Origin: an uncultured Eubacteriales bacterium
GTDB lineage: Bacteria; Bacillota; Clostridia; Christensenellales; Aristaeellaceae
Assembly: GCA_902801765.1 (NCBI GenBank)
Contig: CADCJO010000011.1
Coordinates: forward strand, 1 to 61,879
DNA: 61,879 bases
Direction: 5' to 3'
Shown here: positions 1 to 61,879 of the stretch, one piece after another
Layout of the letters: each line of letters starts with the position of its first letter
How positions within the stretch are numbered: position 1 is the first letter of the stretch
Position numbers and translations under genes: made by a program
Notes under the pieces: generated by a model
What the model was told of the DNA's origin: nothing
What the model saw: only the letters and a program-made list of their open reading frames with translations
The model's database searches: none

Positions 1-1
1 A

Positions 2-1030
2 ATCTATGAATCCATTTTGAAAGAACTGCAAAGCGCCGGTTCCTCCGGCGAGTTTTACACGCCCCGCGCCGTCACCGATTTCATGGCGCAGATGATTCAG
101 CCCCAAATCGGGGAAAAGATGGCGGATTTTGCCTGCGGCACGGGTGGGTTCATCACGAGCTGGCTGAAAGCGCTCCAGCCCCAAGTAAACACCACCGATG
201 ATGAAAGGCAGTATAGCGAATCCATTTACGGCATCGAAAAGAAGCAGTTTCCCTATATGCTGTGCGTCACTAATCTGCTGCTGCATGACATCGACCTGCC
301 CCAGGTTTACCACGACAATTCCCTTCTGCGGGATGTGCTGGACTACACGGAGGACGACCAGTTCGACGTGATCCTTATGAATCCCCCTTACGGAGGCAGC
401 GAAAAAGCTGACGTGAAGAACCATTTCCCGGCAGACCTGGCTTCCAGCGAGACCGCCGATCTGTTCATGTCCGTCATCATGTACCGCCTGAAGCAGAATG
501 GCCGCGCCGCCGTGATCCTGCCAGACGGCTTCCTGTTCGGCACCGACAACGCGAAAATCAACATCAAGAAAAAGCTGCTTTCCGAATTCAACCTGCACAC
601 TGTCATCCGCATGCCAGGCAGCGTGTTTTCGCCCTACACTTCCATCACCACCAACATCCTGTTTTTTGACCGCACCGGCCCCACGAAAACCACCTGGTTC
701 TATCGGCTGGATATGCCGGAGGGCTACAAGCATTTCAGCAAAACCAAGCCCATGAAGTTGGAGCATTTCGCCCCGGTGGTGGCCTGGTGGAATGACCGGA
801 AGCCCCTGACGCAGGACGGCTTTGACAAGGCGAAGGAATACACCGTGCAGCAGCTCACGGAGGAGCTGGGCTACAACCTGGATCAATGCGGATATCCCCA
901 TGAGGAGGAAGAAATCCTGCCACCTATGGATCTGATCCAGCGCTACCAGGAGGAACGGGCCTCCCTCAACGCCGAAATCGACCGCGTGCTGGCCGAAATC
1001 ACCGCCAAGCTGGGAGGAACTTCTTTCTAA
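2..1030 (+). CDS. hsdM: Type I restriction-modification DNA methyltransferase HsdM (5' end outside window)
   Basis: This is the methylation subunit of a type I restriction-modification system, which transfers methyl groups to adenine N6 at the site chosen by HsdS. The frame is open to the first bases of the window, so the N-terminal helical domain is cut off by the window edge and not by a stop. Counting from the TTG at 17, the SAM-binding motif I (ACGTGGF) lies at residues 39-45 and the catalytic NPPY motif at 122-125, both intact. The C-terminus ends in a helical segment as in the family. It lies 82 bp upstream of hsdS on the same strand, with a short palindromic repeat between them. Codon use is GC-rich, unlike the NACHT gene downstream. 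No hsdR is visible; it could lie to the left. Confidence 0.95.
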   Translation: MYESILKELQSAGSSGEFYTPRAVTDFMAQMIQPQIGEKMADFACGTGGFITSWLKALQPQVNTTDDERQYSESIYGIEKKQFPYMLCVTNLLLHDIDLPQVYHDNSLLRDVLDYTEDDQFDVILMNPPYGGSEKADVKNHFPADLASSETADLFMSVIMYRLKQNGRAAVILPDGFLFGTDNAKINIKKKLLSEFNLHTVIRMPGSVFSPYTSITTNILFFDRTGPTKTTWFYRLDMPEGYKHFSKTKPMKLEHFAPVVAWWNDRKPLTQDGFDKAKEYTVQQLTEELGYNLDQCGYPHEEEEILPPMDLIQRYQEERASLNAEIDRVLAEITAKLGGTSF

Positions 1031-1036
1031 GCGTAA

Positions 1037-1085
1037 ATGCCTCCCCTATCAGGGGAGGTGGCGCGAAGCGCCGGAAGGGTTTCAC
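1037..1085. repeat. Palindromic intergenic repeat, CCTCCCCT family, copy 1
   Basis: Between hsdM and hsdS there is a stem CCTCCCCT/AGGGGAGG with a 3-base loop, followed by a GGCGC/GCGCC hairpin. The same modules recur, inverted and expanded, at 29883-30021. It does not look coding and probably forms a hairpin in the hsdM-hsdS transcript. Confidence 0.7.
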
Positions 1086-1112
1086 CCTACAACATGATTC
1101 TTGGAGGAACAC

Positions 1113-2594
1113 ATGACCCCACAGGAATTAAAGAACAGCATCCTGCAGCTTGCCATCCAGGGCAAGCTGGTGGAGCAGCGCCCCGAGGAGAGCACCGCAG
1201 AAGAATTGTACCGGCAGATTCAGCAGGAAAAGCAGGCGCTGATTAAAGCCGGTAAAATCAAAAAGGAAAAGCCGCTGCCGGAGATCACGGAAGATGAGAT
1301 TCCATTTGAGATCCCAGAGAGCTGGAAATGGATACGTTGGGGGGATATTATAAATATAGTTTCTGCTCGGCGTGTTCATCAGTCGGATTGGCAAAGCTCA
1401 GGTATTCCGTTTTATAGGGCACGAGAGATTGCCAAATTAGCTGAATATGATGTCGTTGATAATGAGTTATTCATATCTGAAGAACTATATGAAGAATACT
1501 CAAAATCTGGTGTTCCACAAGCAGGAGATTTGATGGTAACAGCAGTTGGAACACTTGGGAAAGCATATATAGTAAAAGCTAATGACCGCTTCTACTATAA
1601 AGATGCTTCCGTCATTTGCATTGAGAATTATGGTCATCTATCCTCAGAGTTTCTTAAATATTTAATACAGTCTGAAATGATGATGCAGCAAATACGCAGT
1701 AATTCAAGTGGCACAACAGTTGCCACACTTACAATGGTGCGAATGGTTGAATACTTATTCCCTCTTCCACCTCTTGCCGAACAAAAGCGCATCGTTGCCA
1801 AAATCGAAGAGCTCCTGCCCTATATTGACCGCTACGAAAAAGCCTGGAACCGCCTGGAGGACTTCAATAAGCGTTTCCCCACTGATATGCAAAAATCAAT
1901 CTTGCAGCTTGCCATCCAGGGCAAGCTGACGGAGCAGCGTCCCGAGGAAGGCACCGGCGAAGAACTGTACCAGCAAATCCAGAAAGAAAAACAAGCCCTC
2001 ATCAAAGCCGGAAAAATCAAAAACGAAAAGCCCCTGTCGGAGATTTCGGAGGATGAGATTCCGTTTGATATTCCTGAAAGCTGGAAATGGGTGCGCGTTG
2101 CTGAAATAACAACATTAAATCCGAAAAATGAATTGGATGATAATCTTGATGTTGCATTTATCCCCATGCCATGTGTAAGTGACGGATACAGGAATACACA
2201 TACTTTTGAAATTCGGAAATGGAAGGATATAAAAAAAGGATTCACTCACTTTGCCGACTATGACATAGGGGTGGCAAAGATTACTCCTTGTTTTCAAAAT
2301 CGAAAATCTGTGATTTTCCAAAACCTGATAAATGGCTATGGGGCAGGAACAACAGAATTATCCATCATAAGGGTAATAAACAATAGCGTATCCCGTGAGT
2401 ATCTCCTGTGGTTCTTTAAAACAGATTATTTCATTTCAAATGGCGTGAAGTCATTCACTGGTACAGCCGGACAACAGAGAATCCATAAAGATTATCTTTC
2501 CAACTGTTTAATCCCCCTCCCACCCCTTGCCGAGCAAAAGCGCATCGTCGCCAAGCTGGAAGAACTGCTGCCGCTGTGCGACAGATTGAAATGA
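1113..2594 (+). CDS. hsdS: Type I restriction-modification specificity subunit HsdS
   Basis: HsdS recognises the bipartite DNA target of the type I complex. The start is ATG 1113, chosen because a GGAGG sits at 1103-1107; the upstream TTG at 1101 overlaps that site. The 493-residue protein has two half-subunits. Each begins with the same block (ILQLAIQGKL) at about residues 9 and 262, then a target-recognition domain (about 72-215 and 328-470), then the conserved PLPPLAEQKRIVAK helix. The length and symmetry are those of a complete HsdS. The two TRD stretches are AT-rich and the repeated conserved blocks are GC-rich and nearly identical in DNA, which suggests that TRDs were exchanged by recombination. 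The stop is 10 bp before the next start codon. Confidence 0.95.
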   Translation: MTPQELKNSILQLAIQGKLVEQRPEESTAEELYRQIQQEKQALIKAGKIKKEKPLPEITEDEIPFEIPESWKWIRWGDIINIVSARRVHQSDWQSSGIPFYRAREIAKLAEYDVVDNELFISEELYEEYSKSGVPQAGDLMVTAVGTLGKAYIVKANDRFYYKDASVICIENYGHLSSEFLKYLIQSEMMMQQIRSNSSGTTVATLTMVRMVEYLFPLPPLAEQKRIVAKIEELLPYIDRYEKAWNRLEDFNKRFPTDMQKSILQLAIQGKLTEQRPEEGTGEELYQQIQKEKQALIKAGKIKNEKPLSEISEDEIPFDIPESWKWVRVAEITTLNPKNELDDNLDVAFIPMPCVSDGYRNTHTFEIRKWKDIKKGFTHFADYDIGVAKITPCFQNRKSVIFQNLINGYGAGTTELSIIRVINNSVSREYLLWFFKTDYFISNGVKSFTGTAGQQRIHKDYLSNCLIPLPPLAEQKRIVAKLEELLPLCDRLK

Positions 2595-2604
2595 GGTGCA
2601 TCGC

Positions 2605-5600
2605 ATGTTGCTTTTTGATTATGTTTTCAATCTTTGCTGCGATTTTATCAAGGATGGAATAGCAAATAAATCGAAAAAGAATGAATTGCATGATGCGTTA
2701 GAGGAGTATTTTTCAAAGAAAAAAATAGAAAATTATGATTGTTCATTAGATGATGAAATCGACTTTACTGGTTTGATTGATTATATTTCACATGAACTAC
2801 ACGGTAAACTTGAACAACGATTGTTTGGAAGGACTAGTGAAGAAAGGGATCAAGCTCACCAAGATATTACTAATCAGGCGATAGCATATTCCCACGCACA
2901 ATCAGAAGAAGCGCAAAAAAAGATAAAGAAAATAATTAATGACATCTTCGGCATTCTTCAAGATTTTTACTGGTCGCAAGCTCCCCAAAGTACACAGTTT
3001 GCTGTTGCAACAATTTCTGATGAAATGCGAGAGCAAACGAAGGAATTAATTGCAGTCATTAATAAAAAAAATACTCAAATGCCAAGTCAACACAAGCGGA
3101 AACTATCTTCTATACAGGGGGACAATATTCCGAGTTTCAAAGATGTGAACTATATCCTTCGATATATTGTTCGTATTGACCATTCTGATTGTAATGATAA
3201 TAATGATGATATACCTTTACCTTTTGATAGGCTGAAACAGGAAAACTGCATTGTTCTATTGGCGGATGCTGGACAAGGAAAGACATTTACACTATATCAG
3301 ATATATCATGAAGCGGAAAAGCAAGGGTATCATCCATTCTTTTATCACCTTCGTTCATTTCCAAAAGAAAATGCGCTGTCTATGTTTGAGCAAGATAAAA
3401 TAGATGTGGATGAAAACGCTGTCTTTATTCTGGATGGCTTTGATGAAATGTCGGAAGCGAATAGGGTGCATTTGAATCAAACAATAGATGGGATTATTGC
3501 TCATAACCCGGAAATCCTAATCATTATGTCTTCACGGACTAATGTATATTTTGAGCATACTGGAAAAAAGAAACTGTTCACAATTAAACCAATTACAAAA
3601 CAAGACATAGAAAGATTTCTACTTAAATTCGGTATAGATGCAGCGCGATGGAATCAGCAGGTCGCAGACCGTGGCTTGGAACAGTTTTGCGTAAATCCTT
3701 TTTATCTAATGCAATTCGTAAATATATGGCAATCAGATAGATCTTTGCCCAATCGATCGGACCTTATGCAAAAAATTGTTGATTCGAGGCTGGAAAAAGA
3801 TACTTCTCGAATTCTGGATCAAGCTTTCATTTTGCAGCAAAGATTAGGCGAGACAAGAAAAGCATTTGAGCGGGTTGCCTTAATTATGCAATGTATACAG
3901 CGATATTACCTGACACAAGATGAACTTGATAAGTTATATGACCGGGAATTTCAGAAAAAAATGTCATGCCATGGTTTATGGATTAGAGATGAAGAAGGTT
4001 CTTGGATTTTTGCTCATAATAATTTTCGTGAATATTTTGCAGCCGTTGCCTTATCACATATGACCCTTGAGCAAATAAAACAGTTTATCACCGGCGATTC
4101 CAAGTGTGAGCATATAAGACCCGCGTGGATCAATGTATTATCATATTTGGTTACAGCATATAAAAAGCGTGTTCTTCAGGATTGGATCTATGAGACTCAG
4201 CCCACTTTGATAACACTATTCGAGAAAGATCGCCTTGATGATGACATGCTCACAGATGCCATCAAACGAATAATGAGTTTTCACAAAGAACGCAATACCT
4301 GGGTGGATCGTAACTATTCTACGCTTCGTAAGATCGCCTCTTTTTGCTCTACTCCAGAAGCAGTACAATACATCACTGATGAATTGCAGATGGAACAGAC
4401 AACTCGGCATAAACAGAATCTGTTGCGATGTCTTGCTGATTTTGATTCTTTTTATCATTTGGAAGAAACAGTTAAAAATCTTGTTAGCAATATTGCATTT
4501 AATAAGGCAGAAAAAATACAGGTCAGGGATGATGCGTTTTATGTAATGAGAAACCATCCGGATGCATTTATGGAGTATATTGATAAGGCAGCGAGTATTT
4601 GCATGGAAGAAACTGACGAATTTATTATCCATGCCATCCTCGCGTTTATTCAACGAACAGGCAAAGCTGAGCAATATATTGATGTAGTAATTGATGCCTT
4701 TGATAAATACGACTATCACAGAAGCAGCTTTATTAGTTATGAAATCATTATAGATCGCATATTTAAAGAGGTTCAAGGTCTTGACGCTGCAAATAGAATA
4801 TTATCTTACTTGGTTGATCATAGAAAAAAGCTCCATGAGGAAAGAACCAGTGAGGAATTTATTCTTTGCTGCAATGTTGGTATGAGATACTATGATAATG
4901 AAAACAACGTCTTCTTGCAGACATTGTTGCGTTTGTTTAATGAGTATGATGCATTGCTAAGCCTTAACATTTATTCTTCACTTGCAAACTATATCGCAAA
5001 CACGCATACTGAATCTATATTTGTCAAACATATTATTCTGCACCAGCCAATTTATCATTGTGGTTTCATTTTAAGTCGCCTAATCGGTGATCCAATGATT
5101 GATGTTATTATAAAGATGATAGCGGATAAAACTATTAATTCACAAATTGTAAAGGATCTTATTTCAAATTTATCATATGGTGATCCAAAACAAGCGAAGC
5201 TAATACAATGTATATTCACATATACTGGAGAGACAATTCAAATAACGCCTCCTAAAGACTATGCTGGAGAGCGAGATGCAGAACATCAGAAATATTTTGA
5301 TGCTCTTTTCAACGAAAAACTCTTTGATGCTTTGATTCATGAAATGCTTATGATCCTTGGCGACGAAGCTCAAATATGCAAGGAAAGCATGCATGCACTT
5401 ATTGAGAAAAATGAATATTACTCAAATGGCGCTTTGACTGCATGTTATTTTGCACTTCAAGCCTATATTCCGAATACTAAAAAAATACTCATAAGAGACT
5501 ATAAGAATTATATTAAGGACTGGAATACATTTTGTTTTGAGCGTGCAGCAGACTCTCTGGAGAGATATCATATACATGTGAACGCAGAACAGAAAGATTT

Positions 5601-6618
5601 TCTTGTTCGTTTCTGTATACAATACCTTAGCAATACAGATTTCAGTTCTGTAATAGAGATAAAAGAAAATGGCTTATCAGCGCCAGCATTACTAATCTCT
5701 GCAACGCGTATATTCAAAAAGCTTGATGTGCTTGTTTCGGAAGAACTGGCTCTGAAGCTACTGCTCTTACCATCCGAATTCTTTGATAAAGATTATTATG
5801 ACCAGCTGCCTGAATGTGTTATCACACAAATATCGCCTGAATACTTAAGAAAACAAATTGTTGAATTGGTTTTCACAGATAGTTGGAATCAATATAATGC
5901 TAATGAATACATACGTTACTGTTTGGAAAATCATATAACAGAGTGTAAAGAAAAGGTGATACAGTATGTGCTAAATAGAACATTAAACGGCGGGTCCACA
6001 TATTGGGCTTTAGAATACTTAGAAAAAGAATTTGGACTAAATGTCATCCTTTCGGATGTGCTTCCATCCTGCGAGGATGATGACTTATTATCAAATCTTG
6101 CTGCAAGAATACCATGTAATATACATTCCACCATATTGGACAACAAACTATGGGACGCATATCGCAACCATCACGATATGCGTTGGCTCACAGGTTTACT
6201 CAAGCGCAGCAACAAAGAGGCATTATTGGAATATTATGAACAAACTCAGCAACTGATGACTCTGCCCGATATGGTGGCAGAGCCCGTTGTGCCTGAAATA
6301 ACCTATGCTATTTGCAAAATTGGATCAACGGATTGCTTACCTGTGCTAATAGACTTGTTAAAGCTCTCTTTTGATCCAAACTTCAAAGATAGGGAACAAT
6401 TTGGATTAAGGGATTCTTGTTTGAATGCCATCGCGGCAATAGGAAAAGTAGATTATGATATAGCACACGATGCTTTATTATCGGCAAGAACGGATGAAAA
6501 AACAACTGTTGATACCGCTATCCTTGATTTGATAGATGCTATAGAACGTGATCTCCCATATGTTCTTGATAAACCAATGAGTTTTGAAAACGCTGTTTTA
6601 TTAATCCCACGAAATTGA
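2605..6618 (+). CDS. NACHT-type STAND NTPase with C-terminal helical repeats, probable defence protein
   Basis: This is a 1,337-residue STAND-family NTPase. The start is ATG 2605, preceded by GAGGTG at 2593-2598; a GTG at 2596 overlaps that site. The P-loop GQGKT is at residues 223-227 and the Walker B DGFDE at 277-281, with the acidic pattern typical of NACHT proteins, followed by a sensor-like IIMSSRT segment. Residues 1-200 are mostly helical with no recognisable nuclease, TIR or protease motif. From about residue 550 to the end the protein is helical and repeat-like, the usual layout of a ligand-sensing solenoid. The gene is clearly AT-rich with A/T-ending codons, unlike most of the window, which suggests recent transfer. 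It follows hsdS by 10 bp, so it is probably co-transcribed and co-translated with the restriction-modification genes. Bacterial NACHT proteins of this architecture include phage-defence proteins; that function is inferred here. Confidence 0.85.
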   Translation: MLLFDYVFNLCCDFIKDGIANKSKKNELHDALEEYFSKKKIENYDCSLDDEIDFTGLIDYISHELHGKLEQRLFGRTSEERDQAHQDITNQAIAYSHAQSEEAQKKIKKIINDIFGILQDFYWSQAPQSTQFAVATISDEMREQTKELIAVINKKNTQMPSQHKRKLSSIQGDNIPSFKDVNYILRYIVRIDHSDCNDNNDDIPLPFDRLKQENCIVLLADAGQGKTFTLYQIYHEAEKQGYHPFFYHLRSFPKENALSMFEQDKIDVDENAVFILDGFDEMSEANRVHLNQTIDGIIAHNPEILIIMSSRTNVYFEHTGKKKLFTIKPITKQDIERFLLKFGIDAARWNQQVADRGLEQFCVNPFYLMQFVNIWQSDRSLPNRSDLMQKIVDSRLEKDTSRILDQAFILQQRLGETRKAFERVALIMQCIQRYYLTQDELDKLYDREFQKKMSCHGLWIRDEEGSWIFAHNNFREYFAAVALSHMTLEQIKQFITGDSKCEHIRPAWINVLSYLVTAYKKRVLQDWIYETQPTLITLFEKDRLDDDMLTDAIKRIMSFHKERNTWVDRNYSTLRKIASFCSTPEAVQYITDELQMEQTTRHKQNLLRCLADFDSFYHLEETVKNLVSNIAFNKAEKIQVRDDAFYVMRNHPDAFMEYIDKAASICMEETDEFIIHAILAFIQRTGKAEQYIDVVIDAFDKYDYHRSSFISYEIIIDRIFKEVQGLDAANRILSYLVDHRKKLHEERTSEEFILCCNVGMRYYDNENNVFLQTLLRLFNEYDALLSLNIYSSLANYIANTHTESIFVKHIILHQPIYHCGFILSRLIGDPMIDVIIKMIADKTINSQIVKDLISNLSYGDPKQAKLIQCIFTYTGETIQITPPKDYAGERDAEHQKYFDALFNEKLFDALIHEMLMILGDEAQICKESMHALIEKNEYYSNGALTACYFALQAYIPNTKKILIRDYKNYIKDWNTFCFERAADSLERYHIHVNAEQKDFLVRFCIQYLSNTDFSSVIEIKENGLSAPALLISATRIFKKLDVLVSEELALKLLLLPSEFFDKDYYDQLPECVITQISPEYLRKQIVELVFTDSWNQYNANEYIRYCLENHITECKEKVIQYVLNRTLNGGSTYWALEYLEKEFGLNVILSDVLPSCEDDDLLSNLAARIPCNIHSTILDNKLWDAYRNHHDMRWLTGLLKRSNKEALLEYYEQTQQLMTLPDMVAEPVVPEITYAICKIGSTDCLPVLIDLLKLSFDPNFKDREQFGLRDSCLNAIAAIGKVDYDIAHDALLSARTDEKTTVDTAILDLIDAIERDLPYVLDKPMSFENAVLLIPRN

Positions 6619-6761
6619 TTTGACAAATAGATGGAACCTGCAGGTGACTTGCTGAAGCAAAATGCTTGAAGATACAAGACTTATAGAAGAATTTATTTCT
6701 AACTCAATTCAATATTTCTGTCTTATGGAAAATTACCCTTGACAAATATTCTATTCCTCTT

Positions 6762-7110
6762 CTAAATTCTTAACAAGTATATTTTCAAGGGCGAATTTCA
6801 AAGCCGACGAGGAGGAGACGCTGGGGGCTGCGCGCCCCCAGACCTGCGCCAGGGCGGTGACCGCCCTGGACCCGCAACTGGCAAAATAACGTAGTTGAGG
6901 TAAGCGGACAAGCTCCGCCTGCCGCGCTGGGGTTACGGAAAGTTTGAGGGCTTCTGGCCCAAGAAAGCCAGGGAACATCCGAGGGGAAAGTGAACTTTCC
7001 ACCTCGGATGATTCCCTGGCTTTCCCCGGATGCAAAGCATCCGGGCTGGCGGCTTCGCCGCCGGGCCAGCGCCCCGTCGTTTGATTTAACCCTTTACAAC
7101 ATGACTGTTA
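6762..7110 (-). repeat. Long multi-hairpin intergenic element, copy 1 (inverted, short form)
   Basis: This non-coding stretch lies between the NACHT gene and copA. It reads as the reverse complement of the element at 22491-22982. It contains a CTGGGGGC/GCCCCCAG hairpin (6821-6841), CCAGGGCGG/CCGCCCTGG (6849-6869), a long interrupted stem (about 6963-7024), a CCGGATGC/GCATCCGG stem just after it, and a GGCGGC/GCCGCC stem. The ends carry CTAAATTCTTAACA (6762-6775) and ATGACTGTTA (7101-7110). Compared with copy 2 it lacks the block with the GAGGGCC and CCAGGAGA hairpins. I see no gene in 6619-7150. Confidence 0.85.
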
Positions 7111-7150
7111 GTATTTTAGAAGATGAATGAGCATTCGCTGTGAATGATGA

Positions 7151-7354
7151 TCAGCCGACGACTTCGTAGCCCGCGTCGGTGACAGCCTTTTTGAGCACGG
7201 CGTCGTCAACGGCTTTGGTGAGGGTCAGTACGGCGGTGCCGGTTTCATGGCTTACCTGGGCGGCTTCCACGCCGTCGATGGCTTCCAGGGCCTTCTGCAC
7301 CCGACCGGAGCAATGCATGCACATCATGCCTTCGATTTTCATGGTCTTTTCCAT
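7151..7354 (-). CDS. copZ: Candidate internal-start product: free copper chaperone CopZ
   Basis: Within copA and in the same frame, an ATG at 7354 is preceded by AAGGAG (7364-7369 on the complement) with a 9-base spacer. Translation from it would yield a 67-residue protein with MCMHC at residues 11-15 and one ferredoxin-like metal-binding fold, the usual size of a CopZ chaperone. The motif, length and site are read directly from the sequence; use of the internal start is inferred. A precedent in principle is E. coli copA, where a programmed frameshift releases a chaperone-like domain. Confidence 0.5.
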
Positions 7355-9652
7355 TTTCTTTTTCTCCTTTTTCGCTTTGATTTTTCTATCCCGTTTCGCG
7401 CTGTACAGGTCAAAGAAATTGAGCCGCAGCGCGTTGGATACCACGCAGAAGCTGGACAGACTCATGGCTGCCGCGCCGAACATGGGGTTCAGCGTCCAGC
7501 CGAAGAGGGGAATGAATACGCCCGCCGCCAGGGGGATGCCGATGCTGTTGTAGAAGAACGCCCAGAACAGGTTTTCATGAATGTTCGTGAGAGTCGCCCG
7601 GCTCAGGCGGATGGCGGCGGCCACGTCGGTAAGCCGGCTGTTCATCAGCACCACGTCCGCCGCGTCGATGGCCACGTCGGCCCCGGCCCCGATGGCAACG
7701 CCCAGATCGGCCCGGGTCAGGGCCGGGGCGTCGTTGATGCCGTCGCCCACCATGGCGACCTTACCCTTTCTGCTCAGGTCGCGGATCACCTGCTCCTTGC
7801 CCTCCGGCAGCACGCCCGCGATCACCTGATCCACGCCCGCCGCCTTGCCGATGGCGTCGGCGGTGCGCTGGTTGTCGCCCGTGAGCATCACGACCCGGAC
7901 GCCCATATTCCGCAGCTGCTGAATGGCCTCCGCGCTGTCCGCTTTCATCGTGTCGGCCACGGCGATCACGCCCAGCGTCTTGCCGTTCCGGGCAAAAAAC
8001 AGCGGCGTCTTGCCCTGGTCGGACAGCGCCTCCGCCCGCTTTTGCAGGGCTGTGGAGACTGCGCCTTGAGTCAGCATGAATTTCTGGCTGCCGCCCGTCA
8101 GCGTGTCGCCGTTCAGCGTGGCTGTCAGGCCGTTGCCGGGCAGCGCGGAAAAGCCGGTCACTTCTGGAGCGGTCAGGCTTTGTTCGTTGCCATAGGCCAC
8201 AATCGCTTTCGCCAGAGGATGTTCGCTTTTCTGCTCCAGTGCAAAGGCAGCTTGCAAAAGTTCTTCCTGGCTCACGTTTTCGGCGGGCAGAATGTCCGTC
8301 ACTTTGGGCTGGCCCTCGGTGATGGTGCCGGTCTTGTCCAGCGCCACGATCTCGGTTTTCCCCGCTTCCTCCAGGGACACGGCGGTCTTGAACAGGATGC
8401 CGTGCTTCGCGCCTAAACCGTTGCCCACCATGATGGCGACGGGCGTCGCCAAACCTAGCGCGCAGGGACAGGAGATGACCAGCACGGAAATGGCTCGGGC
8501 CAGGGCGTAGCTGAATTCCTTGCCCACTATCAGCCACACGATCAGGGTGACGACCGCGATGGAAATGACCACCGGCACAAAAATGCCCGACACCTTATCG
8601 GCGATCTTGGCGATGGGCGCTTTGGTCGCCGCCGCGTCGCTGACCATTTTGATGATCTGGGACAGGGTGGTGTCCTGGCCCACGCGGGTGGCGCGGCATT
8701 GCAGATAGCCGCTTTGGTTCACCGTGGCGGCGGACACCCGGTCGTTCGGCGCTTTGTCCACGGGGATGCTCTCCCCCGTCAGCGCCGCTTCGTTCACCGC
8801 GCTTTCGCCGCTGACCACCACGCCGTCCACCGGAATGTTTTCGCCGGGACGCACCACGAACAGGTCGCCCACCTGCACCTCTGCGATGGGCACTTCCACC
8901 TCTTTCCCATCCCGGATCAGTGTCGCGGTCTGAGGGGCCAGCTTCATCAGGCTTTTCAGCGCATCGGTGGTCTTGCCCTTGGAACGGGCTTCCAGCATCT
9001 TGCCCACGGTGATGAGCGTCAGAATCATGGCGGCGGACTCAAAATAAAAGTCCATCATATACCCCATGACCGCTTCCTGATTCCCGTCCACCACCGCGCG
9101 GGTCATGGCGAAGAGCACGAACAGGCTCCACACGAAGGATGCCGCCGAACCCAGGGCCACCAGGGTGTCCATGTTCGGCGCTTTGTGCCAGAGGGATTTA
9201 AAACCGCTGATAAAAAACTTTTGGTTGATGACCATGACCAGCGCCGCCAGCACCATCTGCGCCAGCCCCATGGCCACGTGGTTGCCGTCAAAGAACGCGG
9301 GCAGAGGCCAGCCCCACATCATGTGCCCCATGGACATATACATGAGGGGCAGCAGCAGGCACAGGGAGGCGATCAAGCGCTTTTTCAGCTTGGGGGTCTC
9401 CTTGTCCTCCAGCGCCTTTTCGTCCATGGAGGCGCTTTGCGTTTGCGCCGTGCTGTCCTTGCTGGCCGCGCCGTAGCCCGCTTCCTCCACGGCCCTGATG
9501 ATTTCGCTGTCGGGTGCCGTGCCCTCCACGCCCATGGAGTTGGTGAGCAGACTCACCGAGCAGCTCTGCACCCCCGGCACCTGGCTGACCGCCTTTTCCA
9601 CCCGCGCGCTGCACGCCGCGCAGCTCATGCCGGTGACGGTATACTGTTTCAT
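7151..9652 (-). CDS. copA: Copper-exporting P1B-type ATPase CopA with a C-terminal CopZ-like domain
   Basis: This 833-residue membrane ATPase exports Cu(I) from the cytoplasm. An N-terminal heavy-metal-associated domain carries CAAC at residues 11-14. The transmembrane metal site CPC is at 395-397, the phosphorylated aspartate is D439 in DKTGT, and the later TGDN and GDGINDAP motifs are present. After the last membrane helices a lysine-rich linker leads into a second metal-binding domain with MCMHC (cysteines about 778 and 781). Most CopA proteins lack a metal-binding domain at this end. The C-terminal part has its own ribosome-binding site and ATG (see the entry at 7151-7354). csoR lies 27 bp upstream, and the pair is expressed from one CsoR-controlled promoter. 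Confidence 0.97.
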
Positions 9653-9679
9653 CGTTCTTTCATCCTCACGAAAAATGAA

Positions 9680-10015
9680 TTATTTCATCAACTTTTGTAG
9701 CGTTAAAAGAAGTTCGTCAATCGTCTCGTCCTTGCCCGCCAAAATGTCCCGCTTCACGCAGGTTTTGATGTGTTCGCCCAGCAGCTCCCGGTTGAACGCC
9801 GCCAACGCCGCGTTCACCGCCGCCACCTGTACCAGAATGTCCGTACAGTAGGCGTTCTTTTCCACCATCCCGCGGATACCGCGAATCTGGCCTTCGATGC
9901 GGTTCAGCCGATGAATCAGCTTTTTGTATTCTTCCTCGCCGCGCTGTTTGGTTTTGTGGGAGCAGGCTTCTTCCCCGCCCAGCATTTCCCCGCAGCAGCA
10001 TGTTTCTTCGTTCAT
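9680..10015 (-). CDS. csoR: Copper-sensing transcriptional repressor CsoR
   Basis: This 111-residue all-helical repressor releases DNA when it binds Cu(I). The Cu ligands of the family appear as C57 (in AYCTDI), H82 and C86 (in EHIKTC). The start is ATG 10015, with GGGAGG at 10023-10028; longer in-frame starts would run through the operator. An odd feature is an N-terminal extension with a CCC triplet and another Cys at residue 18, which could be an extra metal site. It is the first gene of the csoR-copA operon and sits next to two GGGTAT/ATACCC palindromes, so it is very probably autoregulated. Confidence 0.95.
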   Translation of the reverse strand: MNEETCCCGEMLGGEEACSHKTKQRGEEEYKKLIHRLNRIEGQIRGIRGMVEKNAYCTDILVQVAAVNAALAAFNRELLGEHIKTCVKRDILAGKDETIDELLLTLQKLMK

Positions 10016-10032
10016 GGCGTTTCCTCCCATCA

Positions 10033-10051
10033 GATACCCCATCAGGGTATC
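10033..10051. promoter_or_regulatory. CsoR operator 1 (start-site proximal)
   Basis: An inverted repeat GATACCC-5-GGGTATC lies just downstream of the csoR -10 box, about where transcription would begin. Its arms match the G/C-tract palindromes bound by CsoR-type copper repressors. Confidence 0.7.
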
Positions 10052-10054
10052 TGC

Positions 10055-10083
10055 ATTATATACCCCATTGGGGTATTTGTCAA
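10055..10083 (-). promoter_or_regulatory. Sigma-A promoter of csoR-copA
   Basis: The complement reads TTGACA (10078-10083), a 17-base spacer, and TATAAT (10055-10060): a perfect consensus promoter. The spacer is filled by the second CsoR palindrome, so repressor and RNA polymerase cannot bind together. Confidence 0.9.
10060..10076. promoter_or_regulatory. CsoR operator 2 (inside the promoter spacer)
   Basis: ATACCCC-ATT-GGGGTAT is a perfect 7-bp inverted repeat between the -35 and -10 boxes of the csoR promoter, the expected position for copper-dependent repression. Confidence 0.8.
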
Positions 10084-10101
10084 GTATCTTACAAAACATG
10101 C

Positions 10102-10130
10102 TTGCTTTTTCCCGCCGTTTCGGGTATAAT
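10102..10130 (+). promoter_or_regulatory. Promoter for the ABC-F gene
   Basis: TTGCTT (10102-10107), a 17-base spacer and TATAAT (10125-10130) face right, divergent from the csoR promoter. Transcription would begin near 10137, giving a leader of about 240 nt before the ABC-F start codon. Confidence 0.65.
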
Positions 10131-10161
10131 GAACCTGAAAACAAACGAAAGAGGTGGAAGG

Positions 10162-10173
10162 ATGCGCAAATAA
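10162..10173 (+). CDS. Three-codon leader peptide (Met-Arg-Lys)
   Basis: ATG CGC AAA TAA follows a purine-rich GAGGTGG at 10151-10157. Very short reading frames like this precede ribosome-protecting ABC-F genes and couple antibiotic-induced ribosome stalling to read-through of a leader terminator. That role is inferred from its position. Confidence 0.5.
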   Translation: MRK

Positions 10174-10227
10174 TGGTTCTGCCGTCGTGACCGGATGAGG
10201 TCATAAGACAAGCGGGCAAAGAGGATG

Positions 10228-10317
10228 AAGCATGTTTTCGCATGCCTTGTTTTATTGTGCCCCGGCAGGCCAGAAACGCGCGTCTTTTTTGTGTTCATTC
10301 CGCGCGCTTTTTTCGCG
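10228..10317 (+). promoter_or_regulatory. Candidate transcription attenuator in the ABC-F leader
   Basis: The leader has a GCATG/CATGC hairpin (10230-10245) followed by a T-rich stretch. Further on, two CGCGCG tracts (about 10276 and 10303) can pair ahead of a T6 run at about 10309. In addition, GCAGGCC in the 10260s can pair with GGCCTGC near 10344. The layout of short reading frame, competing hairpins and T-runs fits attenuation; the exact pairing is uncertain. Confidence 0.45.
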
Positions 10318-10374
10318 CCGTCATGCAGAATAAAGACCGTACCGGCCTGCGAACGGATGATTCGGAGGTTTTTT

Positions 10375-11895
10375 ATGGCGCGGATACAGGTTTCGCATTT
10401 AACGTTTGCTTATGAGGGCAGCCCCGATCTGATTTTTAACGACGCTTCTTTTGCCGTGGATACGGACTGGAAGCTGGGCTTCATCGCCCGCAACGGACGG
10501 GGCAAAACGACCTTGCTGAAAATTCTCTGCGGCGAGCTGCCCGACCACGGCGCGGTGAGCGCGCCGGTGCAGTTTGACTATTTTCCTTTTGCTGTTTCAA
10601 ATCCAGAAAAAACGCCGCTGGACATCGCGGCGGACATGGACGCGGAAGGGCAGATATGGCGATTCTTAAAGGAAATCGCCTTGCTGGACGTGGCGGACGA
10701 CATTCTCTCCCGGCCTTTTTTTTCCTTATCGGGCGGTGAACAGGCCAAGGTGCTTTTGGCCGCGCTATTCGCCCGGGAGCACCATTTCCTGTTGATTGAT
10801 GAGCCCACCAACCATCTGGATATGAAAGGCCGCGAAGTGATGAGCCGCTACCTGAACGGCAAGAAGGGCTTCATCCTGGTGTCCCACGACCGGGCATTCC
10901 TGGACGGCTGCGTGGATCATGTGCTGTCCATCAACCGGGCGAACATCGAGGTGCAGAAGGGCAATTTCTCCACCTGGGAGGAAAACAAGCGGCGGCAGGA
11001 CGAATTCGAGTTGAACGAAAACGAACGGCTGAAAAAGGAAATCGGCGCGTTAAAGGCTTCCGCCCGGCAGGCATACGCCTGGGCCGATCACGCGGAAGGA
11101 CAAAAGATTGGCATCCGTCCGGGTGGACGGGAAAAAAGCTTGGATGCAAGAGCCTACTATGGTGAAAAATCCCGCCGGATGCAGCAGCGGCGAAAGAACC
11201 TGGAAAACCGGATGGAAAAAGAAATCGAAGAAAAGGAAGGGCTGCTCAAAAACCTGGAACGGGCGGACGACCTGAAAATCTTCCCGCTCTCCCATCCTTC
11301 CGGACACTTGATCGAATGCCGGGACGCGGTCATCCGCTACGGGGACAGAACCATTCTGTCCGGCTTAAACTTCACTTTGTTCAACGGCGATATTCTGGCC
11401 CTGACCGGCAAAAACGGCTGCGGCAAAACCAGCGTGATCAAAGCACTGACGGGCGAAGTGCAGCCCTCCGCAGGGGAAATCAAACTGGCCAGCGGCTTGA
11501 TTCTGTCTGTTGTGCCGCAGCAGGCGCATCTGCGCGGCGATATGCGCTCCTTCATTCAGGAAAGCGGCATCGACGAAACGCTGTTCAAGACCATCCTGCG
11601 GAAGCTGGATTTCAAACGGGAGCAGTTCGACAAGCCGCTGGAAGCGCTCAGCGCGGGCCAGCAGAAGAAAGCCCTGATCGCCCGCAGCCTGTGCCAGCAG
11701 GCGCATCTGTACGTGTGGGACGAGCCGCTGAACTTTATCGACCTGCTTTCCCGGATGCAGATCGAACGTTTGATTTCTCAGTTCCGCCCCACGATGCTGC
11801 TGGTGGAACACGACAAAACCTTCCTGGAGCATCTGAACGCCCGCATCCTGCGGCTGGACGCGGAAAAGGAGATGGACAAAACCGGAAAAATGTAA
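10375..11895 (+). CDS. Lsa-like ABC-F ribosomal protection protein
   Basis: This is a 506-residue soluble protein with two ABC domains and no membrane segments. The start is ATG 10375, with GGAGG at 10364-10368; upstream in-frame codons belong to the leader. Walker A of domain 1 is GRGKTT at residues 41-46, followed by an LSGGEQ signature and DEPTNHLD. Domain 2 has GKNGCGKT, LSAGQQ and a WDEPLNFID segment typical of the Lsa/Vga branch. Between the domains is a charged coiled-coil linker, which in this family reaches the peptidyl-transferase centre and displaces drugs. Family members give resistance to lincosamides, streptogramin A and pleuromutilins; the actual spectrum here is unknown. It has its own promoter and an attenuator-like leader. 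Confidence 0.88.
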   Translation: MARIQVSHLTFAYEGSPDLIFNDASFAVDTDWKLGFIARNGRGKTTLLKILCGELPDHGAVSAPVQFDYFPFAVSNPEKTPLDIAADMDAEGQIWRFLKEIALLDVADDILSRPFFSLSGGEQAKVLLAALFAREHHFLLIDEPTNHLDMKGREVMSRYLNGKKGFILVSHDRAFLDGCVDHVLSINRANIEVQKGNFSTWEENKRRQDEFELNENERLKKEIGALKASARQAYAWADHAEGQKIGIRPGGREKSLDARAYYGEKSRRMQQRRKNLENRMEKEIEEKEGLLKNLERADDLKIFPLSHPSGHLIECRDAVIRYGDRTILSGLNFTLFNGDILALTGKNGCGKTSVIKALTGEVQPSAGEIKLASGLILSVVPQQAHLRGDMRSFIQESGIDETLFKTILRKLDFKREQFDKPLEALSAGQQKKALIARSLCQQAHLYVWDEPLNFIDLLSRMQIERLISQFRPTMLLVEHDKTFLEHLNARILRLDAEKEMDKTGKM

Positions 11896-11901
11896 TATAC
11901 T
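11873..11901 (+). promoter_or_regulatory. Promoter for the nucleotidyltransferase gene
   Basis: TGGACA (11873-11878), a 17-base spacer and TATACT (11896-11901) overlap the last codons of the ABC-F gene and lie about 40 bp before the next start codon. Confidence 0.6.
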
Positions 11902-11940
11902 GTGAAAGGTTTTTGAAAGCAATCCCAGGAGGTATCAGAT

Positions 11941-12858
11941 ATGAAGAAACCGCAATTGGTGATCATGGCCGCGGGGCTGGGCAGCCGCTTCGGGGGGCTC
12001 AAGCAGATGGCGCCCGTGGACCCGCAGAATCACTGGATCATCGACTATTCCATTTTTGACGCCGTGCGGGCGGGCTTTGGCGACATCATCCTGATCGTGA
12101 AGCCTGAAAACGAGCAGCTCTTCCGCGACACGCTAGGCAAGCGAATCGGCGGCGCGGCGAATATCGTGTACGTGCATCAACGTCCCGAAGTACTGCCCGC
12201 GGGCTTTTCCGTGCCCGAAGGCCGGGTGAAGCCCTGGGGCACCGCCCACGCCGTGCTCTGCGCCAAGGACGTGATCGACGCGCCCTTCTCCGTCATCAAC
12301 GCCGACGACTTCTACGGCAAGGATTCCTTTAAAACCATCCACGATTATCTGGTATCCGATCATCCCGCCGACGAATACGCCATGGTGGGCTATCAGGTGG
12401 AAAACACCCTGACCGAAAACGGTCATGTAGCCCGCGGCGTGTGCGCCATGGACGAGAGCGGCCGGTTCCTGACCGGCATCGTGGAGCGCACCCACATCGA
12501 GCCCCGGGACGGCGGCGCGGCCTTCACCGAGGACGACGGCAAAACCTTCACCTTCCTGCCCAACGGCACCACGGTGTCCATGAATTTCTGGGGCTTCACG
12601 CCGGAAATCCTCAAAGAAATCGAAGGAAGGTTCGCTTCGTTCCTGGCGGAAAACCTGCCCAAGAATCCGCTCAAATGCGAATACTTCCTGCCCCTGATCC
12701 CCAATCAGCTGATTGCCGAGGGCAAAGCCAAGGTGCGGGTGCTGCCCTGCCCCGAAAAGTGGTACGGCGTCACCTATCAGCCCGACATGCCCCAGGTGCA
12801 GGCCGCCATCGCCCAGATGAAGAAGGACGGTCTGTATCCTCTTTCCCTCTGGAAATAA
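11941..12858 (+). CDS. Sugar-phosphate nucleotidyltransferase-like protein
   Basis: A 305-residue protein of the NTP-transferase fold. The N-terminal MAAGLGSRFGGLKQ is the nucleotide-binding loop of enzymes that make NDP-sugars or related activated compounds. An INADDFYG segment near residue 120 supplies the metal-binding aspartates. The start is ATG 11941, after an AGGAGG at about 11928. No sugar-pathway genes are adjacent, so the substrate cannot be named. It has its own promoter at the end of the ABC-F gene and ends in a strong terminator. Confidence 0.8.
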   Translation: MKKPQLVIMAAGLGSRFGGLKQMAPVDPQNHWIIDYSIFDAVRAGFGDIILIVKPENEQLFRDTLGKRIGGAANIVYVHQRPEVLPAGFSVPEGRVKPWGTAHAVLCAKDVIDAPFSVINADDFYGKDSFKTIHDYLVSDHPADEYAMVGYQVENTLTENGHVARGVCAMDESGRFLTGIVERTHIEPRDGGAAFTEDDGKTFTFLPNGTTVSMNFWGFTPEILKEIEGRFASFLAENLPKNPLKCEYFLPLIPNQLIAEGKAKVRVLPCPEKWYGVTYQPDMPQVQAAIAQMKKDGLYPLSLWK

Positions 12859-12898
12859 AGCAATTTCCCTTCCAAGCTCTTGCGAAGGATATAAAAAG

Positions 12899-12943
12899 CC
12901 TTTCAGCGCGGCCGTTCGCACGGTCAAGACTGAAAGGTTTTTT
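12899..12943. terminator. Bidirectional terminator between convergent genes
   Basis: A CCTTTCAG/CTGAAAGG stem (12899-12906 with 12930-12937) has TTTTTT to its right and an A-rich run to its left. It can therefore stop transcription of both the nucleotidyltransferase (forward) and the DUF4097-like gene (reverse). Confidence 0.85.
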
Positions 12944-12981
12944 GTTATACTGATGCTATCCTATACGGTTTAGGAACAGGA

Positions 12982-13944
12982 TTATTTTTCCGCCAGTTTC
13001 AGGTCGCCGCTGGTTGTGCTCACCGTCACGGCAGAGGCGCCGTCGCCGATCACCTCATGATAGGATTTTGCCCCGCCCTTTCCGTTCAGGCTGCCGCTGT
13101 TTGTGGTGTAGTCCACCGTCATGCCGGAGCCGTGCACTGCGGACAGCCGGATATCGCCGCTGGTGCAGCCAATCTCAACCTGTCCGCACCGATACAGGCC
13201 GATCGTGATGTCGCCGGAGGTTGTTTTGATCCTGGCTTCTTCCGCCTTGACCGCATCCAGCTCAGTGTCGCCGGAGGTGCATTGCGCATTGAATGTTTTG
13301 GCGTCAATCGGTCCGCTGGAAATGTTGCCGCTGGTGCTTTGCAGCGCCACCGCGTCTGCCATGGCGTTGACCAATTTGATTTTTCCAGAGGTGCAGTTCA
13401 TTTTGATCTGCTTCTTTGCCCGAAGCGCCCCGGCTTCAATGGAACCGCTGGTCACTTCCACGAGGATTTCCTCAGCGTCGAGAGCGCCCAGCTCGATTTC
13501 ACCCGAGGTGGCTTTCAGGGCAACGTCCTTCAGCTGGTGGTCGCCGGTGATGATTTCACCGCTGGTCACATTCACCGTCAGCGCAATATCCTTGGGGATT
13601 TCGACCGTGACGCGTTTTTGTACGTCTTTCAGCGTTCCGGTATACCCCGATTTCCAGTACTGGATGCGCAGCGTTTTCCCATCCAGCCACCAGCGCATCA
13701 GCTGATCTTCCGTCAGCTTGTCCGTTTTTTCCGTAACGGACAGCGTCGTGCCGGTGCTTTCCTTCACTTCCACACGTCCCGCCGTCCAATTGATTTCCAC
13801 CGCTTCCACGGCGGCCGCGTCGTAGGTGAAGTTCCCGATCGTATACTTGTCGGCGTTGGGATAGCTGTCGCGCACCGCGAATCCGCAGCCGCAGACCGTC
13901 AGGCACAGCGCAATCAGCAGCAGTCCGCATACCATTTTCTTCAT
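12982..13944 (-). CDS. DUF4097-like beta-repeat lipoprotein
   Basis: The start ATG 13944 begins a 320-residue protein with a signal peptide ending in VCGC, a plausible lipobox, so it is probably anchored to the outer face of the membrane. From about residue 130 onward, ten turns carry a TSG (once NSG) tripeptide followed by D/E/S/K and alternating hydrophobic residues. This is the pattern of DUF4097-type right-handed beta-repeat proteins. The biochemical function of this family is not known. It has its own promoter and is convergent with the nucleotidyltransferase. The N-terminal part before the repeats has no motif I recognise. Confidence 0.8.
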   Translation of the reverse strand: MKKMVCGLLLIALCLTVCGCGFAVRDSYPNADKYTIGNFTYDAAAVEAVEINWTAGRVEVKESTGTTLSVTEKTDKLTEDQLMRWWLDGKTLRIQYWKSGYTGTLKDVQKRVTVEIPKDIALTVNVTSGEIITGDHQLKDVALKATSGEIELGALDAEEILVEVTSGSIEAGALRAKKQIKMNCTSGKIKLVNAMADAVALQSTSGNISSGPIDAKTFNAQCTSGDTELDAVKAEEARIKTTSGDITIGLYRCGQVEIGCTSGDIRLSAVHGSGMTVDYTTNSGSLNGKGGAKSYHEVIGDGASAVTVSTTSGDLKLAEK

Positions 13945-13996
13945 CGCTTTTTCCCCCGTGTATCCATCATGCAGAATTCCCGTTCTTTCGTTCTCT

Positions 13997-14025
13997 ATCA
14001 TAGCACAGCGCGGACATTTCGTCCA
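13997..14025 (-). promoter_or_regulatory. Promoter of the DUF4097-like gene
   Basis: On the complement, TGGACG (14020-14025), 17 bases and TATGAT (13997-14002) lie about 53 bp upstream of the start codon. Confidence 0.55.
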
Positions 14026-14084
14026 GTTAGAAATTGATGAGAAAACCGTGATATCACGCTTTCTCATATCATTCATAACAGCAT

Positions 14085-14120
14085 AAAAAGGCGTTTCCAA
14101 GCAATGTGCCTGGAAACGCC
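14085..14120 (-). terminator. Terminator of the ABC importer/nuclease operon
   Basis: On the complement, GGCGTTTCCA pairs perfectly with TGGAAACGCC (14090-14099 with 14111-14120) and is followed by TTTTT. It lies 35 bp after the last gene of the operon. Confidence 0.9.
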
Positions 14121-14154
14121 TTGCTGATTGATAAAACGGAAGGATGGATTACGA

Positions 14155-15684
14155 TTAAATGCCCAGGACTTCCTTGACTTGAGCGAAGAAAGCCTGCAGG
14201 GATTCCTGGTCGTCTTCCACAAGCTGCTTCGCGGCTTCCACCAGCTCGGCCACCTTCTTGGTAAATTCGCCTTCCGGATCCTGTTTCTTCGCTTCCTCGA
14301 GCAGGTCGTTCAGGAAGGAACGGATCTGTTCCACCTCGGACGCAGTGAAGGACTTGGTTTGTTCCACATTCTCGTTCAGTTCGCCGAGCATGGATTCCAG
14401 GCCGCTGCCCAGCTCGTTCACAAAGACGCCAAAGCCTTCCTTCAAGGTATCAAGGAAGCCGCCGGAGGATTCCTTCAGGTTTGTCAGCGAATTCTTGACT
14501 TCGCCCACCAGGGAGGAAATTTCCGCTTCGTAGCCGGTGGTGTCGAGGCCCAGCTCGCCCAGGAGACCCAGCACGAAGGATTCGGCGGATTCATCTTCGG
14601 CCGCAGGCGCTTCGGCTGCAGGTTCTTCGGCAGCGGGCACTTCCGCGGCGGGAATGGGGTCGGTCGCCGCTTCGTCAAAGGGAACGAAGGTGCAGCCCTT
14701 GTCAAATTCGATGGTGCCCTTGTAGTTCTTGATGGTGCCGGTAACGGTGATGAGGTCGCCTTCCTTCAGGGCTTCCGCGCCTTCGCCGGTCAGGCGGTAG
14801 CACTGCACGGTGTAGCCTTCCAGGCCGGGCACGTCGATGTTGACGGTGATATTCTTGTATTCATCGCTGTAGGCGGAGGGGATGGCGGAGATCGCGCCGG
14901 TCATGGTGGATTCGTGGCTCAGGGCCGCGCCGTCTTCCAGACCATAGGCGAACATAGCCACGCGGGCGCTCTGGGCGTACGCCTGGGGCAGCGGGTATTC
15001 GCCTTCGGCGGGCAGCATGAAGCAGGCCTTGTCGAATTCGATGGTGCCCTTGTAATTCTTGATGGTGCCCAGGACGGTGATGATGTCACCCACTTGAAGC
15101 GCGGCGCCGCCGGTCAGACGGTAGCACTGGATGATCTGATCGGCCAGATCGCCCACCTGGATGTTGACGGTGATATTGTTGTAGTCCGCGCTGTAAGCGG
15201 AAGGAATGGCTACGATGGTGCCGGTCAGAACCGTGGGCGTGGGCAGGGCCGCGCCGTCGTCCAGGCCATAGGCCACGGCCACGATTTCTTCATCCGTCAT
15301 CAGGTCCAGGTTGATGGCGGCGGGGACCACGCGGTCAAAGGAAACGCTGACGGAATTGCCCGCGGCGTCCAGAATGGTGGCGGTCAGCTTGTAGCTGACT
15401 TCCTTGGGGTTGTCCTCGTTCACGTCGATCTTCACCAGGCCGCTTTCCTCGCGGGTCACGGTGATGGTGTCGGAATCGGTGGTCCATTCGACGGTGTAGT
15501 TTTCGTCCTCGCCGGGCACGGTGCCCACCAGCTCATAATCCTTGGGGGTGGAGGCGGGCTTGTTCTTGTACATCAGGTTGATGTAGCTGCGGGCGTCCTT
15601 GAGGGCCTGGGTTTCGTCGGCCAGGGCGGAGCATACGCTCAGCGCCATGCACAGCGCCAGGAGCAAAGCAAGCGTTTTCTTCAT
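14155..15684 (-). CDS. Secreted protein with two OB-fold-like repeats
   Basis: A 509-residue exported protein with a signal peptide ending in SALA-DE. Residues about 30-125 look like a beta-sandwich. Two homologous modules follow at about 130-235 and 245-345. Each carries the pattern GxIxAIPSAYS, NITVNI, CYRLTG and GTIKNYKGTIEFD, which resembles OB-fold nucleic-acid-binding domains. A stretch rich in E, A and P precedes a helical C-terminal third. The gene starts 18 bp after the secreted nuclease, so the two probably act together outside the cell. It is the last gene of the operon and is followed by a terminator. The DNA- or RNA-binding role is inferred from the fold pattern and context. Confidence 0.65.
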   Translation of the reverse strand: MKKTLALLLALCMALSVCSALADETQALKDARSYINLMYKNKPASTPKDYELVGTVPGEDENYTVEWTTDSDTITVTREESGLVKIDVNEDNPKEVSYKLTATILDAAGNSVSVSFDRVVPAAINLDLMTDEEIVAVAYGLDDGAALPTPTVLTGTIVAIPSAYSADYNNITVNIQVGDLADQIIQCYRLTGGAALQVGDIITVLGTIKNYKGTIEFDKACFMLPAEGEYPLPQAYAQSARVAMFAYGLEDGAALSHESTMTGAISAIPSAYSDEYKNITVNIDVPGLEGYTVQCYRLTGEGAEALKEGDLITVTGTIKNYKGTIEFDKGCTFVPFDEAATDPIPAAEVPAAEEPAAEAPAAEDESAESFVLGLLGELGLDTTGYEAEISSLVGEVKNSLTNLKESSGGFLDTLKEGFGVFVNELGSGLESMLGELNENVEQTKSFTASEVEQIRSFLNDLLEEAKKQDPEGEFTKKVAELVEAAKQLVEDDQESLQAFFAQVKEVLGI

Positions 15685-15702
15685 GATTTGCGTTCTCCTT
15701 TA

Positions 15703-16995
15703 TCAGTCGTTATGGATGGTCAGACCATCCGGGGTGTATACGCGGAGATAGAAGGTGCTTTCATTTCCTTCCGCAATGCCGCGTACGTCAATGATTTTGT
15801 CGTAGAAGTCCGTATCGGCAAACGTCCCGTCGGCGGCCAGCGTCACCAGCACAGGATATTTCGTGTCCCCGCCGCAGGTGAGGTAGCGCAGCAGGCCGGA
15901 ATCCGAATCGTGCACGGCGGTCACATGCAGTCCGCTCATGGCGACGGACGTATCCAGCACCAGAAAGGGATAGGGATATTCTTCCTGAACGCCGTCGGCT
16001 GTTTCCAGGGAGACGGCGCTGCCCCACGTTTCCGGTGCGGTTTCCTTCCAGCTGGGTTCATGGCCTTCGCTGAGCTTCTGGATGTTGCCGGGGTCCTTGG
16101 GCTTCATCATGCGGTAATTCAGCCCGGCCACCTGCCAGGAATGGCCCGCTTCGTAATACTGCACGGTGCCCACGATGCGGGCCTCGTTGCCCACGTGGAG
16201 CACCTCCAGCCCGCCGCCGCTGAGATTGAAGCCGTAATAGGCGGTGAAGCCGAAGTACAGGCCGGTTTCCTCGTCGTAGTCCTCAATGAATACGGCGTTG
16301 CTGTGGTTCACGGTGATGATGCCGCTGAACGCCACCTTTTTGCCTTCGTAGGCTTCGGGGTGGAGCCGCAGCTCCTTGATGGTCAGCTCGATGGCGTCGC
16401 CGTAATAGAAGTCTGGGTCCTTCTCGCCGGAATAGATATGCAGCTTGTTGGCCCTTGCCTGGGCCGCCGCGGCCAGGCAGGCTTCGCCATAGCGGTTGCC
16501 GCCCGCGTTGTTGGGCAGGGCCAGGCCGGTTTGCAGCAGCTCGATGTTCAGGTTCCGGTAGTTTTCTTCCCCGGCGGGTTTGTACCACACCCACACCAGG
16601 TCGCGGGTGGAGGTGGAGTCCGGGTTCCAGGCGGCGGTGTCCGATTCGATCAGGATCGCTTCGGCGTTCTCCAGCTTGTCCCGGGTGAAGGCGGAAGCCT
16701 TCTTGCCCCACTCCTCGATGCGTCCGGTGGATTCGGGCGTGTTGATGGCGATGTAGCGCGCTTTCAGCACGCCGCTTGATTCGATCTCCGTCGGCACGTT
16801 GAAATGCGTGGTGTCGCCGTCCACAAAGGTGCGTACCGTGACCTCCTGCTTGGCGGTTTCGGACTGCATGTCCAACGCGACGGAACCGGCCCAGTCTGCC
16901 TGGGTCGCCAGCTCCGCCGAACCGGAGGCGCAGAGGGAAACCGCCAGCAGGACGGCGCAGGCCAGGAGGGCCATGGTTCGCAGGTTACAGAGCAT
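15703..16995 (-). CDS. Secreted thermonuclease (SNase) with C-terminal OB-fold domain
   Basis: The start is ATG 16995, with GGAGGG at 17004-17009, giving 430 residues with a signal peptide. The SNase domain spans about 50-160. The catalytic arginines and glutamate of staphylococcal nuclease correspond to R80, E88 and R131, and the VDGDT calcium motif is at 58-62. The Ca2+ ligand equivalent to Asp40 is Asn85 here, a notable change. Residues about 205-300 form an OB-fold-like domain, and the rest is unassigned. The enzyme should cut DNA and RNA outside the cell, as secreted SNase proteins do. It begins 23 bp after the importer's binding protein, which suggests that it feeds the importer. Confidence 0.85.
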   Translation of the reverse strand: MLCNLRTMALLACAVLLAVSLCASGSAELATQADWAGSVALDMQSETAKQEVTVRTFVDGDTTHFNVPTEIESSGVLKARYIAINTPESTGRIEEWGKKASAFTRDKLENAEAILIESDTAAWNPDSTSTRDLVWVWYKPAGEENYRNLNIELLQTGLALPNNAGGNRYGEACLAAAAQARANKLHIYSGEKDPDFYYGDAIELTIKELRLHPEAYEGKKVAFSGIITVNHSNAVFIEDYDEETGLYFGFTAYYGFNLSGGGLEVLHVGNEARIVGTVQYYEAGHSWQVAGLNYRMMKPKDPGNIQKLSEGHEPSWKETAPETWGSAVSLETADGVQEEYPYPFLVLDTSVAMSGLHVTAVHDSDSGLLRYLTCGGDTKYPVLVTLAADGTFADTDFYDKIIDVRGIAEGNESTFYLRVYTPDGLTIHND

Positions 16996-17018
16996 CGCAA
17001 AGCCCTCCCTTCCGGCCT

Positions 17019-18401
17019 TTACAGGCTGTAGTTGCACTTGTCAATAGCGGTCTGGAACAGTTTTTCGATTTCGGCGTCCACGTCGGTGCCGTCGGGCACG
17101 GTCAGGCAGGCGGGCAGCAGGGCGGCCGCTTCGTCACGGGCGGTGGAGGAGCCGTTGAAGGCGGGAGAGGTGTAGTAAGCGTCCTGCTGCTCCAGGCAGA
17201 CCTTGGCGCTCAGGGCGGACACGTAGTCGCCGCCGTCAGCCTTGGCCAGGAAGTCGGCGTACACTTCGTTGCCGGTGACGGACTTGATGACGGGCACATA
17301 GCCGGAGGCCATGGAGAATTCCGCCTGGAAGTCCACGTTGGTGGTGAGGAACTTGACGAACAGCCAGGAGGCGATCACTTCCTGCTCGTTGGCCTTCTTG
17401 AAGATGCACAGAGAGGGGCCCTGGGAAATGACCTTCCGGTTGTCGGGATTGGCCTGGGGAATGGTGGCGATGCCCACTTCAAAGGGATAGTTGCCATCGT
17501 CGCCCTTGGCGGGACGCTGATAGGTGGCGCCGGCGGAGGAGCCGATGGACATGTAGCTCTTAATGTCGCTGGTGGAGGTGAACAGGCCGGAGGTGTAAGC
17601 GCCGTACAGTTTCTGGGTAGTCAGGTAGCCTTCCTGATACCATTCGCGGAACTGCTTGACGAAGGCGCGGTTTTCTTCGGTGTTGAACAGGAAATGGGGT
17701 TCGGTGGCGCTGGTGTAGGGGGTCTGCAGCTGTTCGGTCATGGTGATGAACCAGTTGGCTTCGCTGTCATAGCCCAGCGGGATGCTCATGGGGTCGATCT
17801 CCACGATCTTGGCGCAGACCTGCTCCAGTTCGTCCCAGGTGGTGGGAACGGGAATATTGTTGGCATCAAAGAAGGTCTTGTTGTAGTACAGCACTTCGGT
17901 GGACTTGCTCAGCGGCATGGTGTACATTTTGCCGTCGCCGAACTGCAAGCCTTCGTTGTAGTAGCCTTCGATGAAGTCGGCCTTCTGCTCCGCGGTCAGG
18001 CCCAGGATCTCGGTGGTGCCGTCGGCGCGGGTGATTTCGGCGTCGCTGTCGATGTACTTGTCCAGGGTCTGCACGGCCTTGGCCAGGTTGTACAGGGCCA
18101 CGTGGTCGGGATAGCAGTAGGCGATGTTGGGCTGCGTGCCCACGGTGATTTCGGTGGACACCTGGTCGCGCACATCGTCATAGCTGCCCACGGCGGTGTA
18201 CTGCACGTGGATGTTGGGATACAGCTTGTTGAATTCTTCGATGTAGGCGTCCAGCACGCTGACCAGGTTGGCGCCCATGGTGTGGTAGAAGGTGATAGTC
18301 ACGTCGCTGCCGTCATAGGCGGGAGCGGCCTCGGCGGAGGCGAAGCTGCATACGCTCAGCAGCATCACGAGAAGCAGGAGCATGGAGACGATTTTCTTCA
18401 T
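17019..18401 (-). CDS. ABC importer solute-binding protein, Ugp/CUT1 type
   Basis: A 460-residue extracellular binding protein (family 1). The signal peptide ends in ASA-EA; the Cys in the leader is preceded by Val, so there is no good lipobox and membrane anchoring is uncertain. The mature start (ITFYHTMG) and the later VGSYDD are reminiscent of UgpB, the glycerol-3-phosphate and phosphodiester binder, but substrate cannot be assigned from this. It follows the two permeases after a 161-bp gap holding a strong hairpin repeat and a weak promoter-like TATAAC. It is the fourth gene of the probable operon. Confidence 0.85.
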   Translation of the reverse strand: MKKIVSMLLLLVMLLSVCSFASAEAAPAYDGSDVTITFYHTMGANLVSVLDAYIEEFNKLYPNIHVQYTAVGSYDDVRDQVSTEITVGTQPNIAYCYPDHVALYNLAKAVQTLDKYIDSDAEITRADGTTEILGLTAEQKADFIEGYYNEGLQFGDGKMYTMPLSKSTEVLYYNKTFFDANNIPVPTTWDELEQVCAKIVEIDPMSIPLGYDSEANWFITMTEQLQTPYTSATEPHFLFNTEENRAFVKQFREWYQEGYLTTQKLYGAYTSGLFTSTSDIKSYMSIGSSAGATYQRPAKGDDGNYPFEVGIATIPQANPDNRKVISQGPSLCIFKKANEQEVIASWLFVKFLTTNVDFQAEFSMASGYVPVIKSVTGNEVYADFLAKADGGDYVSALSAKVCLEQQDAYYTSPAFNGSSTARDEAAALLPACLTVPDGTDVDAEIEKLFQTAIDKCNYSL

Positions 18402-18493
18402 CTTGATTTTCCTTCCTTCCTTTTTTGAGTAATGATGGATATGTTATAGGCAAAAAGCCAAATAACCAATAGAGAAACAATGCAAGCTCTTAT

Positions 18494-18559
18494 CGGCTTT
18501 TTCGGAAGGGGGTCTGGGGTAAACCGCTTTTTGGCCTGCAAAAAGCGGTTTCCCCCAGA
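18494..18559. repeat. GGGGGAAACC hairpin family, copy 1
   Basis: A stem TCTGGGGTAAACCGCTTTTTG pairs with CAAAAAGCGGTTTCCCCCAGA, preceded by the family flank TTTTCGGAAGGGGG. It abuts the stop codon of the inner permease and precedes the binding-protein gene. There it could stabilise mRNA ends or partly terminate transcription. Confidence 0.8.
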
Positions 18560-18562
18560 AAC

Positions 18563-19456
18563 TTACCCCTTAATGCCGCTCCTGCTCACACCGCTCATGA
18601 TGTACTTGCGCAGGAACACGAACACCAGGAACAAGGGTGCGCTGACCAGGGCCACGGCGGCCATCTGGACGGGATAGTTCACGTCGCCCGTGGTGTCGGT
18701 AAACGCGTTGCGAAGGCCGTTGGTAATCAGCCGATGCGCCTCGTCGTTGGCCACCAGGCGGGGCCAGATGTAGCTGTTCCAGGCGCCCATCATTTTCAGG
18801 ATGGTGATGGAAATCAGCGTGGGCAGGGCCAGAGGCACCATGACCTTCCAGAGGTATTTCATGTCGCTGGTGCCGTCTACCTTGGCGGCCAGGTACAGCT
18901 CATTGGGGATCTGCAGGAAGTTCTGCCGCAGCAGGTAAATGTAGAACACGCTCACCAGGAAGGGCACGATCAGCACGGTGTAGGTATTGCGCCAGCCCAG
19001 GTTGGTGACGGTGGCGAAGTTGGTGATGGTGAACAATTCGCCGGGGATCATCATGGTGGCCAGCAGCGCGGCGAACAAAAGCTCCTTGCCCTTGAACTCC
19101 AGCCGGGCGAAGGCGAAGGCCGTGAAGATGGTGATGACCAGGGAAAGCAGGGTGGAAACAACGCCCACGATCATGGTATTTTTGAACAGGACGCCCAGGC
19201 TGGCCGTGGTGAAGGCGTCGGCGTAGTTGGAAATGAGCACCTGCGTGGGCCAGAAGGTGGGCGGGCTCAGGCGGTATTCCGCCAGGGACTTGAGCGAGGA
19301 AATAATCATCCAGTAAAACGGGAACAGCACGATGGCCGCCATGATCAGCAGAAACAGATACACGCCCGCCAGGGACAGGGCCTTGCTGATTTTCTGCCTG
19401 CCGGAGGTTTTCTGCATATCCCGGGCATGCATCACCTGCATGGTATTCTGTGACAT
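18563..19456 (-). CDS. ABC sugar importer permease, MalG/UgpE type
   Basis: A 297-residue inner-membrane protein with six predicted helices. The cytoplasmic EAA loop, which docks on the ATPase, reads ELYLAAKVDGTS followed by PLALP at about residues 190-215. The N-terminal region is hydrophilic. It is 15 bp downstream of its partner permease and before the binding protein. Family membership is clear; the transported solute is not. Confidence 0.92.
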   Translation of the reverse strand: MSQNTMQVMHARDMQKTSGRQKISKALSLAGVYLFLLIMAAIVLFPFYWMIISSLKSLAEYRLSPPTFWPTQVLISNYADAFTTASLGVLFKNTMIVGVVSTLLSLVITIFTAFAFARLEFKGKELLFAALLATMMIPGELFTITNFATVTNLGWRNTYTVLIVPFLVSVFYIYLLRQNFLQIPNELYLAAKVDGTSDMKYLWKVMVPLALPTLISITILKMMGAWNSYIWPRLVANDEAHRLITNGLRNAFTDTTGDVNYPVQMAAVALVSAPLFLVFVFLRKYIMSGVSRSGIKG

Positions 19457-19471
19457 ACCGAACCCTCCTTC

Positions 19472-20416
19472 TTAATAGTGCACGCGCTTCTTGCTCACCC
19501 ACAGGTTGATCAGGGTGACCACAAGAATGATGCCGAACAGGATCAGCGCCGCGGCGCTGGCCCGGCCCTGGTTGTTGCTGGCCAGGGAATCATAGATCAG
19601 GCCCACCATGGTGTTGAGCCGGTGGGCGTCGTGCACCGGGCCCATGGATTCGCCGAAGATACCCACGATGGAAGTATACTCCTTGAACCCGCCGATGAAG
19701 CCGGTGATGACCACGTAAGCCAGCATGGGCGACAGCAGCGGCACGGTGATCTTGGTCAGCACCCGCCAGCGGGGCGTGGAGTCCACCTTGGCGGCTTCGT
19801 AATACTGCTTGTTGATGCTGGTGAGTCCACCCAGCAGAATGAGGATTTTGAAGGGCAGGGCGTTCCAGACGATGTACACGATCAGCACGAACATGTTGGC
19901 CCAGTAATCCGAGCCGGAGTTGATCCAGTTGACCCAGTTTCCGCCGAAGAAGCGGATGATGTCGTTCACGATGCCGTAGCTGCTGATCAGCGGACGGCGG
20001 GTGCCCACGCTGCCGATCACGTTGAACATGGCGGCGAACACCATGCCGATGGCGATGGAGTTGGTCACGTAGGGCAGGAAAAAGATGGTCTGCAATGCTT
20101 TCTGCAAAGGCTTGATGGCGTTGAGCGCTACGGCGATCAAAAGCGCCAGGACGGTGGAAACCGGCACCGTGATCAGGCACAGCAGGATGGTGTTGGTCAG
20201 GGCCTGCTGAAACTCCGCGTTCTGGGCGACCTTGGTAAAGTTGCCGATCCCGAACCTGAACGACGCTTCGCCGCCGATATTCGCCAGGCCGCTGTAATCC
20301 TCCATGAACGCCATGGCGACCGTGTTGATGATGGGCCACACCGTGAACACCAGCAGCAGCACGATGGCAGGCGCCAGGTACAGCCAGGCTTTCCATTGCT
20401 GTTTGCTTTCTACCAT
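19472..20416 (-). CDS. ABC sugar importer permease, MalF/UgpA type
   Basis: A 314-residue inner-membrane protein whose EAA loop is EAAKVDSTPRWRVLTKITVP. It starts 1 bp after the stop codon of the ATPase gene, so translation is probably coupled. With the 18563-19456 permease it forms the heterodimeric channel of a CUT1 importer. Confidence 0.92.
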   Translation of the reverse strand: MVESKQQWKAWLYLAPAIVLLLVFTVWPIINTVAMAFMEDYSGLANIGGEASFRFGIGNFTKVAQNAEFQQALTNTILLCLITVPVSTVLALLIAVALNAIKPLQKALQTIFFLPYVTNSIAIGMVFAAMFNVIGSVGTRRPLISSYGIVNDIIRFFGGNWVNWINSGSDYWANMFVLIVYIVWNALPFKILILLGGLTSINKQYYEAAKVDSTPRWRVLTKITVPLLSPMLAYVVITGFIGGFKEYTSIVGIFGESMGPVHDAHRLNTMVGLIYDSLASNNQGRASAAALILFGIILVVTLINLWVSKKRVHY

Positions 20417-20417
20417 A

Positions 20418-21521
<1,104 letters not shown>

Positions 21522-21609
21522 TGGATATCCCTTCCTCCTTTGCAAATGAGGTGATGGAGCAAATATACTTCACGCGCGCCCCGCGCAGGGCGGCGGCAAG
21601 ATACAAATT

Positions 21610-22371
21610 TCAATACTTTTCCCGCTGCGCGATCTCCGCGGCGATTTCCGCCTTGAAGGCGGCCAGTTCTTCCGGCGTTTCAAAGATTTTCTGGCTGGCC
21701 TCGTCAATGGCTACCGTGCCCGCCAGCAGGTCGTGAATCAGGGAATGGGTGGGTGTGGCGGCCATGACGATGATTTCCGTCATCAAGATCAACCCAATCA
21801 CCACCGGGCCCACGATGCCGATGGTGCCCCAGTAGATCATCAGAAGAATCAGCACGGGGATCATGGTCTCGATGGTGTATTTGCCCAGGATCGCGCGGAT
21901 GAACAGCGTGGGGCCGTGCACCCGCGTGCCGTCCGCTTTCATCAGACCCAGCCCGAAGATTTTTTTGCCCACCGTCTGCCCGTCGCCCAGCTTCAAGGGA
22001 ATCAAAAATTCCCAGATCAGATATGCAAAAAAGAAACCCAGAGAGAGAATCAGCACGGACAGTTGCAGCATCATCTGGTGAGCGCGCAGGGCTTTCACGT
22101 CAGCGTTCATGGCGGCAAAGGCTTCATCCACTCGTTGGGCTTCTTCGGGGGTCAGGGCTTCGTATTCCGTCAGGGTCATTCGCAGATCGACCTGGTACTC
22201 CTGGCCGTAGCGCTCGTAGCTCTCGTTTACCGTCCGGTTGTACCCATCGTATCCCAGCAGCGCGGACAGGCCCCAGGCAATCAGCACGGTGATCACGCTG
22301 AGCAAAATACCGTCAAACAAAAAGGCGGAGATACGCTTCCACATGCTGGCCTTCTGCAAATCATACACCAT
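21610..22371 (-). CDS. RDD-family membrane protein
   Basis: The start is ATG 22371, with a GGGGGAGA upstream, giving 253 residues. The N-terminal WKRISAFLFDG carries the Arg and Asp that name the RDD family, and a second half repeats similar helices with a GKKIFGLGLMK loop. About four to five membrane helices are predicted, with a charged loop at about residues 55-95. RDD proteins are found with diverse roles, including sodium/proton exchange in some; no role can be fixed here. It lies 88 bp upstream of the importer operon. Confidence 0.8.
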   Translation of the reverse strand: MVYDLQKASMWKRISAFLFDGILLSVITVLIAWGLSALLGYDGYNRTVNESYERYGQEYQVDLRMTLTEYEALTPEEAQRVDEAFAAMNADVKALRAHQMMLQLSVLILSLGFFFAYLIWEFLIPLKLGDGQTVGKKIFGLGLMKADGTRVHGPTLFIRAILGKYTIETMIPVLILLMIYWGTIGIVGPVVIGLILMTEIIVMAATPTHSLIHDLLAGTVAIDEASQKIFETPEELAAFKAEIAAEIAQREKY

Positions 22372-22490
22372 GGGCGCGTCTCCCCCTCTCCCACTTTTCC
22401 GCGAACGAATTCTGTACATAACTTACTTGATTTTATTATACAAAAAATCACGCAAAAAATCTATATTGTAACAAAATTTTTAGAATTAGA

Positions 22491-22982
22491 CTGTTAACAT
22501 TCATGTTGTGAAGGGTGAAAAACAAAGACGAGGCGAGGGCCTGTGCGGCCCTCGTTCACCTGCACCAGGAGATTTCATCTCCTGGACCTCAATAGCGGAT
22601 ATTGCTTGATTTGTAACATCTGCTTGCTTCCCGCTGATATTTGGAGAAACGCGAAAGTTTGGCTTGGTACTGTGGTGCTTCTGGCCCGGCGGCTGAAAGC
22701 CGCCAACCCGGATGCTTTGCATCCGGGGAAAGCCTGGGAACAATCCCGAGGGGAAAGTGAACTTTCCCCTTGGGATTTTCCCGGCTTTCTTGGGCCAGAA
22801 GCCCTCAAACTTTTCGTATCCCCAGCGCGGCAGGCGGAGCATGTCTGCTTATCCCGAAAACGTAATATCGCCAGTTGCGGGTCCAGGGCGGTCACCGCCC
22901 TGGTTGGGGTCTGGGGCGAACAGCCCCAGCGTAATCTACTCTTTGGATTTGAAATTCATCCTTGAAAGCAAACTTGTTAGTA
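22491..22982 (+). repeat. Long multi-hairpin intergenic element, copy 2 (full length)
   Basis: This non-coding stretch fills most of the gap between the RDD gene and thiI. In order it has CGAGGGCC/GGCCCTCG (22534-22554) and CCAGGAGAT/ATCTCCTGG (22565-22585). An outer 11-bp stem then pairs 22677-22687 with 22792-22802. It encloses GGCGGCT/AGCCGCC (22688-22704), CCCGGATGC/GCATCCGGG (22707-22727) and a long hairpin (22728-22789). CCAGGGCGG/CCGCCCTGG (22883-22903) and CTGGGGC/GCCCCAG (22911-22929) follow. The ends carry CTGTTAACA and ACTTGTTAG. Several ORFs cross it, but they run through the palindromes and have no ribosome sites. Confidence 0.9.
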
Positions 22983-22993
22983 ATATAAATAGT

Positions 22994-23024
22994 GAAGGAA
23001 GCCGTCTTTTCAACAGCTTCCTTC
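22994..23024 (-). terminator. Hairpin after thiI, possible terminator
   Basis: On the complement GAAGGAAGC pairs with GCTTCCTTC just beyond the thiI stop. The downstream bases (ACTATTTAT) are only moderately T-rich, so termination may be partial. Confidence 0.5.
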
Positions 23025-23030
23025 AAAGCA

Positions 23031-24182
23031 TTACAATTCCACGATTTCCGTATTATCGATAGCGGCCTGAATCAAAGCTTCCTGGTCGAGGGCGTTTTCA
23101 CCCTTCTGAATCAGGGCTTCCTTGGGCTTGGTGGCTGGATGGCGGGGAGTAAAGACCGTGCAGCAGTCCTCATAGGGCAGGATGGAGGTTTCATAGGTGC
23201 CGATCTTCCGGGCATACTCCATGATGTCGATTTTGTCAAAGCCGATAAGGGGGCGATAGACCGGCATAGTCTTCACCACTTCGTTGGTGGTGATCAGCGC
23301 TTCCATGGTCTGGCTGGCCACCTGGCCGATGGATTCGCCGGTGATCAAGGCCATGGCCTCTTCCTTTTGCGCGATGCGCTCGGCAATGCGCATCATGTAG
23401 CGCCGCATAATGAGGGTGGTGTAATCCTCCGGGCATTTTTCGTGAATCTGCATCTGAATCTCGGTGAAGGGCACCACATAGACCTTCAGCCCGCAGCAGT
23501 ATTCGGACAGGATTTTGGCTAAATCCAGCACCTTCTGCTTGGCAAATTCGCTGGTATACGGGAAGGAATGATAGTGCACCGCCACCAGCTGCACGCCGCG
23601 CTTGGCGATCATGTAGCCCGCTACCGGGCTGTCAATGCCGCCGGAAAGCAGCAGCGCCGCCTTGCCGCCGGTGCCCACCGGCATACCGCCCACGGCGGGG
23701 TACACCGTGCAGTACAGATACGCCTGATCGCGGATTTCGATGGAGAGCACGTGCTCCGGCTTGCGCACGTCCACCTTCAAATGGTCTTCGTTACGCATCA
23801 GCACGTATTCGCCCACCTGCATATTGATCTGGGGAGAGGTGAGGAAATAGTGCTTGTCCGCCCGGCGGGCCTCCACCTTGAAGGTGCCCGAGAGGCCCTT
23901 CATCAGCTCGTTGGCCTGTTCGCAGATACCCTCGAAGTTGTCCTTTTCCATTTCAATGGCGGGTGCGATGGAGTGCACGCCGAACACCTTCGCCACCCGC
24001 TGCATGCATCCCTCAAAGTCCTCCGCGTCGCTGATGAAAATGCGGGCGTCGTGGAGCCACACCTGGCCCCCGAAGGGCTTGGCCGCTTCCCTGACCCGCT
24101 TGACCAGGGCTTTCAGAAAGTAAGGCCGGTTCAGACCCTTCAAATAAATTTCGCCGTAGCGAACCATGAGCAGTTTTCGCAT
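23031..24182 (-). CDS. thiI: tRNA 4-thiouridine synthase ThiI
   Basis: A 383-residue cytosolic enzyme that activates U8 of tRNA and inserts sulfur. The N-terminal ferredoxin-like region and THUMP domain (about 1-165) bind the tRNA acceptor end. The PP-loop SGGIDSPVA near residue 180 adenylates the uridine, and conserved cysteines follow in a CCTVFTPRHP segment. There is no C-terminal rhodanese domain, so sulfur must be delivered directly by a desulfurase, as in Bacillus with NifZ. That partner is encoded 15 bp upstream. Confidence 0.95.
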   Translation of the reverse strand: MRKLLMVRYGEIYLKGLNRPYFLKALVKRVREAAKPFGGQVWLHDARIFISDAEDFEGCMQRVAKVFGVHSIAPAIEMEKDNFEGICEQANELMKGLSGTFKVEARRADKHYFLTSPQINMQVGEYVLMRNEDHLKVDVRKPEHVLSIEIRDQAYLYCTVYPAVGGMPVGTGGKAALLLSGGIDSPVAGYMIAKRGVQLVAVHYHSFPYTSEFAKQKVLDLAKILSEYCCGLKVYVVPFTEIQMQIHEKCPEDYTTLIMRRYMMRIAERIAQKEEAMALITGESIGQVASQTMEALITTNEVVKTMPVYRPLIGFDKIDIMEYARKIGTYETSILPYEDCCTVFTPRHPATKPKEALIQKGENALDQEALIQAAIDNTEIVEL

Positions 24183-24197
24183 GGATTCTGACCCCTC

Positions 24198-25334
24198 TTA
24201 TCGACGTTGGTATTTGGACAAAACTGCGTATTGCCTTTTGATGGCCTCCACCGTCTGGCGCATTTCCTCTGCTGTGTTTTCCGGCGACAGGGAGAAGCGC
24301 AGGGCGGATTCGGCCAGCTTTTGCGGCGTGTGCATCGCCTTGAGCACCGGGCTGACCCGCTGTTTGAACGATGAGCAGGCTGACCCCATGCCCACATAAA
24401 CGCCTTCGCCCTCCAGCGCGTGGAGCATGGTTTCCGAACGCACAGGCGGGAGAGACACATTCAGGATATGCGGCGCGGACACGTCGCTGTCCGGGGCCGG
24501 GCCGTTGACCGCTGCCTCCGGAATCGCTTCCCGAATCAGCTGCCACAGCAGCAGCTTGTTTTCCCGCATTCCGTTTTCTTTGGGGTAGGCTTCTATCGCC
24601 GCCAGCAGGCCCGCGATGCCCGGCGTGTTTTCGGTGCCGGAGCGAAGCTGGCCCTCCTGTCCGCCGCCCACCTGCCGGGGCGTCAGCTGCACCCGCGGTC
24701 CCATCACCAGCGCGCCAATGCCTTTGGGCCCGTGGATCTTATGGCCGGACAGCGCGTAGGAATCCGCGCCGACGGCGGTCATATCGAAAGGCACCCGCAA
24801 AAAGCCCTGTACACCATCCACATGGAAATGGGCAGAGAGGGATTTCTCCTTGATGAGCGCGGCGATTTCTTTCAAAGGCTGGATCGCCCCGGTTTCATTG
24901 TTCACCTGCATACAGCACACCAGCGCTACCCGGTCGGACAGCAGCCCTTTCAGCGCCTCCAAATCCACCAGACCCAGGTGATCGTAGGGCATTTCCACTG
25001 GTTCCAGTCCGCATATTTGGCAGGCTTCCTTCACCGCCGGATGCTCTCCCGCGCTGAACAGCACCTGGCCGCCCCGGGCCTTGCCCGCCCGGCCAAAGAT
25101 GACCAGGTTGTCCGCCTCCGTGCCGCCGGAAAGGAACACGGTTTTGCTCCCCATCGGCGCGTGAACGGCTTTTAAAACTGCATCCCGGCAGTCCCGCATT
25201 TTTTTCTGCGCCGCCAGCGCGGGAGCGTACAAAGCGGAAGGATTGTAAAACTCCTCCCGCATACATGTCGTCATCGCTTCCACCGCCTGGGAACACACCC
25301 GTGTGGTGGCGCTGTTGTCAAGGTAAATAGGCAT
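24198..25334 (-). CDS. Cysteine desulfurase, NifS/NifZ-like
   Basis: A 378-residue PLP enzyme that removes sulfur from cysteine. The N-terminus YLDNSATT is typical of the family. The PLP-binding lysine lies in SGHKIHGPKG near residue 200, and the catalytic cysteine in GMGSACSS near residue 320. Its position immediately upstream of thiI, with no scaffold protein gene nearby, indicates that it serves tRNA thiolation and not general Fe-S assembly. Confidence 0.93.
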   Translation of the reverse strand: MPIYLDNSATTRVCSQAVEAMTTCMREEFYNPSALYAPALAAQKKMRDCRDAVLKAVHAPMGSKTVFLSGGTEADNLVIFGRAGKARGGQVLFSAGEHPAVKEACQICGLEPVEMPYDHLGLVDLEALKGLLSDRVALVCCMQVNNETGAIQPLKEIAALIKEKSLSAHFHVDGVQGFLRVPFDMTAVGADSYALSGHKIHGPKGIGALVMGPRVQLTPRQVGGGQEGQLRSGTENTPGIAGLLAAIEAYPKENGMRENKLLLWQLIREAIPEAAVNGPAPDSDVSAPHILNVSLPPVRSETMLHALEGEGVYVGMGSACSSFKQRVSPVLKAMHTPQKLAESALRFSLSPENTAEEMRQTVEAIKRQYAVLSKYQRR

Positions 25335-25354
25335 CGTTAGTTCTCCGAGTATAA

Positions 25355-25454
25355 GGATTTGAGTTCTAAGTTCTCAGTTCCAAGTTCTAAGCAAAGAATG
25401 GTGCGCTGTCAGTTTACCAGCCAATCCAAGCTTGGAACTTGGAACTTGAAACTT
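25355..25454. repeat. Palindromic array of AGTTC-type repeats, copy 1
   Basis: Direct repeats of TTCTAAG/TTCCAAG-like units (about 25363-25392) are mirrored by CTTGGAACTT units (about 25428-25452), so the whole can fold into one long imperfect hairpin. A related array is at 50829-50912. It lies just upstream of the desulfurase start. Confidence 0.65.
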
Positions 25455-25570
25455 ATACTAAACTCAAGCTGAAAATGTATCAGATTTGGGATGGATTTTG
25501 CGCCGTGGCTATGCTGAATGGAGGGAGGCGTAGCAGCGCTACGTTGACCGGTTTAGATTGAGTTTAGTAT
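25455..25570. mobile_element. 116-bp MITE-like element with 13-bp perfect terminal inverted repeats
   Basis: ATACTAAACTCAA (25455-25467) is repeated exactly inverted at 25558-25570. The interior has a CGTAGC/GCTACG hairpin near 25529-25543 and no ORF. The size and perfect ends suggest a non-autonomous mobile element. It lies between the desulfurase gene and the next gene on the same strand. Confidence 0.65.
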
Positions 25571-25581
25571 TAGAACTGAAA

Positions 25582-26139
25582 TTAGTTATTCTGCCACACG
25601 CCCTGAGCCAGGGTTTTCTTGATGAGGCCGGTCATTTCCTCGCTGGGCTCGATGATGATGATGCGCTTCTGTCCGTCCTTCTGGAAGAAGAAATACAGCA
25701 ATTCGGCTTCCCGGTTCAGGAACCAGTTGGTGCGCTTGATGCCCTGCATGTTGATATAACGGTTGAAGGAGCCGGAAGAAACCAGTCCGCAGGCTTCCAC
25801 GTTCTTGATGTTCATGGTGCCCAGGTTCTTGCGCTTTTTGTTGTTGAACACCTGGGCGAAATCCATCTGGCCGTTGGTGAAGGTGTATTCATATTCCATC
25901 TTCACCCGATCCCGGTAGAGAAACATGCCGAACGCCGCCGCGCCAAGCACCAGCATTCGGGCAAGCACCAGGAAGAAATCCAAGCTGAAGCCCGTCTGCT
26001 GCAATACCGCGCCGATGGTGGCGAAGTCCAGCAGCGCCAGCGCACCGAAAATCACCATGATTACGTTCGCCAGAATGTAGAGCGCTGTCTGCGTTCCCCG
26101 GTTCTGCTTCGTTACCACTTCTTCCAGAAAAGCGTCCAT
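25582..26139 (-). CDS. Conserved membrane-anchored protein, DUF6106-like
   Basis: A 185-residue protein with two predicted membrane helices (about 19-42 and 52-74) followed by a cytosolic alpha/beta domain. The features (EYEYTFTNGQMD, then NIKNVEACG) resemble small Clostridial proteins of DUF6106 type; that assignment is from memory of the pattern. No catalytic motif is visible. It sits between a MITE-like element and the phosphatase-like gene, 39 bp downstream of the latter. Confidence 0.6.
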   Translation of the reverse strand: MDAFLEEVVTKQNRGTQTALYILANVIMVIFGALALLDFATIGAVLQQTGFSLDFFLVLARMLVLGAAAFGMFLYRDRVKMEYEYTFTNGQMDFAQVFNNKKRKNLGTMNIKNVEACGLVSSGSFNRYINMQGIKRTNWFLNREAELLYFFFQKDGQKRIIIIEPSEEMTGLIKKTLAQGVWQNN

Positions 26140-26178
26140 TTGAATAGCCCTCCTTTAATCGTTTGCCTGCATTCCGTA

Positions 26179-26628
26179 TCAAATAAAGAATAACGTTACC
26201 AATGATCCCACGATCACGCCGCCGATCACTTCCAGGGGGGTGTGACCTACCAGCTCCTTGAGCTGTTTTTCCGTGATGGGTTTTCCTTCTACCAGCACCT
26301 GGGACACGATCTGGTTGAGCACCTCTCCCTGCTTGCCAGTTTCGCGGCGCACGCCCATGGCGTCGTAAATCACCACAGCCGCCAGGGCGAACGCCAGGGC
26401 GAAGTGGGTCGAAGCCACCGTTTCCTTCACGGCGACGGACAGCATCAGCGAAAACACGAACGCGCTGTGGGAGGACGGCATGCCGCCCATGCCGAACCAC
26501 CGCCGCCAGTCGAACTTCTTATCCAGCCACAGTGAAATCAACACCTTAATCGCCTGGGCGGCCCACCAGGAAACCACCGCGCATTTCAGCGGCATGTTAT
26601 TCCATAAGTCCACAAAAAACTGTCCCAT
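26179..26628 (-). CDS. Divergent PAP2-family membrane protein (YuiD/DUF212-like)
   Basis: A 149-residue membrane protein carrying the reduced PAP2 phosphatase motifs of the DUF212 group: GGMPSSHSAF, then YDAMGVRRETGKQ, then GHTPLEVIGG. In the PAP2 family these histidines and arginine handle phosphate on lipids; the substrate of this subgroup is unknown. Its neighbour ispA makes prenyl diphosphates, so a prenyl-phosphate substrate is a reasonable guess. Confidence 0.85.
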   Translation of the reverse strand: MGQFFVDLWNNMPLKCAVVSWWAAQAIKVLISLWLDKKFDWRRWFGMGGMPSSHSAFVFSLMLSVAVKETVASTHFALAFALAAVVIYDAMGVRRETGKQGEVLNQIVSQVLVEGKPITEKQLKELVGHTPLEVIGGVIVGSLVTLFFI

Positions 26629-26722
26629 AGTACCTCTCTATCCTTATTGTGCCATAACGCTCGGCGTCTTTCCCTTGCGGGAGCCGCCGAGACGGTTAAT
26701 TGGCTTTCAGCCAATTTCCTCG

Positions 26723-27589
26723 TTATTGAACCCGATGCAGTGTGGACAGCGCCAGCGCCTGCAAAAACGCCGCCTTTTCGCCAAAGAGAGCAAGGGCTTC
26801 CACAGCCTGTCCAATGTGCTTTTCTGCGTCCCGTTTCGCTTGCTCGATCCCCACGCAGGCGGGCCAGGTCAGCTTCCCTTCCGCCTGATCCTTGCCCAGG
26901 GTCTTGCCCATCAGCGCGGGATCGCCCTCCAGATCCAGCAGATCGTCCATAATCTGAAACGCCATGCCCAGGTGAAAGCCGTATTTCCTGCCTGCCTCCA
27001 CCCGTGCGCCTTCCGCCCCCGCCAGAATCAGCCCGGCGGTCAGCGGCGCGGTGAGCAGCGCGGCGGTCTTGCCCCGGTGGATTTCCTCTACCAAATGAAT
27101 GTCCGGTTCGGCGCCTTCGTTGGTCACGTCCAGGGTTTGTCCGGCCAGCATCCCGCCGACACCCGCCGCCCGGATGATTTCACCCAGGGCCGGGAAAGCC
27201 CGGGGATGATTGGACGCCGCCATGATTTCCACCGCGTGGGTCAGCAGCGCGTCCCCTGCCAGGATCGCCAGCGCTTCGCCGAATACCACATGATTGGTGG
27301 GCTTGCCCCGGCGCAGGGTGTCGTTGTCCATGGCGGGAAGATCGTCGTGGATGAGGGAATAGGCGTGGATCATTTCCAGCGCTGCGGCGAAGGGCAGCGC
27401 CGCTTCCGCGTCTCCCCCGCCCAGCTCGCACGCTGCCAGCAGCAGGCAGCCCCGCAGCCGCTTGCCGCCGTTCAGCAGGCTGTACCGCATGGCTTCCCGC
27501 AGCCTGTCCGGCGCGCCGGCCATGGGCAAGTTCTTCAAATACGCTTCCAGCTGCGCTTTGTAAGCGTTCAGGGTTTCTGTCTCACTCAT
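26723..27589 (-). CDS. ispA: Farnesyl diphosphate synthase, IspA type
   Basis: A 288-residue cytosolic prenyltransferase that condenses isopentenyl diphosphate with allylic diphosphates. The first aspartate-rich motif DDLPAMDND is at residues 82-90 and the second (DDLLD) near residue 220; GGKRLRG near 41 binds the substrate. The start ATG overlaps the xseB stop (ATGA), as in the xseB-ispA pair of many Firmicutes. It is the last gene of the asp23 operon. The 77 bp after its end hold an AATTGGCT/AGCCAATT hairpin at about 26697-26715 without a clear T-run. Confidence 0.95.
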   Translation of the reverse strand: MSETETLNAYKAQLEAYLKNLPMAGAPDRLREAMRYSLLNGGKRLRGCLLLAACELGGGDAEAALPFAAALEMIHAYSLIHDDLPAMDNDTLRRGKPTNHVVFGEALAILAGDALLTHAVEIMAASNHPRAFPALGEIIRAAGVGGMLAGQTLDVTNEGAEPDIHLVEEIHRGKTAALLTAPLTAGLILAGAEGARVEAGRKYGFHLGMAFQIMDDLLDLEGDPALMGKTLGKDQAEGKLTWPACVGIEQAKRDAEKHIGQAVEALALFGEKAAFLQALALSTLHRVQ

Positions 27590-27804
27590 GGCGCGTCCTC
27601 CATGGGCTTTGTTTCTCCGCCGGACAATTCCAGCATCTTCTTTTCGGCGGCAGCCAGCTCTTCGGTGAGCTGCTTGCTCAGCTTCATTCCGGATTCATAA
27701 GCGGCCAGCGCTTCGCTCAGGGGCAGCGACCCGCCCTCCATCTTCCGCACCAGCCCTTCCAGCTCCGTCAGTTTTTCCTCAAACGAGGCTTGCTTCTTCG
27801 CCAA
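27586..27804 (-). CDS. xseB: Exodeoxyribonuclease VII small subunit
   Basis: A 72-residue helical subunit that pairs with XseA. The family signature FEEKLTELEGLVRKMEGG is at residues 8-25. The probable start is TTG at 27804, just after a GGGGGAT sequence, and the gene overlaps the end of xseA by 26 bp. Confidence 0.92.
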   Translation of the reverse strand: MAKKQASFEEKLTELEGLVRKMEGGSLPLSEALAAYESGMKLSKQLTEELAAAEKKMLELSGGETKPMEDAP

Positions 27805-29002
27805 AGGGATCCCCCTTTCGTTTGTCCAGCACGCGGACGCTCAGCCGCCCATCCTGGAGCAGCACGTCCATGTTTTCCGGCGCGTCCTCCACGCTGGTGA
27901 CGGCCTGTTTCCCGTCCAGCAATACCGCGTATCCCCGGTTCAGCGCCTGCCGCGGTCCCAGCGCGTTCAGCTGCTCGGACAGCTGGTTCGTCTTGTTTTT
28001 CAGCGCCGTGAACTGACGCTCCATCATCGCTTGCAGGCGGTGCTCCAGCAGAATGGCCATGGCCTGCACATTCCGCATCAGCGCCGCGGGATGGCGCGCG
28101 GCCAGGCGCTTTTCGCACAGCGCCAGCCGGGACTGACGGGCCAGCAGATCGTTTTTCGCGGCGCGGGTCATGGCGTCCCGCATTTTGCCGATGGTGGCGA
28201 TCAGCGCTTCCCTCTCCGGCACGCACACCTCCGCCGCAACGGAAGGCGTTGCCGCCCGCACGTCGGCGGCCAAATCCGATAAGGTAACATCGACTTCATG
28301 GCCCACGGCGGATACCACCGGCACCGGGCAGGCCGCAATGGCGCGAACCACGATTTCTTCGTTAAAGGCCCACAGGTCCTCCAGCGAACCGCCGCCGCGC
28401 CCCACGATCACCACATCCACCTCGGGCAGGGCGGAAATCTCCGCGATGCCCGCCGCAATGTCCTCCGCCGCGCCTTCCCCCTGCACCTGGGCGGGCCGCA
28501 GGATGATCTGCATGGCGGGAAAGCGCCGCCGGGTGACGGTGGCGATATCGTGAATCACCGCGCCGCTGCGGCTGGTGACCACGCCAATGGCCCGGGGAAG
28601 CAAGGGCAGGGGCCGCTTTTTCGCAACGTCGAAGAGCCCTTCCTTCATCAGCTTGTTTTTCAGCGCTTCCAGCTTCAAATACAATTCGCCCACACCGTCC
28701 CGGGTCATGGACTCGGCATAAAACTGGTATTGCCCCCGCTCGGCGTACAGCCCCACGGCGCCGGCGAGCACCACCTTCATGCCGTTCTCGGGCCGAAAGT
28801 CCAGGCGCATATTATACTGCCGGAAGCAGACGCACTGGATCATGCTGGTTTCGTCCTTGAGGGTAAAATACCAGTGCCCGGAGGAATACCTTTTAAAATC
28901 GCTGATTTCCCCCCGGATGCTCAGGAACCGCAGGCTCGGGTCGCTGGCGATGGCGCGGCGCACATAATCGTTCAGCTCGGATACGGAAAGCGTCCAGGCC
29001 AT
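27779..29002 (-). CDS. xseA: Exodeoxyribonuclease VII large subunit
   Basis: A 407-residue nuclease subunit that degrades single-stranded DNA in both directions. The N-terminal OB-fold (about 1-100) includes GEISDFKRYSSGHWYFTLKD. The catalytic core contains GVVTSRSGAVIHD and VGRGGGSLEDLWAFN near residues 200-215. A long helical region follows and is the binding site for XseB. It starts 1 bp after folD ends and overlaps xseB, so it is translationally coupled. Confidence 0.96.
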   Translation of the reverse strand: MAWTLSVSELNDYVRRAIASDPSLRFLSIRGEISDFKRYSSGHWYFTLKDETSMIQCVCFRQYNMRLDFRPENGMKVVLAGAVGLYAERGQYQFYAESMTRDGVGELYLKLEALKNKLMKEGLFDVAKKRPLPLLPRAIGVVTSRSGAVIHDIATVTRRRFPAMQIILRPAQVQGEGAAEDIAAGIAEISALPEVDVVIVGRGGGSLEDLWAFNEEIVVRAIAACPVPVVSAVGHEVDVTLSDLAADVRAATPSVAAEVCVPEREALIATIGKMRDAMTRAAKNDLLARQSRLALCEKRLAARHPAALMRNVQAMAILLEHRLQAMMERQFTALKNKTNQLSEQLNALGPRQALNRGYAVLLDGKQAVTSVEDAPENMDVLLQDGRLSVRVLDKRKGDPFGEEASLV

Positions 29003-29003
29003 A

Positions 29004-29849
29004 TCAGCAGACCTTTCGTTCGGCGGCTTCGATCACATTTTCCATCAGCATGCAGATGGTCATTTTCCCCACGCCGCCGGGCACGGGCGAAATATAGCCC
29101 GCCACCTTTTCCACGCTTTCAAAGTCCACGTCGCCGACCACCTTGCCGTCCACCCGGTTGATGCCCACGTCTACCACCGCCGCGCCGGGTTTCACCATAT
29201 CGGCGGTCACGAACCGGGGCTTGCCCACGGCGGCAATCAGAATATCCGCCCGGCGGGTGTGCGCCGCCAAATCGACGGTGCGGGAATGGCAAATCGTCAC
29301 GGTGCAGTTTTCATTCAGCAGCAGCATAGCGACGGGCTTGCCCACAATGTTGCTGCGACCGATCACCACGGCTTCCTTCCCGGAAAGCGGCACGTTCCAG
29401 GCCTTCAGCATGGCGATCATGCCCTTCGGCGTACAGGCAATCACGCCTTCCTGGCCGGTGAACAGCTTGCCCGCGTTCTCGATGTGAAAGCCGTCCACGT
29501 CCTTTTCCGGCGCGATCAGCCGCAGGGCTTTTGCTTCGTTTAAGTGCTTCGGCAGCGGAAGCTGCACCAGGATGCCGTCCACGGTTTCGTCCCGGTTGAG
29601 CTTCTCGATCAGCGCTTCCAGCTCTTCCTGGGTGGTCTGCTCGGGCAGCAGGATCGTATCGCCGCGGATACCCAGGGCTTCGCACGCCTTGCCCTTGTTC
29701 CGCACGTATACTTGGCTGGCGGGGTTTTCTCCCACCAAAATCACGGACAGACCGATGGTTTTTCCCTTTGCTTTCAGGGCGTCCACCCGTTCTTTCAATT
29801 CGCCCATCCGTTTTTCAGAAAGCGCTTTGCCATCCAGAATCACCGCCAT
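29004..29849 (-). CDS. folD: Bifunctional methylenetetrahydrofolate dehydrogenase/cyclohydrolase FolD
   Basis: A 281-residue enzyme that interconverts methylene-, methenyl- and formyl-tetrahydrofolate with NADP. The start is ATG 29849, with CCTCC (GGAGG) at 29860-29864; a TTG at 29855 is too close to that site. The motifs [14 protein letters not shown] (with the catalytic lysine), GILVQLPLP and the dinucleotide-binding [11 protein letters not shown] are intact, and the C-terminal [10 protein letters not shown] is present. It is separated from the upstream Kae1-like gene by a repeat element. Confidence 0.96.
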
Positions 29850-29882
29850 GGTCAATCGACCTCCAAGAGATTATGTTCAGTT

Positions 29883-30021
29883 AACCCCTCCGCCTCCTGC
29901 GGAGGCACCTCCCCTGATAGGGGAGGCATTATTCGCTTCTTGCGGAAGTAACTCCCTCATAGGGGAGGCAGCATTAGGCTCCCCTGTCAGGGGAGCTGTC
30001 GGCAAAGCCGACTGAGGGGTT
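29883..30021. repeat. Palindromic intergenic repeat, CCTCCCCT family, expanded copy 2
   Basis: Ends AACCCCTC (29883-29890) and GAGGGGTT (30014-30021) are inverted repeats. Inside are hairpins GCCTCC/GGAGGC, CCTCCCCT/AGGGGAGG, GCTCCCCT/AGGGGAGC and GTCGGC/GCCGAC. The right part lies inside the reading frame of the Kae1-like gene and supplies its stop codon. Related modules are at 1037-1085. Confidence 0.8.
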
Positions 30022-30954
30022 ATTATGTATTTCTATTTCCTTCTGAATTCCTATCAGCGCCACGCCGACCGCATTGTCCCCGGAGAACTCCGGGCGGCCG
30101 AAGAAAAAGTTCAGCCCGGTGCGGCGCTTTTCATTCCGTTCCAGCAGCAGCTTCCGCAGCAGCTGCGACGACGCCACGCCCCCGGCGACCAATAAATCTT
30201 TGACGTTCACGCTTTCCGCTGCTGCGGTCAGCAGCCGGTGCACCGTGCGGCACAGCACGCTGTACACCTCGGCGGCCACGTTTTCCTTCGGTTCCCCTGC
30301 CGCGATCATGCGCATGAGCTGCGCCTCCGCGCCGGACAGATGGCAGTTCAGCCCCTCCATGCTGACGGGCACGCGGTGTTTACTTTCTCCTTTGAGCGCC
30401 AGTTTTTCCAAATACGGCCCGCAGGGAAAGGGCAGGCCCAGCGCCACGCCGACCCTGTCCACCAACTGGCCCGCGTGCAGATCCACCGATGTCCCGATGG
30501 GCCGGATTTTATCCCCATCCATCAGCAGCACGTCCGTGGTGCCTCCGGACAGATGCAGGGCGATGAACCGTTCCGCTTCCAACCCCGTGCCATACTTCGC
30601 GGCGGCGATGTGGCCCCGCTGGTGGGTGGTGGTGAAAAACGGCACCCGCAGCGCCGCGGCCAGGGCTTTTCCCTGGCTGACCCCCACCTGGAACACGGGC
30701 ATATAGGAATCCTCCCCGTCCCGGGGGGATGCCGAGGCGCACACGCAGGAAATGGGTTCGGACGCCGTTTCAAGCAGCGGGAGAAGCACCTGAGAAATCT
30801 GCCTTACATGCGCAAAAACGGCCTCGCTTTGGCGAAGGCCGCGTTCCCCTGCCGCAACGGGCAGCAGCCGCCGTTCCTGCCGGGGCTCCTGTCCCGGCGC
30901 GCACAGCGCGGCGGAGGTGGTATAGCAGCTTGTATCCAGGCCCAGCGCCAGCAT
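29974..30954 (-). CDS. Kae1/TsaD-like domain protein
   Basis: A 326-residue protein of the ASKHA/Kae1 fold, related to TsaD of the tRNA t6A pathway. The family metal motif HxxxH appears as HQRGH. Nucleotide-binding loops are seen in LHLSGGTTD, VAGGVASS and SGDNAVGVALIG. TsaD normally carries HMEGH, so this is probably a paralogue and not the canonical TsaD, and its activity is unknown. The last 16 residues (from NNPSVGFADS) are encoded by the palindromic repeat that follows. The natural terminus was probably near GIQKEIEI, so the repeat seems to have extended the protein. It shares one base with the nusB stop codon. Confidence 0.8.
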   Translation of the reverse strand: MLALGLDTSCYTTSAALCAPGQEPRQERRLLPVAAGERGLRQSEAVFAHVRQISQVLLPLLETASEPISCVCASASPRDGEDSYMPVFQVGVSQGKALAAALRVPFFTTTHQRGHIAAAKYGTGLEAERFIALHLSGGTTDVLLMDGDKIRPIGTSVDLHAGQLVDRVGVALGLPFPCGPYLEKLALKGESKHRVPVSMEGLNCHLSGAEAQLMRMIAAGEPKENVAAEVYSVLCRTVHRLLTAAAESVNVKDLLVAGGVASSQLLRKLLLERNEKRRTGLNFFFGRPEFSGDNAVGVALIGIQKEIEIHNNPSVGFADSSPDRGA

Positions 30955-31382
30955 CAGGCGTTTTCCCCGGGCTGCTTTTCCCCCGCGTTCCGCTGGCTGA
31001 GCAGGGTAGACAAAACGCCGTTGACAAACTTGCCCGCCGTGGGCGAATCAAACTTCTGGGCCAGGGCCACGGCTTCGTTGATCACCACGGCGTCAGGCGT
31101 TTCCTTGGCATGGCAAAGCTCCCACGCCGCTACCCGCAGCACGGCCAGGTCCACCCGGGCGATACGGTCCAGCGTCCAGCCCTTCAAGCACTTTTCGATG
31201 GCGGCGTCCAGCGTTTCGGCGTTCTCTTCCACGCCCGCCAGGATGCTGTCGATGTACTCTTGGTCATTTTCCTCGGGGGCAAACTCAATCAGGCCGCGCA
31301 GCGTTTCTTCGCCGCCGTCGCCGCCCAGCATGTTTTCAAATACCATCTGTACCGCGGCTGCCCGCGCTGATTTCCGAGCCAT
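30954..31382 (-). CDS. nusB: Transcription antitermination factor NusB
   Basis: A 142-residue helical RNA-binding protein that acts with NusE at boxA in rRNA transcription. The N-terminal ARKSARAAAVQMVFEN and the later AAWELCHAKETPDAVVINEAVALAQKF match the family. The length is normal. It sits 47 bp downstream of the DUF2273 gene in the asp23 operon, a common Clostridial arrangement. Confidence 0.94.
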   Translation of the reverse strand: MARKSARAAAVQMVFENMLGGDGGEETLRGLIEFAPEENDQEYIDSILAGVEENAETLDAAIEKCLKGWTLDRIARVDLAVLRVAAWELCHAKETPDAVVINEAVALAQKFDSPTAGKFVNGVLSTLLSQRNAGEKQPGENA

Positions 31383-31429
31383 GGGTTATTCTCTCCGATC
31401 TTACGTGATATTGCGGGATGGGAAGCGCT

Positions 31430-31786
31430 TTATTCCTGGGGTTCTTCGTACTGGTATTCCTCGGGAATCGGCGTCACTTCTTCCGCTTCCGGCTCCGCCC
31501 TGCGCGGGGTCCTGCCCGCGCCGTGGCGCGGTTCGCGGACGCTGACGGGCGGCCTGGCGGGAATGAGGCGGTTCAGCGCTTCGCCAAGCCATTCGCGCTT
31601 GTCCTCCACGCCGCCGATAAACATTCCCAGGAGCATCAGGCAGAAAATCAGCAGCGTTTTCCAGAACCCGATCCACAGAAACAGCAGTCCCAGCAGCATC
31701 GCCACCCCGGCGCAAAAAACCGCGCATTCCGGCGTGCCGATCCGGAACGCCTGATGCAGGAACGACCTGCCATCCTTATTGTTCAT
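31430..31786 (-). CDS. Small membrane protein, DUF2273 type
   Basis: The start is ATG 31786, overlapping the end of amaP by 11 bp, giving 118 residues. Two close hydrophobic helices (about 22-65) with little loop match DUF2273, the small membrane partner found with Asp23/AmaP. A long basic-then-acidic tail (about 75-118) is an unusual extension. The function of the family is envelope-stress related but not defined. Confidence 0.8.
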   Translation of the reverse strand: MNNKDGRSFLHQAFRIGTPECAVFCAGVAMLLGLLFLWIGFWKTLLIFCLMLLGMFIGGVEDKREWLGEALNRLIPARPPVSVREPRHGAGRTPRRAEPEAEEVTPIPEEYQYEEPQE

Positions 31787-32486
31787 CCTTCTGTTCCTCC
31801 GTTTGCGGCTGAGAGACCACGCGGCTTTCATGCAGGAAAGCACTCGCCGCCATGCCGGTTTCTTCGGGCTTTGGCGGGGCGGGCACGATGGCGGGCTGTT
31901 CCGCCTGGCAGAAAAGCCGCTGATGCAAGGGCGCTTTTTCGGGTTCGTTTTCCTCTTCTTCCTCGATTTCAGCCACCAGCAGCGGCTCGTCCTTCGTGTT
32001 TTCCACGATCACCCGCACCTCGCGCACCTCGATGCCGGAGGAGGCGACCAGGTATTGCTTGATCTGCTTTTGCAGGGAAGCGACGGCCAGCGGGATGGAA
32101 ATGTTGTTGGCAAGAGAGATAAACAGTTCGACCACCACGCCCTCCCGGGTGTTCGTGATCATCATGGAAATCAACTGGATTTCCTCATGCAGATCGACGC
32201 ATTTTTCCACCAGGTTTTCGATGGCCTTCACCGCGATGCGCAGTTCGCCCGTGTCGGTGCGCTGCACCACATAGTCCCGGCGCCGCATGGCATTGCGGCG
32301 GGGCAGCAAAATCAAATAGCAGCCAAAAACCGCGCTTGCCGCGCCGAATACGATGCCCAGCATCCGATGCGCCGCGGACATATCATCGTCTCCGCGCAAA
32401 CCGCCGATAAACACCGCCAAGCCGACCAGCAGAACCGCGATTGCGCCGACCAGCAAAATGATTTTGTCCCAGAATCGAAGCTTCAT
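31776..32486 (-). CDS. amaP: Alkaline-shock response membrane anchor AmaP
   Basis: A 236-residue protein with two N-terminal membrane helices (about 7-28 and 41-63), then an Asp23-like cytosolic domain. The domain contains an LVEKC..LHEEIQLISMMITNTREG segment and a VASLQKQIKQYLV helix. AmaP tethers Asp23 to the membrane. An acidic, glutamate-rich tail follows. It is encoded 79 bp after asp23 and overlaps the DUF2273 gene. Confidence 0.88.
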   Translation of the reverse strand: MKLRFWDKIILLVGAIAVLLVGLAVFIGGLRGDDDMSAAHRMLGIVFGAASAVFGCYLILLPRRNAMRRRDYVVQRTDTGELRIAVKAIENLVEKCVDLHEEIQLISMMITNTREGVVVELFISLANNISIPLAVASLQKQIKQYLVASSGIEVREVRVIVENTKDEPLLVAEIEEEEENEPEKAPLHQRLFCQAEQPAIVPAPPKPEETGMAASAFLHESRVVSQPQTEEQKDEQ

Positions 32487-32565
32487 GGGGACTCTCCCTT
32501 CTTTGCCAAAAGTTTACCGGAGCGTCAAAAGGAGAAACGCCCCGGCGCCTGCATCCGCCCGGCGG

Positions 32566-33198
32566 TCAGGAACGAAGCCGCGCCTTCGGCGGGCGTTTGG
32601 GCTTCCTGGCTTCTTCCGCGGCGGGTTCCTCCGCGCCGTCCACCGCCGCTTCTTCTTCCAGCACATCGGCGTCGAATTCGCTCTCCTCGGAGATCACCCC
32701 GTCGCGGACGGTTTCATCGTCGCCGTCGGCGGGCTTTTCCTCGGGCTTGGCGGCTTCGTTCTGCTCCGGCTTCTTGGAGGCTTCCAGCAGGTTCTCCGTT
32801 GCCTTCTTTTCCATTTCAAAGCTGACGCCCTGCACATGCACGTCCACCTTGACCACGTGCAGCCCGGTCAGGCCCTCCATGGCTTTGCGCACGTTTTCCT
32901 GCACCTCGGCGGCCACCTTCTGGATGGGCTTGCCGTATTCCACGATGATATACAGGTCGACGGCGGCCTCCTGGCTGCCCACTTCGACCTTGACGCCTTT
33001 GGTAATATTCTTGTTGCGGCTCCAGATATCGCCGATGCCGCCCGTAACGCTCATGCCCGCGACGCCGTCCACCTCGTTGGCGGCGACGCCCGCGATGGTA
33101 GCGATCACTTCATTGGCATAGCTGATGGTACCGCCGTTTGCCAGATCCACGTCCACCTTGACGGGGAGGTTTTCTTTTTTGGGTTGTTTCTGCGCCAT
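32566..33198 (-). CDS. asp23: Asp23/Gls24-family envelope stress protein
   Basis: A 210-residue protein. The Asp23 domain (about 10-125) has the family features GxISYANEVIATIAGVAANEV and DLYIIVEYGKPI, then a VQENVRKAMEGLTGL helix. Asp23 proteins normally end soon after that. Here about 80 extra residues rich in E, A, D and P end in a basic KPKRPPKARLRS patch, so the tail is probably disordered. It is the first gene of the operon that runs to ispA, behind a near-consensus promoter. Confidence 0.92.
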   Translation of the reverse strand: MAQKQPKKENLPVKVDVDLANGGTISYANEVIATIAGVAANEVDGVAGMSVTGGIGDIWSRNKNITKGVKVEVGSQEAAVDLYIIVEYGKPIQKVAAEVQENVRKAMEGLTGLHVVKVDVHVQGVSFEMEKKATENLLEASKKPEQNEAAKPEEKPADGDDETVRDGVISEESEFDADVLEEEAAVDGAEEPAAEEARKPKRPPKARLRS

Positions 33199-33228
33199 GC
33201 GAAAAACACCTCCTTACATGGATACTTT

Positions 33229-33257
33229 AGTATAGCAGATTTTCGGGCGTTTGGCAA
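33229..33257 (-). promoter_or_regulatory. Promoter of the asp23-ispA operon
   Basis: On the complement, TTGCCA (33252-33257), 17 bases and TATACT (33229-33234) lie about 30 bp upstream of asp23, whose AGGAGGT ribosome site follows. Confidence 0.85.
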
Positions 33258-33261
33258 CTAT

Positions 33262-33372
33262 TCATTCAGAGTACAGATTTCAGAGTGCAGAGTTCAGATT
33301 GATTTGTCCATTTCATTGACAATGATTTATCTGACAAACTATATCTGAACTCTGTACTCTGCACTCTGCACT
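33262..33372. repeat. Palindromic array of AGAGTNCAGA-type repeats
   Basis: Short direct repeats (CAGAGTACAGA, CAGAGTGCAGAG) on the left are mirrored by CTGTACTCTGCACTC units on the right, about 40 bases apart. The array can form a hairpin with arms of roughly 30 bases. It separates the asp23 promoter from the end of aspS and may act as a terminator or be a small repeat element. Confidence 0.65.
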
Positions 33373-33381
33373 CTCAAATCA

Positions 33382-34671
33382 TCACGGCGTGATGCGGTTC
33401 GGGCCGCGGAACAGGAACATGACTTCCTTGATGCTGATGCCCAGCAGCAGCATGGTCAGGCGATCCACACCCAGGCCGAAGCCGCCGTGGGGCGGGCAGC
33501 CGAAGCGGAAGAAGTCCATATAGAACTTCACGTCCTCACCCAGGCCCTTTTCGTCGGCCTGCTTGCGCAGCTGTTCATAGCGGTGCTCGCGCTGGGCGCC
33601 GGTGGTGATTTCGGTGCCGCGCCAGATCAGGTCGTAGCCCAGGGGCATCCCGTGCTCGTCGCGCATGTGGTAGAAGGCGCGCTTTTCGGGGCCGTAGTCG
33701 GTCACGAACAGGAATTCATGGCCGAACTTGTCCATGCTCAGCTTGGCGCAGAGGTGCTCGGCGTCGGTGGTCAGGTCATTCTTTTCGCTGTCGTCCACCT
33801 TGTAGCCGTAGCGTTCTTCCAGTTCCTTGTACACGTCGGCCAGCTTCATTTCGGGGAAGGGCAGGGTGGGCACGATGGTGTCCAGGCCGTAGAGCGCCTT
33901 GATCTGGTCGCCATACTTTTCCTGCACGCGCTTGAGGGCGTATTGCAGCAACTCGGCCTCGAAGGCCATCACGTCCCGGAAGGAGGTGATGTAGCTCATT
34001 TCCACGTCAAAGCCGGTGAACTCGGTGGCGTGCTTGTTGGTGAAGCTCTTTTCGGCACGGAACACGGGGCCGACCTCGAAGATGCGGTCAAAGCCCGCGG
34101 CCATGGCCATCTGCTTGTAGAACTGGGGGCTCTGGCTGAGGTAGGCTTTCCGGTCGAAGTATTTCAGCTCGAACACGTCGCTGCCGCTTTCGCTGGCCGC
34201 GCCGATCAGCTTGGGGGTGTGGATTTCCATGAAGTTCTTGGAAAGGCAATATTCGCGCATGGCCCCCACCAGCTCCGTCTGGGCCTTGAAGATCAGGGTG
34301 TTCTTGTCAGACCGCAGGTCGATCCAGCGATAGTCCATGCGGCTGTCGATGGCGGCGTCCTTGGTGAGCGGCAGCGGCTCGGCAATGGACAGGATTTCCA
34401 TTTCCTCGGGCAGCATTTCCTTGCCGCCCATCTTCACATATTCATTTTCCACCACAGGACCCACGCAGGTGACGACGCTTTCCACGGTCAATTGATCCAC
34501 GATCGTCGCCAGGTCGGGGTGCTTTTCCTTTTCAATCGTTACTTGCAGGCGGCCGCTGTGATCCCGGATCACCAGGAAAGCCATGGTGCGCTTGTTCCGC
34601 AGGTTCTCCACGAAGCCCTGAATCTTGTTGTTTTCGCCGCAGACGACGTTGGCGATGAGGGTACGTTCCAT
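33382..34671 (-). CDS. aspS: Aspartate-tRNA(Asp/Asn) ligase, archaeal-type
   Basis: A 429-residue class II synthetase. The start is ATG 34671 behind AAGGAG; the longer frame upstream only translates a repeat. The N-terminal OB anticodon domain (about 1-100) is followed by the catalytic core with motif 2 (GPVFRAEKSFTNKHATEF) and motif 3 (GCPPHGGFGLGVDRL). Absence of the bacterial GAD insertion and the length of about 430 place it in the archaeal/eukaryotic group. In bacteria such forms usually charge both tRNA-Asp and tRNA-Asn, with GatCAB amidating the latter. It follows hisS across a 119-bp gap holding a hairpin repeat. Confidence 0.93.
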   Translation of the reverse strand: MERTLIANVVCGENNKIQGFVENLRNKRTMAFLVIRDHSGRLQVTIEKEKHPDLATIVDQLTVESVVTCVGPVVENEYVKMGGKEMLPEEMEILSIAEPLPLTKDAAIDSRMDYRWIDLRSDKNTLIFKAQTELVGAMREYCLSKNFMEIHTPKLIGAASESGSDVFELKYFDRKAYLSQSPQFYKQMAMAAGFDRIFEVGPVFRAEKSFTNKHATEFTGFDVEMSYITSFRDVMAFEAELLQYALKRVQEKYGDQIKALYGLDTIVPTLPFPEMKLADVYKELEERYGYKVDDSEKNDLTTDAEHLCAKLSMDKFGHEFLFVTDYGPEKRAFYHMRDEHGMPLGYDLIWRGTEITTGAQREHRYEQLRKQADEKGLGEDVKFYMDFFRFGCPPHGGFGLGVDRLTMLLLGISIKEVMFLFRGPNRITP

Positions 34672-34699
34672 GTTGATGCAACTCCTTTTCTTGTAGATT

Positions 34700-34766
34700 T
34701 CTGGGGGAAACCGCTCTTTGAAGGTCAAAGAGCAGTTTCCCCCAGACCCCCTTCCGAGAAACCCGA
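34700..34766. repeat. GGGGGAAACC hairpin family, copy 2
   Basis: A 21-base arm from 34700 (TCTGGGGGAAACCGCTCTTT...) pairs with the arm ending at 34746. It is followed by the flank CCCCCTTCCGAGAAA. One mismatch lies in the stem (GCAG for GCGG). It sits between the hisS stop and the aspS start. Confidence 0.8.
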
Positions 34767-34790
34767 ATAAGGGGCGGTACATTGAACACA

Positions 34791-36056
34791 TTAAAGCAGG
34801 ATGTTTTTGATTCCCTCCGCCGCGGTTTCCAGCGGCAGTTCCTTTTCTTCCTTGGTCTGCATATCGCGCAGCTTGACGACGCCGCGCTCGTATTCCTCGC
34901 CGCCGACGAGGACGACGTACTTCGCCCCGATCTTATCGGCGAACTTGAACTGGGCTTTCAGGCTGCGGCCCGCCAAATCGGAATCGGCCTTGACGCCCAA
35001 ATCCCGCAGGGACTGGGCGAAGGTGAAGGCGGGAATCTTCATGTCCGCGCCGAGGTTCGCCACATACACGTCGGTGGTGGAGGGCATATCGGGCAGCAGG
35101 TTTTGATTCTTCAATTCCATCAGAATCCGTTCCGCCCCGATGCCGAAGCCCGCCGCGGGGGTGGCGGGGCCGCCCAGCTGCTCCACCAATCCGTCGTACC
35201 GTCCGCCGCCGCACAGGGCCAGGCCCTCCCGGCCCGCCTGCATGATGATCTCGAACACGGTCTTGGTGTAGTAGTCCAGGCCACGCACGATATGCGGGTC
35301 GATTTCAAAGGGAATCTTCCGGGCGTTCAGCAGCGCCTGGAGCTGTTCAAAGTGCTCCCTGCACTCGTCGCACAGGCAATCCAGGATCACCGGCGCGTCC
35401 TTCACGATGGCCTTGCACTTTTCTTCCTTGCAGTCCAGGATGCGCAGGGGATTTTTCTGGAAGCGCTCCTGGCAGGTGGGGCACATGTCGTGGATGCGCT
35501 CGCCCAGGTAATCTTTCAGCGCCTGGTGATACTTGGGACGGCACTCGGGGCAGCCGATGGAATTGATGTGCACGCACAGATTTTTGAGGCCCAGCCCCTT
35601 CAGGAACCCGAACAGGGTGGAAATCAGTTCCGCTTCCACGGTCGGCTCCTTGCCGCCGAAGCACTCCATGCCGAACTGGTGATGCTCGCGCAGGCGGCCG
35701 CTCTGGGGATTCTCATAGCGGAAAATGGGCGCGTTCAGATAATACACCTTGCAGGGCAGGGTTTCGGCGAACAGATGGTTTTCGATAAAGGAGCGCACGG
35801 CCCCGGCAGTGCCCTCGGGCTTCAGGGTGATGGAGCGGTCGCCCTTGTCCTTGAAGGTATACATTTCCTTCTGCACGATGTCCGTGGTGTCCCCCACGCC
35901 GCGCAGGAACAGTTCGGTGTGCTCAAACACCGGCGTACGGATTTCCCGATACCCGGCCTTCGCCGCCGCTTCCCGTTCCTTTTGTTCGATCCACTGCCAC
36001 AGATACGCGTCCTGGGGGAGCATATCCCGGGTACCCTTGGGCGCTTGCGTCAACAT
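34791..36056 (-). CDS. hisS: Histidine-tRNA ligase
   Basis: A 421-residue class II synthetase. The start is ATG 36056, with a GAGGAGGGA just before it. Catalytic motifs are PKGTRDMLP at the N-terminus, motif 2 around FRYENPQSGRLREHHQFGMECFG (residues about 110-132), the histidine-specific motifs around RGLDYYTKTVFEI and GGGRYDGLVEQLG, and motif 3 GFGIGAER. The C-terminal anticodon domain is complete. The gene has its own consensus promoter and a short leader with a terminator-like hairpin. Confidence 0.95.
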   Translation of the reverse strand: MLTQAPKGTRDMLPQDAYLWQWIEQKEREAAAKAGYREIRTPVFEHTELFLRGVGDTTDIVQKEMYTFKDKGDRSITLKPEGTAGAVRSFIENHLFAETLPCKVYYLNAPIFRYENPQSGRLREHHQFGMECFGGKEPTVEAELISTLFGFLKGLGLKNLCVHINSIGCPECRPKYHQALKDYLGERIHDMCPTCQERFQKNPLRILDCKEEKCKAIVKDAPVILDCLCDECREHFEQLQALLNARKIPFEIDPHIVRGLDYYTKTVFEIIMQAGREGLALCGGGRYDGLVEQLGGPATPAAGFGIGAERILMELKNQNLLPDMPSTTDVYVANLGADMKIPAFTFAQSLRDLGVKADSDLAGRSLKAQFKFADKIGAKYVVLVGGEEYERGVVKLRDMQTKEEKELPLETAAEGIKNILL

Positions 36057-36068
36057 ACAATCCCTCCT

Positions 36069-36102
36069 CAAAAAAAGCACGCCCATGCCATGCGCATGGG
36101 CG
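36069..36102 (-). promoter_or_regulatory. Attenuator-like terminator in the hisS leader
   Basis: On the complement CGCCCATG pairs with CATGGGCG around a 7-base loop, followed within four bases by TTTTTTT. This lies between the hisS promoter and the hisS ribosome site, so it can only act on hisS itself. The leader (about 75 nt) is too short for a T-box. Confidence 0.65.
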
Positions 36103-36137
36103 GAATCTGTACCGTACTTGCCCGGATAGGCATAACC

Positions 36138-36166
36138 ATTATAAAAGGAAAAGCCTGATCTGTCAA
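36138..36166 (-). promoter_or_regulatory. Consensus promoter of hisS
   Basis: On the complement TTGACA (36161-36166), 17 bases and TATAAT (36138-36143) form a perfect sigma-A promoter. Transcription should start near 36131. Confidence 0.9.
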
Positions 36167-36188
36167 CAAAAAATGGCATTTTCATCGG

Positions 36189-36950
36189 TCAGCCCGAAAC
36201 CGTTTCCAGCCGGGCGATGTGGCCCGTCATAGCCTCGCAGAAGGCAGGCAGCAGGGCGGGGCGCTCCTCGGGCGGGTAGCCCAGGAAATCCTTGCAGTCC
36301 GTCACCGCGGCCTTCACCGCCAGCTGTAAATCCTCCAATTGCATCATCAATAAATCCCGCTGCACTTTCAGCCGGTCGCTTTCTGTCTGATCGCTCCGGG
36401 ACGCCCGTCGCAGCAGGCCGTGCATGCCGTTCAGGATGGACAGCGCGTCCGGGTCGTTTGTTTCCGGCGCGGGGGCCGGGGCGATTTCCTGAATCGTGAC
36501 CGTCATATCGGGGCAGGGCTGGCCCGCGTCCTTTAATTCCTGGCAAATCTGTTCGATCAGGTCGGGCCGCTTGCGAAGCAAAGCGCGGTATTTATTCTGA
36601 TACCGCAGCATCAACGTTTTATCGCCGTGGGACAAGTCCATTACCGACGCGCGCACCGACTGGCCCTGGCCCTTCGCCGCCAGCACGTGGCGCAGCAAAT
36701 CATGAATTTCTTCATCGGTAAAGGTTTCAAACGGAGCGGCGCGCTTGCAGTCCTCCCCCTCTTGGTCCCGAAGCTGCATATAATAATAATTCCGCACGCT
36801 GTTGGGCTTGCGGCCCAGGGTTTCCCCCATCCGCTCAAACACCACGCGCAGCGGCGCGCCGGTCTGCGCCGCCTGTTTGACTTCGTTCCGCAGTAAATCC
36901 GCTTCCTCCCGCGTCCAGCCGTTATGGGTCATATGCATGGTCTGTTCCAT
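36189..36950 (-). CDS. Myb/SANT-like DNA-binding protein
   Basis: A 253-residue protein. The start is ATG 36950, with a GGAGG seven bases before it. The N-terminal WTREEADLLRNEVKQAAQTG followed by GRKPNSVRNYYY resembles the Myb/SANT-like helix-turn-helix of RsfA-type regulators. A second similar segment (about 72-135) may be another helical DNA-binding unit. The C-terminal part (about 175-253) is a helical, possibly coiled-coil, region. No regulated target is evident. It lies upstream of the hisS promoter and is transcribed separately. Confidence 0.65.
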   Translation of the reverse strand: MEQTMHMTHNGWTREEADLLRNEVKQAAQTGAPLRVVFERMGETLGRKPNSVRNYYYMQLRDQEGEDCKRAAPFETFTDEEIHDLLRHVLAAKGQGQSVRASVMDLSHGDKTLMLRYQNKYRALLRKRPDLIEQICQELKDAGQPCPDMTVTIQEIAPAPAPETNDPDALSILNGMHGLLRRASRSDQTESDRLKVQRDLLMMQLEDLQLAVKAAVTDCKDFLGYPPEERPALLPAFCEAMTGHIARLETVSG

Positions 36951-37026
36951 GAAAAAACCTCCGCGATGTTATTTCCTTCCATAGTATGCGCGGAGGAGAG
37001 AATAAATATGCGTAGGATCAAAAGAC

Positions 37027-37503
37027 TTATTTCCAGCCAGCGCCTAAAGCGGCGGCGGTTTTGTCCGCGTCGGGGGATACGGACAGCACCAGATACGCGC
37101 CGTTTTCCATCACCCGGGCGTTTTCCAGCTTCACCACCTGGTCGGGCTGATAGTCGCGGTAAACAGTGATCTGCTCCTTCCGGTAATCCTCCAGCGCTTT
37201 CTTCGCTTCCGCCTGGTTCACTCCGGCTTTCACCTTCACCACGCAGATCATTTCCGGCGTGGCTCGGGTGTTGTCCATCCGCAGGCAGAAGTCCTCCAGG
37301 CTGTCCGCCTCCACCATCAAATGCTTTTCCAGATACTTGGCGTTGGCGTCTGCCAGCTCCTGAAACCCGGCGGAGGCGGCGATGGCGTCCGCCCACTCCG
37401 CGCAGGTTTTGGGCGCGGCTTCCTCGGCCTTTTTTTCCGCCGCGCAGCCGCACAGCAGGCATACCAGCAGCAAAGCCATCAAAAGCAGCTTTCCGTTCTT
37501 CAT
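37027..37503 (-). CDS. DUF4358-type lipoprotein
   Basis: A 158-residue protein starting at ATG 37503. The signal peptide ends in LLCGC, a good lipobox, so it should be attached to the outer face of the membrane. The mature part is one small alpha/beta domain resembling DUF4358. Its order behind MBOAT, DHHW and SGNH genes is a recurring Clostridial arrangement, and it is probably an accessory of the acylation machinery. It is 22 bp downstream of the SGNH gene. Confidence 0.7.
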   Translation of the reverse strand: MKNGKLLLMALLLVCLLCGCAAEKKAEEAAPKTCAEWADAIAASAGFQELADANAKYLEKHLMVEADSLEDFCLRMDNTRATPEMICVVKVKAGVNQAEAKKALEDYRKEQITVYRDYQPDQVVKLENARVMENGAYLVLSVSPDADKTAAALGAGWK

Positions 37504-37525
37504 TGTTTCTTCCTTCTTTCGCTTC

Positions 37526-38278
37526 TTATTCCACGGCCACGGTGTGGGTGCGCACCATTTCTTCAATCAGCTTCGACCCCTCCAGCTTCAAGTGAAACCC
37601 GTCGGGCGCGGCGAGGTCCTCCCGCAGGTATCCGTCCTTGTCGGCCAGCAACGTGAAGGCGTCCAGGAAATACAATTGCTTTTCCTCCGCCAGTTCCAAC
37701 AGCCCTTCCCGGAATTTCCAATAGCGCTGAATGTCCAGCCGATCTTTTCTGACCCGCGCCCGGTTGGGCGACGTGGGACACAGAACGTAAAAGATCGTAT
37801 CCGGATACTCCTGAATCATCCGGTCCATCATCACCTGATAATCGTTCAAGGTGCCCTTATAACTCTTATGATCCAAGGCATTGCTGCCCAGCAGGATGAA
37901 GATTTTCTTGTGAGGATACTCATTGATCATATCATAGGCGGTCACCCAGCGGTCATCCTTTTTGCGGATGAACAGCTTTTTGTCCATGGAGATGGGGCTC
38001 ATGCCGATGAGGGTGACGAAGTTGGCTGTGGGGAACAAATCGAGCATTTCGATATTTTCCATGATGGAATCCCCCAGGAACAAAACGTCCTCGAAATATT
38101 CGTCCCCGGTCGGCTCATGCTCCGGCGGGAAGGGCGGCGGCACCTGCGGATTGAACCAGGCGGCGCTTTCCTCCGCGCAGGCGGATACCGCCAGGCACAC
38201 AAGCAGCAGACAAATTATAATCCGCCCAGCAAGGCCAGATTGCGGCTGGAAGCCAGAGAAGACAGGCCGCTGACGCAT
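37526..38278 (-). CDS. SGNH/GDSL-family lipoprotein hydrolase
   Basis: A 250-residue protein with a signal peptide ending in AVSAC (a lipobox). The catalytic blocks of SGNH enzymes are present: FLGDSI (Ser), GSNALD (Asn) and DGFH (Asp-His) near the C-terminus. Such enzymes transfer or remove acyl groups on surface glycans. The start codon lies 64 bp inside the end of the DHHW gene in another frame, with a GAGGTGAT ribosome site, so the two are overlapping genes. Confidence 0.8.
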   Translation of the reverse strand: MRQRPVFSGFQPQSGLAGRIIICLLLVCLAVSACAEESAAWFNPQVPPPFPPEHEPTGDEYFEDVLFLGDSIMENIEMLDLFPTANFVTLIGMSPISMDKKLFIRKKDDRWVTAYDMINEYPHKKIFILLGSNALDHKSYKGTLNDYQVMMDRMIQEYPDTIFYVLCPTSPNRARVRKDRLDIQRYWKFREGLLELAEEKQLYFLDAFTLLADKDGYLREDLAAPDGFHLKLEGSKLIEEMVRTHTVAVE

Positions 38279-39303
38279 AGGATCACCTCACAGTTGCAGT
38301 TGTTAACTTCCTCCACCACATTGCCGGCGTAGTACCGTGGGTCGATGGCCACGATGCGATGATAGTGGCGGGCCAGCAGCGGCAGCAGGGCATTGGCGAA
38401 GGAGTCCTTGATCACAAAGAGGGTACCGTCGTTTTGATTGTCGTTGATCAGCTCCATCAGGCCGTGATTGCTGTACAGCAGGGCAGCATAGCGGTCACGC
38501 TTCTGCAGCTGGCTTGTATCGACCAGGCCGCACTTTTCTTCCCCATCGGCGATCAAGCGGATGCCAGTTACATCGGCAAAGCAGAAATCATCGGGCTTTT
38601 GCCAGGGCAAGGGACACCGGGCATAGAAGCTGCCAAAGAAGGGGAGCGTTTCCGTCAGCGCATCCACCGGCAGCGCGTTCAGGCCTAAAGCCTGGCACAC
38701 GATCTGATACCCCACCTGCGTTCCGCCCATGTTCCAATGGTGGTCGGTGTGGTAATACAGCTCCCCGCAGCCCCGCACATCGCAAAGCGAATTGATCAGC
38801 GGAAGCAGCTTGGTTTCCTCCCCCGCCGCGTTCAGCAAGGCGCTTTCATCGGCGACAGGCGCATGGTTGGGAACAGCTTCGGGATAGATCACCGCGGCGG
38901 AGGGAATGGCAAGCAGGTACGTGGGCACGCCGGTCTGCTCAGACAGGCCGCGCAGCGCGGCGGCGTTCAGGCGCACATTGCGCTCGCTGTAACCGTCTGT
39001 GCGGTCAAACATTCTGCCGTCCTGGCCCAGCAGCACCCCGTCCATGAGGCGCCGTCCCGTGACCGCTTCCATCGTCATGTACAGCGAAACGAAGGCGTCC
39101 CGCAGGGGGATCTGGTCGGCGGCGAAGGCTTCAAAGCGGTCGGCCCACCGACCGTTTGTCAGGGAAGAAACAGACACTTCCGGCGCATGAGCCAGCACCC
39201 GGTTTTCCATTTCGCTGAATTCCCGCCGGGGCAGCAGCCATTGACCCGCCAGCAGCAAAAGCAGCAGCGCCATGGAAACAACGAACAGAGGCGATTTTTT
39301 CAT
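38215..39303 (-). CDS. DHHW-family (AlgJ/AlgX-like) exported protein
   Basis: A 362-residue protein. The start is ATG 39303, with AAGGAGG at 39313-39319 overlapping the MBOAT stop. One N-terminal membrane segment (about 5-22) anchors it outside. The DHHW motif is at YYHTDHHWN, with a catalytic Ser expected in the VIKDSFANALLPLLA segment. In alginate-type systems this kind of protein accepts acyl groups from an MBOAT channel and passes them to a polysaccharide. Its gene overlaps the SGNH gene. Confidence 0.85.
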   Translation of the reverse strand: MKKSPLFVVSMALLLLLLAGQWLLPRREFSEMENRVLAHAPEVSVSSLTNGRWADRFEAFAADQIPLRDAFVSLYMTMEAVTGRRLMDGVLLGQDGRMFDRTDGYSERNVRLNAAALRGLSEQTGVPTYLLAIPSAAVIYPEAVPNHAPVADESALLNAAGEETKLLPLINSLCDVRGCGELYYHTDHHWNMGGTQVGYQIVCQALGLNALPVDALTETLPFFGSFYARCPLPWQKPDDFCFADVTGIRLIADGEEKCGLVDTSQLQKRDRYAALLYSNHGLMELINDNQNDGTLFVIKDSFANALLPLLARHYHRIVAIDPRYYAGNVVEEVNNCNCEVILCVSGLSSLASSRNLALLGGL

Positions 39304-39317
39304 TCCCATCCGCCTCC

Positions 39318-40673
39318 TTAAAACCTGAAATAGAGGAAGGGGTTGTAGGAGCTTTTTGTCAGCGCGGCCAGGCTGAGCAGCAGCAGTGCCAGCATCACCG
39401 CGAAGCGAAGCCATGTAAACCGCTTCACCAGCTTTTTCGCGCCGTTCGCCAGGACGGGTACGCAGCAAAGCACCGCGGCGCACAGCACCGGCGCCATTTC
39501 CCGCAGCCAGAACAGCGCGTGGCCTTCCGAACGAATCGTGACCAGGCTTTGCAGCATGGGCAGAATGTGCTCCGCCCCATTGGCGCTGAACATCATCCAG
39601 CCGATGCCGACGCTGAAATACATCGTCAGCCGTCGCAGGAACCCCGGCGCTTTCAGCCGTTCCAGCAGGTATTTATCCAGAACAAGCATCACGAAGTACC
39701 ACAGGCCCCACAGGATAAATTCCCAGCTGGCCCCGTGCCAGAAGCCCGTCAGCGACCAGACCGTCAGCATATTCAGGATGGTTCTGGCCGTGCCGCGCCG
39801 GTTGCCGCCCAGAGGGATATACACATAATCCCGGAACCAGCCGCTCAGCGTGATGTGCCAGCGCCGCCAGAAATCCGTCACGGAGGCGGCGGCGTAAGGA
39901 TGGTTGAAATTGCGCGGGAAGGAAAAGCCCAGCATCCGGCCCATGCCCACCGCCATGACGGAATAGCCCAGAAAGTCAAAGTAGATTTGCAGGCTGTAAC
40001 ACAGCATGTACAGCCAGGCGCAGACCGTGTCCCGCTCCATCAGGCCGCGCATTTCCTCCGCGAACGCGCCTAAGGGATTCGCCAACAGCACCTTCGCCGC
40101 CAGCCCGCCGATAAACAGCGCCATGCCTGTTTCCAGGGCTTTGTGCGCCGGTCTGCGTTTTTCATGCAGGGCGTGGGACAAATCGGAATACCGCACGATC
40201 GGCCCGGCAATGAGCTGGGGAAACATGAACAGGAACGTGCCGAAGGCGAACAGGTTCCGTTCGCATTTCGTCTGTTTCCGGTACACATCCACCAGATAGC
40301 CCGTGGCTTGGAAGGTAAAGAAGCTGATGCCCAGCGGCAGGGACTGTCCAATCGTCACGTTCATACGAATCAGCGAAGCAAAGAAGCCCATATACTTGAA
40401 CAGGAACAGGCTGCCCATATTCGCCAGCACACCCAACGCAAGAACCAGTTTTCTTACGCTCTGCTTTTCCGCTTTTTCCAAAATTAGCCCGCAGCCCCAG
40501 TCCATGAGCAGCAGGCCGAAAAACAGCGGCACGAATCGGGCGTCGCCCCAGGCATAAAAAAACAGGCTGGCAAAAAACAGAAACGGATTTTGCAGCCATT
40601 TGGGCAAAAACAGATGAATCAGTACGACAGGAGGCAAAAAGTAGAGCAGGAAAGAAAGGCTTGAAAACAGCAT
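39318..40673 (-). CDS. MBOAT-family O-acyltransferase (AlgI/DltB-like)
   Basis: A 451-residue membrane protein with about ten or more helices, starting at ATG 40673 behind GGAGGAA. The hallmark histidine is in LTGFWHGASWEFILWG. The family moves acyl groups across the membrane to extracellular acceptors. It leads a four-gene cassette with DHHW, SGNH and DUF4358 proteins. A fully consensus promoter lies directly upstream. Confidence 0.93.
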   Translation of the reverse strand: MLFSSLSFLLYFLPPVVLIHLFLPKWLQNPFLFFASLFFYAWGDARFVPLFFGLLLMDWGCGLILEKAEKQSVRKLVLALGVLANMGSLFLFKYMGFFASLIRMNVTIGQSLPLGISFFTFQATGYLVDVYRKQTKCERNLFAFGTFLFMFPQLIAGPIVRYSDLSHALHEKRRPAHKALETGMALFIGGLAAKVLLANPLGAFAEEMRGLMERDTVCAWLYMLCYSLQIYFDFLGYSVMAVGMGRMLGFSFPRNFNHPYAAASVTDFWRRWHITLSGWFRDYVYIPLGGNRRGTARTILNMLTVWSLTGFWHGASWEFILWGLWYFVMLVLDKYLLERLKAPGFLRRLTMYFSVGIGWMMFSANGAEHILPMLQSLVTIRSEGHALFWLREMAPVLCAAVLCCVPVLANGAKKLVKRFTWLRFAVMLALLLLSLAALTKSSYNPFLYFRF

Positions 40674-40708
40674 GCCTGTTCCTCCTCCCATTTCTTCTGA
40701 ATGTGTGA

Positions 40709-40737
40709 ATTATACCGTGGATTGCTTTTCCTGTCAA
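40709..40737 (-). promoter_or_regulatory. Consensus promoter of the MBOAT cassette
   Basis: On the complement TTGACA (40732-40737), 17 bases and TATAAT (40709-40714) form a perfect promoter. The -35 box overlaps the stop codon of the upstream ABC ATPase gene. Confidence 0.9.
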
Positions 40738-41300
40738 TCGGAGGGCAGCTCGTCCAGGCGGACGATCCTTGCGCCCATCAATTCCGCTTCCTGCGCGTCA
40801 TGAACGGACAGAAGGATCAGTGGAAATTTGCCCTTGATCCGTCCCGCGATCCTCGCCCGCAGCGCTTCATCCAGGCCTTTAAAGGGCTCGTCCAGCAGCA
40901 GCACGTCGCCGCCAAAAGCCATGGCCCGAGCCAGGGCAACCCGGCGCTGCATCCCGCCGCTCATTTCCCGGGGCAGCTGATTCCCGTCTGGGATCTCCAT
41001 CTGGTTCAGCCAGTGCTTCGCTGTGTTGGCATCGCTGACCAGCTCCACATTCTTTTGAGCGCTGACCCAGGGCAGCAGCCGGTCTTCCTGAAACAGGAAG
41101 GAAATTTTCTTGTTTTCCAGGCCGGAGAGTTCTCCCGCGTCAATCGGCTTCAAACCTGCCAGCACCCGCAGCAGCGTGGTTTTGCCATACCCCGAGGGGG
41201 CCATCAGCGCCACCGCCCCGGAATCGGGCAGGGTCAGGGAGAGATCGTCAAAAACAGTTTTATCCGGGTACTGTACGCGAACATGCGAAAGGCGAATCAT
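40734..41300 (-). CDS. ABC ATPase, nitrate/sulfonate/thiamine-precursor type
   Basis: A short 188-residue ATPase domain. Walker A reads APSGYGKTT, the signature MSGGMQRR and Walker B VLLLDEPFKGLD; the H-loop is LLSVHDAQEA. It lacks any C-terminal regulatory domain, as is usual in SsuB-like subunits. The start overlaps the permease stop (ATGA). No binding-protein gene is adjacent, so the substrate is open. Confidence 0.88.
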   Translation of the reverse strand: MIRLSHVRVQYPDKTVFDDLSLTLPDSGAVALMAPSGYGKTTLLRVLAGLKPIDAGELSGLENKKISFLFQEDRLLPWVSAQKNVELVSDANTAKHWLNQMEIPDGNQLPREMSGGMQRRVALARAMAFGGDVLLLDEPFKGLDEALRARIAGRIKGKFPLILLSVHDAQEAELMGARIVRLDELPSD

Positions 41301-42046
41301 TTATCCACCCCCTTCCGTTTCCGGGCCAGGGCTTTCAGCCCCGCTTCCAGCGCCATGGACAAAAGAATGACCGTCAGCGTCCAGGCGAACAGGTCGGGAT
41401 ACTCCAGATAATTCTTCGCGTCGCTCAGGTGCTTTCCCACGGAATCGGGCGTCAGGGCGATGACCTCCGCTGCGATGCCGCTCTTCCATGCGAAGCCCAG
41501 CCCCGTCATGCACGCCGCCATAAAAGCGGGCCGCACAGACGGGATATACAGATACCGGATTTTTTTCCACCGGGAGAAGCGGTACATCCGGGCCATTTCC
41601 CTGAGATCGCCATCCACCGCGTCCAGCGCTTCCTGGGCCGCCGTCCAGATGATGGGCAGCACCATCAGGAAGGAAATGAACACCGGCACATGCGCCCGTT
41701 TCAGCCACAGCCACACCAGCAGAATAAAGGAGGATACCGGCGTTGCGCGAATCACCGTGCGCAGGGGGGACAGCAGCGTTTCCACGCCCCTGATCCAATG
41801 GCACCCAGCCGCCAGCAGCACCCCGGCGGCAACCGCGAAGCCATACCCCAGCGCGACCCGCAGCAGTGTGAACCCTACGCTGCGCCAGAATTCCGCCGTT
41901 TGGCACAGACGCGCAAAAGCCAGGGCCGTTTCCTTCGGCCCCGGCAAGAGCTTCGGCAGGCCCACGAAAAACGCGATGGCCCACCAAACGCCAATCCAGA
42001 ACGCGCCCACCAGCGCCCGACGCAGAAAAAGCTTCATTTGCTTCAT
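41297..42046 (-). CDS. ABC permease, SsuC/TauC type
   Basis: A 249-residue inner-membrane protein with about six helices. The cytoplasmic EAA-like loop is DLREMARMYRFSRWKKIRYL followed by IPSVRPAF. It overlaps the HAD gene by 4 bp upstream and the ATPase by 4 bp downstream. The missing periplasmic-type binding protein may be encoded elsewhere. Confidence 0.88.
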   Translation of the reverse strand: MKQMKLFLRRALVGAFWIGVWWAIAFFVGLPKLLPGPKETALAFARLCQTAEFWRSVGFTLLRVALGYGFAVAAGVLLAAGCHWIRGVETLLSPLRTVIRATPVSSFILLVWLWLKRAHVPVFISFLMVLPIIWTAAQEALDAVDGDLREMARMYRFSRWKKIRYLYIPSVRPAFMAACMTGLGFAWKSGIAAEVIALTPDSVGKHLSDAKNYLEYPDLFAWTLTVILLSMALEAGLKALARKRKGVDK

Positions 42047-42834
42047 AGATAAGAAATCATATCGGCCAGCCGCCCGAAGGTCAGTCCCGGCTTGATGGGC
42101 GATTCCGCCGCCATCTGGGCCGTGGTTTCGCCGCTCATTACCAGGATGGACAGCATCCCGAAATTCACGCCCGTGGCGATGTCGGTATACAGCCGATCCC
42201 CCACCATGGCCATTTCTTCTTTTTTCAGGCCCGTTACCCGCAGCGTTTCTTCCACGATGCCGCTGTTGGGCTTGCCGATGATCACGTCCGGTTCCCGGCC
42301 TGTGCTGGCCTTCACATAGGCAATGGTGGCCCCAATGTCGGGGATGAAGCCTGTTTCCGTGGGGCAGTTGAAATCCGGATGGGTGGCGATATAGGGCAGC
42401 CCGGCGCGCACATGGTCGCAGAGCATCGTCATCTTTTTGTAGTCCAATTCGGTGTCAAAGGCGATCAGCACATAGTCGGGGTGCTCCTGATCGATCTGGA
42501 CGCCCAGGGCTTCCATCTCTTTTGTTTCGATCTGATTTGCCAGCAGGAACGCTTTCTTCCCCGGGAAACGGTTGGTTACATAGCGGGCCGTTGCCTGGCC
42601 GCTGGTGAGCACGTTGCGGAATTCCTCCGGCACCCCCATCCGCGCCAGCTTCTGCTTGTAGAACTCCGCCGACTTGGAGGAATTGTTGGTCAGGAACAAG
42701 CACTGCCGCCCGGTGTCATGCAGCGCTTGCAGATAATCCAGGGAACCGTCGATCAGTTGATTGCCCAGGTAAAAGGTGCCATCCATATCCAGCAGAAAAC
42801 AGCGAATGCCGGATAACCGTTCCCGAATGTCCAT
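42043..42834 (-). CDS. HAD-IIA family phosphatase (NagD-like)
   Basis: A 263-residue HAD phosphatase. The nucleophile motif DMDGT has D16 and D18; a TNNSSKS segment is motif II, and GKPNSGIVEETLR and MVGDRLYTDI are motifs III and IV. Subfamily members dephosphorylate small phosphorylated metabolites. Its overlap with an ABC permease suggests that phosphatase and importer serve one pathway. It is co-directional with truB and only 1 bp downstream of it. Confidence 0.9.
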   Translation of the reverse strand: MDIRERLSGIRCFLLDMDGTFYLGNQLIDGSLDYLQALHDTGRQCLFLTNNSSKSAEFYKQKLARMGVPEEFRNVLTSGQATARYVTNRFPGKKAFLLANQIETKEMEALGVQIDQEHPDYVLIAFDTELDYKKMTMLCDHVRAGLPYIATHPDFNCPTETGFIPDIGATIAYVKASTGREPDVIIGKPNSGIVEETLRVTGLKKEEMAMVGDRLYTDIATGVNFGMLSILVMSGETTAQMAAESPIKPGLTFGRLADMISYL

Positions 42835-42835
42835 C

Positions 42836-43720
42836 TTAATCTCCTCCCGTCAGCCCCACGTCAAAGCGGATGAGGTCCTGCGTTTTATGCGCCACGCCCA
42901 GCAGTACATCCTCGGCATAAACGCGGATATGTTGGTTTTCCCGCGTCTGCGGCATCAGTTCGGCGGGCAGCTTGCCGCCGTTGCGGGCCAGCTTCCAGAA
43001 CCGTTCCGGCACATCCAGCCGGGGCAGTTTTTTCAACGGAAAGTCCATCGGCAGGAGCAGGCTTTCGATTTCTTTCCTCTCCCCCGCCGCGATCACTTCC
43101 TCGATGGTTACGGCGCTGTCGATTGCAAATGCCCCATGCCGGGTACGCAGCAGAAACCGCATATGGGCGGGAGCGCCGAGCGCCTGTCCAATATCATGGC
43201 ACAGCGTGCGGATATAAGTGCCGCTGCCGCAGTCCACAGACAGCATGAAGCCGTCCGGTCCGGTCTGCTCCCCCAGCTCCAAAGCGTGGATGACCGTCGG
43301 TCGGGCTTTGGTTTCCACCGCGATTCCCTTCCGCGCCAGCTCATAGAGCGGCACGCCGTCTCGCTTTAACGCGGAATAAGCAGGGGGACGCTGCAAAATA
43401 TCGCCCCGGAATTGCGAAAGAACAGCCAGGATTTCATCCCGACCTGGAACGCGCTTGGCTTCCTCGATCACCGTTCCCTGGGCGTCCTGGGTGTCCGTAG
43501 CCCCGGCGAAGGCGATTTCGGAAATGTAGCTTTTGCTCTTGTCGGGAAAGTAATCCAGCAGCCTGGCCGCCCGGCCCACCATGATGGGCAGCACCCCAGC
43601 GGCCTCCGGGTCCAGCGTGCCCGCGTGGCCCACCTTTTCCCCGGTCAGGCGTTTGACCACCGCCACCGCCGCCCCGGAGGACATGCCCGGGGGCTTGAGC
43701 AAATTGATAAAACCGTTCAT
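42836..43720 (-). CDS. truB: tRNA pseudouridine-55 synthase TruB
   Basis: The start is ATG 43720 within the nrnA stop (ATGA), giving 294 residues. The N-terminal GFINLLKPPGMSS and the catalytic aspartate block GHAGTLDPEAAGVLP (about residues 36-50) are intact. A PUA-like C-terminal domain follows. TruB makes pseudouridine 55 in tRNA. ribF, the usual next gene, is not present here. Confidence 0.95.
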   Translation of the reverse strand: MNGFINLLKPPGMSSGAAVAVVKRLTGEKVGHAGTLDPEAAGVLPIMVGRAARLLDYFPDKSKSYISEIAFAGATDTQDAQGTVIEEAKRVPGRDEILAVLSQFRGDILQRPPAYSALKRDGVPLYELARKGIAVETKARPTVIHALELGEQTGPDGFMLSVDCGSGTYIRTLCHDIGQALGAPAHMRFLLRTRHGAFAIDSAVTIEEVIAAGERKEIESLLLPMDFPLKKLPRLDVPERFWKLARNGGKLPAELMPQTRENQHIRVYAEDVLLGVAHKTQDLIRFDVGLTGGD

Positions 43721-44703
43721 TCCCTTTCCCCAACCAGCTGTAATAAATCCCGCTCCAGCCTGCCGCACATCTCGTCCAGGCTGCCCGGATACCGCATTCC
43801 CGACGCCTGCTTGTGTCCGCCGCCGCCGTATTTCCGGGCAATCGCAGCCACGTCCAGCCCCGGCAGTGACCGCAGGCTGGCCTTCACCTCGCCGCTCTCC
43901 CGCTCCTCCGCCAGGAATACCGCTTCCACGCCGACCACATTCAGCGCATAATTCACGATGGCGGTGTTATGCTCCGGCAATGCGCAGCAGTCCCGGTAGT
44001 CCCGGGCGGTGATGCGCATGGAAGCGCATTTTCCGTTTCCGAATACTTTCAGGGATTTGAGCGCGCAGCCCAACAGCCGGGCGCTGGGTTCTTCCCGCAG
44101 CAGATGCAGCTGCCGCGCGGCCTCGTCCAGGTTCAGCCCCGCTTCCATCAGTTCCGCAAGGATGGCGAACGCTTCGGCGGTGGTGTTGGGCTGCATAAAG
44201 TTGCCGGTGTCCGTGCTGATGGCGCAGTACAGGCAGGCGGCGGTTTCCTTATTCAGCGGCACGTTCAGCGCTTTCATCAGTCGCCGCACCACGCAGCCCG
44301 CCGCCGCGGCCTTGCCATCCACCACATTATACTGTGCGTATCCGGGATTGTCGCCGTGATGATCAAGCTGCATGGTAACAGGCGCTTGAAGAAACGCCTC
44401 GGCGCAGGCGCCCATGCGTTCCAGCGTGGCGGTATCCACGGCAAACGCCAAATCAAACCGCTTTCCCGAAAGCGCATCCGCGTTCACGATTTCCCGCTCG
44501 CAGGGCAGAAAAGCAAACTGCCTGGGCACGGGATCGCCGCAGGCCATGGTGACCTGCTTACCCAAAGAGCGCAGCGTCAGGCCCATGGCCAGCAGGGAGC
44601 CGACGGCGTCCCCGTCCGGGGAAATATGGCAGCATAACAAGATGCTGTTCGCGTTGTTCAGCGCGGACAGCATTTCGTGCGGAAACTCATTCCGTTTTTC
44701 CAT
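43717..44703 (-). CDS. nrnA: DHH/DHHA1 phosphoesterase, NrnA type
   Basis: A 328-residue phosphoesterase likely to degrade nano-RNAs and 3'-phosphoadenosine phosphate. The N-terminal HISPDGDAVGS and the later LDHHGDNPGYA are the metal-binding DHH motifs. The DHHA1 substrate domain includes GGGHKQASGMRYPG. It overlaps rbfA by 17 bp and truB by 4 bp, as in many Firmicutes. Confidence 0.92.
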   Translation of the reverse strand: MEKRNEFPHEMLSALNNANSILLCCHISPDGDAVGSLLAMGLTLRSLGKQVTMACGDPVPRQFAFLPCEREIVNADALSGKRFDLAFAVDTATLERMGACAEAFLQAPVTMQLDHHGDNPGYAQYNVVDGKAAAAGCVVRRLMKALNVPLNKETAACLYCAISTDTGNFMQPNTTAEAFAILAELMEAGLNLDEAARQLHLLREEPSARLLGCALKSLKVFGNGKCASMRITARDYRDCCALPEHNTAIVNYALNVVGVEAVFLAEERESGEVKASLRSLPGLDVAAIARKYGGGGHKQASGMRYPGSLDEMCGRLERDLLQLVGERE

Positions 44704-45073
44704 CTCCGTTTTCCTCTCCTTGAGCTTCCGTTTCCTGGGGGATCACGTCCTTGAGCACCTGGGCGATGTGCGCGCCATAGGCGATGTTCCGATCCCGCTC
44801 AAACAGCAGCTCCGGGGTATAGCGCAGATCGACCCGCAGGCCCAATTCATGGCGGATGTACCCGGCGGCCTTTTTCAGCGCTTTGATCATGTCATCCGCT
44901 TTATCGTCTTCCAATACGCTCACATACACCTTCGCCCACCGCAGGTCGCGGGTCACGTCCGCGCGGGTGACGGCGTAGGTGCCGCTGATGCGCGGGTCGT
45001 TCATCTCGCGGATGATGGCGTCGATGGCGTGGCGCACTTCTTCCGAAATTCGGTCAATACGAAAACTGCTCAA
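44687..45073 (-). CDS. rbfA: Ribosome-binding factor A
   Basis: A 128-residue KH-like protein needed for 16S rRNA maturation and cold adaptation. The start is a TTG at 45073 with GAAAGGA upstream (8-base spacing); the product begins MSSFRIDRISEEVRHA and has the family RDLRWAKVYVSV block. Longer in-frame starts would translate the hairpin repeat. Confidence 0.92.
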   Translation of the reverse strand: MSSFRIDRISEEVRHAIDAIIREMNDPRISGTYAVTRADVTRDLRWAKVYVSVLEDDKADDMIKALKKAAGYIRHELGLRVDLRYTPELLFERDRNIAYGAHIAQVLKDVIPQETEAQGEENGDGKTE

Positions 45074-45102
45074 TCTGGTTGTCCTTTCTTTGTTGGGAGT
45101 CT

Positions 45103-45165
45103 TCTGGGGGAAACCGCTCTTTGGAGTCAAAGAGCGGTTTCCCCCAGACCCCTTTCCGAGAAAAC
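45103..45165. repeat. GGGGGAAACC hairpin family, copy 3
   Basis: TCTGGGGGAAACCGCTCTTTG pairs perfectly with its complement ending at 45148; the flank CCCCTTTCCGAGAAAA follows. It lies in the gap between infB and rbfA. Confidence 0.85.
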
Positions 45166-45278
45166 TATAAAGGATATTATAATGGCCTTCTGAAAGCTAA
45201 ACCATTCCCTTTCTTCAAAGAAAACCAAATTGAATTTTCTCAACTATCCCATCCCAGGTAAGTTTTCTTTGGAAAGGC

Positions 45279-45318
45279 GCGGAAAACCTTTCTTTTTCCG
45301 AAAAGAAAGGTTTTCCGC
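45279..45318. repeat. GCGGAAAACC hairpin between infB and rbfA
   Basis: GCGGAAAACCTTTCTTTT pairs perfectly (18 bp) with AAAAGAAAGGTTTTCCGC around TCCG. It is located 16 bp after the infB stop and looks like a shorter relative of the neighbouring GGGGGAAACC hairpin. Confidence 0.8.
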
Positions 45319-45333
45319 AAAAATCTCCAAGGC

Positions 45334-48300
45334 TCAGCGCTCGATTTCTTCCATCACGAAACACTCGATCACGTCGCCCTCTTTGACATCGTTGTAGTTT
45401 TCCAGGCCGATGCCGCACTCGTAGCCGGAAGCGACTTCCTTCACGTCGTCCTTGAAGCGGCGGAGGGAGGAGAGCTTGCCTTCAAAAATGACCACGTTGT
45501 CGCGCAGCAGACGCACGGAGGCGTTGCGCTGCACCTTGCCATCGGTGACATAGGAGCCCGCGATGGTGCCCGCGCCGGTGATCTTGAAGGTGGAACGCAC
45601 CTGGGCGTGGCCCAGCAGGTTTTCCTTGAACTCAGGAGCCAGTAGGCCCTTCATGGCCTTTTCCACGTCCTCGATGGCCTGATAGATGATGCGGTACAGG
45701 CGGATGTCCACGCCCTCGCGCTCGGCGGCGTCACGGGCGGTGGAATCGGGACGGATGTTGAAGCCGATGATGATGGCGTTGAAAGCGGAAGCCAGGTTCA
45801 CGTCGTCCTGGGTCACGGCGCCGACAGCGCTGTGGAGCACGCGCACCTTCACTTCGTCGTTGGAGAGCTTCTCCAGTGCCTGCTTCACGGCTTCCACGCT
45901 GCCCTGCACGTCGGCCTTGATGATGATATTCAGGTTCTGCACCTTGCCTTCGGCGATGCCCGCGAACAGATTGTCCAGGCTCACCTTGGTGGTGTTGGCG
46001 CGGGCAGCCTTGACCTTGTCGCGGCGTTCCTGCGCGACCTGACGGCTCAGGTGGTCGTCGGCCACGGCGAACATTTCGTCGCCCGCCAGGGGCACTTCGT
46101 TGAAGCCGGAGATTTCCACAGGGGTGGAAGGCCCGGCCTTCTGCACGCGCTCGCCCCGGTCGTTGACCATGGCGCGGACGCGGCCGGAGGCCATACCGGC
46201 GACGATGTTGTCGCCGACCTTGAGCGTACCGTTCTGCAGCAGCACGGTAGCCAGCGGGCCCCGGGCCTTATCCAGCTTGGCTTCGATGATGACGCCCTTG
46301 GCCATGCGGTTGGGGTTGGCCTTGAGCTCCATGGTATCGGCCTGTAGGAGGATCATTTCCAGCAGGTCGTCCACGCCGTCGCCGGTGATGGCGCTGACGG
46401 GCACCATGATCGTGTCGCCGCCCCAGGATTCAGGCACCAATTCGTACTTGGTCAGATCCTGCATGATGCGGTCAGGGTTGGCCGCTGGCTTATCCATTTT
46501 GTTGATCGCCACCACGATGGGCACGCCCGCCGCTTTGGCGTGGTTGATGGCCTCGATGGTCTGGGGCATCACGCCGTCGTCGGCGGCGACCACCAGCACA
46601 GCAATGTCCGTGGCCTGCGCGCCGCGCATACGCATGGCGGTGAAGGCTTCGTGGCCGGGGGTGTCCAGGAAGGTGATTTGGCGGCCGTCCAGCTTGACGG
46701 TATAAGCGCCGATGTGCTGGGTGATGCCGCCCGCCTCGGTGGCGGTGACGTGAGCCTTGCGGATGTAGTCCAGCAAGGAGGTCTTGCCGTGGTCCACGTG
46801 GCCCATGATGGTGATGACCGGAGGACGGGGCTGGAGGTCTTCCTCGGCGTCCTGTACGTCCGCTTCGGAGAGAGCGTCCTCGGCGGTCTTATCCAGCTTC
46901 ATTTCCAGCTCCACCCCGAATTCGGAGCAGACCAGGGAAGCGGTGTCGAAATCCAGCTCGGAGTTGATGTTGGACATGATGCCCAGCATGAGCAGCTTTT
47001 TCAGAATCTCACCCGCGGGCTTGCCGATGCGCTCGGTCAGATCCTTGACCGTGATCGTTTCGGCGGTCATAAACGCCTTTTCGATCTTGATGGGGGCCAT
47101 CATCTGCTGGACGGAAGGCTGCTTCTTGGTGGAGCGGGCCTTCTTGCCGCCGCGCACGGTATCATCGTCGTAACCGCTGTTATAGCTTTCCTTTTGCAGC
47201 TGCTTGCGGTTCTTGGCCACATGCTCGGGGTCATGCTGGCGGATATACTGCTTCTTGTTGGGATCGTAATTGCTGACGCGTTCCTTTTCCACCACGGGCG
47301 TCAGTTCCGGCCCACGGCTGCGGCCGCCGCCCATGGGACGATTGCCGCCCTGGGGACGCGCGCCGCCCGCCTGGCCCTGACCGGCGGGACGGCCAGCGCC
47401 GCCACCCTGGGCCGCGTTGGCAGGACGGCCATAAGCACCGCCGCCCTGACCGGCGGGACGGCCATACTGGCCGGGCTGCCCGTTCGCGGGACGCCCGTAC
47501 TGACCGGGCTGTGCGTTGGCAGGACGGCCGTACTGGCCGGGCTGTCCATTCGCGGGACGCCCATACTGACCGGGCTGTGCGTTGGCAGGACGGCCATACT
47601 GGCCAGGCTGTCCATTCGCGGGACGTCCATAGGGGCCCTGCGGACGCGCGCCGCCCTGGGGAGCATTCCCCACAGGACGGGCTGCGGGCCGGGCTTGCTG
47701 CTGACCAGCGGTCGGCGCTGTTCTGGCGGGAGCCGCAGCCACGGGACGCGCCGCAGGCGCAGCGGGCGCGGGCTTGGCGGGCTGCTGCACAGCAGGTTTG
47801 ACCGCTGGTTTCTCCGCAGGCTTGGCGGCAGGTTTTTCCTCGGTTTTTTCCTCAGGTTTTCCCTCAGGTTTTTCCGCTGCTTTCTCCACGGGCTTTTCCG
47901 CAGGCTGGGCAGCGGCGGGCGCGGGCTTGGCTTCCTCCGCTTCCTTCTTTTGGGGAACCTCAGGCTTCGCCGCGGGCTTTTCAGCCTGCTGTTCCGCGGG
48001 TTTTTGGGCAGCCGTTTCGGCAGCCTTTTCAACCGGCTTTTCGGCTTCCGGCGCTTTTTCCGCGGGCTTCTCGACAGGTTTTTCCGCAGGTTTTTCGGCT
48101 GGCTTTTCAGCAGCCTTTTCCGCTTCTTTCTTTTCTTCCTTTTCAGGAGCGGGGGCGGCGGGGGCCTCGTCCTCGTCGGGCATAGTCCAGGCCTTGGCAT
48201 GCTGCTTGGCAAGCTCCGCCTGTTCCTCCTGGCGCTTCCGGGCTTTTTCTTCTTCCTCTTCACGCTGGAACTTCTGCTCCTGCTTGCGCAAAGCCTGCAT

Positions 48301-48399
48301 CACGGTATCCAGACTGCGCCGGATCCGCGCCGCGTCCTCCAGGATCACGCCCGCCTGCTGATTGATTTCCTTCGTGGCTTCAGCCAGTTTCACCTTGGT
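45334..48399 (-). CDS. infB: Translation initiation factor IF-2 with a very long repetitive N-terminus
   Basis: The start is ATG 48399, giving 1,021 residues. The first 55 residues form the usual N-domain. Residues about 75-200 are EKP-rich repeats ([19 protein letters not shown]), then a proline/alanine-rich segment. Residues about 250-340 carry seven or so turns of a [11 protein letters not shown]-type repeat. The IF2N domain follows and the G1 motif GHVDHGKT is at residues 533-540. The C-terminal domains are intact. The disordered spacer is nearly half the protein. It is the core of the nusA operon. Confidence 0.96.
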
Positions 48400-48443
48400 C
48401 ATTCGATGCTTGCACCCCCGCACTTGGCTTTAATCATAAAACT

Positions 48444-48761
48444 TCATTTGGTTTGGTTGGATTCATAATCTGATAACAATTCCTGCATCCGCTTTGCCAG
48501 ATTCCCCTTCCGCACGGCGGCGGCCATGCGGCCGTCTCTTCCGCAGGCCTGGGAGATTTCATTCTCCGGCAGCGTATAGACCGGCACGCTTCGGAACGCG
48601 CAGGCGTCCAGGAGCTTTTTCCTGGTTCCCTCCGACGCACCTGCGTCCAGCAGCACCAGCGCCGCTTTCCCGGCCCGGATTTCCTGCAGTGCAGTGTCCG
48701 CACCCAGGGCAATTTGTCCGGCCCGGCAGGCCAGGCCCAGCAATCCCGAAACAGCGCTCAT
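48444..48761 (-). CDS. ylxQ: L7Ae-family RNA-binding protein YlxQ
   Basis: A 105-residue L7Ae/L30e-fold protein that starts at ATG 48761, overlapping ylxR by 4 bp. Features are GLLGLACRAGQIALGADTAL and the later VYTLPENEISQACGRDGRMAA. The family binds kink-turn RNA. Its position between ylxR and infB is conserved in Firmicutes. Confidence 0.9.
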   Translation of the reverse strand: MSAVSGLLGLACRAGQIALGADTALQEIRAGKAALVLLDAGASEGTRKKLLDACAFRSVPVYTLPENEISQACGRDGRMAAAVRKGNLAKRMQELLSDYESNQTK

Positions 48762-49036
48762 GCCTGGGCCTCCAAATCGTTCAGCGCTTGCAATAAGGAA
48801 GCATGGGTTTCCTCTCCCAGCGGACATTCAAACGCCCGTTCCAGCTGCCGCTGCTTGATGGCGCGCTTCAGGCATTCCGCCGAACGGCACACATATGCAC
48901 CGCGGCCCGGCTTACGCCCCGTGACGTCGATAGACACGACGCCTTCGGGCGACCGCACCACCCGCAGCAGCTCCTTCTTGGGCTTCATTTCCCGGCAGCC
49001 CACGCACATGCGCATGGGCACCTTCTTTTCCTTCAT
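48758..49036 (-). CDS. ylxR: YlxR-family RNA-binding protein
   Basis: A 92-residue basic protein with the conserved MRMCVGCREMKPKKELLR and GRGAYVC motifs. YlxR (RnpM) binds RNA and modulates RNase P in Bacillus. It follows nusA by 12 bp. Confidence 0.93.
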   Translation of the reverse strand: MKEKKVPMRMCVGCREMKPKKELLRVVRSPEGVVSIDVTGRKPGRGAYVCRSAECLKRAIKQRQLERAFECPLGEETHASLLQALNDLEAQA

Positions 49037-49048
49037 CGGGCGAACCTC

Positions 49049-50221
49049 TTACATTGTTTCGTCGTCGGTATGATAAGGATGCTTGTCGTAATCCTCCACG
49101 TCATCGGCGATGATGGAGCCGTTCCCTTCGGGCACGCTGACGGCTTCCTGCCCGCGCAGCTCGTTATACTGGGTCTGGGACTTGATGTCGATTTTCCAGC
49201 CGGTTAGCTTGGCGGCGAGGCGGGCGTTCTGGCCTTCCTTACCGATGGCCAGGGACAGCTGATTGTCCGGCACCACGACGCGGCAGATTTTTTCCTCGTC
49301 GGACTGCAGCACCTGCTCCACGAACGCGGGGTTCAGGGCATTGGCGACGAATTCCGCCGGGTCGGCGGACCATTTGATAATGTCGATTTTCTCGTTTTTC
49401 AGCTCGCTGACCACCTTATCCACACGGCTGCCGCGGGGGCCGACACAGGCGCCTACGGGATCGATCATGGCGTCGGTGGAGGCAACGGCCATCTTGGTGC
49501 GGCTGCCCGCTTCCCGGGCGATGGACTTGATCTGCACCACGCCCGTGGCGATTTCCGGCACTTCCATTTCAAACAGGCGCTTGACCAGGCCGGGATGAAT
49601 GCGGCTGACCGCCACCTGGGGCGTGCGCAGCGCGTCCTTATTGGCGCGGTACACCTGCAGAACGTACACCTTGATATGGTCGCCGGGGCGGTATTCCTCG
49701 CCGGGCATGAACTCGCTGGCGTCCAGGAAACCGTGGGTGCGGCCCAGTTCGACGTACACGCCCTTGGCGTCCACGCGCTCCACGATACCGGTCAGGATCT
49801 CGTTTTCCTTCTCGATATATTCATCGTAGATCTTGCCCTTTTCCACGTCCTGCAGCCGCTGACGGATGACCTGCTTGGCAGTCTGGGCAGCCACACGGCC
49901 AAAGTCCGCGGGCGTCACATCCATTTCCACGATGTCGCCCAGCTCATAGTTGGGCCCCAGTTTCTTGGCTTCCTCCAGGGAAATCTGCTGGTTGTCGTCC
50001 TCCACTTCCTCGGAAACCACCTTGCGGGCAAAGATCTGCACGTCGTGTTCCCGGCTCAGAACCACGGAAAGGTTCAGCGGCGCGTTGGCGCTGCGCTTCA
50101 AATAGCGGCGGTACGCGGCCTTGCAGCCTTCCTCCACCGCGCTGACGATCTGATCCACGCTGATGTCCTTGGCCTTGGCCAGCGCTTCGATCGCGTCCAT
50201 CATTTCAGATTTGCGTGCCAT
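49049..50221 (-). CDS. nusA: Transcription termination/antitermination factor NusA
   Basis: A 390-residue RNA-polymerase-associated protein: N-terminal RNAP-binding domain (about 1-130), S1 domain (about 135-200) and two KH domains (a VGACVGPRGSRVDKVVSEL segment near residue 250). The C-terminal acidic repeats of E. coli NusA are absent, as is normal for Gram-positive bacteria. It is separated from rimP by 115 bp that hold a small TAATGCCTA-type repeat. Confidence 0.96.
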   Translation of the reverse strand: MARKSEMMDAIEALAKAKDISVDQIVSAVEEGCKAAYRRYLKRSANAPLNLSVVLSREHDVQIFARKVVSEEVEDDNQQISLEEAKKLGPNYELGDIVEMDVTPADFGRVAAQTAKQVIRQRLQDVEKGKIYDEYIEKENEILTGIVERVDAKGVYVELGRTHGFLDASEFMPGEEYRPGDHIKVYVLQVYRANKDALRTPQVAVSRIHPGLVKRLFEMEVPEIATGVVQIKSIAREAGSRTKMAVASTDAMIDPVGACVGPRGSRVDKVVSELKNEKIDIIKWSADPAEFVANALNPAFVEQVLQSDEEKICRVVVPDNQLSLAIGKEGQNARLAAKLTGWKIDIKSQTQYNELRGQEAVSVPEGNGSIIADDVEDYDKHPYHTDDETM

Positions 50222-50336
50222 GTTTGATTACCAGTCCTTCCTGTATGTTCAAGGGGCCGTCATTCATAAGGATTCTGAATCATGATTCTCTGTCCGATGA
50301 CATTCCCCTAATGCCTATTGCCTAATGCCTACTGCC

Positions 50337-50807
50337 TTACTCCTCGTCCAGCGCGCTCAGGTCGGGCACCAGGCGCACCTGGGCCACCGCCTTGCGGGGC
50401 AGGTCGATTGCTTCGTCTCCGCTTTGCAGCAGCACATGTTCTTCGTTCATTTCCTTGAGCATCCCCTGAGCGCTTTTCCGGCCGTCCACGGTTTTATACA
50501 TCTTGGCCTCCACCAGCAATCCAATGGATTTGTCGATGTCCCGCTGGGTTTTGAGGGGCCTGTCGATCCCGGGGGAGCAGACCTCCAGGAAATCATAATC
50601 GAAGGGCTCCAGCATCGGCTGCACCGCCCGGTGGAACTTTTCACAGTCGTCCAAGGTGACGCCGGTTTCAGTGTCGATATAAATGCGCAGGTAGCGGCCG
50701 GTTGGCTCTTTCTCCATCGCCGCGTCGCACAGCTCGTAATTCAGCTTCTTCGCCAGGTTCTCACAGATCGCCGTGATCTTCTGCATGTTGGCGTTTTTGG
50801 GAGGCAT
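50337..50807 (-). CDS. rimP: Ribosome maturation factor RimP
   Basis: A 156-residue protein needed for 30S assembly. Features are a C-terminal SH3-like half and an N-terminal half with VTLDDCEKFHRAVQPMLEP and FLEVCSPGIDRPLK. The start ATG 50807 follows an AGGAGGGGAG. It leads the operon that runs through truB and probably to the ABC genes at 40734. Confidence 0.94.
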   Translation of the reverse strand: MPPKNANMQKITAICENLAKKLNYELCDAAMEKEPTGRYLRIYIDTETGVTLDDCEKFHRAVQPMLEPFDYDFLEVCSPGIDRPLKTQRDIDKSIGLLVEAKMYKTVDGRKSAQGMLKEMNEEHVLLQSGDEAIDLPRKAVAQVRLVPDLSALDEE

Positions 50808-51082
50808 CCTCTCCCCTCCTTTCCGGGAAGTTTTAAGTTCTGAGTTCCAAGCGAGAGAGTTGAAAGTTCATTTCAAGCTTAGAACTAAGAGCTTGAAGCT
50901 TAGACCTTAAAAATACAGAAAGAGCGGGATCACACCGCAATTTCAGAAAAACACAGGGGCGCAAAATAAAGCGTCAAACCCCGCGGTTTCCTGCTTGCAG
51001 CTCCCACTCTTCGTTAAACCCTTCTTTCTCAAAGGACGATCAGTTTTTTTCCTACGATCCGCCTGCCAGCAGGCGAACCACA
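50808..51082 (-). promoter_or_regulatory. Long leader of the rimP-nusA operon with terminator-like hairpins
   Basis: The stretch between the promoter and rimP holds no gene. On the complement it has a GCCTG/CAGGC hairpin near 51062-51075. An AGAAATTGCGG/CCCGCTCTTTCT stem followed by GTATTTTT lies near 50915-50950. The AGTTC-type palindromic array is nearest rimP. It could attenuate the operon, but no known motif is present. Confidence 0.4.
50829..50912. repeat. Palindromic array of AGTTC-type repeats, copy 2
   Basis: TTTTAAGTTCTGAGTTCCAAG on the left is mirrored by CTTAGAAC, GCTTGAAGCTTAG units on the right. The words are similar to those at 25355-25454. Confidence 0.6.
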
Positions 51083-51088
51083 ATGGGT

Positions 51089-51117
51089 AGTATACCATAG
51101 GAAAAACAGAAATACAA
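51089..51117 (-). promoter_or_regulatory. Promoter of the rimP-nusA-infB operon
   Basis: On the complement TTGTAT (51112-51117), 17 bases and TATACT (51089-51094) lie about 280 bp upstream of rimP. Confidence 0.75.
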
Positions 51118-51191
51118 GCGTTTTCCAAAGAATTTCTGAAAGATTGAGCAAATTGAAAGGTTTTTTCAAGTTGTTTTGGATAAAATGGCTG

Positions 51192-51956
51192 TCAGATTCC
51201 CGCTTCTTTCTCCACTATCCGCAGGAATTCAGCCATCCCCTGGATGATCTTGGGATATTCCGGGGAAATGGTGCATACATGCGGCGCGTCCTCCAGCCAC
51301 AGCTGGGCCTTGATTTTGCTGGATACACCGTTCAGGATGATCTCCGGACTGTCGGGCGTGACGGTTTTGTCTCCATGGGATTGGATGGCCAGCACCGGGC
51401 AGCGGATAAGCGCCAGGTCTTTTCGCGCCCTTGTCATGGTCACGCTCAGATGATGCACGCTGCGCATGGGATAGCTGTCATAACCAATATCATAGGCGGC
51501 ATCCAAGGTGTCCCGGCTGCCGTCCGCCCGCTTTTGCACCATGGGATGCACCAGCGCTGCCACCGGAGCCAAAGCGCGGAACCTTGCCGTGGTTTTCATC
51601 GGCGCCGCGATGGGTACGCAGGCATCCGCGTTCATCCGCTCCGCCAGCATCAGCGCCAGACAGCCGCCCATGGACAGCCCGGCAACCGTGAAGAAACGGT
51701 ATTGCTTCCGCATCTCCGCGGCAGCCTCCCGGCTGGCTTGAAACCAATCCTGCCACGTCGCCTTTGCCATGGCCTCCGGAGATTCTCCGTGCCCCGGCAG
51801 CAGGATGCCCCGCACGGAAAAGCCGTTGTCCCGCAGTCCTTCCCCGATCAGCCGCAGATGGGCCGGGGAACCGGTAAAGCCGTGAATCAGCAGAACGCCA
51901 TGTTCGCCTTGTGCAAAATGGAACGGTTGGGCCTGAGGCGCAGAAAAATCCAGCAT
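51192..51956 (-). CDS. Alpha/beta-hydrolase, Est30-like carboxylesterase
   Basis: A 254-residue cytosolic esterase/thioesterase-like enzyme starting at ATG 51956 behind AAGGAAAC. The oxyanion-hole motif HGFTGSPAH is at residues 25-33, the nucleophile S95 lies in GLSMGG, the acid is in SHGDKTV and the histidine in DAPHV. This is the pattern of Bacillus Est30-type carboxylesterases and monoglyceride lipases. It is followed on the same strand by the rimP operon and is probably a single-gene unit or the tail of the secreted-protein group. Confidence 0.88.
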   Translation of the reverse strand: MLDFSAPQAQPFHFAQGEHGVLLIHGFTGSPAHLRLIGEGLRDNGFSVRGILLPGHGESPEAMAKATWQDWFQASREAAAEMRKQYRFFTVAGLSMGGCLALMLAERMNADACVPIAAPMKTTARFRALAPVAALVHPMVQKRADGSRDTLDAAYDIGYDSYPMRSVHHLSVTMTRARKDLALIRCPVLAIQSHGDKTVTPDSPEIILNGVSSKIKAQLWLEDAPHVCTISPEYPKIIQGMAEFLRIVEKEAGI

Positions 51957-52042
51957 GTCCTGTTTCCTTTCCGAATCGTTCAGAAAAGCCGTCCGGAATT
52001 CTCCGGACGGCAAATGTGTTTCCGTAATACAGATTCAGGCGA

Positions 52043-53422
52043 TTACTCGGCAGGGGCTTCCACAGCCTGGCCGCCGCCCATGAACATGGACATGAGGCCG
52101 CCGGCCATCTGCTGCAGCATCGCGCCCTGTTCGGGCAGCACGGCGGAAATGTTGCCGATCACGTTTCCGAGACCGTTCATCATCAAATCGCCCAGCAGCG
52201 CGCTGATCGTGTCGGAAGAAGTTTCTTCACTCATCAGGCCTTCCAGCGCCAGCTCGGTCTTTTCGCCGTCCGCGGTGGTCTTGGTGCGTTCGCCGGTCAT
52301 GCTGAAGGTGTTGGAGGAAACCAGAATGGGAGCTTCCGCGTCGTTGATGTACAGCGCGCAGTCCAGGTTCACGCCGGTTTCCGTCGTGGTGAAGGCCAGC
52401 GCCAATTCCCCGTCAAAGCCGGGCACAGACAGCGCGATATTCACCAGCATTCCGGTTTCGGCCATTTCGCCGTAGAACTGAACGGACACTTCCTGGGCGG
52501 GCACTTCCACGGTCACGTTGACAGAAGCTTCCGCCACGTACACATAGGTATTGGTGTTGCCGGTCTGGTCTTCCTTGCCAACAGCGTTCACGACCACGAA
52601 GGTGTTGGGCGCGGTCTGGTTGCCTTCGTCATCGGTGATGGTGTACACCTTGCCGGTCACGTCGGGCAGCTGTTCGGCGGGGACTTCTTCCACGCTGACC
52701 GTGGAGGGATCAAAGGAAGCGCCGGGGATCGAGGAAGCGATGGACTGGATCGCGGCCAGGATGGTTTCGTCGGCCATCACCTTGGTGACGTACTGCTGCA
52801 CCGCGTCCACCATGCCCTTCACGTCCACGGTCAGAGACATTTCGGTATTGAACACAACGCCCTCGATCAGGTCGGCATACTCGCCCTTCACGGGTTCACC
52901 GAAGGTGACAAGACCAACCACCGTGTTGGCCATTTCCATCGCATAGCCGCTCAGCTTTTCGGCAGCCTGCTGAAGCAGTTCCATATCCAGCTGGCCCGCG
53001 TTGCCCTGGAGCTGCTCCGTCAGCTGGTTCACCAGCTTCTGGATGGTTTCCGCCTGGATGGTCAGCTTGTAGCTGGGCACCAGGTTGGAAACCAGCGCCA
53101 GGCCGTTTTCATTCGCTTCCGCCACAAGGGAGAGGATCTCCTGGCCCTTCAGCAGAAGGTCATACTGCAGGCCCATATCCGCGAAGATAAGCGTTTCGCT
53201 CAGTCCATTGAGCATGGGCAGGAACGCCTGCACCATGCCGACGTTCTCCTCGGGCAGGCCGAGGACGGGCAGCAGGGCTATCACCTGTTCTTCGTCCACA
53301 GTCACCTCGGAAGTGAGCGTGAAGTTGGGCACATCGATGGAAATGGCGGTTTCTTCAGCCAGCACAGAGGCGCAGCTGAAAACCATCATCATCGCAACCA
53401 GCAAAGCAATCAGTTTCTTCAT
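52043..53422 (-). CDS. Large secreted protein of unknown function (A)
   Basis: A 459-residue exported protein with a signal peptide ending near VLAEE. The mature part alternates helical stretches (about 55-170) with beta-rich ones (about 185-400), and the C-terminus ends in Met/Gly-rich helices. No enzyme motif is seen. The pattern of QxxVNQLTEQLQGN and long beta strands recalls LolA/LppX-like scaffolds, which is only a guess. Its own promoter is at 53539-53567. Two further secreted proteins of like size are encoded just upstream. Confidence 0.7.
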   Translation of the reverse strand: MKKLIALLVAMMMVFSCASVLAEETAISIDVPNFTLTSEVTVDEEQVIALLPVLGLPEENVGMVQAFLPMLNGLSETLIFADMGLQYDLLLKGQEILSLVAEANENGLALVSNLVPSYKLTIQAETIQKLVNQLTEQLQGNAGQLDMELLQQAAEKLSGYAMEMANTVVGLVTFGEPVKGEYADLIEGVVFNTEMSLTVDVKGMVDAVQQYVTKVMADETILAAIQSIASSIPGASFDPSTVSVEEVPAEQLPDVTGKVYTITDDEGNQTAPNTFVVVNAVGKEDQTGNTNTYVYVAEASVNVTVEVPAQEVSVQFYGEMAETGMLVNIALSVPGFDGELALAFTTTETGVNLDCALYINDAEAPILVSSNTFSMTGERTKTTADGEKTELALEGLMSEETSSDTISALLGDLMMNGLGNVIGNISAVLPEQGAMLQQMAGGLMSMFMGGGQAVEAPAE

Positions 53423-53538
53423 GTTTCATACCCCTTTCTTTCCATTGCGCGAAGTATCTCCCGCTTGTTTTACGAATACGCCGCACGCTTGACGCAGCGG
53501 CGTTTTTCGGCTTGGATCATTCGCTGTTTCTATCCATG

Positions 53539-53567
53539 ATTATACCACAACCCCAGCGCTTTGGCAA
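53539..53567 (-). promoter_or_regulatory. Promoter of secreted protein A
   Basis: On the complement TTGCCA (53562-53567), 17 bases and TATAAT (53539-53544) lie about 115 bp upstream of the gene at 52043-53422. Confidence 0.85.
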
Positions 53568-53644
53568 TACGGTTCGCATCCAAATCTGCGGGATTGGGAC
53601 AATTGAACCGACAATTCAGCGCAGGCAAGCTGTTCGCGCGACGA

Positions 53645-55159
53645 TTATTCCTGCGCGCCCGCAGCGCCGCCGATCAGCGCGCCCGTGAAGAACTGCGCGA
53701 GGCTGCCCGTCCAGGCTGCCACCAGCTCCGCCCGCTCCTCGCCGGTCATCCGGTCGATCCTGACCGCGTTTTCCGCATCGGATACCACCGAATAATCAAA
53801 CGGCGCAACGGTGCGGCTGGTCAGCTGGGCGGTGATTGCTGCGCCGCTCATCATGTCCATCCAGGAGATATTGCCGTCCAGATGGGTGGGCGACTGCTTG
53901 GAGCTGCCGGAGGACAGGTTCACGGTGAGGGAAAACACCTGCATGGGAATGTCCGATTCCCCGCGGGGCGCGATCATCAGGCTTGCGCGGATGGTCTGGG
54001 TGGATTTGTCATCGGCGATGGAATAGGCTTCCTCGCCCTGATCCAGGGTAAAGCTGTAATCAAAGCCCACGGGCTTCAGTTCCGGAGCGCCGCCGCTGAC
54101 CACAAAGGAAGCGGTGTCCGCCTTGACCGGCAAAAGCAGCGCCACGGAGCCGGTATAATTGCCGGATGCCGCCTGCTCGCAGGAAACGTCAAATTCGCCG
54201 CCCTCCTTCAGGGCGCCGGTCACGCGCCATGCCTGGCCGCCCTCGGAGGGCGTGACAGAAAAAGCAAGGCGGGTGAACATCGCGTCCTTGGCAAAGGGGA
54301 AGGAGATGCTGTCCAGCAGGGCCGTGCCCCCGGAATCATGACGCCGGGCGATTTCCACGCTGCCTTCCATCTGCATCTGCTCCAGCACGGCCGTCAGCGC
54401 GGGCAGGGAAGCGGGCTGCAAATACGCGGCCGCTTCCTGGGGCGTAACCACTTCGCGCAGCAGGTTCAGCGTTTCCTGATCCTGATACAGTTCGGTGAGG
54501 AGCGTTTTGACTTCTTCCTTTACTTCCCTGGCCGGGATTTTGCAGGCCAGTTCGGAATATGGCACGCCGCCCTCCTTGCCGGAAGACACGGAGGCGAACC
54601 CGTTCATCCATTCCGCCGCGCGGGTTTCATACTTTTCCAGCAGCGGCTTCGCCCGCTCTTTCCAGCTTTCCGGCGCGTTCAGAATGTTGAGCAGCATCTG
54701 CCACACTGGCGGCCAGGCTTCGCCCTCCCGGGCGGCAGGCGAAAGCAGCCGCGTCCAGCTCCATTCCCGGGCGGCGGCGTATACCGTATCGCCGCCCAGC
54801 AGATCGCCGGTGATTCCGGTCAGCTTGTCATCGTAAAGGTATGACACCTTCCGGCTGGGCTGGCCGCTGACGGCGAAGGTCACGCCGACTTCTCCCTCGT
54901 CCTTGTTCCGCTGGGTGCTGTGCTCTATCGTGACCGTTGTCTGGGGCAGCAGGGTTTTGACCAGCGCCCACATTTCGGCGGGAATCGCTTTCGTTTCTTC
55001 CCCGATCACGGTAAACGTGACCGTGCCGCGATAGGCGGATTCCTTCGCCGCCTGCTGATAGAATTTATGCAGCAGCGTATCGTCTTCCGCCATCGCCGCC
55101 GCGGCGCTCAGCGCCAGCAGCAGCGCCAGAATGAACGCTATTCCTCGTTTCATGCGCAA
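53645..55159 (-). CDS. Large secreted protein of unknown function (B)
   Basis: A 504-residue exported protein; the signal peptide (LALLLALSAAAAMA) ends before EDD. Residues 25-130 start with a strand-rich module (YRGTVTFTVIG...), followed by helices and later beta strands such as MQVFSLTVNLSSG. No active-site motif is seen. It lies 14 bp downstream of gene C, which suggests co-transcription, and upstream of gene A. The three proteins are alike in layout but low in visible identity. Confidence 0.65.
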   Translation of the reverse strand: MRMKRGIAFILALLLALSAAAAMAEDDTLLHKFYQQAAKESAYRGTVTFTVIGEETKAIPAEMWALVKTLLPQTTVTIEHSTQRNKDEGEVGVTFAVSGQPSRKVSYLYDDKLTGITGDLLGGDTVYAAAREWSWTRLLSPAAREGEAWPPVWQMLLNILNAPESWKERAKPLLEKYETRAAEWMNGFASVSSGKEGGVPYSELACKIPAREVKEEVKTLLTELYQDQETLNLLREVVTPQEAAAYLQPASLPALTAVLEQMQMEGSVEIARRHDSGGTALLDSISFPFAKDAMFTRLAFSVTPSEGGQAWRVTGALKEGGEFDVSCEQAASGNYTGSVALLLPVKADTASFVVSGGAPELKPVGFDYSFTLDQGEEAYSIADDKSTQTIRASLMIAPRGESDIPMQVFSLTVNLSSGSSKQSPTHLDGNISWMDMMSGAAITAQLTSRTVAPFDYSVVSDAENAVRIDRMTGEERAELVAAWTGSLAQFFTGALIGGAAGAQE

Positions 55160-55173
55160 TCTCCTCCTGTTAT

Positions 55174-56673
55174 TCAGCCATCCGATTCGTCGTAGCTCTC
55201 CTCATCGTCCCACGCTTCTTCCGGTTCCTCCTCGGGTTCTTCCTCGGGCTCCGACAGCTCCGCCAAAGCGGCTTCCAGCGCGGGGGTCAGCGGGCCATTG
55301 ATCCAGGTGTCCGCCCGAATATTGCCGAACAAGCCCGTCCGTTCCTTTTCGGTCAGCTGCTCGATCAGCCCGGTCAACGCGTAGGTCAGGGGGGCTGTTT
55401 CTGCCTGCACCGTGATCAGCGCCCGGTCCGGGTCGGCGCTGCGCAGGTCCTTTGCGCTGGCCGCGGCGGGCACTTCCGCCTGCTCATACGGACCGATCTT
55501 CACGTCCAGCGCAGCCTTGACCATGGTTTTGCTGCCTTCTTTTTTCTGCACCGCCACACTGCCGCTGAGGCCTTCGTCGTCAAAGGTCAGGGCGGGCGTC
55601 AGTGTCCAGGTGCTCTTGACCTTGTTTTCGGTGCGCGTGACGGTGGCCTTGCCCGTCCACTTTTCTTCGTCGTGGCCCAGGCTGTTTTTCAGGTTCGCGT
55701 TCACTGTGCCGGACACCGTTTTCCCATCAAATGTGCGGGTATACGTGCTTTCAATGACAAGGGTATTCGTGTTTTTCTTGCCGGTCATCTGCACGGCGCA
55801 GGTGACCTTGAGGTTGTTTTTGCCCTTCACCGCGGGGGCGGAGAAGGAAAGATAGCCGCCCTTATCCGGCGTGAAGCCGTAGAACAGCGTCACCTTGCGC
55901 TTATCATCCCCCAGCGCCGCGTTGCCGGTGAACTGCAGGCCCATGTCGTCCCCGGCTTTGTCCAGGAAACGCTTGAACTTGCATTGCCCGGAAAACTCTA
56001 TATTCTCCAGCAGTTCTTCCGCCTTGGCGCACAGGCCGGGCTGGGAGGACAGCGCTTCCTCCATCGCGGGCAGCAGCGTGTCCAGCACCCGGGGCCAGAA
56101 TTCGTTCATCTCATCCCCGGAGAAGGTATAGGTTTCATTGGAGACCGCCTTGGACGCGTTTTTGATCGACGTGCCTTCCTTCGACTTTTTGGGCGTCACG
56201 TGGGACGCCAGCTTGTCATACAGCTGCGGCGCGAGCTTCACATACGCGCCGGGGAGGCCGGAGGGATCGAACCATTCAAAATCCCTGCCGCACAAAAGGG
56301 TCAGCGCGTCCGCCGCGTCGCTCGCGGTCAGATAGCTGCCGCCGTCGGGGGAAAAGGTGGTGAGCGTGTAATCCTCCCTGCGCTGCACGTCGGCGCGCAG
56401 CACGCTCTCCCCCATCAGGCTCACATTCGCGCTGCTGTTTTTGCCAGCCGTCACCGTCAGCGCCAGCCCGTCCAGCCATTCATTGACCGTTTCCAGCGCG
56501 GCCTTGGACAGCGGCGACAGCGCATCGGCCTTCATCCGCAGCGTCAGGGTCAGGCCGTTTCCGGCGTTCAGCTTCGTATAACGCGGGGAAAACTCTGCCA
56601 GCGCGGGCGCGCACGAAAGCAGCACCGCGAAAACACATGCCCAGGCAAAAACCCGTTTCCAGTTCCTGCCCAT
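55174..56673 (-). CDS. Large secreted protein of unknown function (C)
   Basis: A 499-residue exported protein starting at ATG 56673; a longer frame exists but its extra residues are not signal-like. The signal peptide ends in PALAEF. Beta-rich stretches (about 260-390) alternate charged and hydrophobic residues in Thr/Lys-rich strands. The C-terminus is a run of Glu/Pro/Asp (EPEEEPEEEPEE...), likely disordered. No catalytic motif is visible. It is the first gene of the C-B pair. Confidence 0.65.
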   Translation of the reverse strand: MGRNWKRVFAWACVFAVLLSCAPALAEFSPRYTKLNAGNGLTLTLRMKADALSPLSKAALETVNEWLDGLALTVTAGKNSSANVSLMGESVLRADVQRREDYTLTTFSPDGGSYLTASDAADALTLLCGRDFEWFDPSGLPGAYVKLAPQLYDKLASHVTPKKSKEGTSIKNASKAVSNETYTFSGDEMNEFWPRVLDTLLPAMEEALSSQPGLCAKAEELLENIEFSGQCKFKRFLDKAGDDMGLQFTGNAALGDDKRKVTLFYGFTPDKGGYLSFSAPAVKGKNNLKVTCAVQMTGKKNTNTLVIESTYTRTFDGKTVSGTVNANLKNSLGHDEEKWTGKATVTRTENKVKSTWTLTPALTFDDEGLSGSVAVQKKEGSKTMVKAALDVKIGPYEQAEVPAAASAKDLRSADPDRALITVQAETAPLTYALTGLIEQLTEKERTGLFGNIRADTWINGPLTPALEAALAELSEPEEEPEEEPEEAWDDEESYDESDG

Positions 56674-56885
56674 GATCGTCACATCCTTTCGGCTCCCATC
56701 CATCCTAACGAAGAACACGGTTCGATTCTTGCGCGCATACATGGAAACTTTCTTTTTCCTCATTATACAGCATTTTTTAACAATTGAAAAGGGTTAATCG
56801 GACTTCGAAAAGGAAAAAGCTGTTCTGTATCCCCCCGCATCATTTCTCTTTGTATTCTTAACAGAATCCACTGAATAAAACAAAG

Positions 56886-56907
56886 CCCGCTGAATAAAGA
56901 CAGCGGG
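56886..56907 (-). terminator. Terminator of aspA
   Basis: On the complement CCCGCTG pairs with CAGCGGG around eight bases, followed by CTTTGTTTT. It is 20 bp after the aspA stop. Confidence 0.8.
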
Positions 56908-56928
56908 TTTATCACGCGGTTCCGTTCG

Positions 56929-58302
56929 TCAGCTGCGGTCTTTCAGGCAGTCGTTGATGATCTGCTCCAGGGCTTCGGGGGGAATGGACAGTTCTTCCTG
57001 CGCCACATCGACGACGGTGCGGTGCTCGGCCTGGGCCTTTTTCACGATGGCCGTCGCGCGTTCGTAGCCGAACTGCGGGCACAGGGCGGTGGCGATGACG
57101 GTGGAATTCATGAGCATATCGCTGCAATGCTGCACGTCGGCCAGGATGCCTTCCACGCAGCGCTCCCGGAAGGTGTCGGCGGCATGGGTGAGCACTTCAA
57201 GGGATTCAAACAGGCAGTAGAAAATCACGGGTTCAAAGGCGTTCAGCTCCAACTGTCCCGCTTCCACCGCCATGGAAATGGTCACATCGTGGCCCGCCAC
57301 CAGGAAGGCCGCCTGGGTGACCACCTCGGGAATGACGGGATTGATCTTGCCGGGCATGATGGAGGAGCCGGGCTGGCGCGCGGGCAGCTGCAATTCCTCG
57401 ATGCCGCCGCAGGGGCCGCTGGAAAGCAGGCGCATATCGTTGGCGATTTTGGACATCACCAGCGCGCAGTTCTTGACGGCCGAGGAAATGGCGGCGAAGC
57501 TGTCGGCGTTCTGGGTGGCGTCGATCAGGTCGTCGGAGGCCTTGACGGGCTGGCCGATCAGGTCGGCCAGAATGTCCATGACGCAGCTGAGATAGCCGTC
57601 GCTGGCGTTGATGCTGGTGCCGATGGCGGTGGCGCCCAGGTTCAATTCAAACAGCTCGTTGCGGCTGCGCAGAATGCGGTTGGCGCAGCGGCGCAGGGCG
57701 GCGGCGTGGGCCTTGAATTCCTGGCCCAGGTACATGGGCACGGCGTCCTGCAGCTGAGTGCGGCCCAGCTTCAGGACGGTAGCGTTTTCCTGAGCTTTAC
57801 GGTCGAAGGCAGCGATCAGCCGGTCCAGGGCGGACAGCAGCGCTTCCGTCAGCCGCAGGGCGGCCAGCTTGCCCGCCGAGGGGAACACGTCGTTGGTGGA
57901 CTGAGCCATGTTCACGTGGTCATTGGGATGCACGGTGCCGTCGCCCTTCTGCCCGCCCAGAATCTCGCAGGCGCGGTTGGCCACCACTTCGTTGGCGTTC
58001 ATGTTGGCCGACGTGCCCGCGCCGCCCTGGATGGGATCGACGATGAACTGGTCGCGCCATTTGCCGTTCAGGATCTCATCGCAGGCCCGAATGATGGCGG
58101 AGGCGATTTCGGGCTTCAGCATCCCCGCCCGCTGGTTGGCGATGGCGGCGGCCTTCTTGATCATGACCAGGCTTTCGATCATGTACGGGTGCATCAGGTG
58201 GCCCGTCATGGGAAAGTTTTCCTTCGCGCGCATGGATTGTACGCCGTAATACGCATTGTCCGGCAGGTTCACCATGCCGATGGAATCATGTTCTGTTCTC
58301 AC
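56929..58302 (-). CDS. aspA: Aspartate ammonia-lyase
   Basis: A 457-residue enzyme of the fumarase/aspartase superfamily that deaminates aspartate to fumarate. The start is GTG 58302, preceded by GAGGGGA. The signature GSSIMPGKINPV near residue 319 and the substrate blocks GGAGTSANMNANEV and MAQSTNDVFPS are intact. AspA and class II fumarase share these; the N-terminus (LPDNAYYGVQS) and ATGTSxNM-like block favour aspartase, but fumarase cannot be excluded. It is the only gene on its transcript. Confidence 0.88.
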   Translation of the reverse strand: MRTEHDSIGMVNLPDNAYYGVQSMRAKENFPMTGHLMHPYMIESLVMIKKAAAIANQRAGMLKPEIASAIIRACDEILNGKWRDQFIVDPIQGGAGTSANMNANEVVANRACEILGGQKGDGTVHPNDHVNMAQSTNDVFPSAGKLAALRLTEALLSALDRLIAAFDRKAQENATVLKLGRTQLQDAVPMYLGQEFKAHAAALRRCANRILRSRNELFELNLGATAIGTSINASDGYLSCVMDILADLIGQPVKASDDLIDATQNADSFAAISSAVKNCALVMSKIANDMRLLSSGPCGGIEELQLPARQPGSSIMPGKINPVIPEVVTQAAFLVAGHDVTISMAVEAGQLELNAFEPVIFYCLFESLEVLTHAADTFRERCVEGILADVQHCSDMLMNSTVIATALCPQFGYERATAIVKKAQAEHRTVVDVAQEELSIPPEALEQIINDCLKDRS

Positions 58303-58374
58303 GTTTGTTTCCCCTCATTCATTCTCATACAGCAGAAGTAAAAAGTACAGATTTGCTTTATCCCTTTTTGTCTT

Positions 58375-58434
58375 TCTCAGAAAGGGGTCTGGGGGAAACC
58401 TCTCTTTGGACATCAAAGAGAGGTTTCCCCCAGT
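58375..58434. repeat. GGGGGAAACC hairpin family, copy 4
   Basis: A 21-base arm from 58388 (TCTGGGGGAAACCTCTCTTTG) pairs with CAAAGAGAGGTTTCCCCCAG. The flank TTTCTCAGAAAGGGG precedes it. It abuts the proS stop codon. Its stem has CTCTC/GAGAG where copy 3 has CGCTC/GAGCG. Confidence 0.85.
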
Positions 58435-58437
58435 ATA

Positions 58438-59880
58438 TCAATAAGCCTTGGCAAAGTACATGACCTTATTGGCCTTTCGTCCGCAGCAGACGCAGGTGTC
58501 GCCGAAGGGGGTCTGGTCGAAGGGCATATTGCGGGAGGTAGCGTTGGTTTCCTCCTTGATCTTGTCCTCGCAGGCACGGTCGCCGCACCACATGGCGCGG
58601 GCATAGCCACCCTCCACCTGGGCTTTCAGTTCTTCATAGTTATGAACGTCCTTGGTGTGGGCCAGGCGGAATTCGTCGGCGATTTTGTACATGTTCTGCT
58701 GAATATCCTCCAGCAGCTTTTTGATTTCCTCCGCCAGGTTGTCCAGCGGGATCGTGGTCTTTTCAAAAGTGTCGCGGCGCATCACGGTGGCCACGCCGTT
58801 TTCAATGTCTTTAGGCCCCAGCTCCACGCGGACGGGCACGCCTTTCAGCTCCCACTCGTTGAACTTCCAGCCGGGAGACACATTGTCCCGGTCGTCCAGC
58901 TTCACCCGGATACCGGCGGCTTTGAGCGTGTTGAAGGCTTCCTCGCACTTTTCCATCACGCCGCCCTTATGCGCCGCGATGGGCAGGATAACGGCCTGGA
59001 AGGGCGCAATCATGGGGGGCAGCTTCAGGCCGCGCTCGTCGCCGTGGGTCATGATGATAGCACCGATGAGACGGGTGGAAACGCCCCAGCTGGTTTCGTG
59101 GCAGTATTCCAGCTTGCTGTCCTTGCTCAGATACTGGATGTTGAAGGGCACGGCGAAGTTGGTGCCGAAGTTGTGGCTGGTGCCGGCCTGCAGCGCCTTG
59201 CCGTCCTGCATCATGGCTTCCACGGAGTAGGTGGCCCGGGCGCCGGCGAACTTTTCCTTATCGGATTTCTGGCCCGCGAACACGGGAATGGCCAGGTTCT
59301 TTTCACAGAAGGTTTTGTAGACGTTCAGCATCATCTGGGTTTCTTCTTCCGCTTCCTCGGCGGTGGCGTGGACGGTGTGGCCCTCCTGCCACCAGAATTC
59401 CGCCGTGCGCAGGAAGGGGCGGGTGGTCTTTTCCCAACGCATCACGGAGCACCACTGGTTGTACTTGAGGGGCAGGTCGCGGTAGGACTGCACCCACTTG
59501 GAGAACATGGTGCAGAAAATGGTTTCGCTGGTGGGGCGCACGGCCAGGCGTTCCTGGAGCTTTTCGGTGCCCCCCTGGGTGACCCAGGCCACTTCGGGGG
59601 CGAAGCCTTCCACGTGGTCGGCTTCCTTCAGCAGCAGGGATTCGGGAATCAGCATGGGCATGGACACGTTTTCGTGGCCCGTATCCTTGAACATCTGGTC
59701 CAGCTGCTCATGAATCAGCTCCCATATGCGGTTGCCGTAGGGCTTAAGCGCCATGCAGCCGCGCACGGGGGTGTAGTCCATGAGGTCTGTCTGGGTGACC
59801 ACGTCGGTATACCACTGGGAGAAATTCTCGTCCCGGGGCGTGATGTGCTGCACGAATTCCTGTTTCTTTTCCTTTGCCAT
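58438..59880 (-). CDS. proS: Proline-tRNA ligase, short (type 3) form
   Basis: A 480-residue class II synthetase starting at ATG 59880 behind GGAGGAGGG. Motif 2 is around RWEKTTRPFLRTAEFWWQEGHT and motif 3 near MTHGDERGL; an RPTSET block is also present. It has the archaeal/eukaryotic-like layout with the C-terminal zinc-binding-like CVCCGRKA, and lacks the bacterial editing insertion. Expression is controlled by a T-box leader. Confidence 0.95.
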   Translation of the reverse strand: MAKEKKQEFVQHITPRDENFSQWYTDVVTQTDLMDYTPVRGCMALKPYGNRIWELIHEQLDQMFKDTGHENVSMPMLIPESLLLKEADHVEGFAPEVAWVTQGGTEKLQERLAVRPTSETIFCTMFSKWVQSYRDLPLKYNQWCSVMRWEKTTRPFLRTAEFWWQEGHTVHATAEEAEEETQMMLNVYKTFCEKNLAIPVFAGQKSDKEKFAGARATYSVEAMMQDGKALQAGTSHNFGTNFAVPFNIQYLSKDSKLEYCHETSWGVSTRLIGAIIMTHGDERGLKLPPMIAPFQAVILPIAAHKGGVMEKCEEAFNTLKAAGIRVKLDDRDNVSPGWKFNEWELKGVPVRVELGPKDIENGVATVMRRDTFEKTTIPLDNLAEEIKKLLEDIQQNMYKIADEFRLAHTKDVHNYEELKAQVEGGYARAMWCGDRACEDKIKEETNATSRNMPFDQTPFGDTCVCCGRKANKVMYFAKAY

Positions 59881-59897
59881 GAATGGATTCCCTCCTC

Positions 59898-60126
59898 CAA
59901 AAATAAAAGCCTCGTTCCTTTGCAGGGACGAAGTCTTGCTTCGCGGTACCACCTTGCTTGGCGCTTGCTTTCAGCAGCGCCCGGCTTTCATCGCCCTGTA
60001 ACGGGAGCGCCCCGGCGGGGATTGGCCGCTGGCCCACGGGCGGGCTTGCCTGCCGTTGCGCGCGTTTCACCGCTGGCGCGCTCTCTGGAATGTGGCGGCA
60101 TGGTCCCGTGCATTGCCTGTAACAGA
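59898..60126 (-). promoter_or_regulatory. T-box riboswitch of proS
   Basis: The complement of 59942-59954 is AGGTGGTACCGCG, the defining T-box sequence that pairs with the uncharged tRNA acceptor end. A GAGAG...GGTGAAA stem I-like region lies upstream. A terminator hairpin (about 59911-59931) followed by TTTTATTTTT overlaps the antiterminator. Uncharged tRNA-Pro should favour read-through; the specifier codon was not assigned with certainty. Confidence 0.9.
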
Positions 60127-60130
60127 AAGC

Positions 60131-60159
60131 ATTATATAACAACCGAAAAAGAATTGCAA
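60131..60159 (-). promoter_or_regulatory. Promoter of proS
   Basis: On the complement TTGCAA (60154-60159), 17 bases and TATAAT (60131-60136) lie just upstream of the T-box leader. Confidence 0.85.
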
Positions 60160-60225
60160 CCATTTATTCAATAGAAATCAGGGCAATCGCTTATGAAATC
60201 AGCACACTGCAAATCCACGGAAAAA

Positions 60226-60330
60226 TGTAGGGGCGGATATCATCCGCCCGTTCTGCAAATCGTTATAATAGCTACATTTTCATACGTACTTCCATTTCTG
60301 CTGTGCGGGCGAATGATATCCGCCCCTACA
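60226..60330. mobile_element. 105-bp MITE-like element with 25-bp inverted ends
   Basis: The left end (60226-60250, TGTAGGGGCGGATATCATCC...) is repeated inverted at 60306-60330 with one mismatch. Each end is itself a GGGCGGAT/ATCCGCCC palindrome. The middle is AT-rich and has no ORF. It fills most of the gap between the proS promoter and the forward promoter. Confidence 0.7.
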
Positions 60331-60411
60331 CAATGTTGTTTTGCTTCTTGCTTTCGTAATCATTTCTTTACAAAAAAGAAATAAACGATTGCTCTGCGAT
60401 AGAAATTCTTC

Positions 60412-60440
60412 TTGCTTTTCACGGGGCCATCCTTTATGAT
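60412..60440 (+). promoter_or_regulatory. Promoter of the U32-family gene
   Basis: TTGCTT (60412-60417), 17 bases and TATGAT (60435-60440) face right, 31 bp upstream of the start codon at 60472. Confidence 0.6.
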
Positions 60441-60471
60441 ACAGAAGAAGAATGGAGAAACGGAGGGGAAC

Positions 60472-61701
60472 ATGAACCTGCCTGAACTGCTGGCTCCCGC
60501 GGGGGGCATGGCGCAATTGAAAGCCGCGCTGCGTTTCGGCGCGGACGCGGTGTACGGGGCGCTGCCGAGCTTCGGCCTGCGGGCGTTCGCCGGAAATTTC
60601 ACCTGGGAGGAATTGGCGCAGGCGCTGGCGCTGCTGCACAGCCAGGGAAAGAGATTTTATCTCACGCTGAACATCCTGCCCTATCAGGATGAAATGGACG
60701 CGCTGAAAGACGCCGCGCGGCGGGCGTGTGACCTGGGGGTGGACGCGGCGCTGGTCAGCGACTTAGGCGCGTTCCTGATGCTGCGCAGGGAAGTGCCGGA
60801 TTTTCCGTTGCACATCAGCACCCAGGCAAATACCCTGAACGCCGAGGCCGCCCGGTTCTATTATGACCAGGGCGCGGAAAGAATCGTGCTGGCCCGGGAG
60901 CTGTCCCTGCAAAGGATCGCCGAATTGAAAAAACAATTGCCTGAACAATTGCAATTGGAGGCCTTCGTGCATGGAGCGATGTGCATGAGCTATTCCGGGC
61001 GCTGTATGCTGTCCGACCACCTGACAGGGCGCGGCGGCAACCGCGGGGCCTGCGCCCAGCCTTGCCGCTGGGAATACGCGCTGGTGGAAAAGAAGCGGCC
61101 CGGCGAATACTGGCCCATCGAGGAGGACGCGCGGGGCACCTACCTATTGTCTGCGTATGATCTGAACATGCTGTCCCATCTGCCGGAGCTGATCAACGCG
61201 GGCATCGGCAGCCTCAAAATCGAGGGGCGGATGAAAACGGAATATTACGTAGCGACGGTGGTCGGCGCGTATCGCCGGGCCCTGGACGCGCTGGCGAAAA
61301 GCGAAGATGATTACCGAGCGCTGCTCCCCGAACTGGAAAGAGAGCTTTGCAAAGCCAGCCACCGCGCCTTCAACACCGGTTTTTACTTCGGCCCGCCCTC
61401 CCCCATGGCGGGAGCCGCCGGTTTCACCCAGGAGATGGAATACGTGGCCCGGGTGGAAAGCTGGCAGGACGGGCAGGCGGAGCTGTCGCTCAAAAACCGT
61501 TTTTATGTGGGTGATACGCTGGAACTGCTCTGCCCGGCAGGGTCTTTCCCCTTTCGGGTAGAATCCATCACCCTGGCCGATTCCGGCGAACAGCGGGATA
61601 CCGTGTCCGTCGCGGGCCAGCATGTCATCATCCCCCTGCCTCATCCCGCCGCGGAAGGCGATTTCCTACGCGGCCCCAACCGCAACCATCAGGGCGGATA
61701 A
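60472..61701 (+). CDS. Peptidase U32-family protein, probable tRNA uridine hydroxylase (TrhP-like)
   Basis: A 409-residue protein starting at ATG 60472, with GGAGGGG just before it. The U32 signature is clear: AFVHGAMCMSYSGRCMLSDH, then RGGNRGACAQPCRW, with cysteines that bind an Fe-S cluster in relatives. The N-terminal LAPAGGMAQLKAALRFGADAV is typical of the barrel. The family was named as collagenase-like, but YrrN/YrrO and TrhP members act in 5-hydroxyuridine formation in tRNA; which of these applies here is inferred. It is the only forward gene after 12,858. Confidence 0.85.
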   Translation: MNLPELLAPAGGMAQLKAALRFGADAVYGALPSFGLRAFAGNFTWEELAQALALLHSQGKRFYLTLNILPYQDEMDALKDAARRACDLGVDAALVSDLGAFLMLRREVPDFPLHISTQANTLNAEAARFYYDQGAERIVLARELSLQRIAELKKQLPEQLQLEAFVHGAMCMSYSGRCMLSDHLTGRGGNRGACAQPCRWEYALVEKKRPGEYWPIEEDARGTYLLSAYDLNMLSHLPELINAGIGSLKIEGRMKTEYYVATVVGAYRRALDALAKSEDDYRALLPELERELCKASHRAFNTGFYFGPPSPMAGAAGFTQEMEYVARVESWQDGQAELSLKNRFYVGDTLELLCPAGSFPFRVESITLADSGEQRDTVSVAGQHVIIPLPHPAAEGDFLRGPNRNHQGG

Positions 61702-61738
61702 TCTGTCCATGAATCATACGAATAATACTTTCGCTATT

Positions 61739-61879
61739 CTAAATTCTTAACAGTCATGTTGTGAAGGGTAAAAAGCAATAACGAGGCGAGGGCCTGTGCG
61801 GCCCTCGTGCACCTGCACCAGGAGATTTCATCTCCTGGACCTCAATAGCGGATATTGCTTGATTTGTAGAATCTGCTTG
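61739..61879 (+). repeat. Long multi-hairpin intergenic element, copy 3 (cut by window end)
   Basis: This begins with CTAAATTCTTAACA and TCATGTTGTGAAGGGT. It then follows copy 2 with only a few differences over about 125 bases, through the GAGGGCC/GGCCCTC and CCAGGAGAT/ATCTCCTGG hairpins and the ATAGCGGATATTGCTTGATT segment. The rest should continue past the window. Confidence 0.85.

Follow-up and report, generated by a model that had tools for sequence, protein, structure and literature searches.

What kind of genetic object is a stretch of nearly 500 bp that holds no plausible gene and consists of a chain of short-loop stems? The question is raised by positions 22491-22982 of the window, that is, the whole 61,879-nucleotide contig (C11) of an uncultured Eubacteriales bacterium of the family Aristaeellaceae, and the first-pass annotation of this DNA had proposed a structured non-coding RNA, a non-autonomous mobile element or a transcription boundary. 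Every stem of the chain described there is present. The whole element, ~490 bp long, non-coding and sited past a gene 3' end, occupies positions 22494-22980 of the plus strand as a full-length copy of type A, with terminal repeats matched at both ends. Its plan is inverted-symmetric: a terminal repeat, a two-hairpin arm with a pseudoknot between loop and linker, a cloverleaf of 124 nt, an inverted arm and again a terminal repeat. Read inward from either end, the order is terminal repeat, ACG, hairpin H1, linker, hairpin H2 and GGACC, the right end following the plan of the left one on the opposite strand and the two arms being inverted copies of one plan. The parts are listed below, with some of the stem coordinates taken by eye.

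22494-22516, plus strand: left terminal inverted repeat, type A (motif search and alignment of copies)
22534-22554, plus strand: left arm hairpin H1, 8 bp, with the 5-nt loop TGTGC
22562-22564, plus strand: linker GCA, able to pair with the 3' part of the H1 loop (pseudoknot, from loop-linker covariation)
22565-22585, plus strand: left arm hairpin H2, 9 bp, with a triloop
22595-22634, plus strand: P3 lollipop, 4-bp stem 22595-22598/22631-22634 and a loop of ~32 nt (RNAalifold consensus, weaker evidence)
22677-22802, plus strand: centre, a cloverleaf with the closing stem 22677-22687/22792-22802 (covariation, model R1)
22688-22704, plus strand: centre hairpin a
22707-22727, plus strand: centre hairpin b
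22728-22789, plus strand: centre hairpin c, long, with a tetraloop
22833-22872, minus strand: right-side counterpart of P3 (consensus-fold columns, weaker evidence)
22883-22903, minus strand: right arm hairpin H2', 10 bp
22911-22929, minus strand: right arm hairpin H1', 7 bp, with a 5-nt loop
22958-22980, minus strand: right terminal inverted repeat, type A (alignment of copies)

The closing stem of the centre is complementary at 11/11 positions and holds three hairpins, two short and one long, in agreement with the branched junction described earlier. Folding of the 492 nt gave z = -12.5 as DNA and -13.4 as RNA relative to dinucleotide shuffles, none of which folded as well as the element (0/100 as DNA, 0/100 as RNA). 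The consensus pairing of P3 corresponds to alignment columns 71-74/107-110 and that of its right counterpart to columns 338-342/374-378; these lollipops vary little across copies, so their pairing is poorly tested by covariation. Directly to the right of the element, at 22993-23025, lies another hairpin (GAAGGAAGC/GCTTCCTTC), which may terminate transcription of the minus-strand ORF 23031-24182; a similar one occupies the same place in loci L136 and L137.

Scattered over the 2.4-Mb draft genome are no fewer than 74 copies in which the centre can be recognised. A covariance model of the cloverleaf, R1, found 74 centre matches at E <= 1e-10 (78 own-genome sources), several of them partial or with inserts, and the central 17-mer occurred at 84 own-genome places with at most 2 mismatches (59 with 0, 20 with 1 and 5 with 2), as compared with 6 matches at up to 3 mismatches for the same 17-mer read backwards. 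By blast, 40 candidate places in the own genome were scored, and all of them matched. Besides the copy described above, the window contains two others:

6770-7111, minus strand: second copy, with both type A ends and the left arm deleted (R1 centre match 6951-7071)
61747-61879, plus strand: third copy, cut by the contig end

Both had been noticed before, as an inverted repeat at 6762-7110 and a copy at 61739-61879, so that the recurrence first perceived was real, and only its extent, two additional copies as against dozens genome-wide, was understated. The truncation of the third copy is due to the end of the contig, the window comprising the contig in full. Furthermore, 35/93 contigs of the assembly, which is 81% complete, have a B end (the second type of terminal repeat, see below) at most 300 bp from their start, into which the element runs; the assembly therefore breaks in copies, and the true copy number is higher than the one counted. 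Individual copies deviate from the common plan in several ways. A segment of ~110 bp in L129 (332-441) is a deletion derivative with two type A ends and a fused H1'/H1 remnant, without the centre; the right-side P3 region of one copy (L017) bears a tandem duplication of ~24 bp (GGCGGAGCTTGTCTGCTTATCCAG); and in L111 and L235 the part comprising left arm and P3 is swapped for another hairpin piece (TCACGGGGCTGCCGCCCGGCC...), which resembles a piece in L125.

The copies have been inserted, as relatives carry empty sites at two loci. At the main site, 7 loci of relatives could be matched on both flanks, and 0/7 contained an element match; the stretch from flank to flank measured 52-220 bp in 6/7 of them versus ~530-740 bp here, and the seventh locus (L139) had ~1 kb of other DNA between the flanks. 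At the second site, 6770-7111, the 260 bp next to the shared gene end contained no copy in 6 of the 7 best-matching relatives (of 11), while the seventh (L336) had a copy of a different type further on. Conserved neighbours were absent from the filled/empty comparison around L010. The proposed comparison of filled and empty sites thus yielded empty sites, but not the target-site duplication that was to be looked for alongside them: no consistent one was detected among the candidate pairs of ends (44 of type A, 21 of type B), a few of which pair the ends of a single copy in alternative ways.

The ends of the element are of more than one kind. The TTAACA and TGTTAG motifs that had been taken for its ends are indeed there, within a longer, imperfect terminal inverted repeat of ~23 bp (type A; left consensus TTAACAGTCATGTTGTGAAGGGT, with a variant of it at the right), but they do not represent the sole end type. 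The type B repeat, TTAAAGGGCACTTTAATTCACTA, is unrelated to type A and surrounds the same core, and a third type (F), around ACAGAAATTTGACGGGGAAAGG, was seen by eye in genus g36. The type A end motif had 102 own-genome matches versus 2 in the backwards control, and the type B motif 99 versus 0. The flanks of both repeats varied among copies, with almost nothing conserved beyond B ends and only a weak extension beyond A ends. Hence, the core is combined with three or more unrelated kinds of end, and in some copies with none: a recognisable terminal repeat was absent by eye from 8/66 labelled core rows (L022, L032, L034, L036, L037, L094, L095 and L101), so the core may be moved by way of something other than these repeats. 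L106 also has neither A nor B ends (by eye), and L032 and L106 begin no more than a few bases from a stop codon.

How these modules are combined was followed on a tree of the centres, which rests on ~255 columns and is weakly resolved. End type required 13 changes on this tree versus 16.2 with shuffled labels (7/200 shuffles as low) and 3' hairpin type 24 versus 25.1, while 5' hairpin type followed the tree, with 10 changes and 0/200 shuffles as low. As end type and 3' hairpin type show little agreement with the centre tree, modules have to a large extent been shuffled between copies. The centre of L106 lies inverted with respect to its own arms, and in L094 the right arm belongs to the type usual at the left. 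Two other repeats were encountered at the copies. One is a second hairpin-rich element (CCGAAACGAGCAAT...GACGATTGAGGCTGCGGAT) located inside stems or loops of the first in L028, L031, L039, L081, L089, L174 and L234, for example in hairpin H1, H2 or a, as if it targeted hairpins. The other repeat (AACGTAGCGCTGCTACGCCTCCCTTCAT...TTTAGACGAGAAATAGTAT, or parts of it) lies beside or inside copies in L015, L016, L038, L080, L125, L129 and L131 and has ends that resemble the weak extension found outside type A repeats.

Throughout the family the architecture remains constant while the sequence diverges, the lowest pairwise identity among centres being 0.37. In an alignment of 36 copies from the own genus, 24 of the 106 predicted pairs showed double changes. 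In 34 diverse centres, 94.7% of the cells were paired and 31/50 pairs doubly changed; in 31 centres from 28 genomes, in an alignment fitted to model R1, the corresponding values were 96.8% and 42/50. The doubly changed cells in these 31 centres numbered 267 versus 60.9 in shuffles (0/500 reached the observed value), and slid versions fell to 14-22 pairs. Even in the closing stem, the innermost pair of which is ~104 nt apart, 8/10 pairs were doubly changed, and in most matches the centre kept a length of ~120-130 nt across genera (L311, with 94 nt, is an exception). Within an arm, loop and linker form a pseudoknot: the 3' end of the linker can pair with the H1 loop in 90/117 distinct H1-linker sequences with loops of at least 5 nt, as compared with a mean of 34.2 and a maximum of 49 over 1000 re-deals of the linkers (the 278 arms and 124 centres are partly double-counted through overlapping loci sources, and distinct counts were used where possible). 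This loop-linker pairing exists in three main states, each across 15-17 different stems, with exceptions including TTC/CAA (7) and TGC/CCA (3). Base pairing is thus conserved through near-total sequence turnover between genera, and the covariation check suggested earlier ended in strong compensation in the centre. Decayed coding sequence, the other origin that had to be considered, was rejected, as it is pairing and not a reading frame that the copies conserve, and indels of 1-2 nt occur among them.

The recurrence of the family outside this genome, which had likewise been named as decisive, was also found. By blast, matches were present in 28/29 genomes of the genus (the own one included), in 0/7 other genera sampled in the family and, as three weak matches, in one genome of another family (G042); a wider blast gave 17/200 genomes and 3/50 genera. 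Model R1 reached 22/200 genomes of the bacterial family, in 4/50 genera, with 12-17 of 17 scored candidates matching in 10/11 genomes of the own genus and 14-17 of 17 in 5/6 genomes of g36, and only 1-2 matches in g34, g71 and one g36 genome. Across the order, R1 matched in 5/396 genomes and 3/142 genera, among them a genome of another family with a single centre match at the end of a contig (L316, G387:C70:9-133), which could be due to transfer or contamination. Among the matches listed for an exact 20-mer (at least 73), the named records are Clostridia or Christensenellaceae assemblies, and the sources named in titles are goat reticulum and red deer. A phage or plasmid origin was rejected, as there was no match in a phage collection or a plasmid collection; a scan of viral contigs with the central 17-mer gave 13 matching stretches, which were left out of later counts.

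Among the three options initially proposed, that of a non-autonomous mobile element has the strongest support, namely dispersed copies, terminal inverted repeats and element-free orthologous sites. We consider it probable that we are dealing with a high-copy passenger of MITE or REP-like kind, in which interchangeable terminal repeats surround a conserved folded core. A bolder version, which we regard as rather doubtful, would make it a class of mobile DNA defined by its shape, in which inverted-symmetric, pseudoknotted arms and the cloverleaf are recognised as folded single-stranded DNA by a putative enzyme, the stems are free to change and the same core rides on unrelated terminal repeats.

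The strongest competitor is a structured RNA or mRNA 3'-end element, into which the transcripts of neighbouring genes would run, to be terminated or protected by the folded RNA, the inverted arms serving either side. Its appeal lies in the genomic context, for which we used a home-made, strand-aware codon-usage caller trained on the window alone rather than curated annotation, because open antisense frames hide the gene strand. Among the 54/62 copies with both neighbours well scored, 22 had convergent, 31 co-directional and one divergent neighbours, so that at least one gene 3' end faces the copy in 53/54, a location that would also suit a transcription boundary, the third of the options initially proposed. 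For sides with both an end motif and a called gene, 68/92 face a gene 3' end, the median gap from stop codon to element end being 30.5 bp, and in a strict scan only 16/68 of these facing gene ends have a terminator-like hairpin of their own before the element. The arms add to this: read inward, 140 distinct arm stems contain 52 A.C versus 19 G.T mismatches, the H1 part of the count including chance hairpins, and H2 stems alone, the cleaner set, 18 versus 3, which means that the outward strand tolerates G.T. Such a bias would suit RNA at a 3' end, but equally a single-stranded substrate of an enzyme. Strong covariation, predicted for an RNA and indeed found, and the pseudoknot speak in the same sense. 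The centre, however, shows neither the G.U tolerance nor the strand preference expected of RNA. Wobble makes up 1.8% of its standard pairs, and in 1532 cells G.T is hardly more frequent than A.C (26 versus 23), although by pair types it exceeds A.C in alignment A4 (16 versus 8); in alignment A2 the balance is 29 versus 41 cells and 17 versus 17 pair types, while six tRNAs from the same loci, a small control, gave 8 wobble and 0 A.C of 133. Loops of the centre occur in both orientations, as reverse complements, the triloop of hairpin b being TTT/TTC in 60 and AAA/GAA in 34 of 97 counted (some loci twice). The co-directional copies likewise lack a clear orientation bias, the neighbouring genes running against the element in 18 and along it in 13. 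Finally, the window contained no Rfam match at gathering score, and 8 matches by E-value all fell below the gathering scores of their families. Rare wobble, loops in both orientations and the lack of a clear gene orientation bias point to DNA, and the structured-RNA reading appears possible though not probable.

The same features could, in part, have a purely mutational origin: selfish palindromes might be kept perfect by quasi-palindrome correction and gene conversion, with no selection on folding. Low wobble could indeed reflect palindrome-correcting mutation rather than selection on DNA, and the scarcity of wobble intermediates, the loops in both orientations and the shuffling of modules between copies would all be accommodated. 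Such a process is nevertheless difficult to reconcile with double changes in 8/10 pairs of a closing stem with ~104 nt between the bases of its innermost pair, with a short loop-linker pairing that covaries over 15-17 stem sequences per state, and with the near-constant length of the centre across genera (L311 excepted), and we hold it to be unlikely. An even smaller chance, indeed a very small one, is given to a REPIN-type element moved by a RAYT (Y1 HUH) transposase working on single-stranded hairpins. Inverted hairpin arms, high copy number, location at gene 3' ends and the lack of a target duplication would fit, and a PF01797 match was found in 10/29 genomes of the genus, clearly so in the element-bearing G003, G018 and G020; against it, PF01797 had 0 matches in the own genome (81% complete) and in seven element-rich relatives, G019, G007, G013, G004, G005, G010 and G023 (incomplete assemblies). 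An autonomous partner was likewise absent between the terminal-repeat pairs of the loci examined, the longest of which span 716 bp (A) and 566 bp (B), and, by eye, among the A and B end matches of the own genome, the assembly of which is incomplete and breaks in copies.

Returning to the mobile passenger, we infer its mode of life, including the DNA-level reading, the mobilising enzyme and any host benefit, as follows. One or more transposases reading the terminal repeats would move the copies in trans. The core, presumably conserved as folded DNA because G.T wobble is scarce, the centre has no strand preference and the loops appear in both orientations, would be kept for its fold, adopted by single-stranded or cruciform DNA that is exposed, for example, during replication. 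Recombination and template switching between copies might rewrite stems as whole perfect palindromes and homogenise the set of each genome. Copies would persist past stop codons, where harm is least, and there they may serve as bidirectional mRNA 3' ends.

Several known systems resemble the element in part. MITEs are short, non-coding sequences with terminal inverted repeats and many copies, lacking a transposase of their own. The element is like them in being non-coding and multi-copy, with terminal inverted repeats at both ends and no own transposase, and unlike them in that one core occurs with three or more unrelated types of terminal repeat, or lacks them, that no consistent target-site duplication was found, and that structure is kept across genera while sequence is replaced. 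Integron attC sites and the ends of IS200/IS605 are DNA recognised by its folded shape, with the sequence free to vary; they are strand-specific and have a known recombinase. Our element shares the retention of shape under varying sequence, but its centre lacks strand preference and no enzyme is known to act on it. OLE, ROOL, GOLLD and HEARO are large ornate bacterial non-coding RNA folds with covariation, some of them from Clostridia; the element resembles them in its large ornate, covarying fold and differs in its very low G.U, inverted symmetry and dozens of dispersed copies per genome. The closest likeness in habit is to REP, BIME and REPIN repeats, which, according to Di Nocera (2013, PMC3733652), are inverted hairpin units of high copy number with diverse stems, intergenic, with convergent or co-directional genes on either side and the 3' ends of genes close by. 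There, REP repeats of bacteria are mostly small hairpins of 20-40 bp, and CGTC-tagged REPs have no known transposase. In contrast, our element measures ~490 bp, with a cloverleaf of 124 nt, a pseudoknotted two-hairpin arm and terminal repeats; its arms start with ACG inward and carry no GTAG or CGTC tag in the position described for REPs (PMC3733652); and, unlike for REPINs, this genome has no RAYT match. The element is REP-like in habit, MITE-like in its ends, and larger and more elaborate than either. The open-access literature, a scope outside which most subscription papers and bioRxiv preprints lie, yielded no description of such elements in these bacteria, which is weak evidence of novelty.

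For these uncultured gut bacteria, the family means in practice that element copies break their assemblies and that copies may set the mRNA 3' ends at many genes. In more general terms, REPs are described as mostly of 20-40 bp (PMC3733652), while here an element of ~490 bp has maintained an intricate fold from genus to genus, and the G.U wobble characteristic of RNA is scarce in its centre. If the DNA reading is true, the family would be a test case both for structure-recognised DNA with a very large natural set of mutations and for telling selection on RNA from selection on DNA by wobble statistics.
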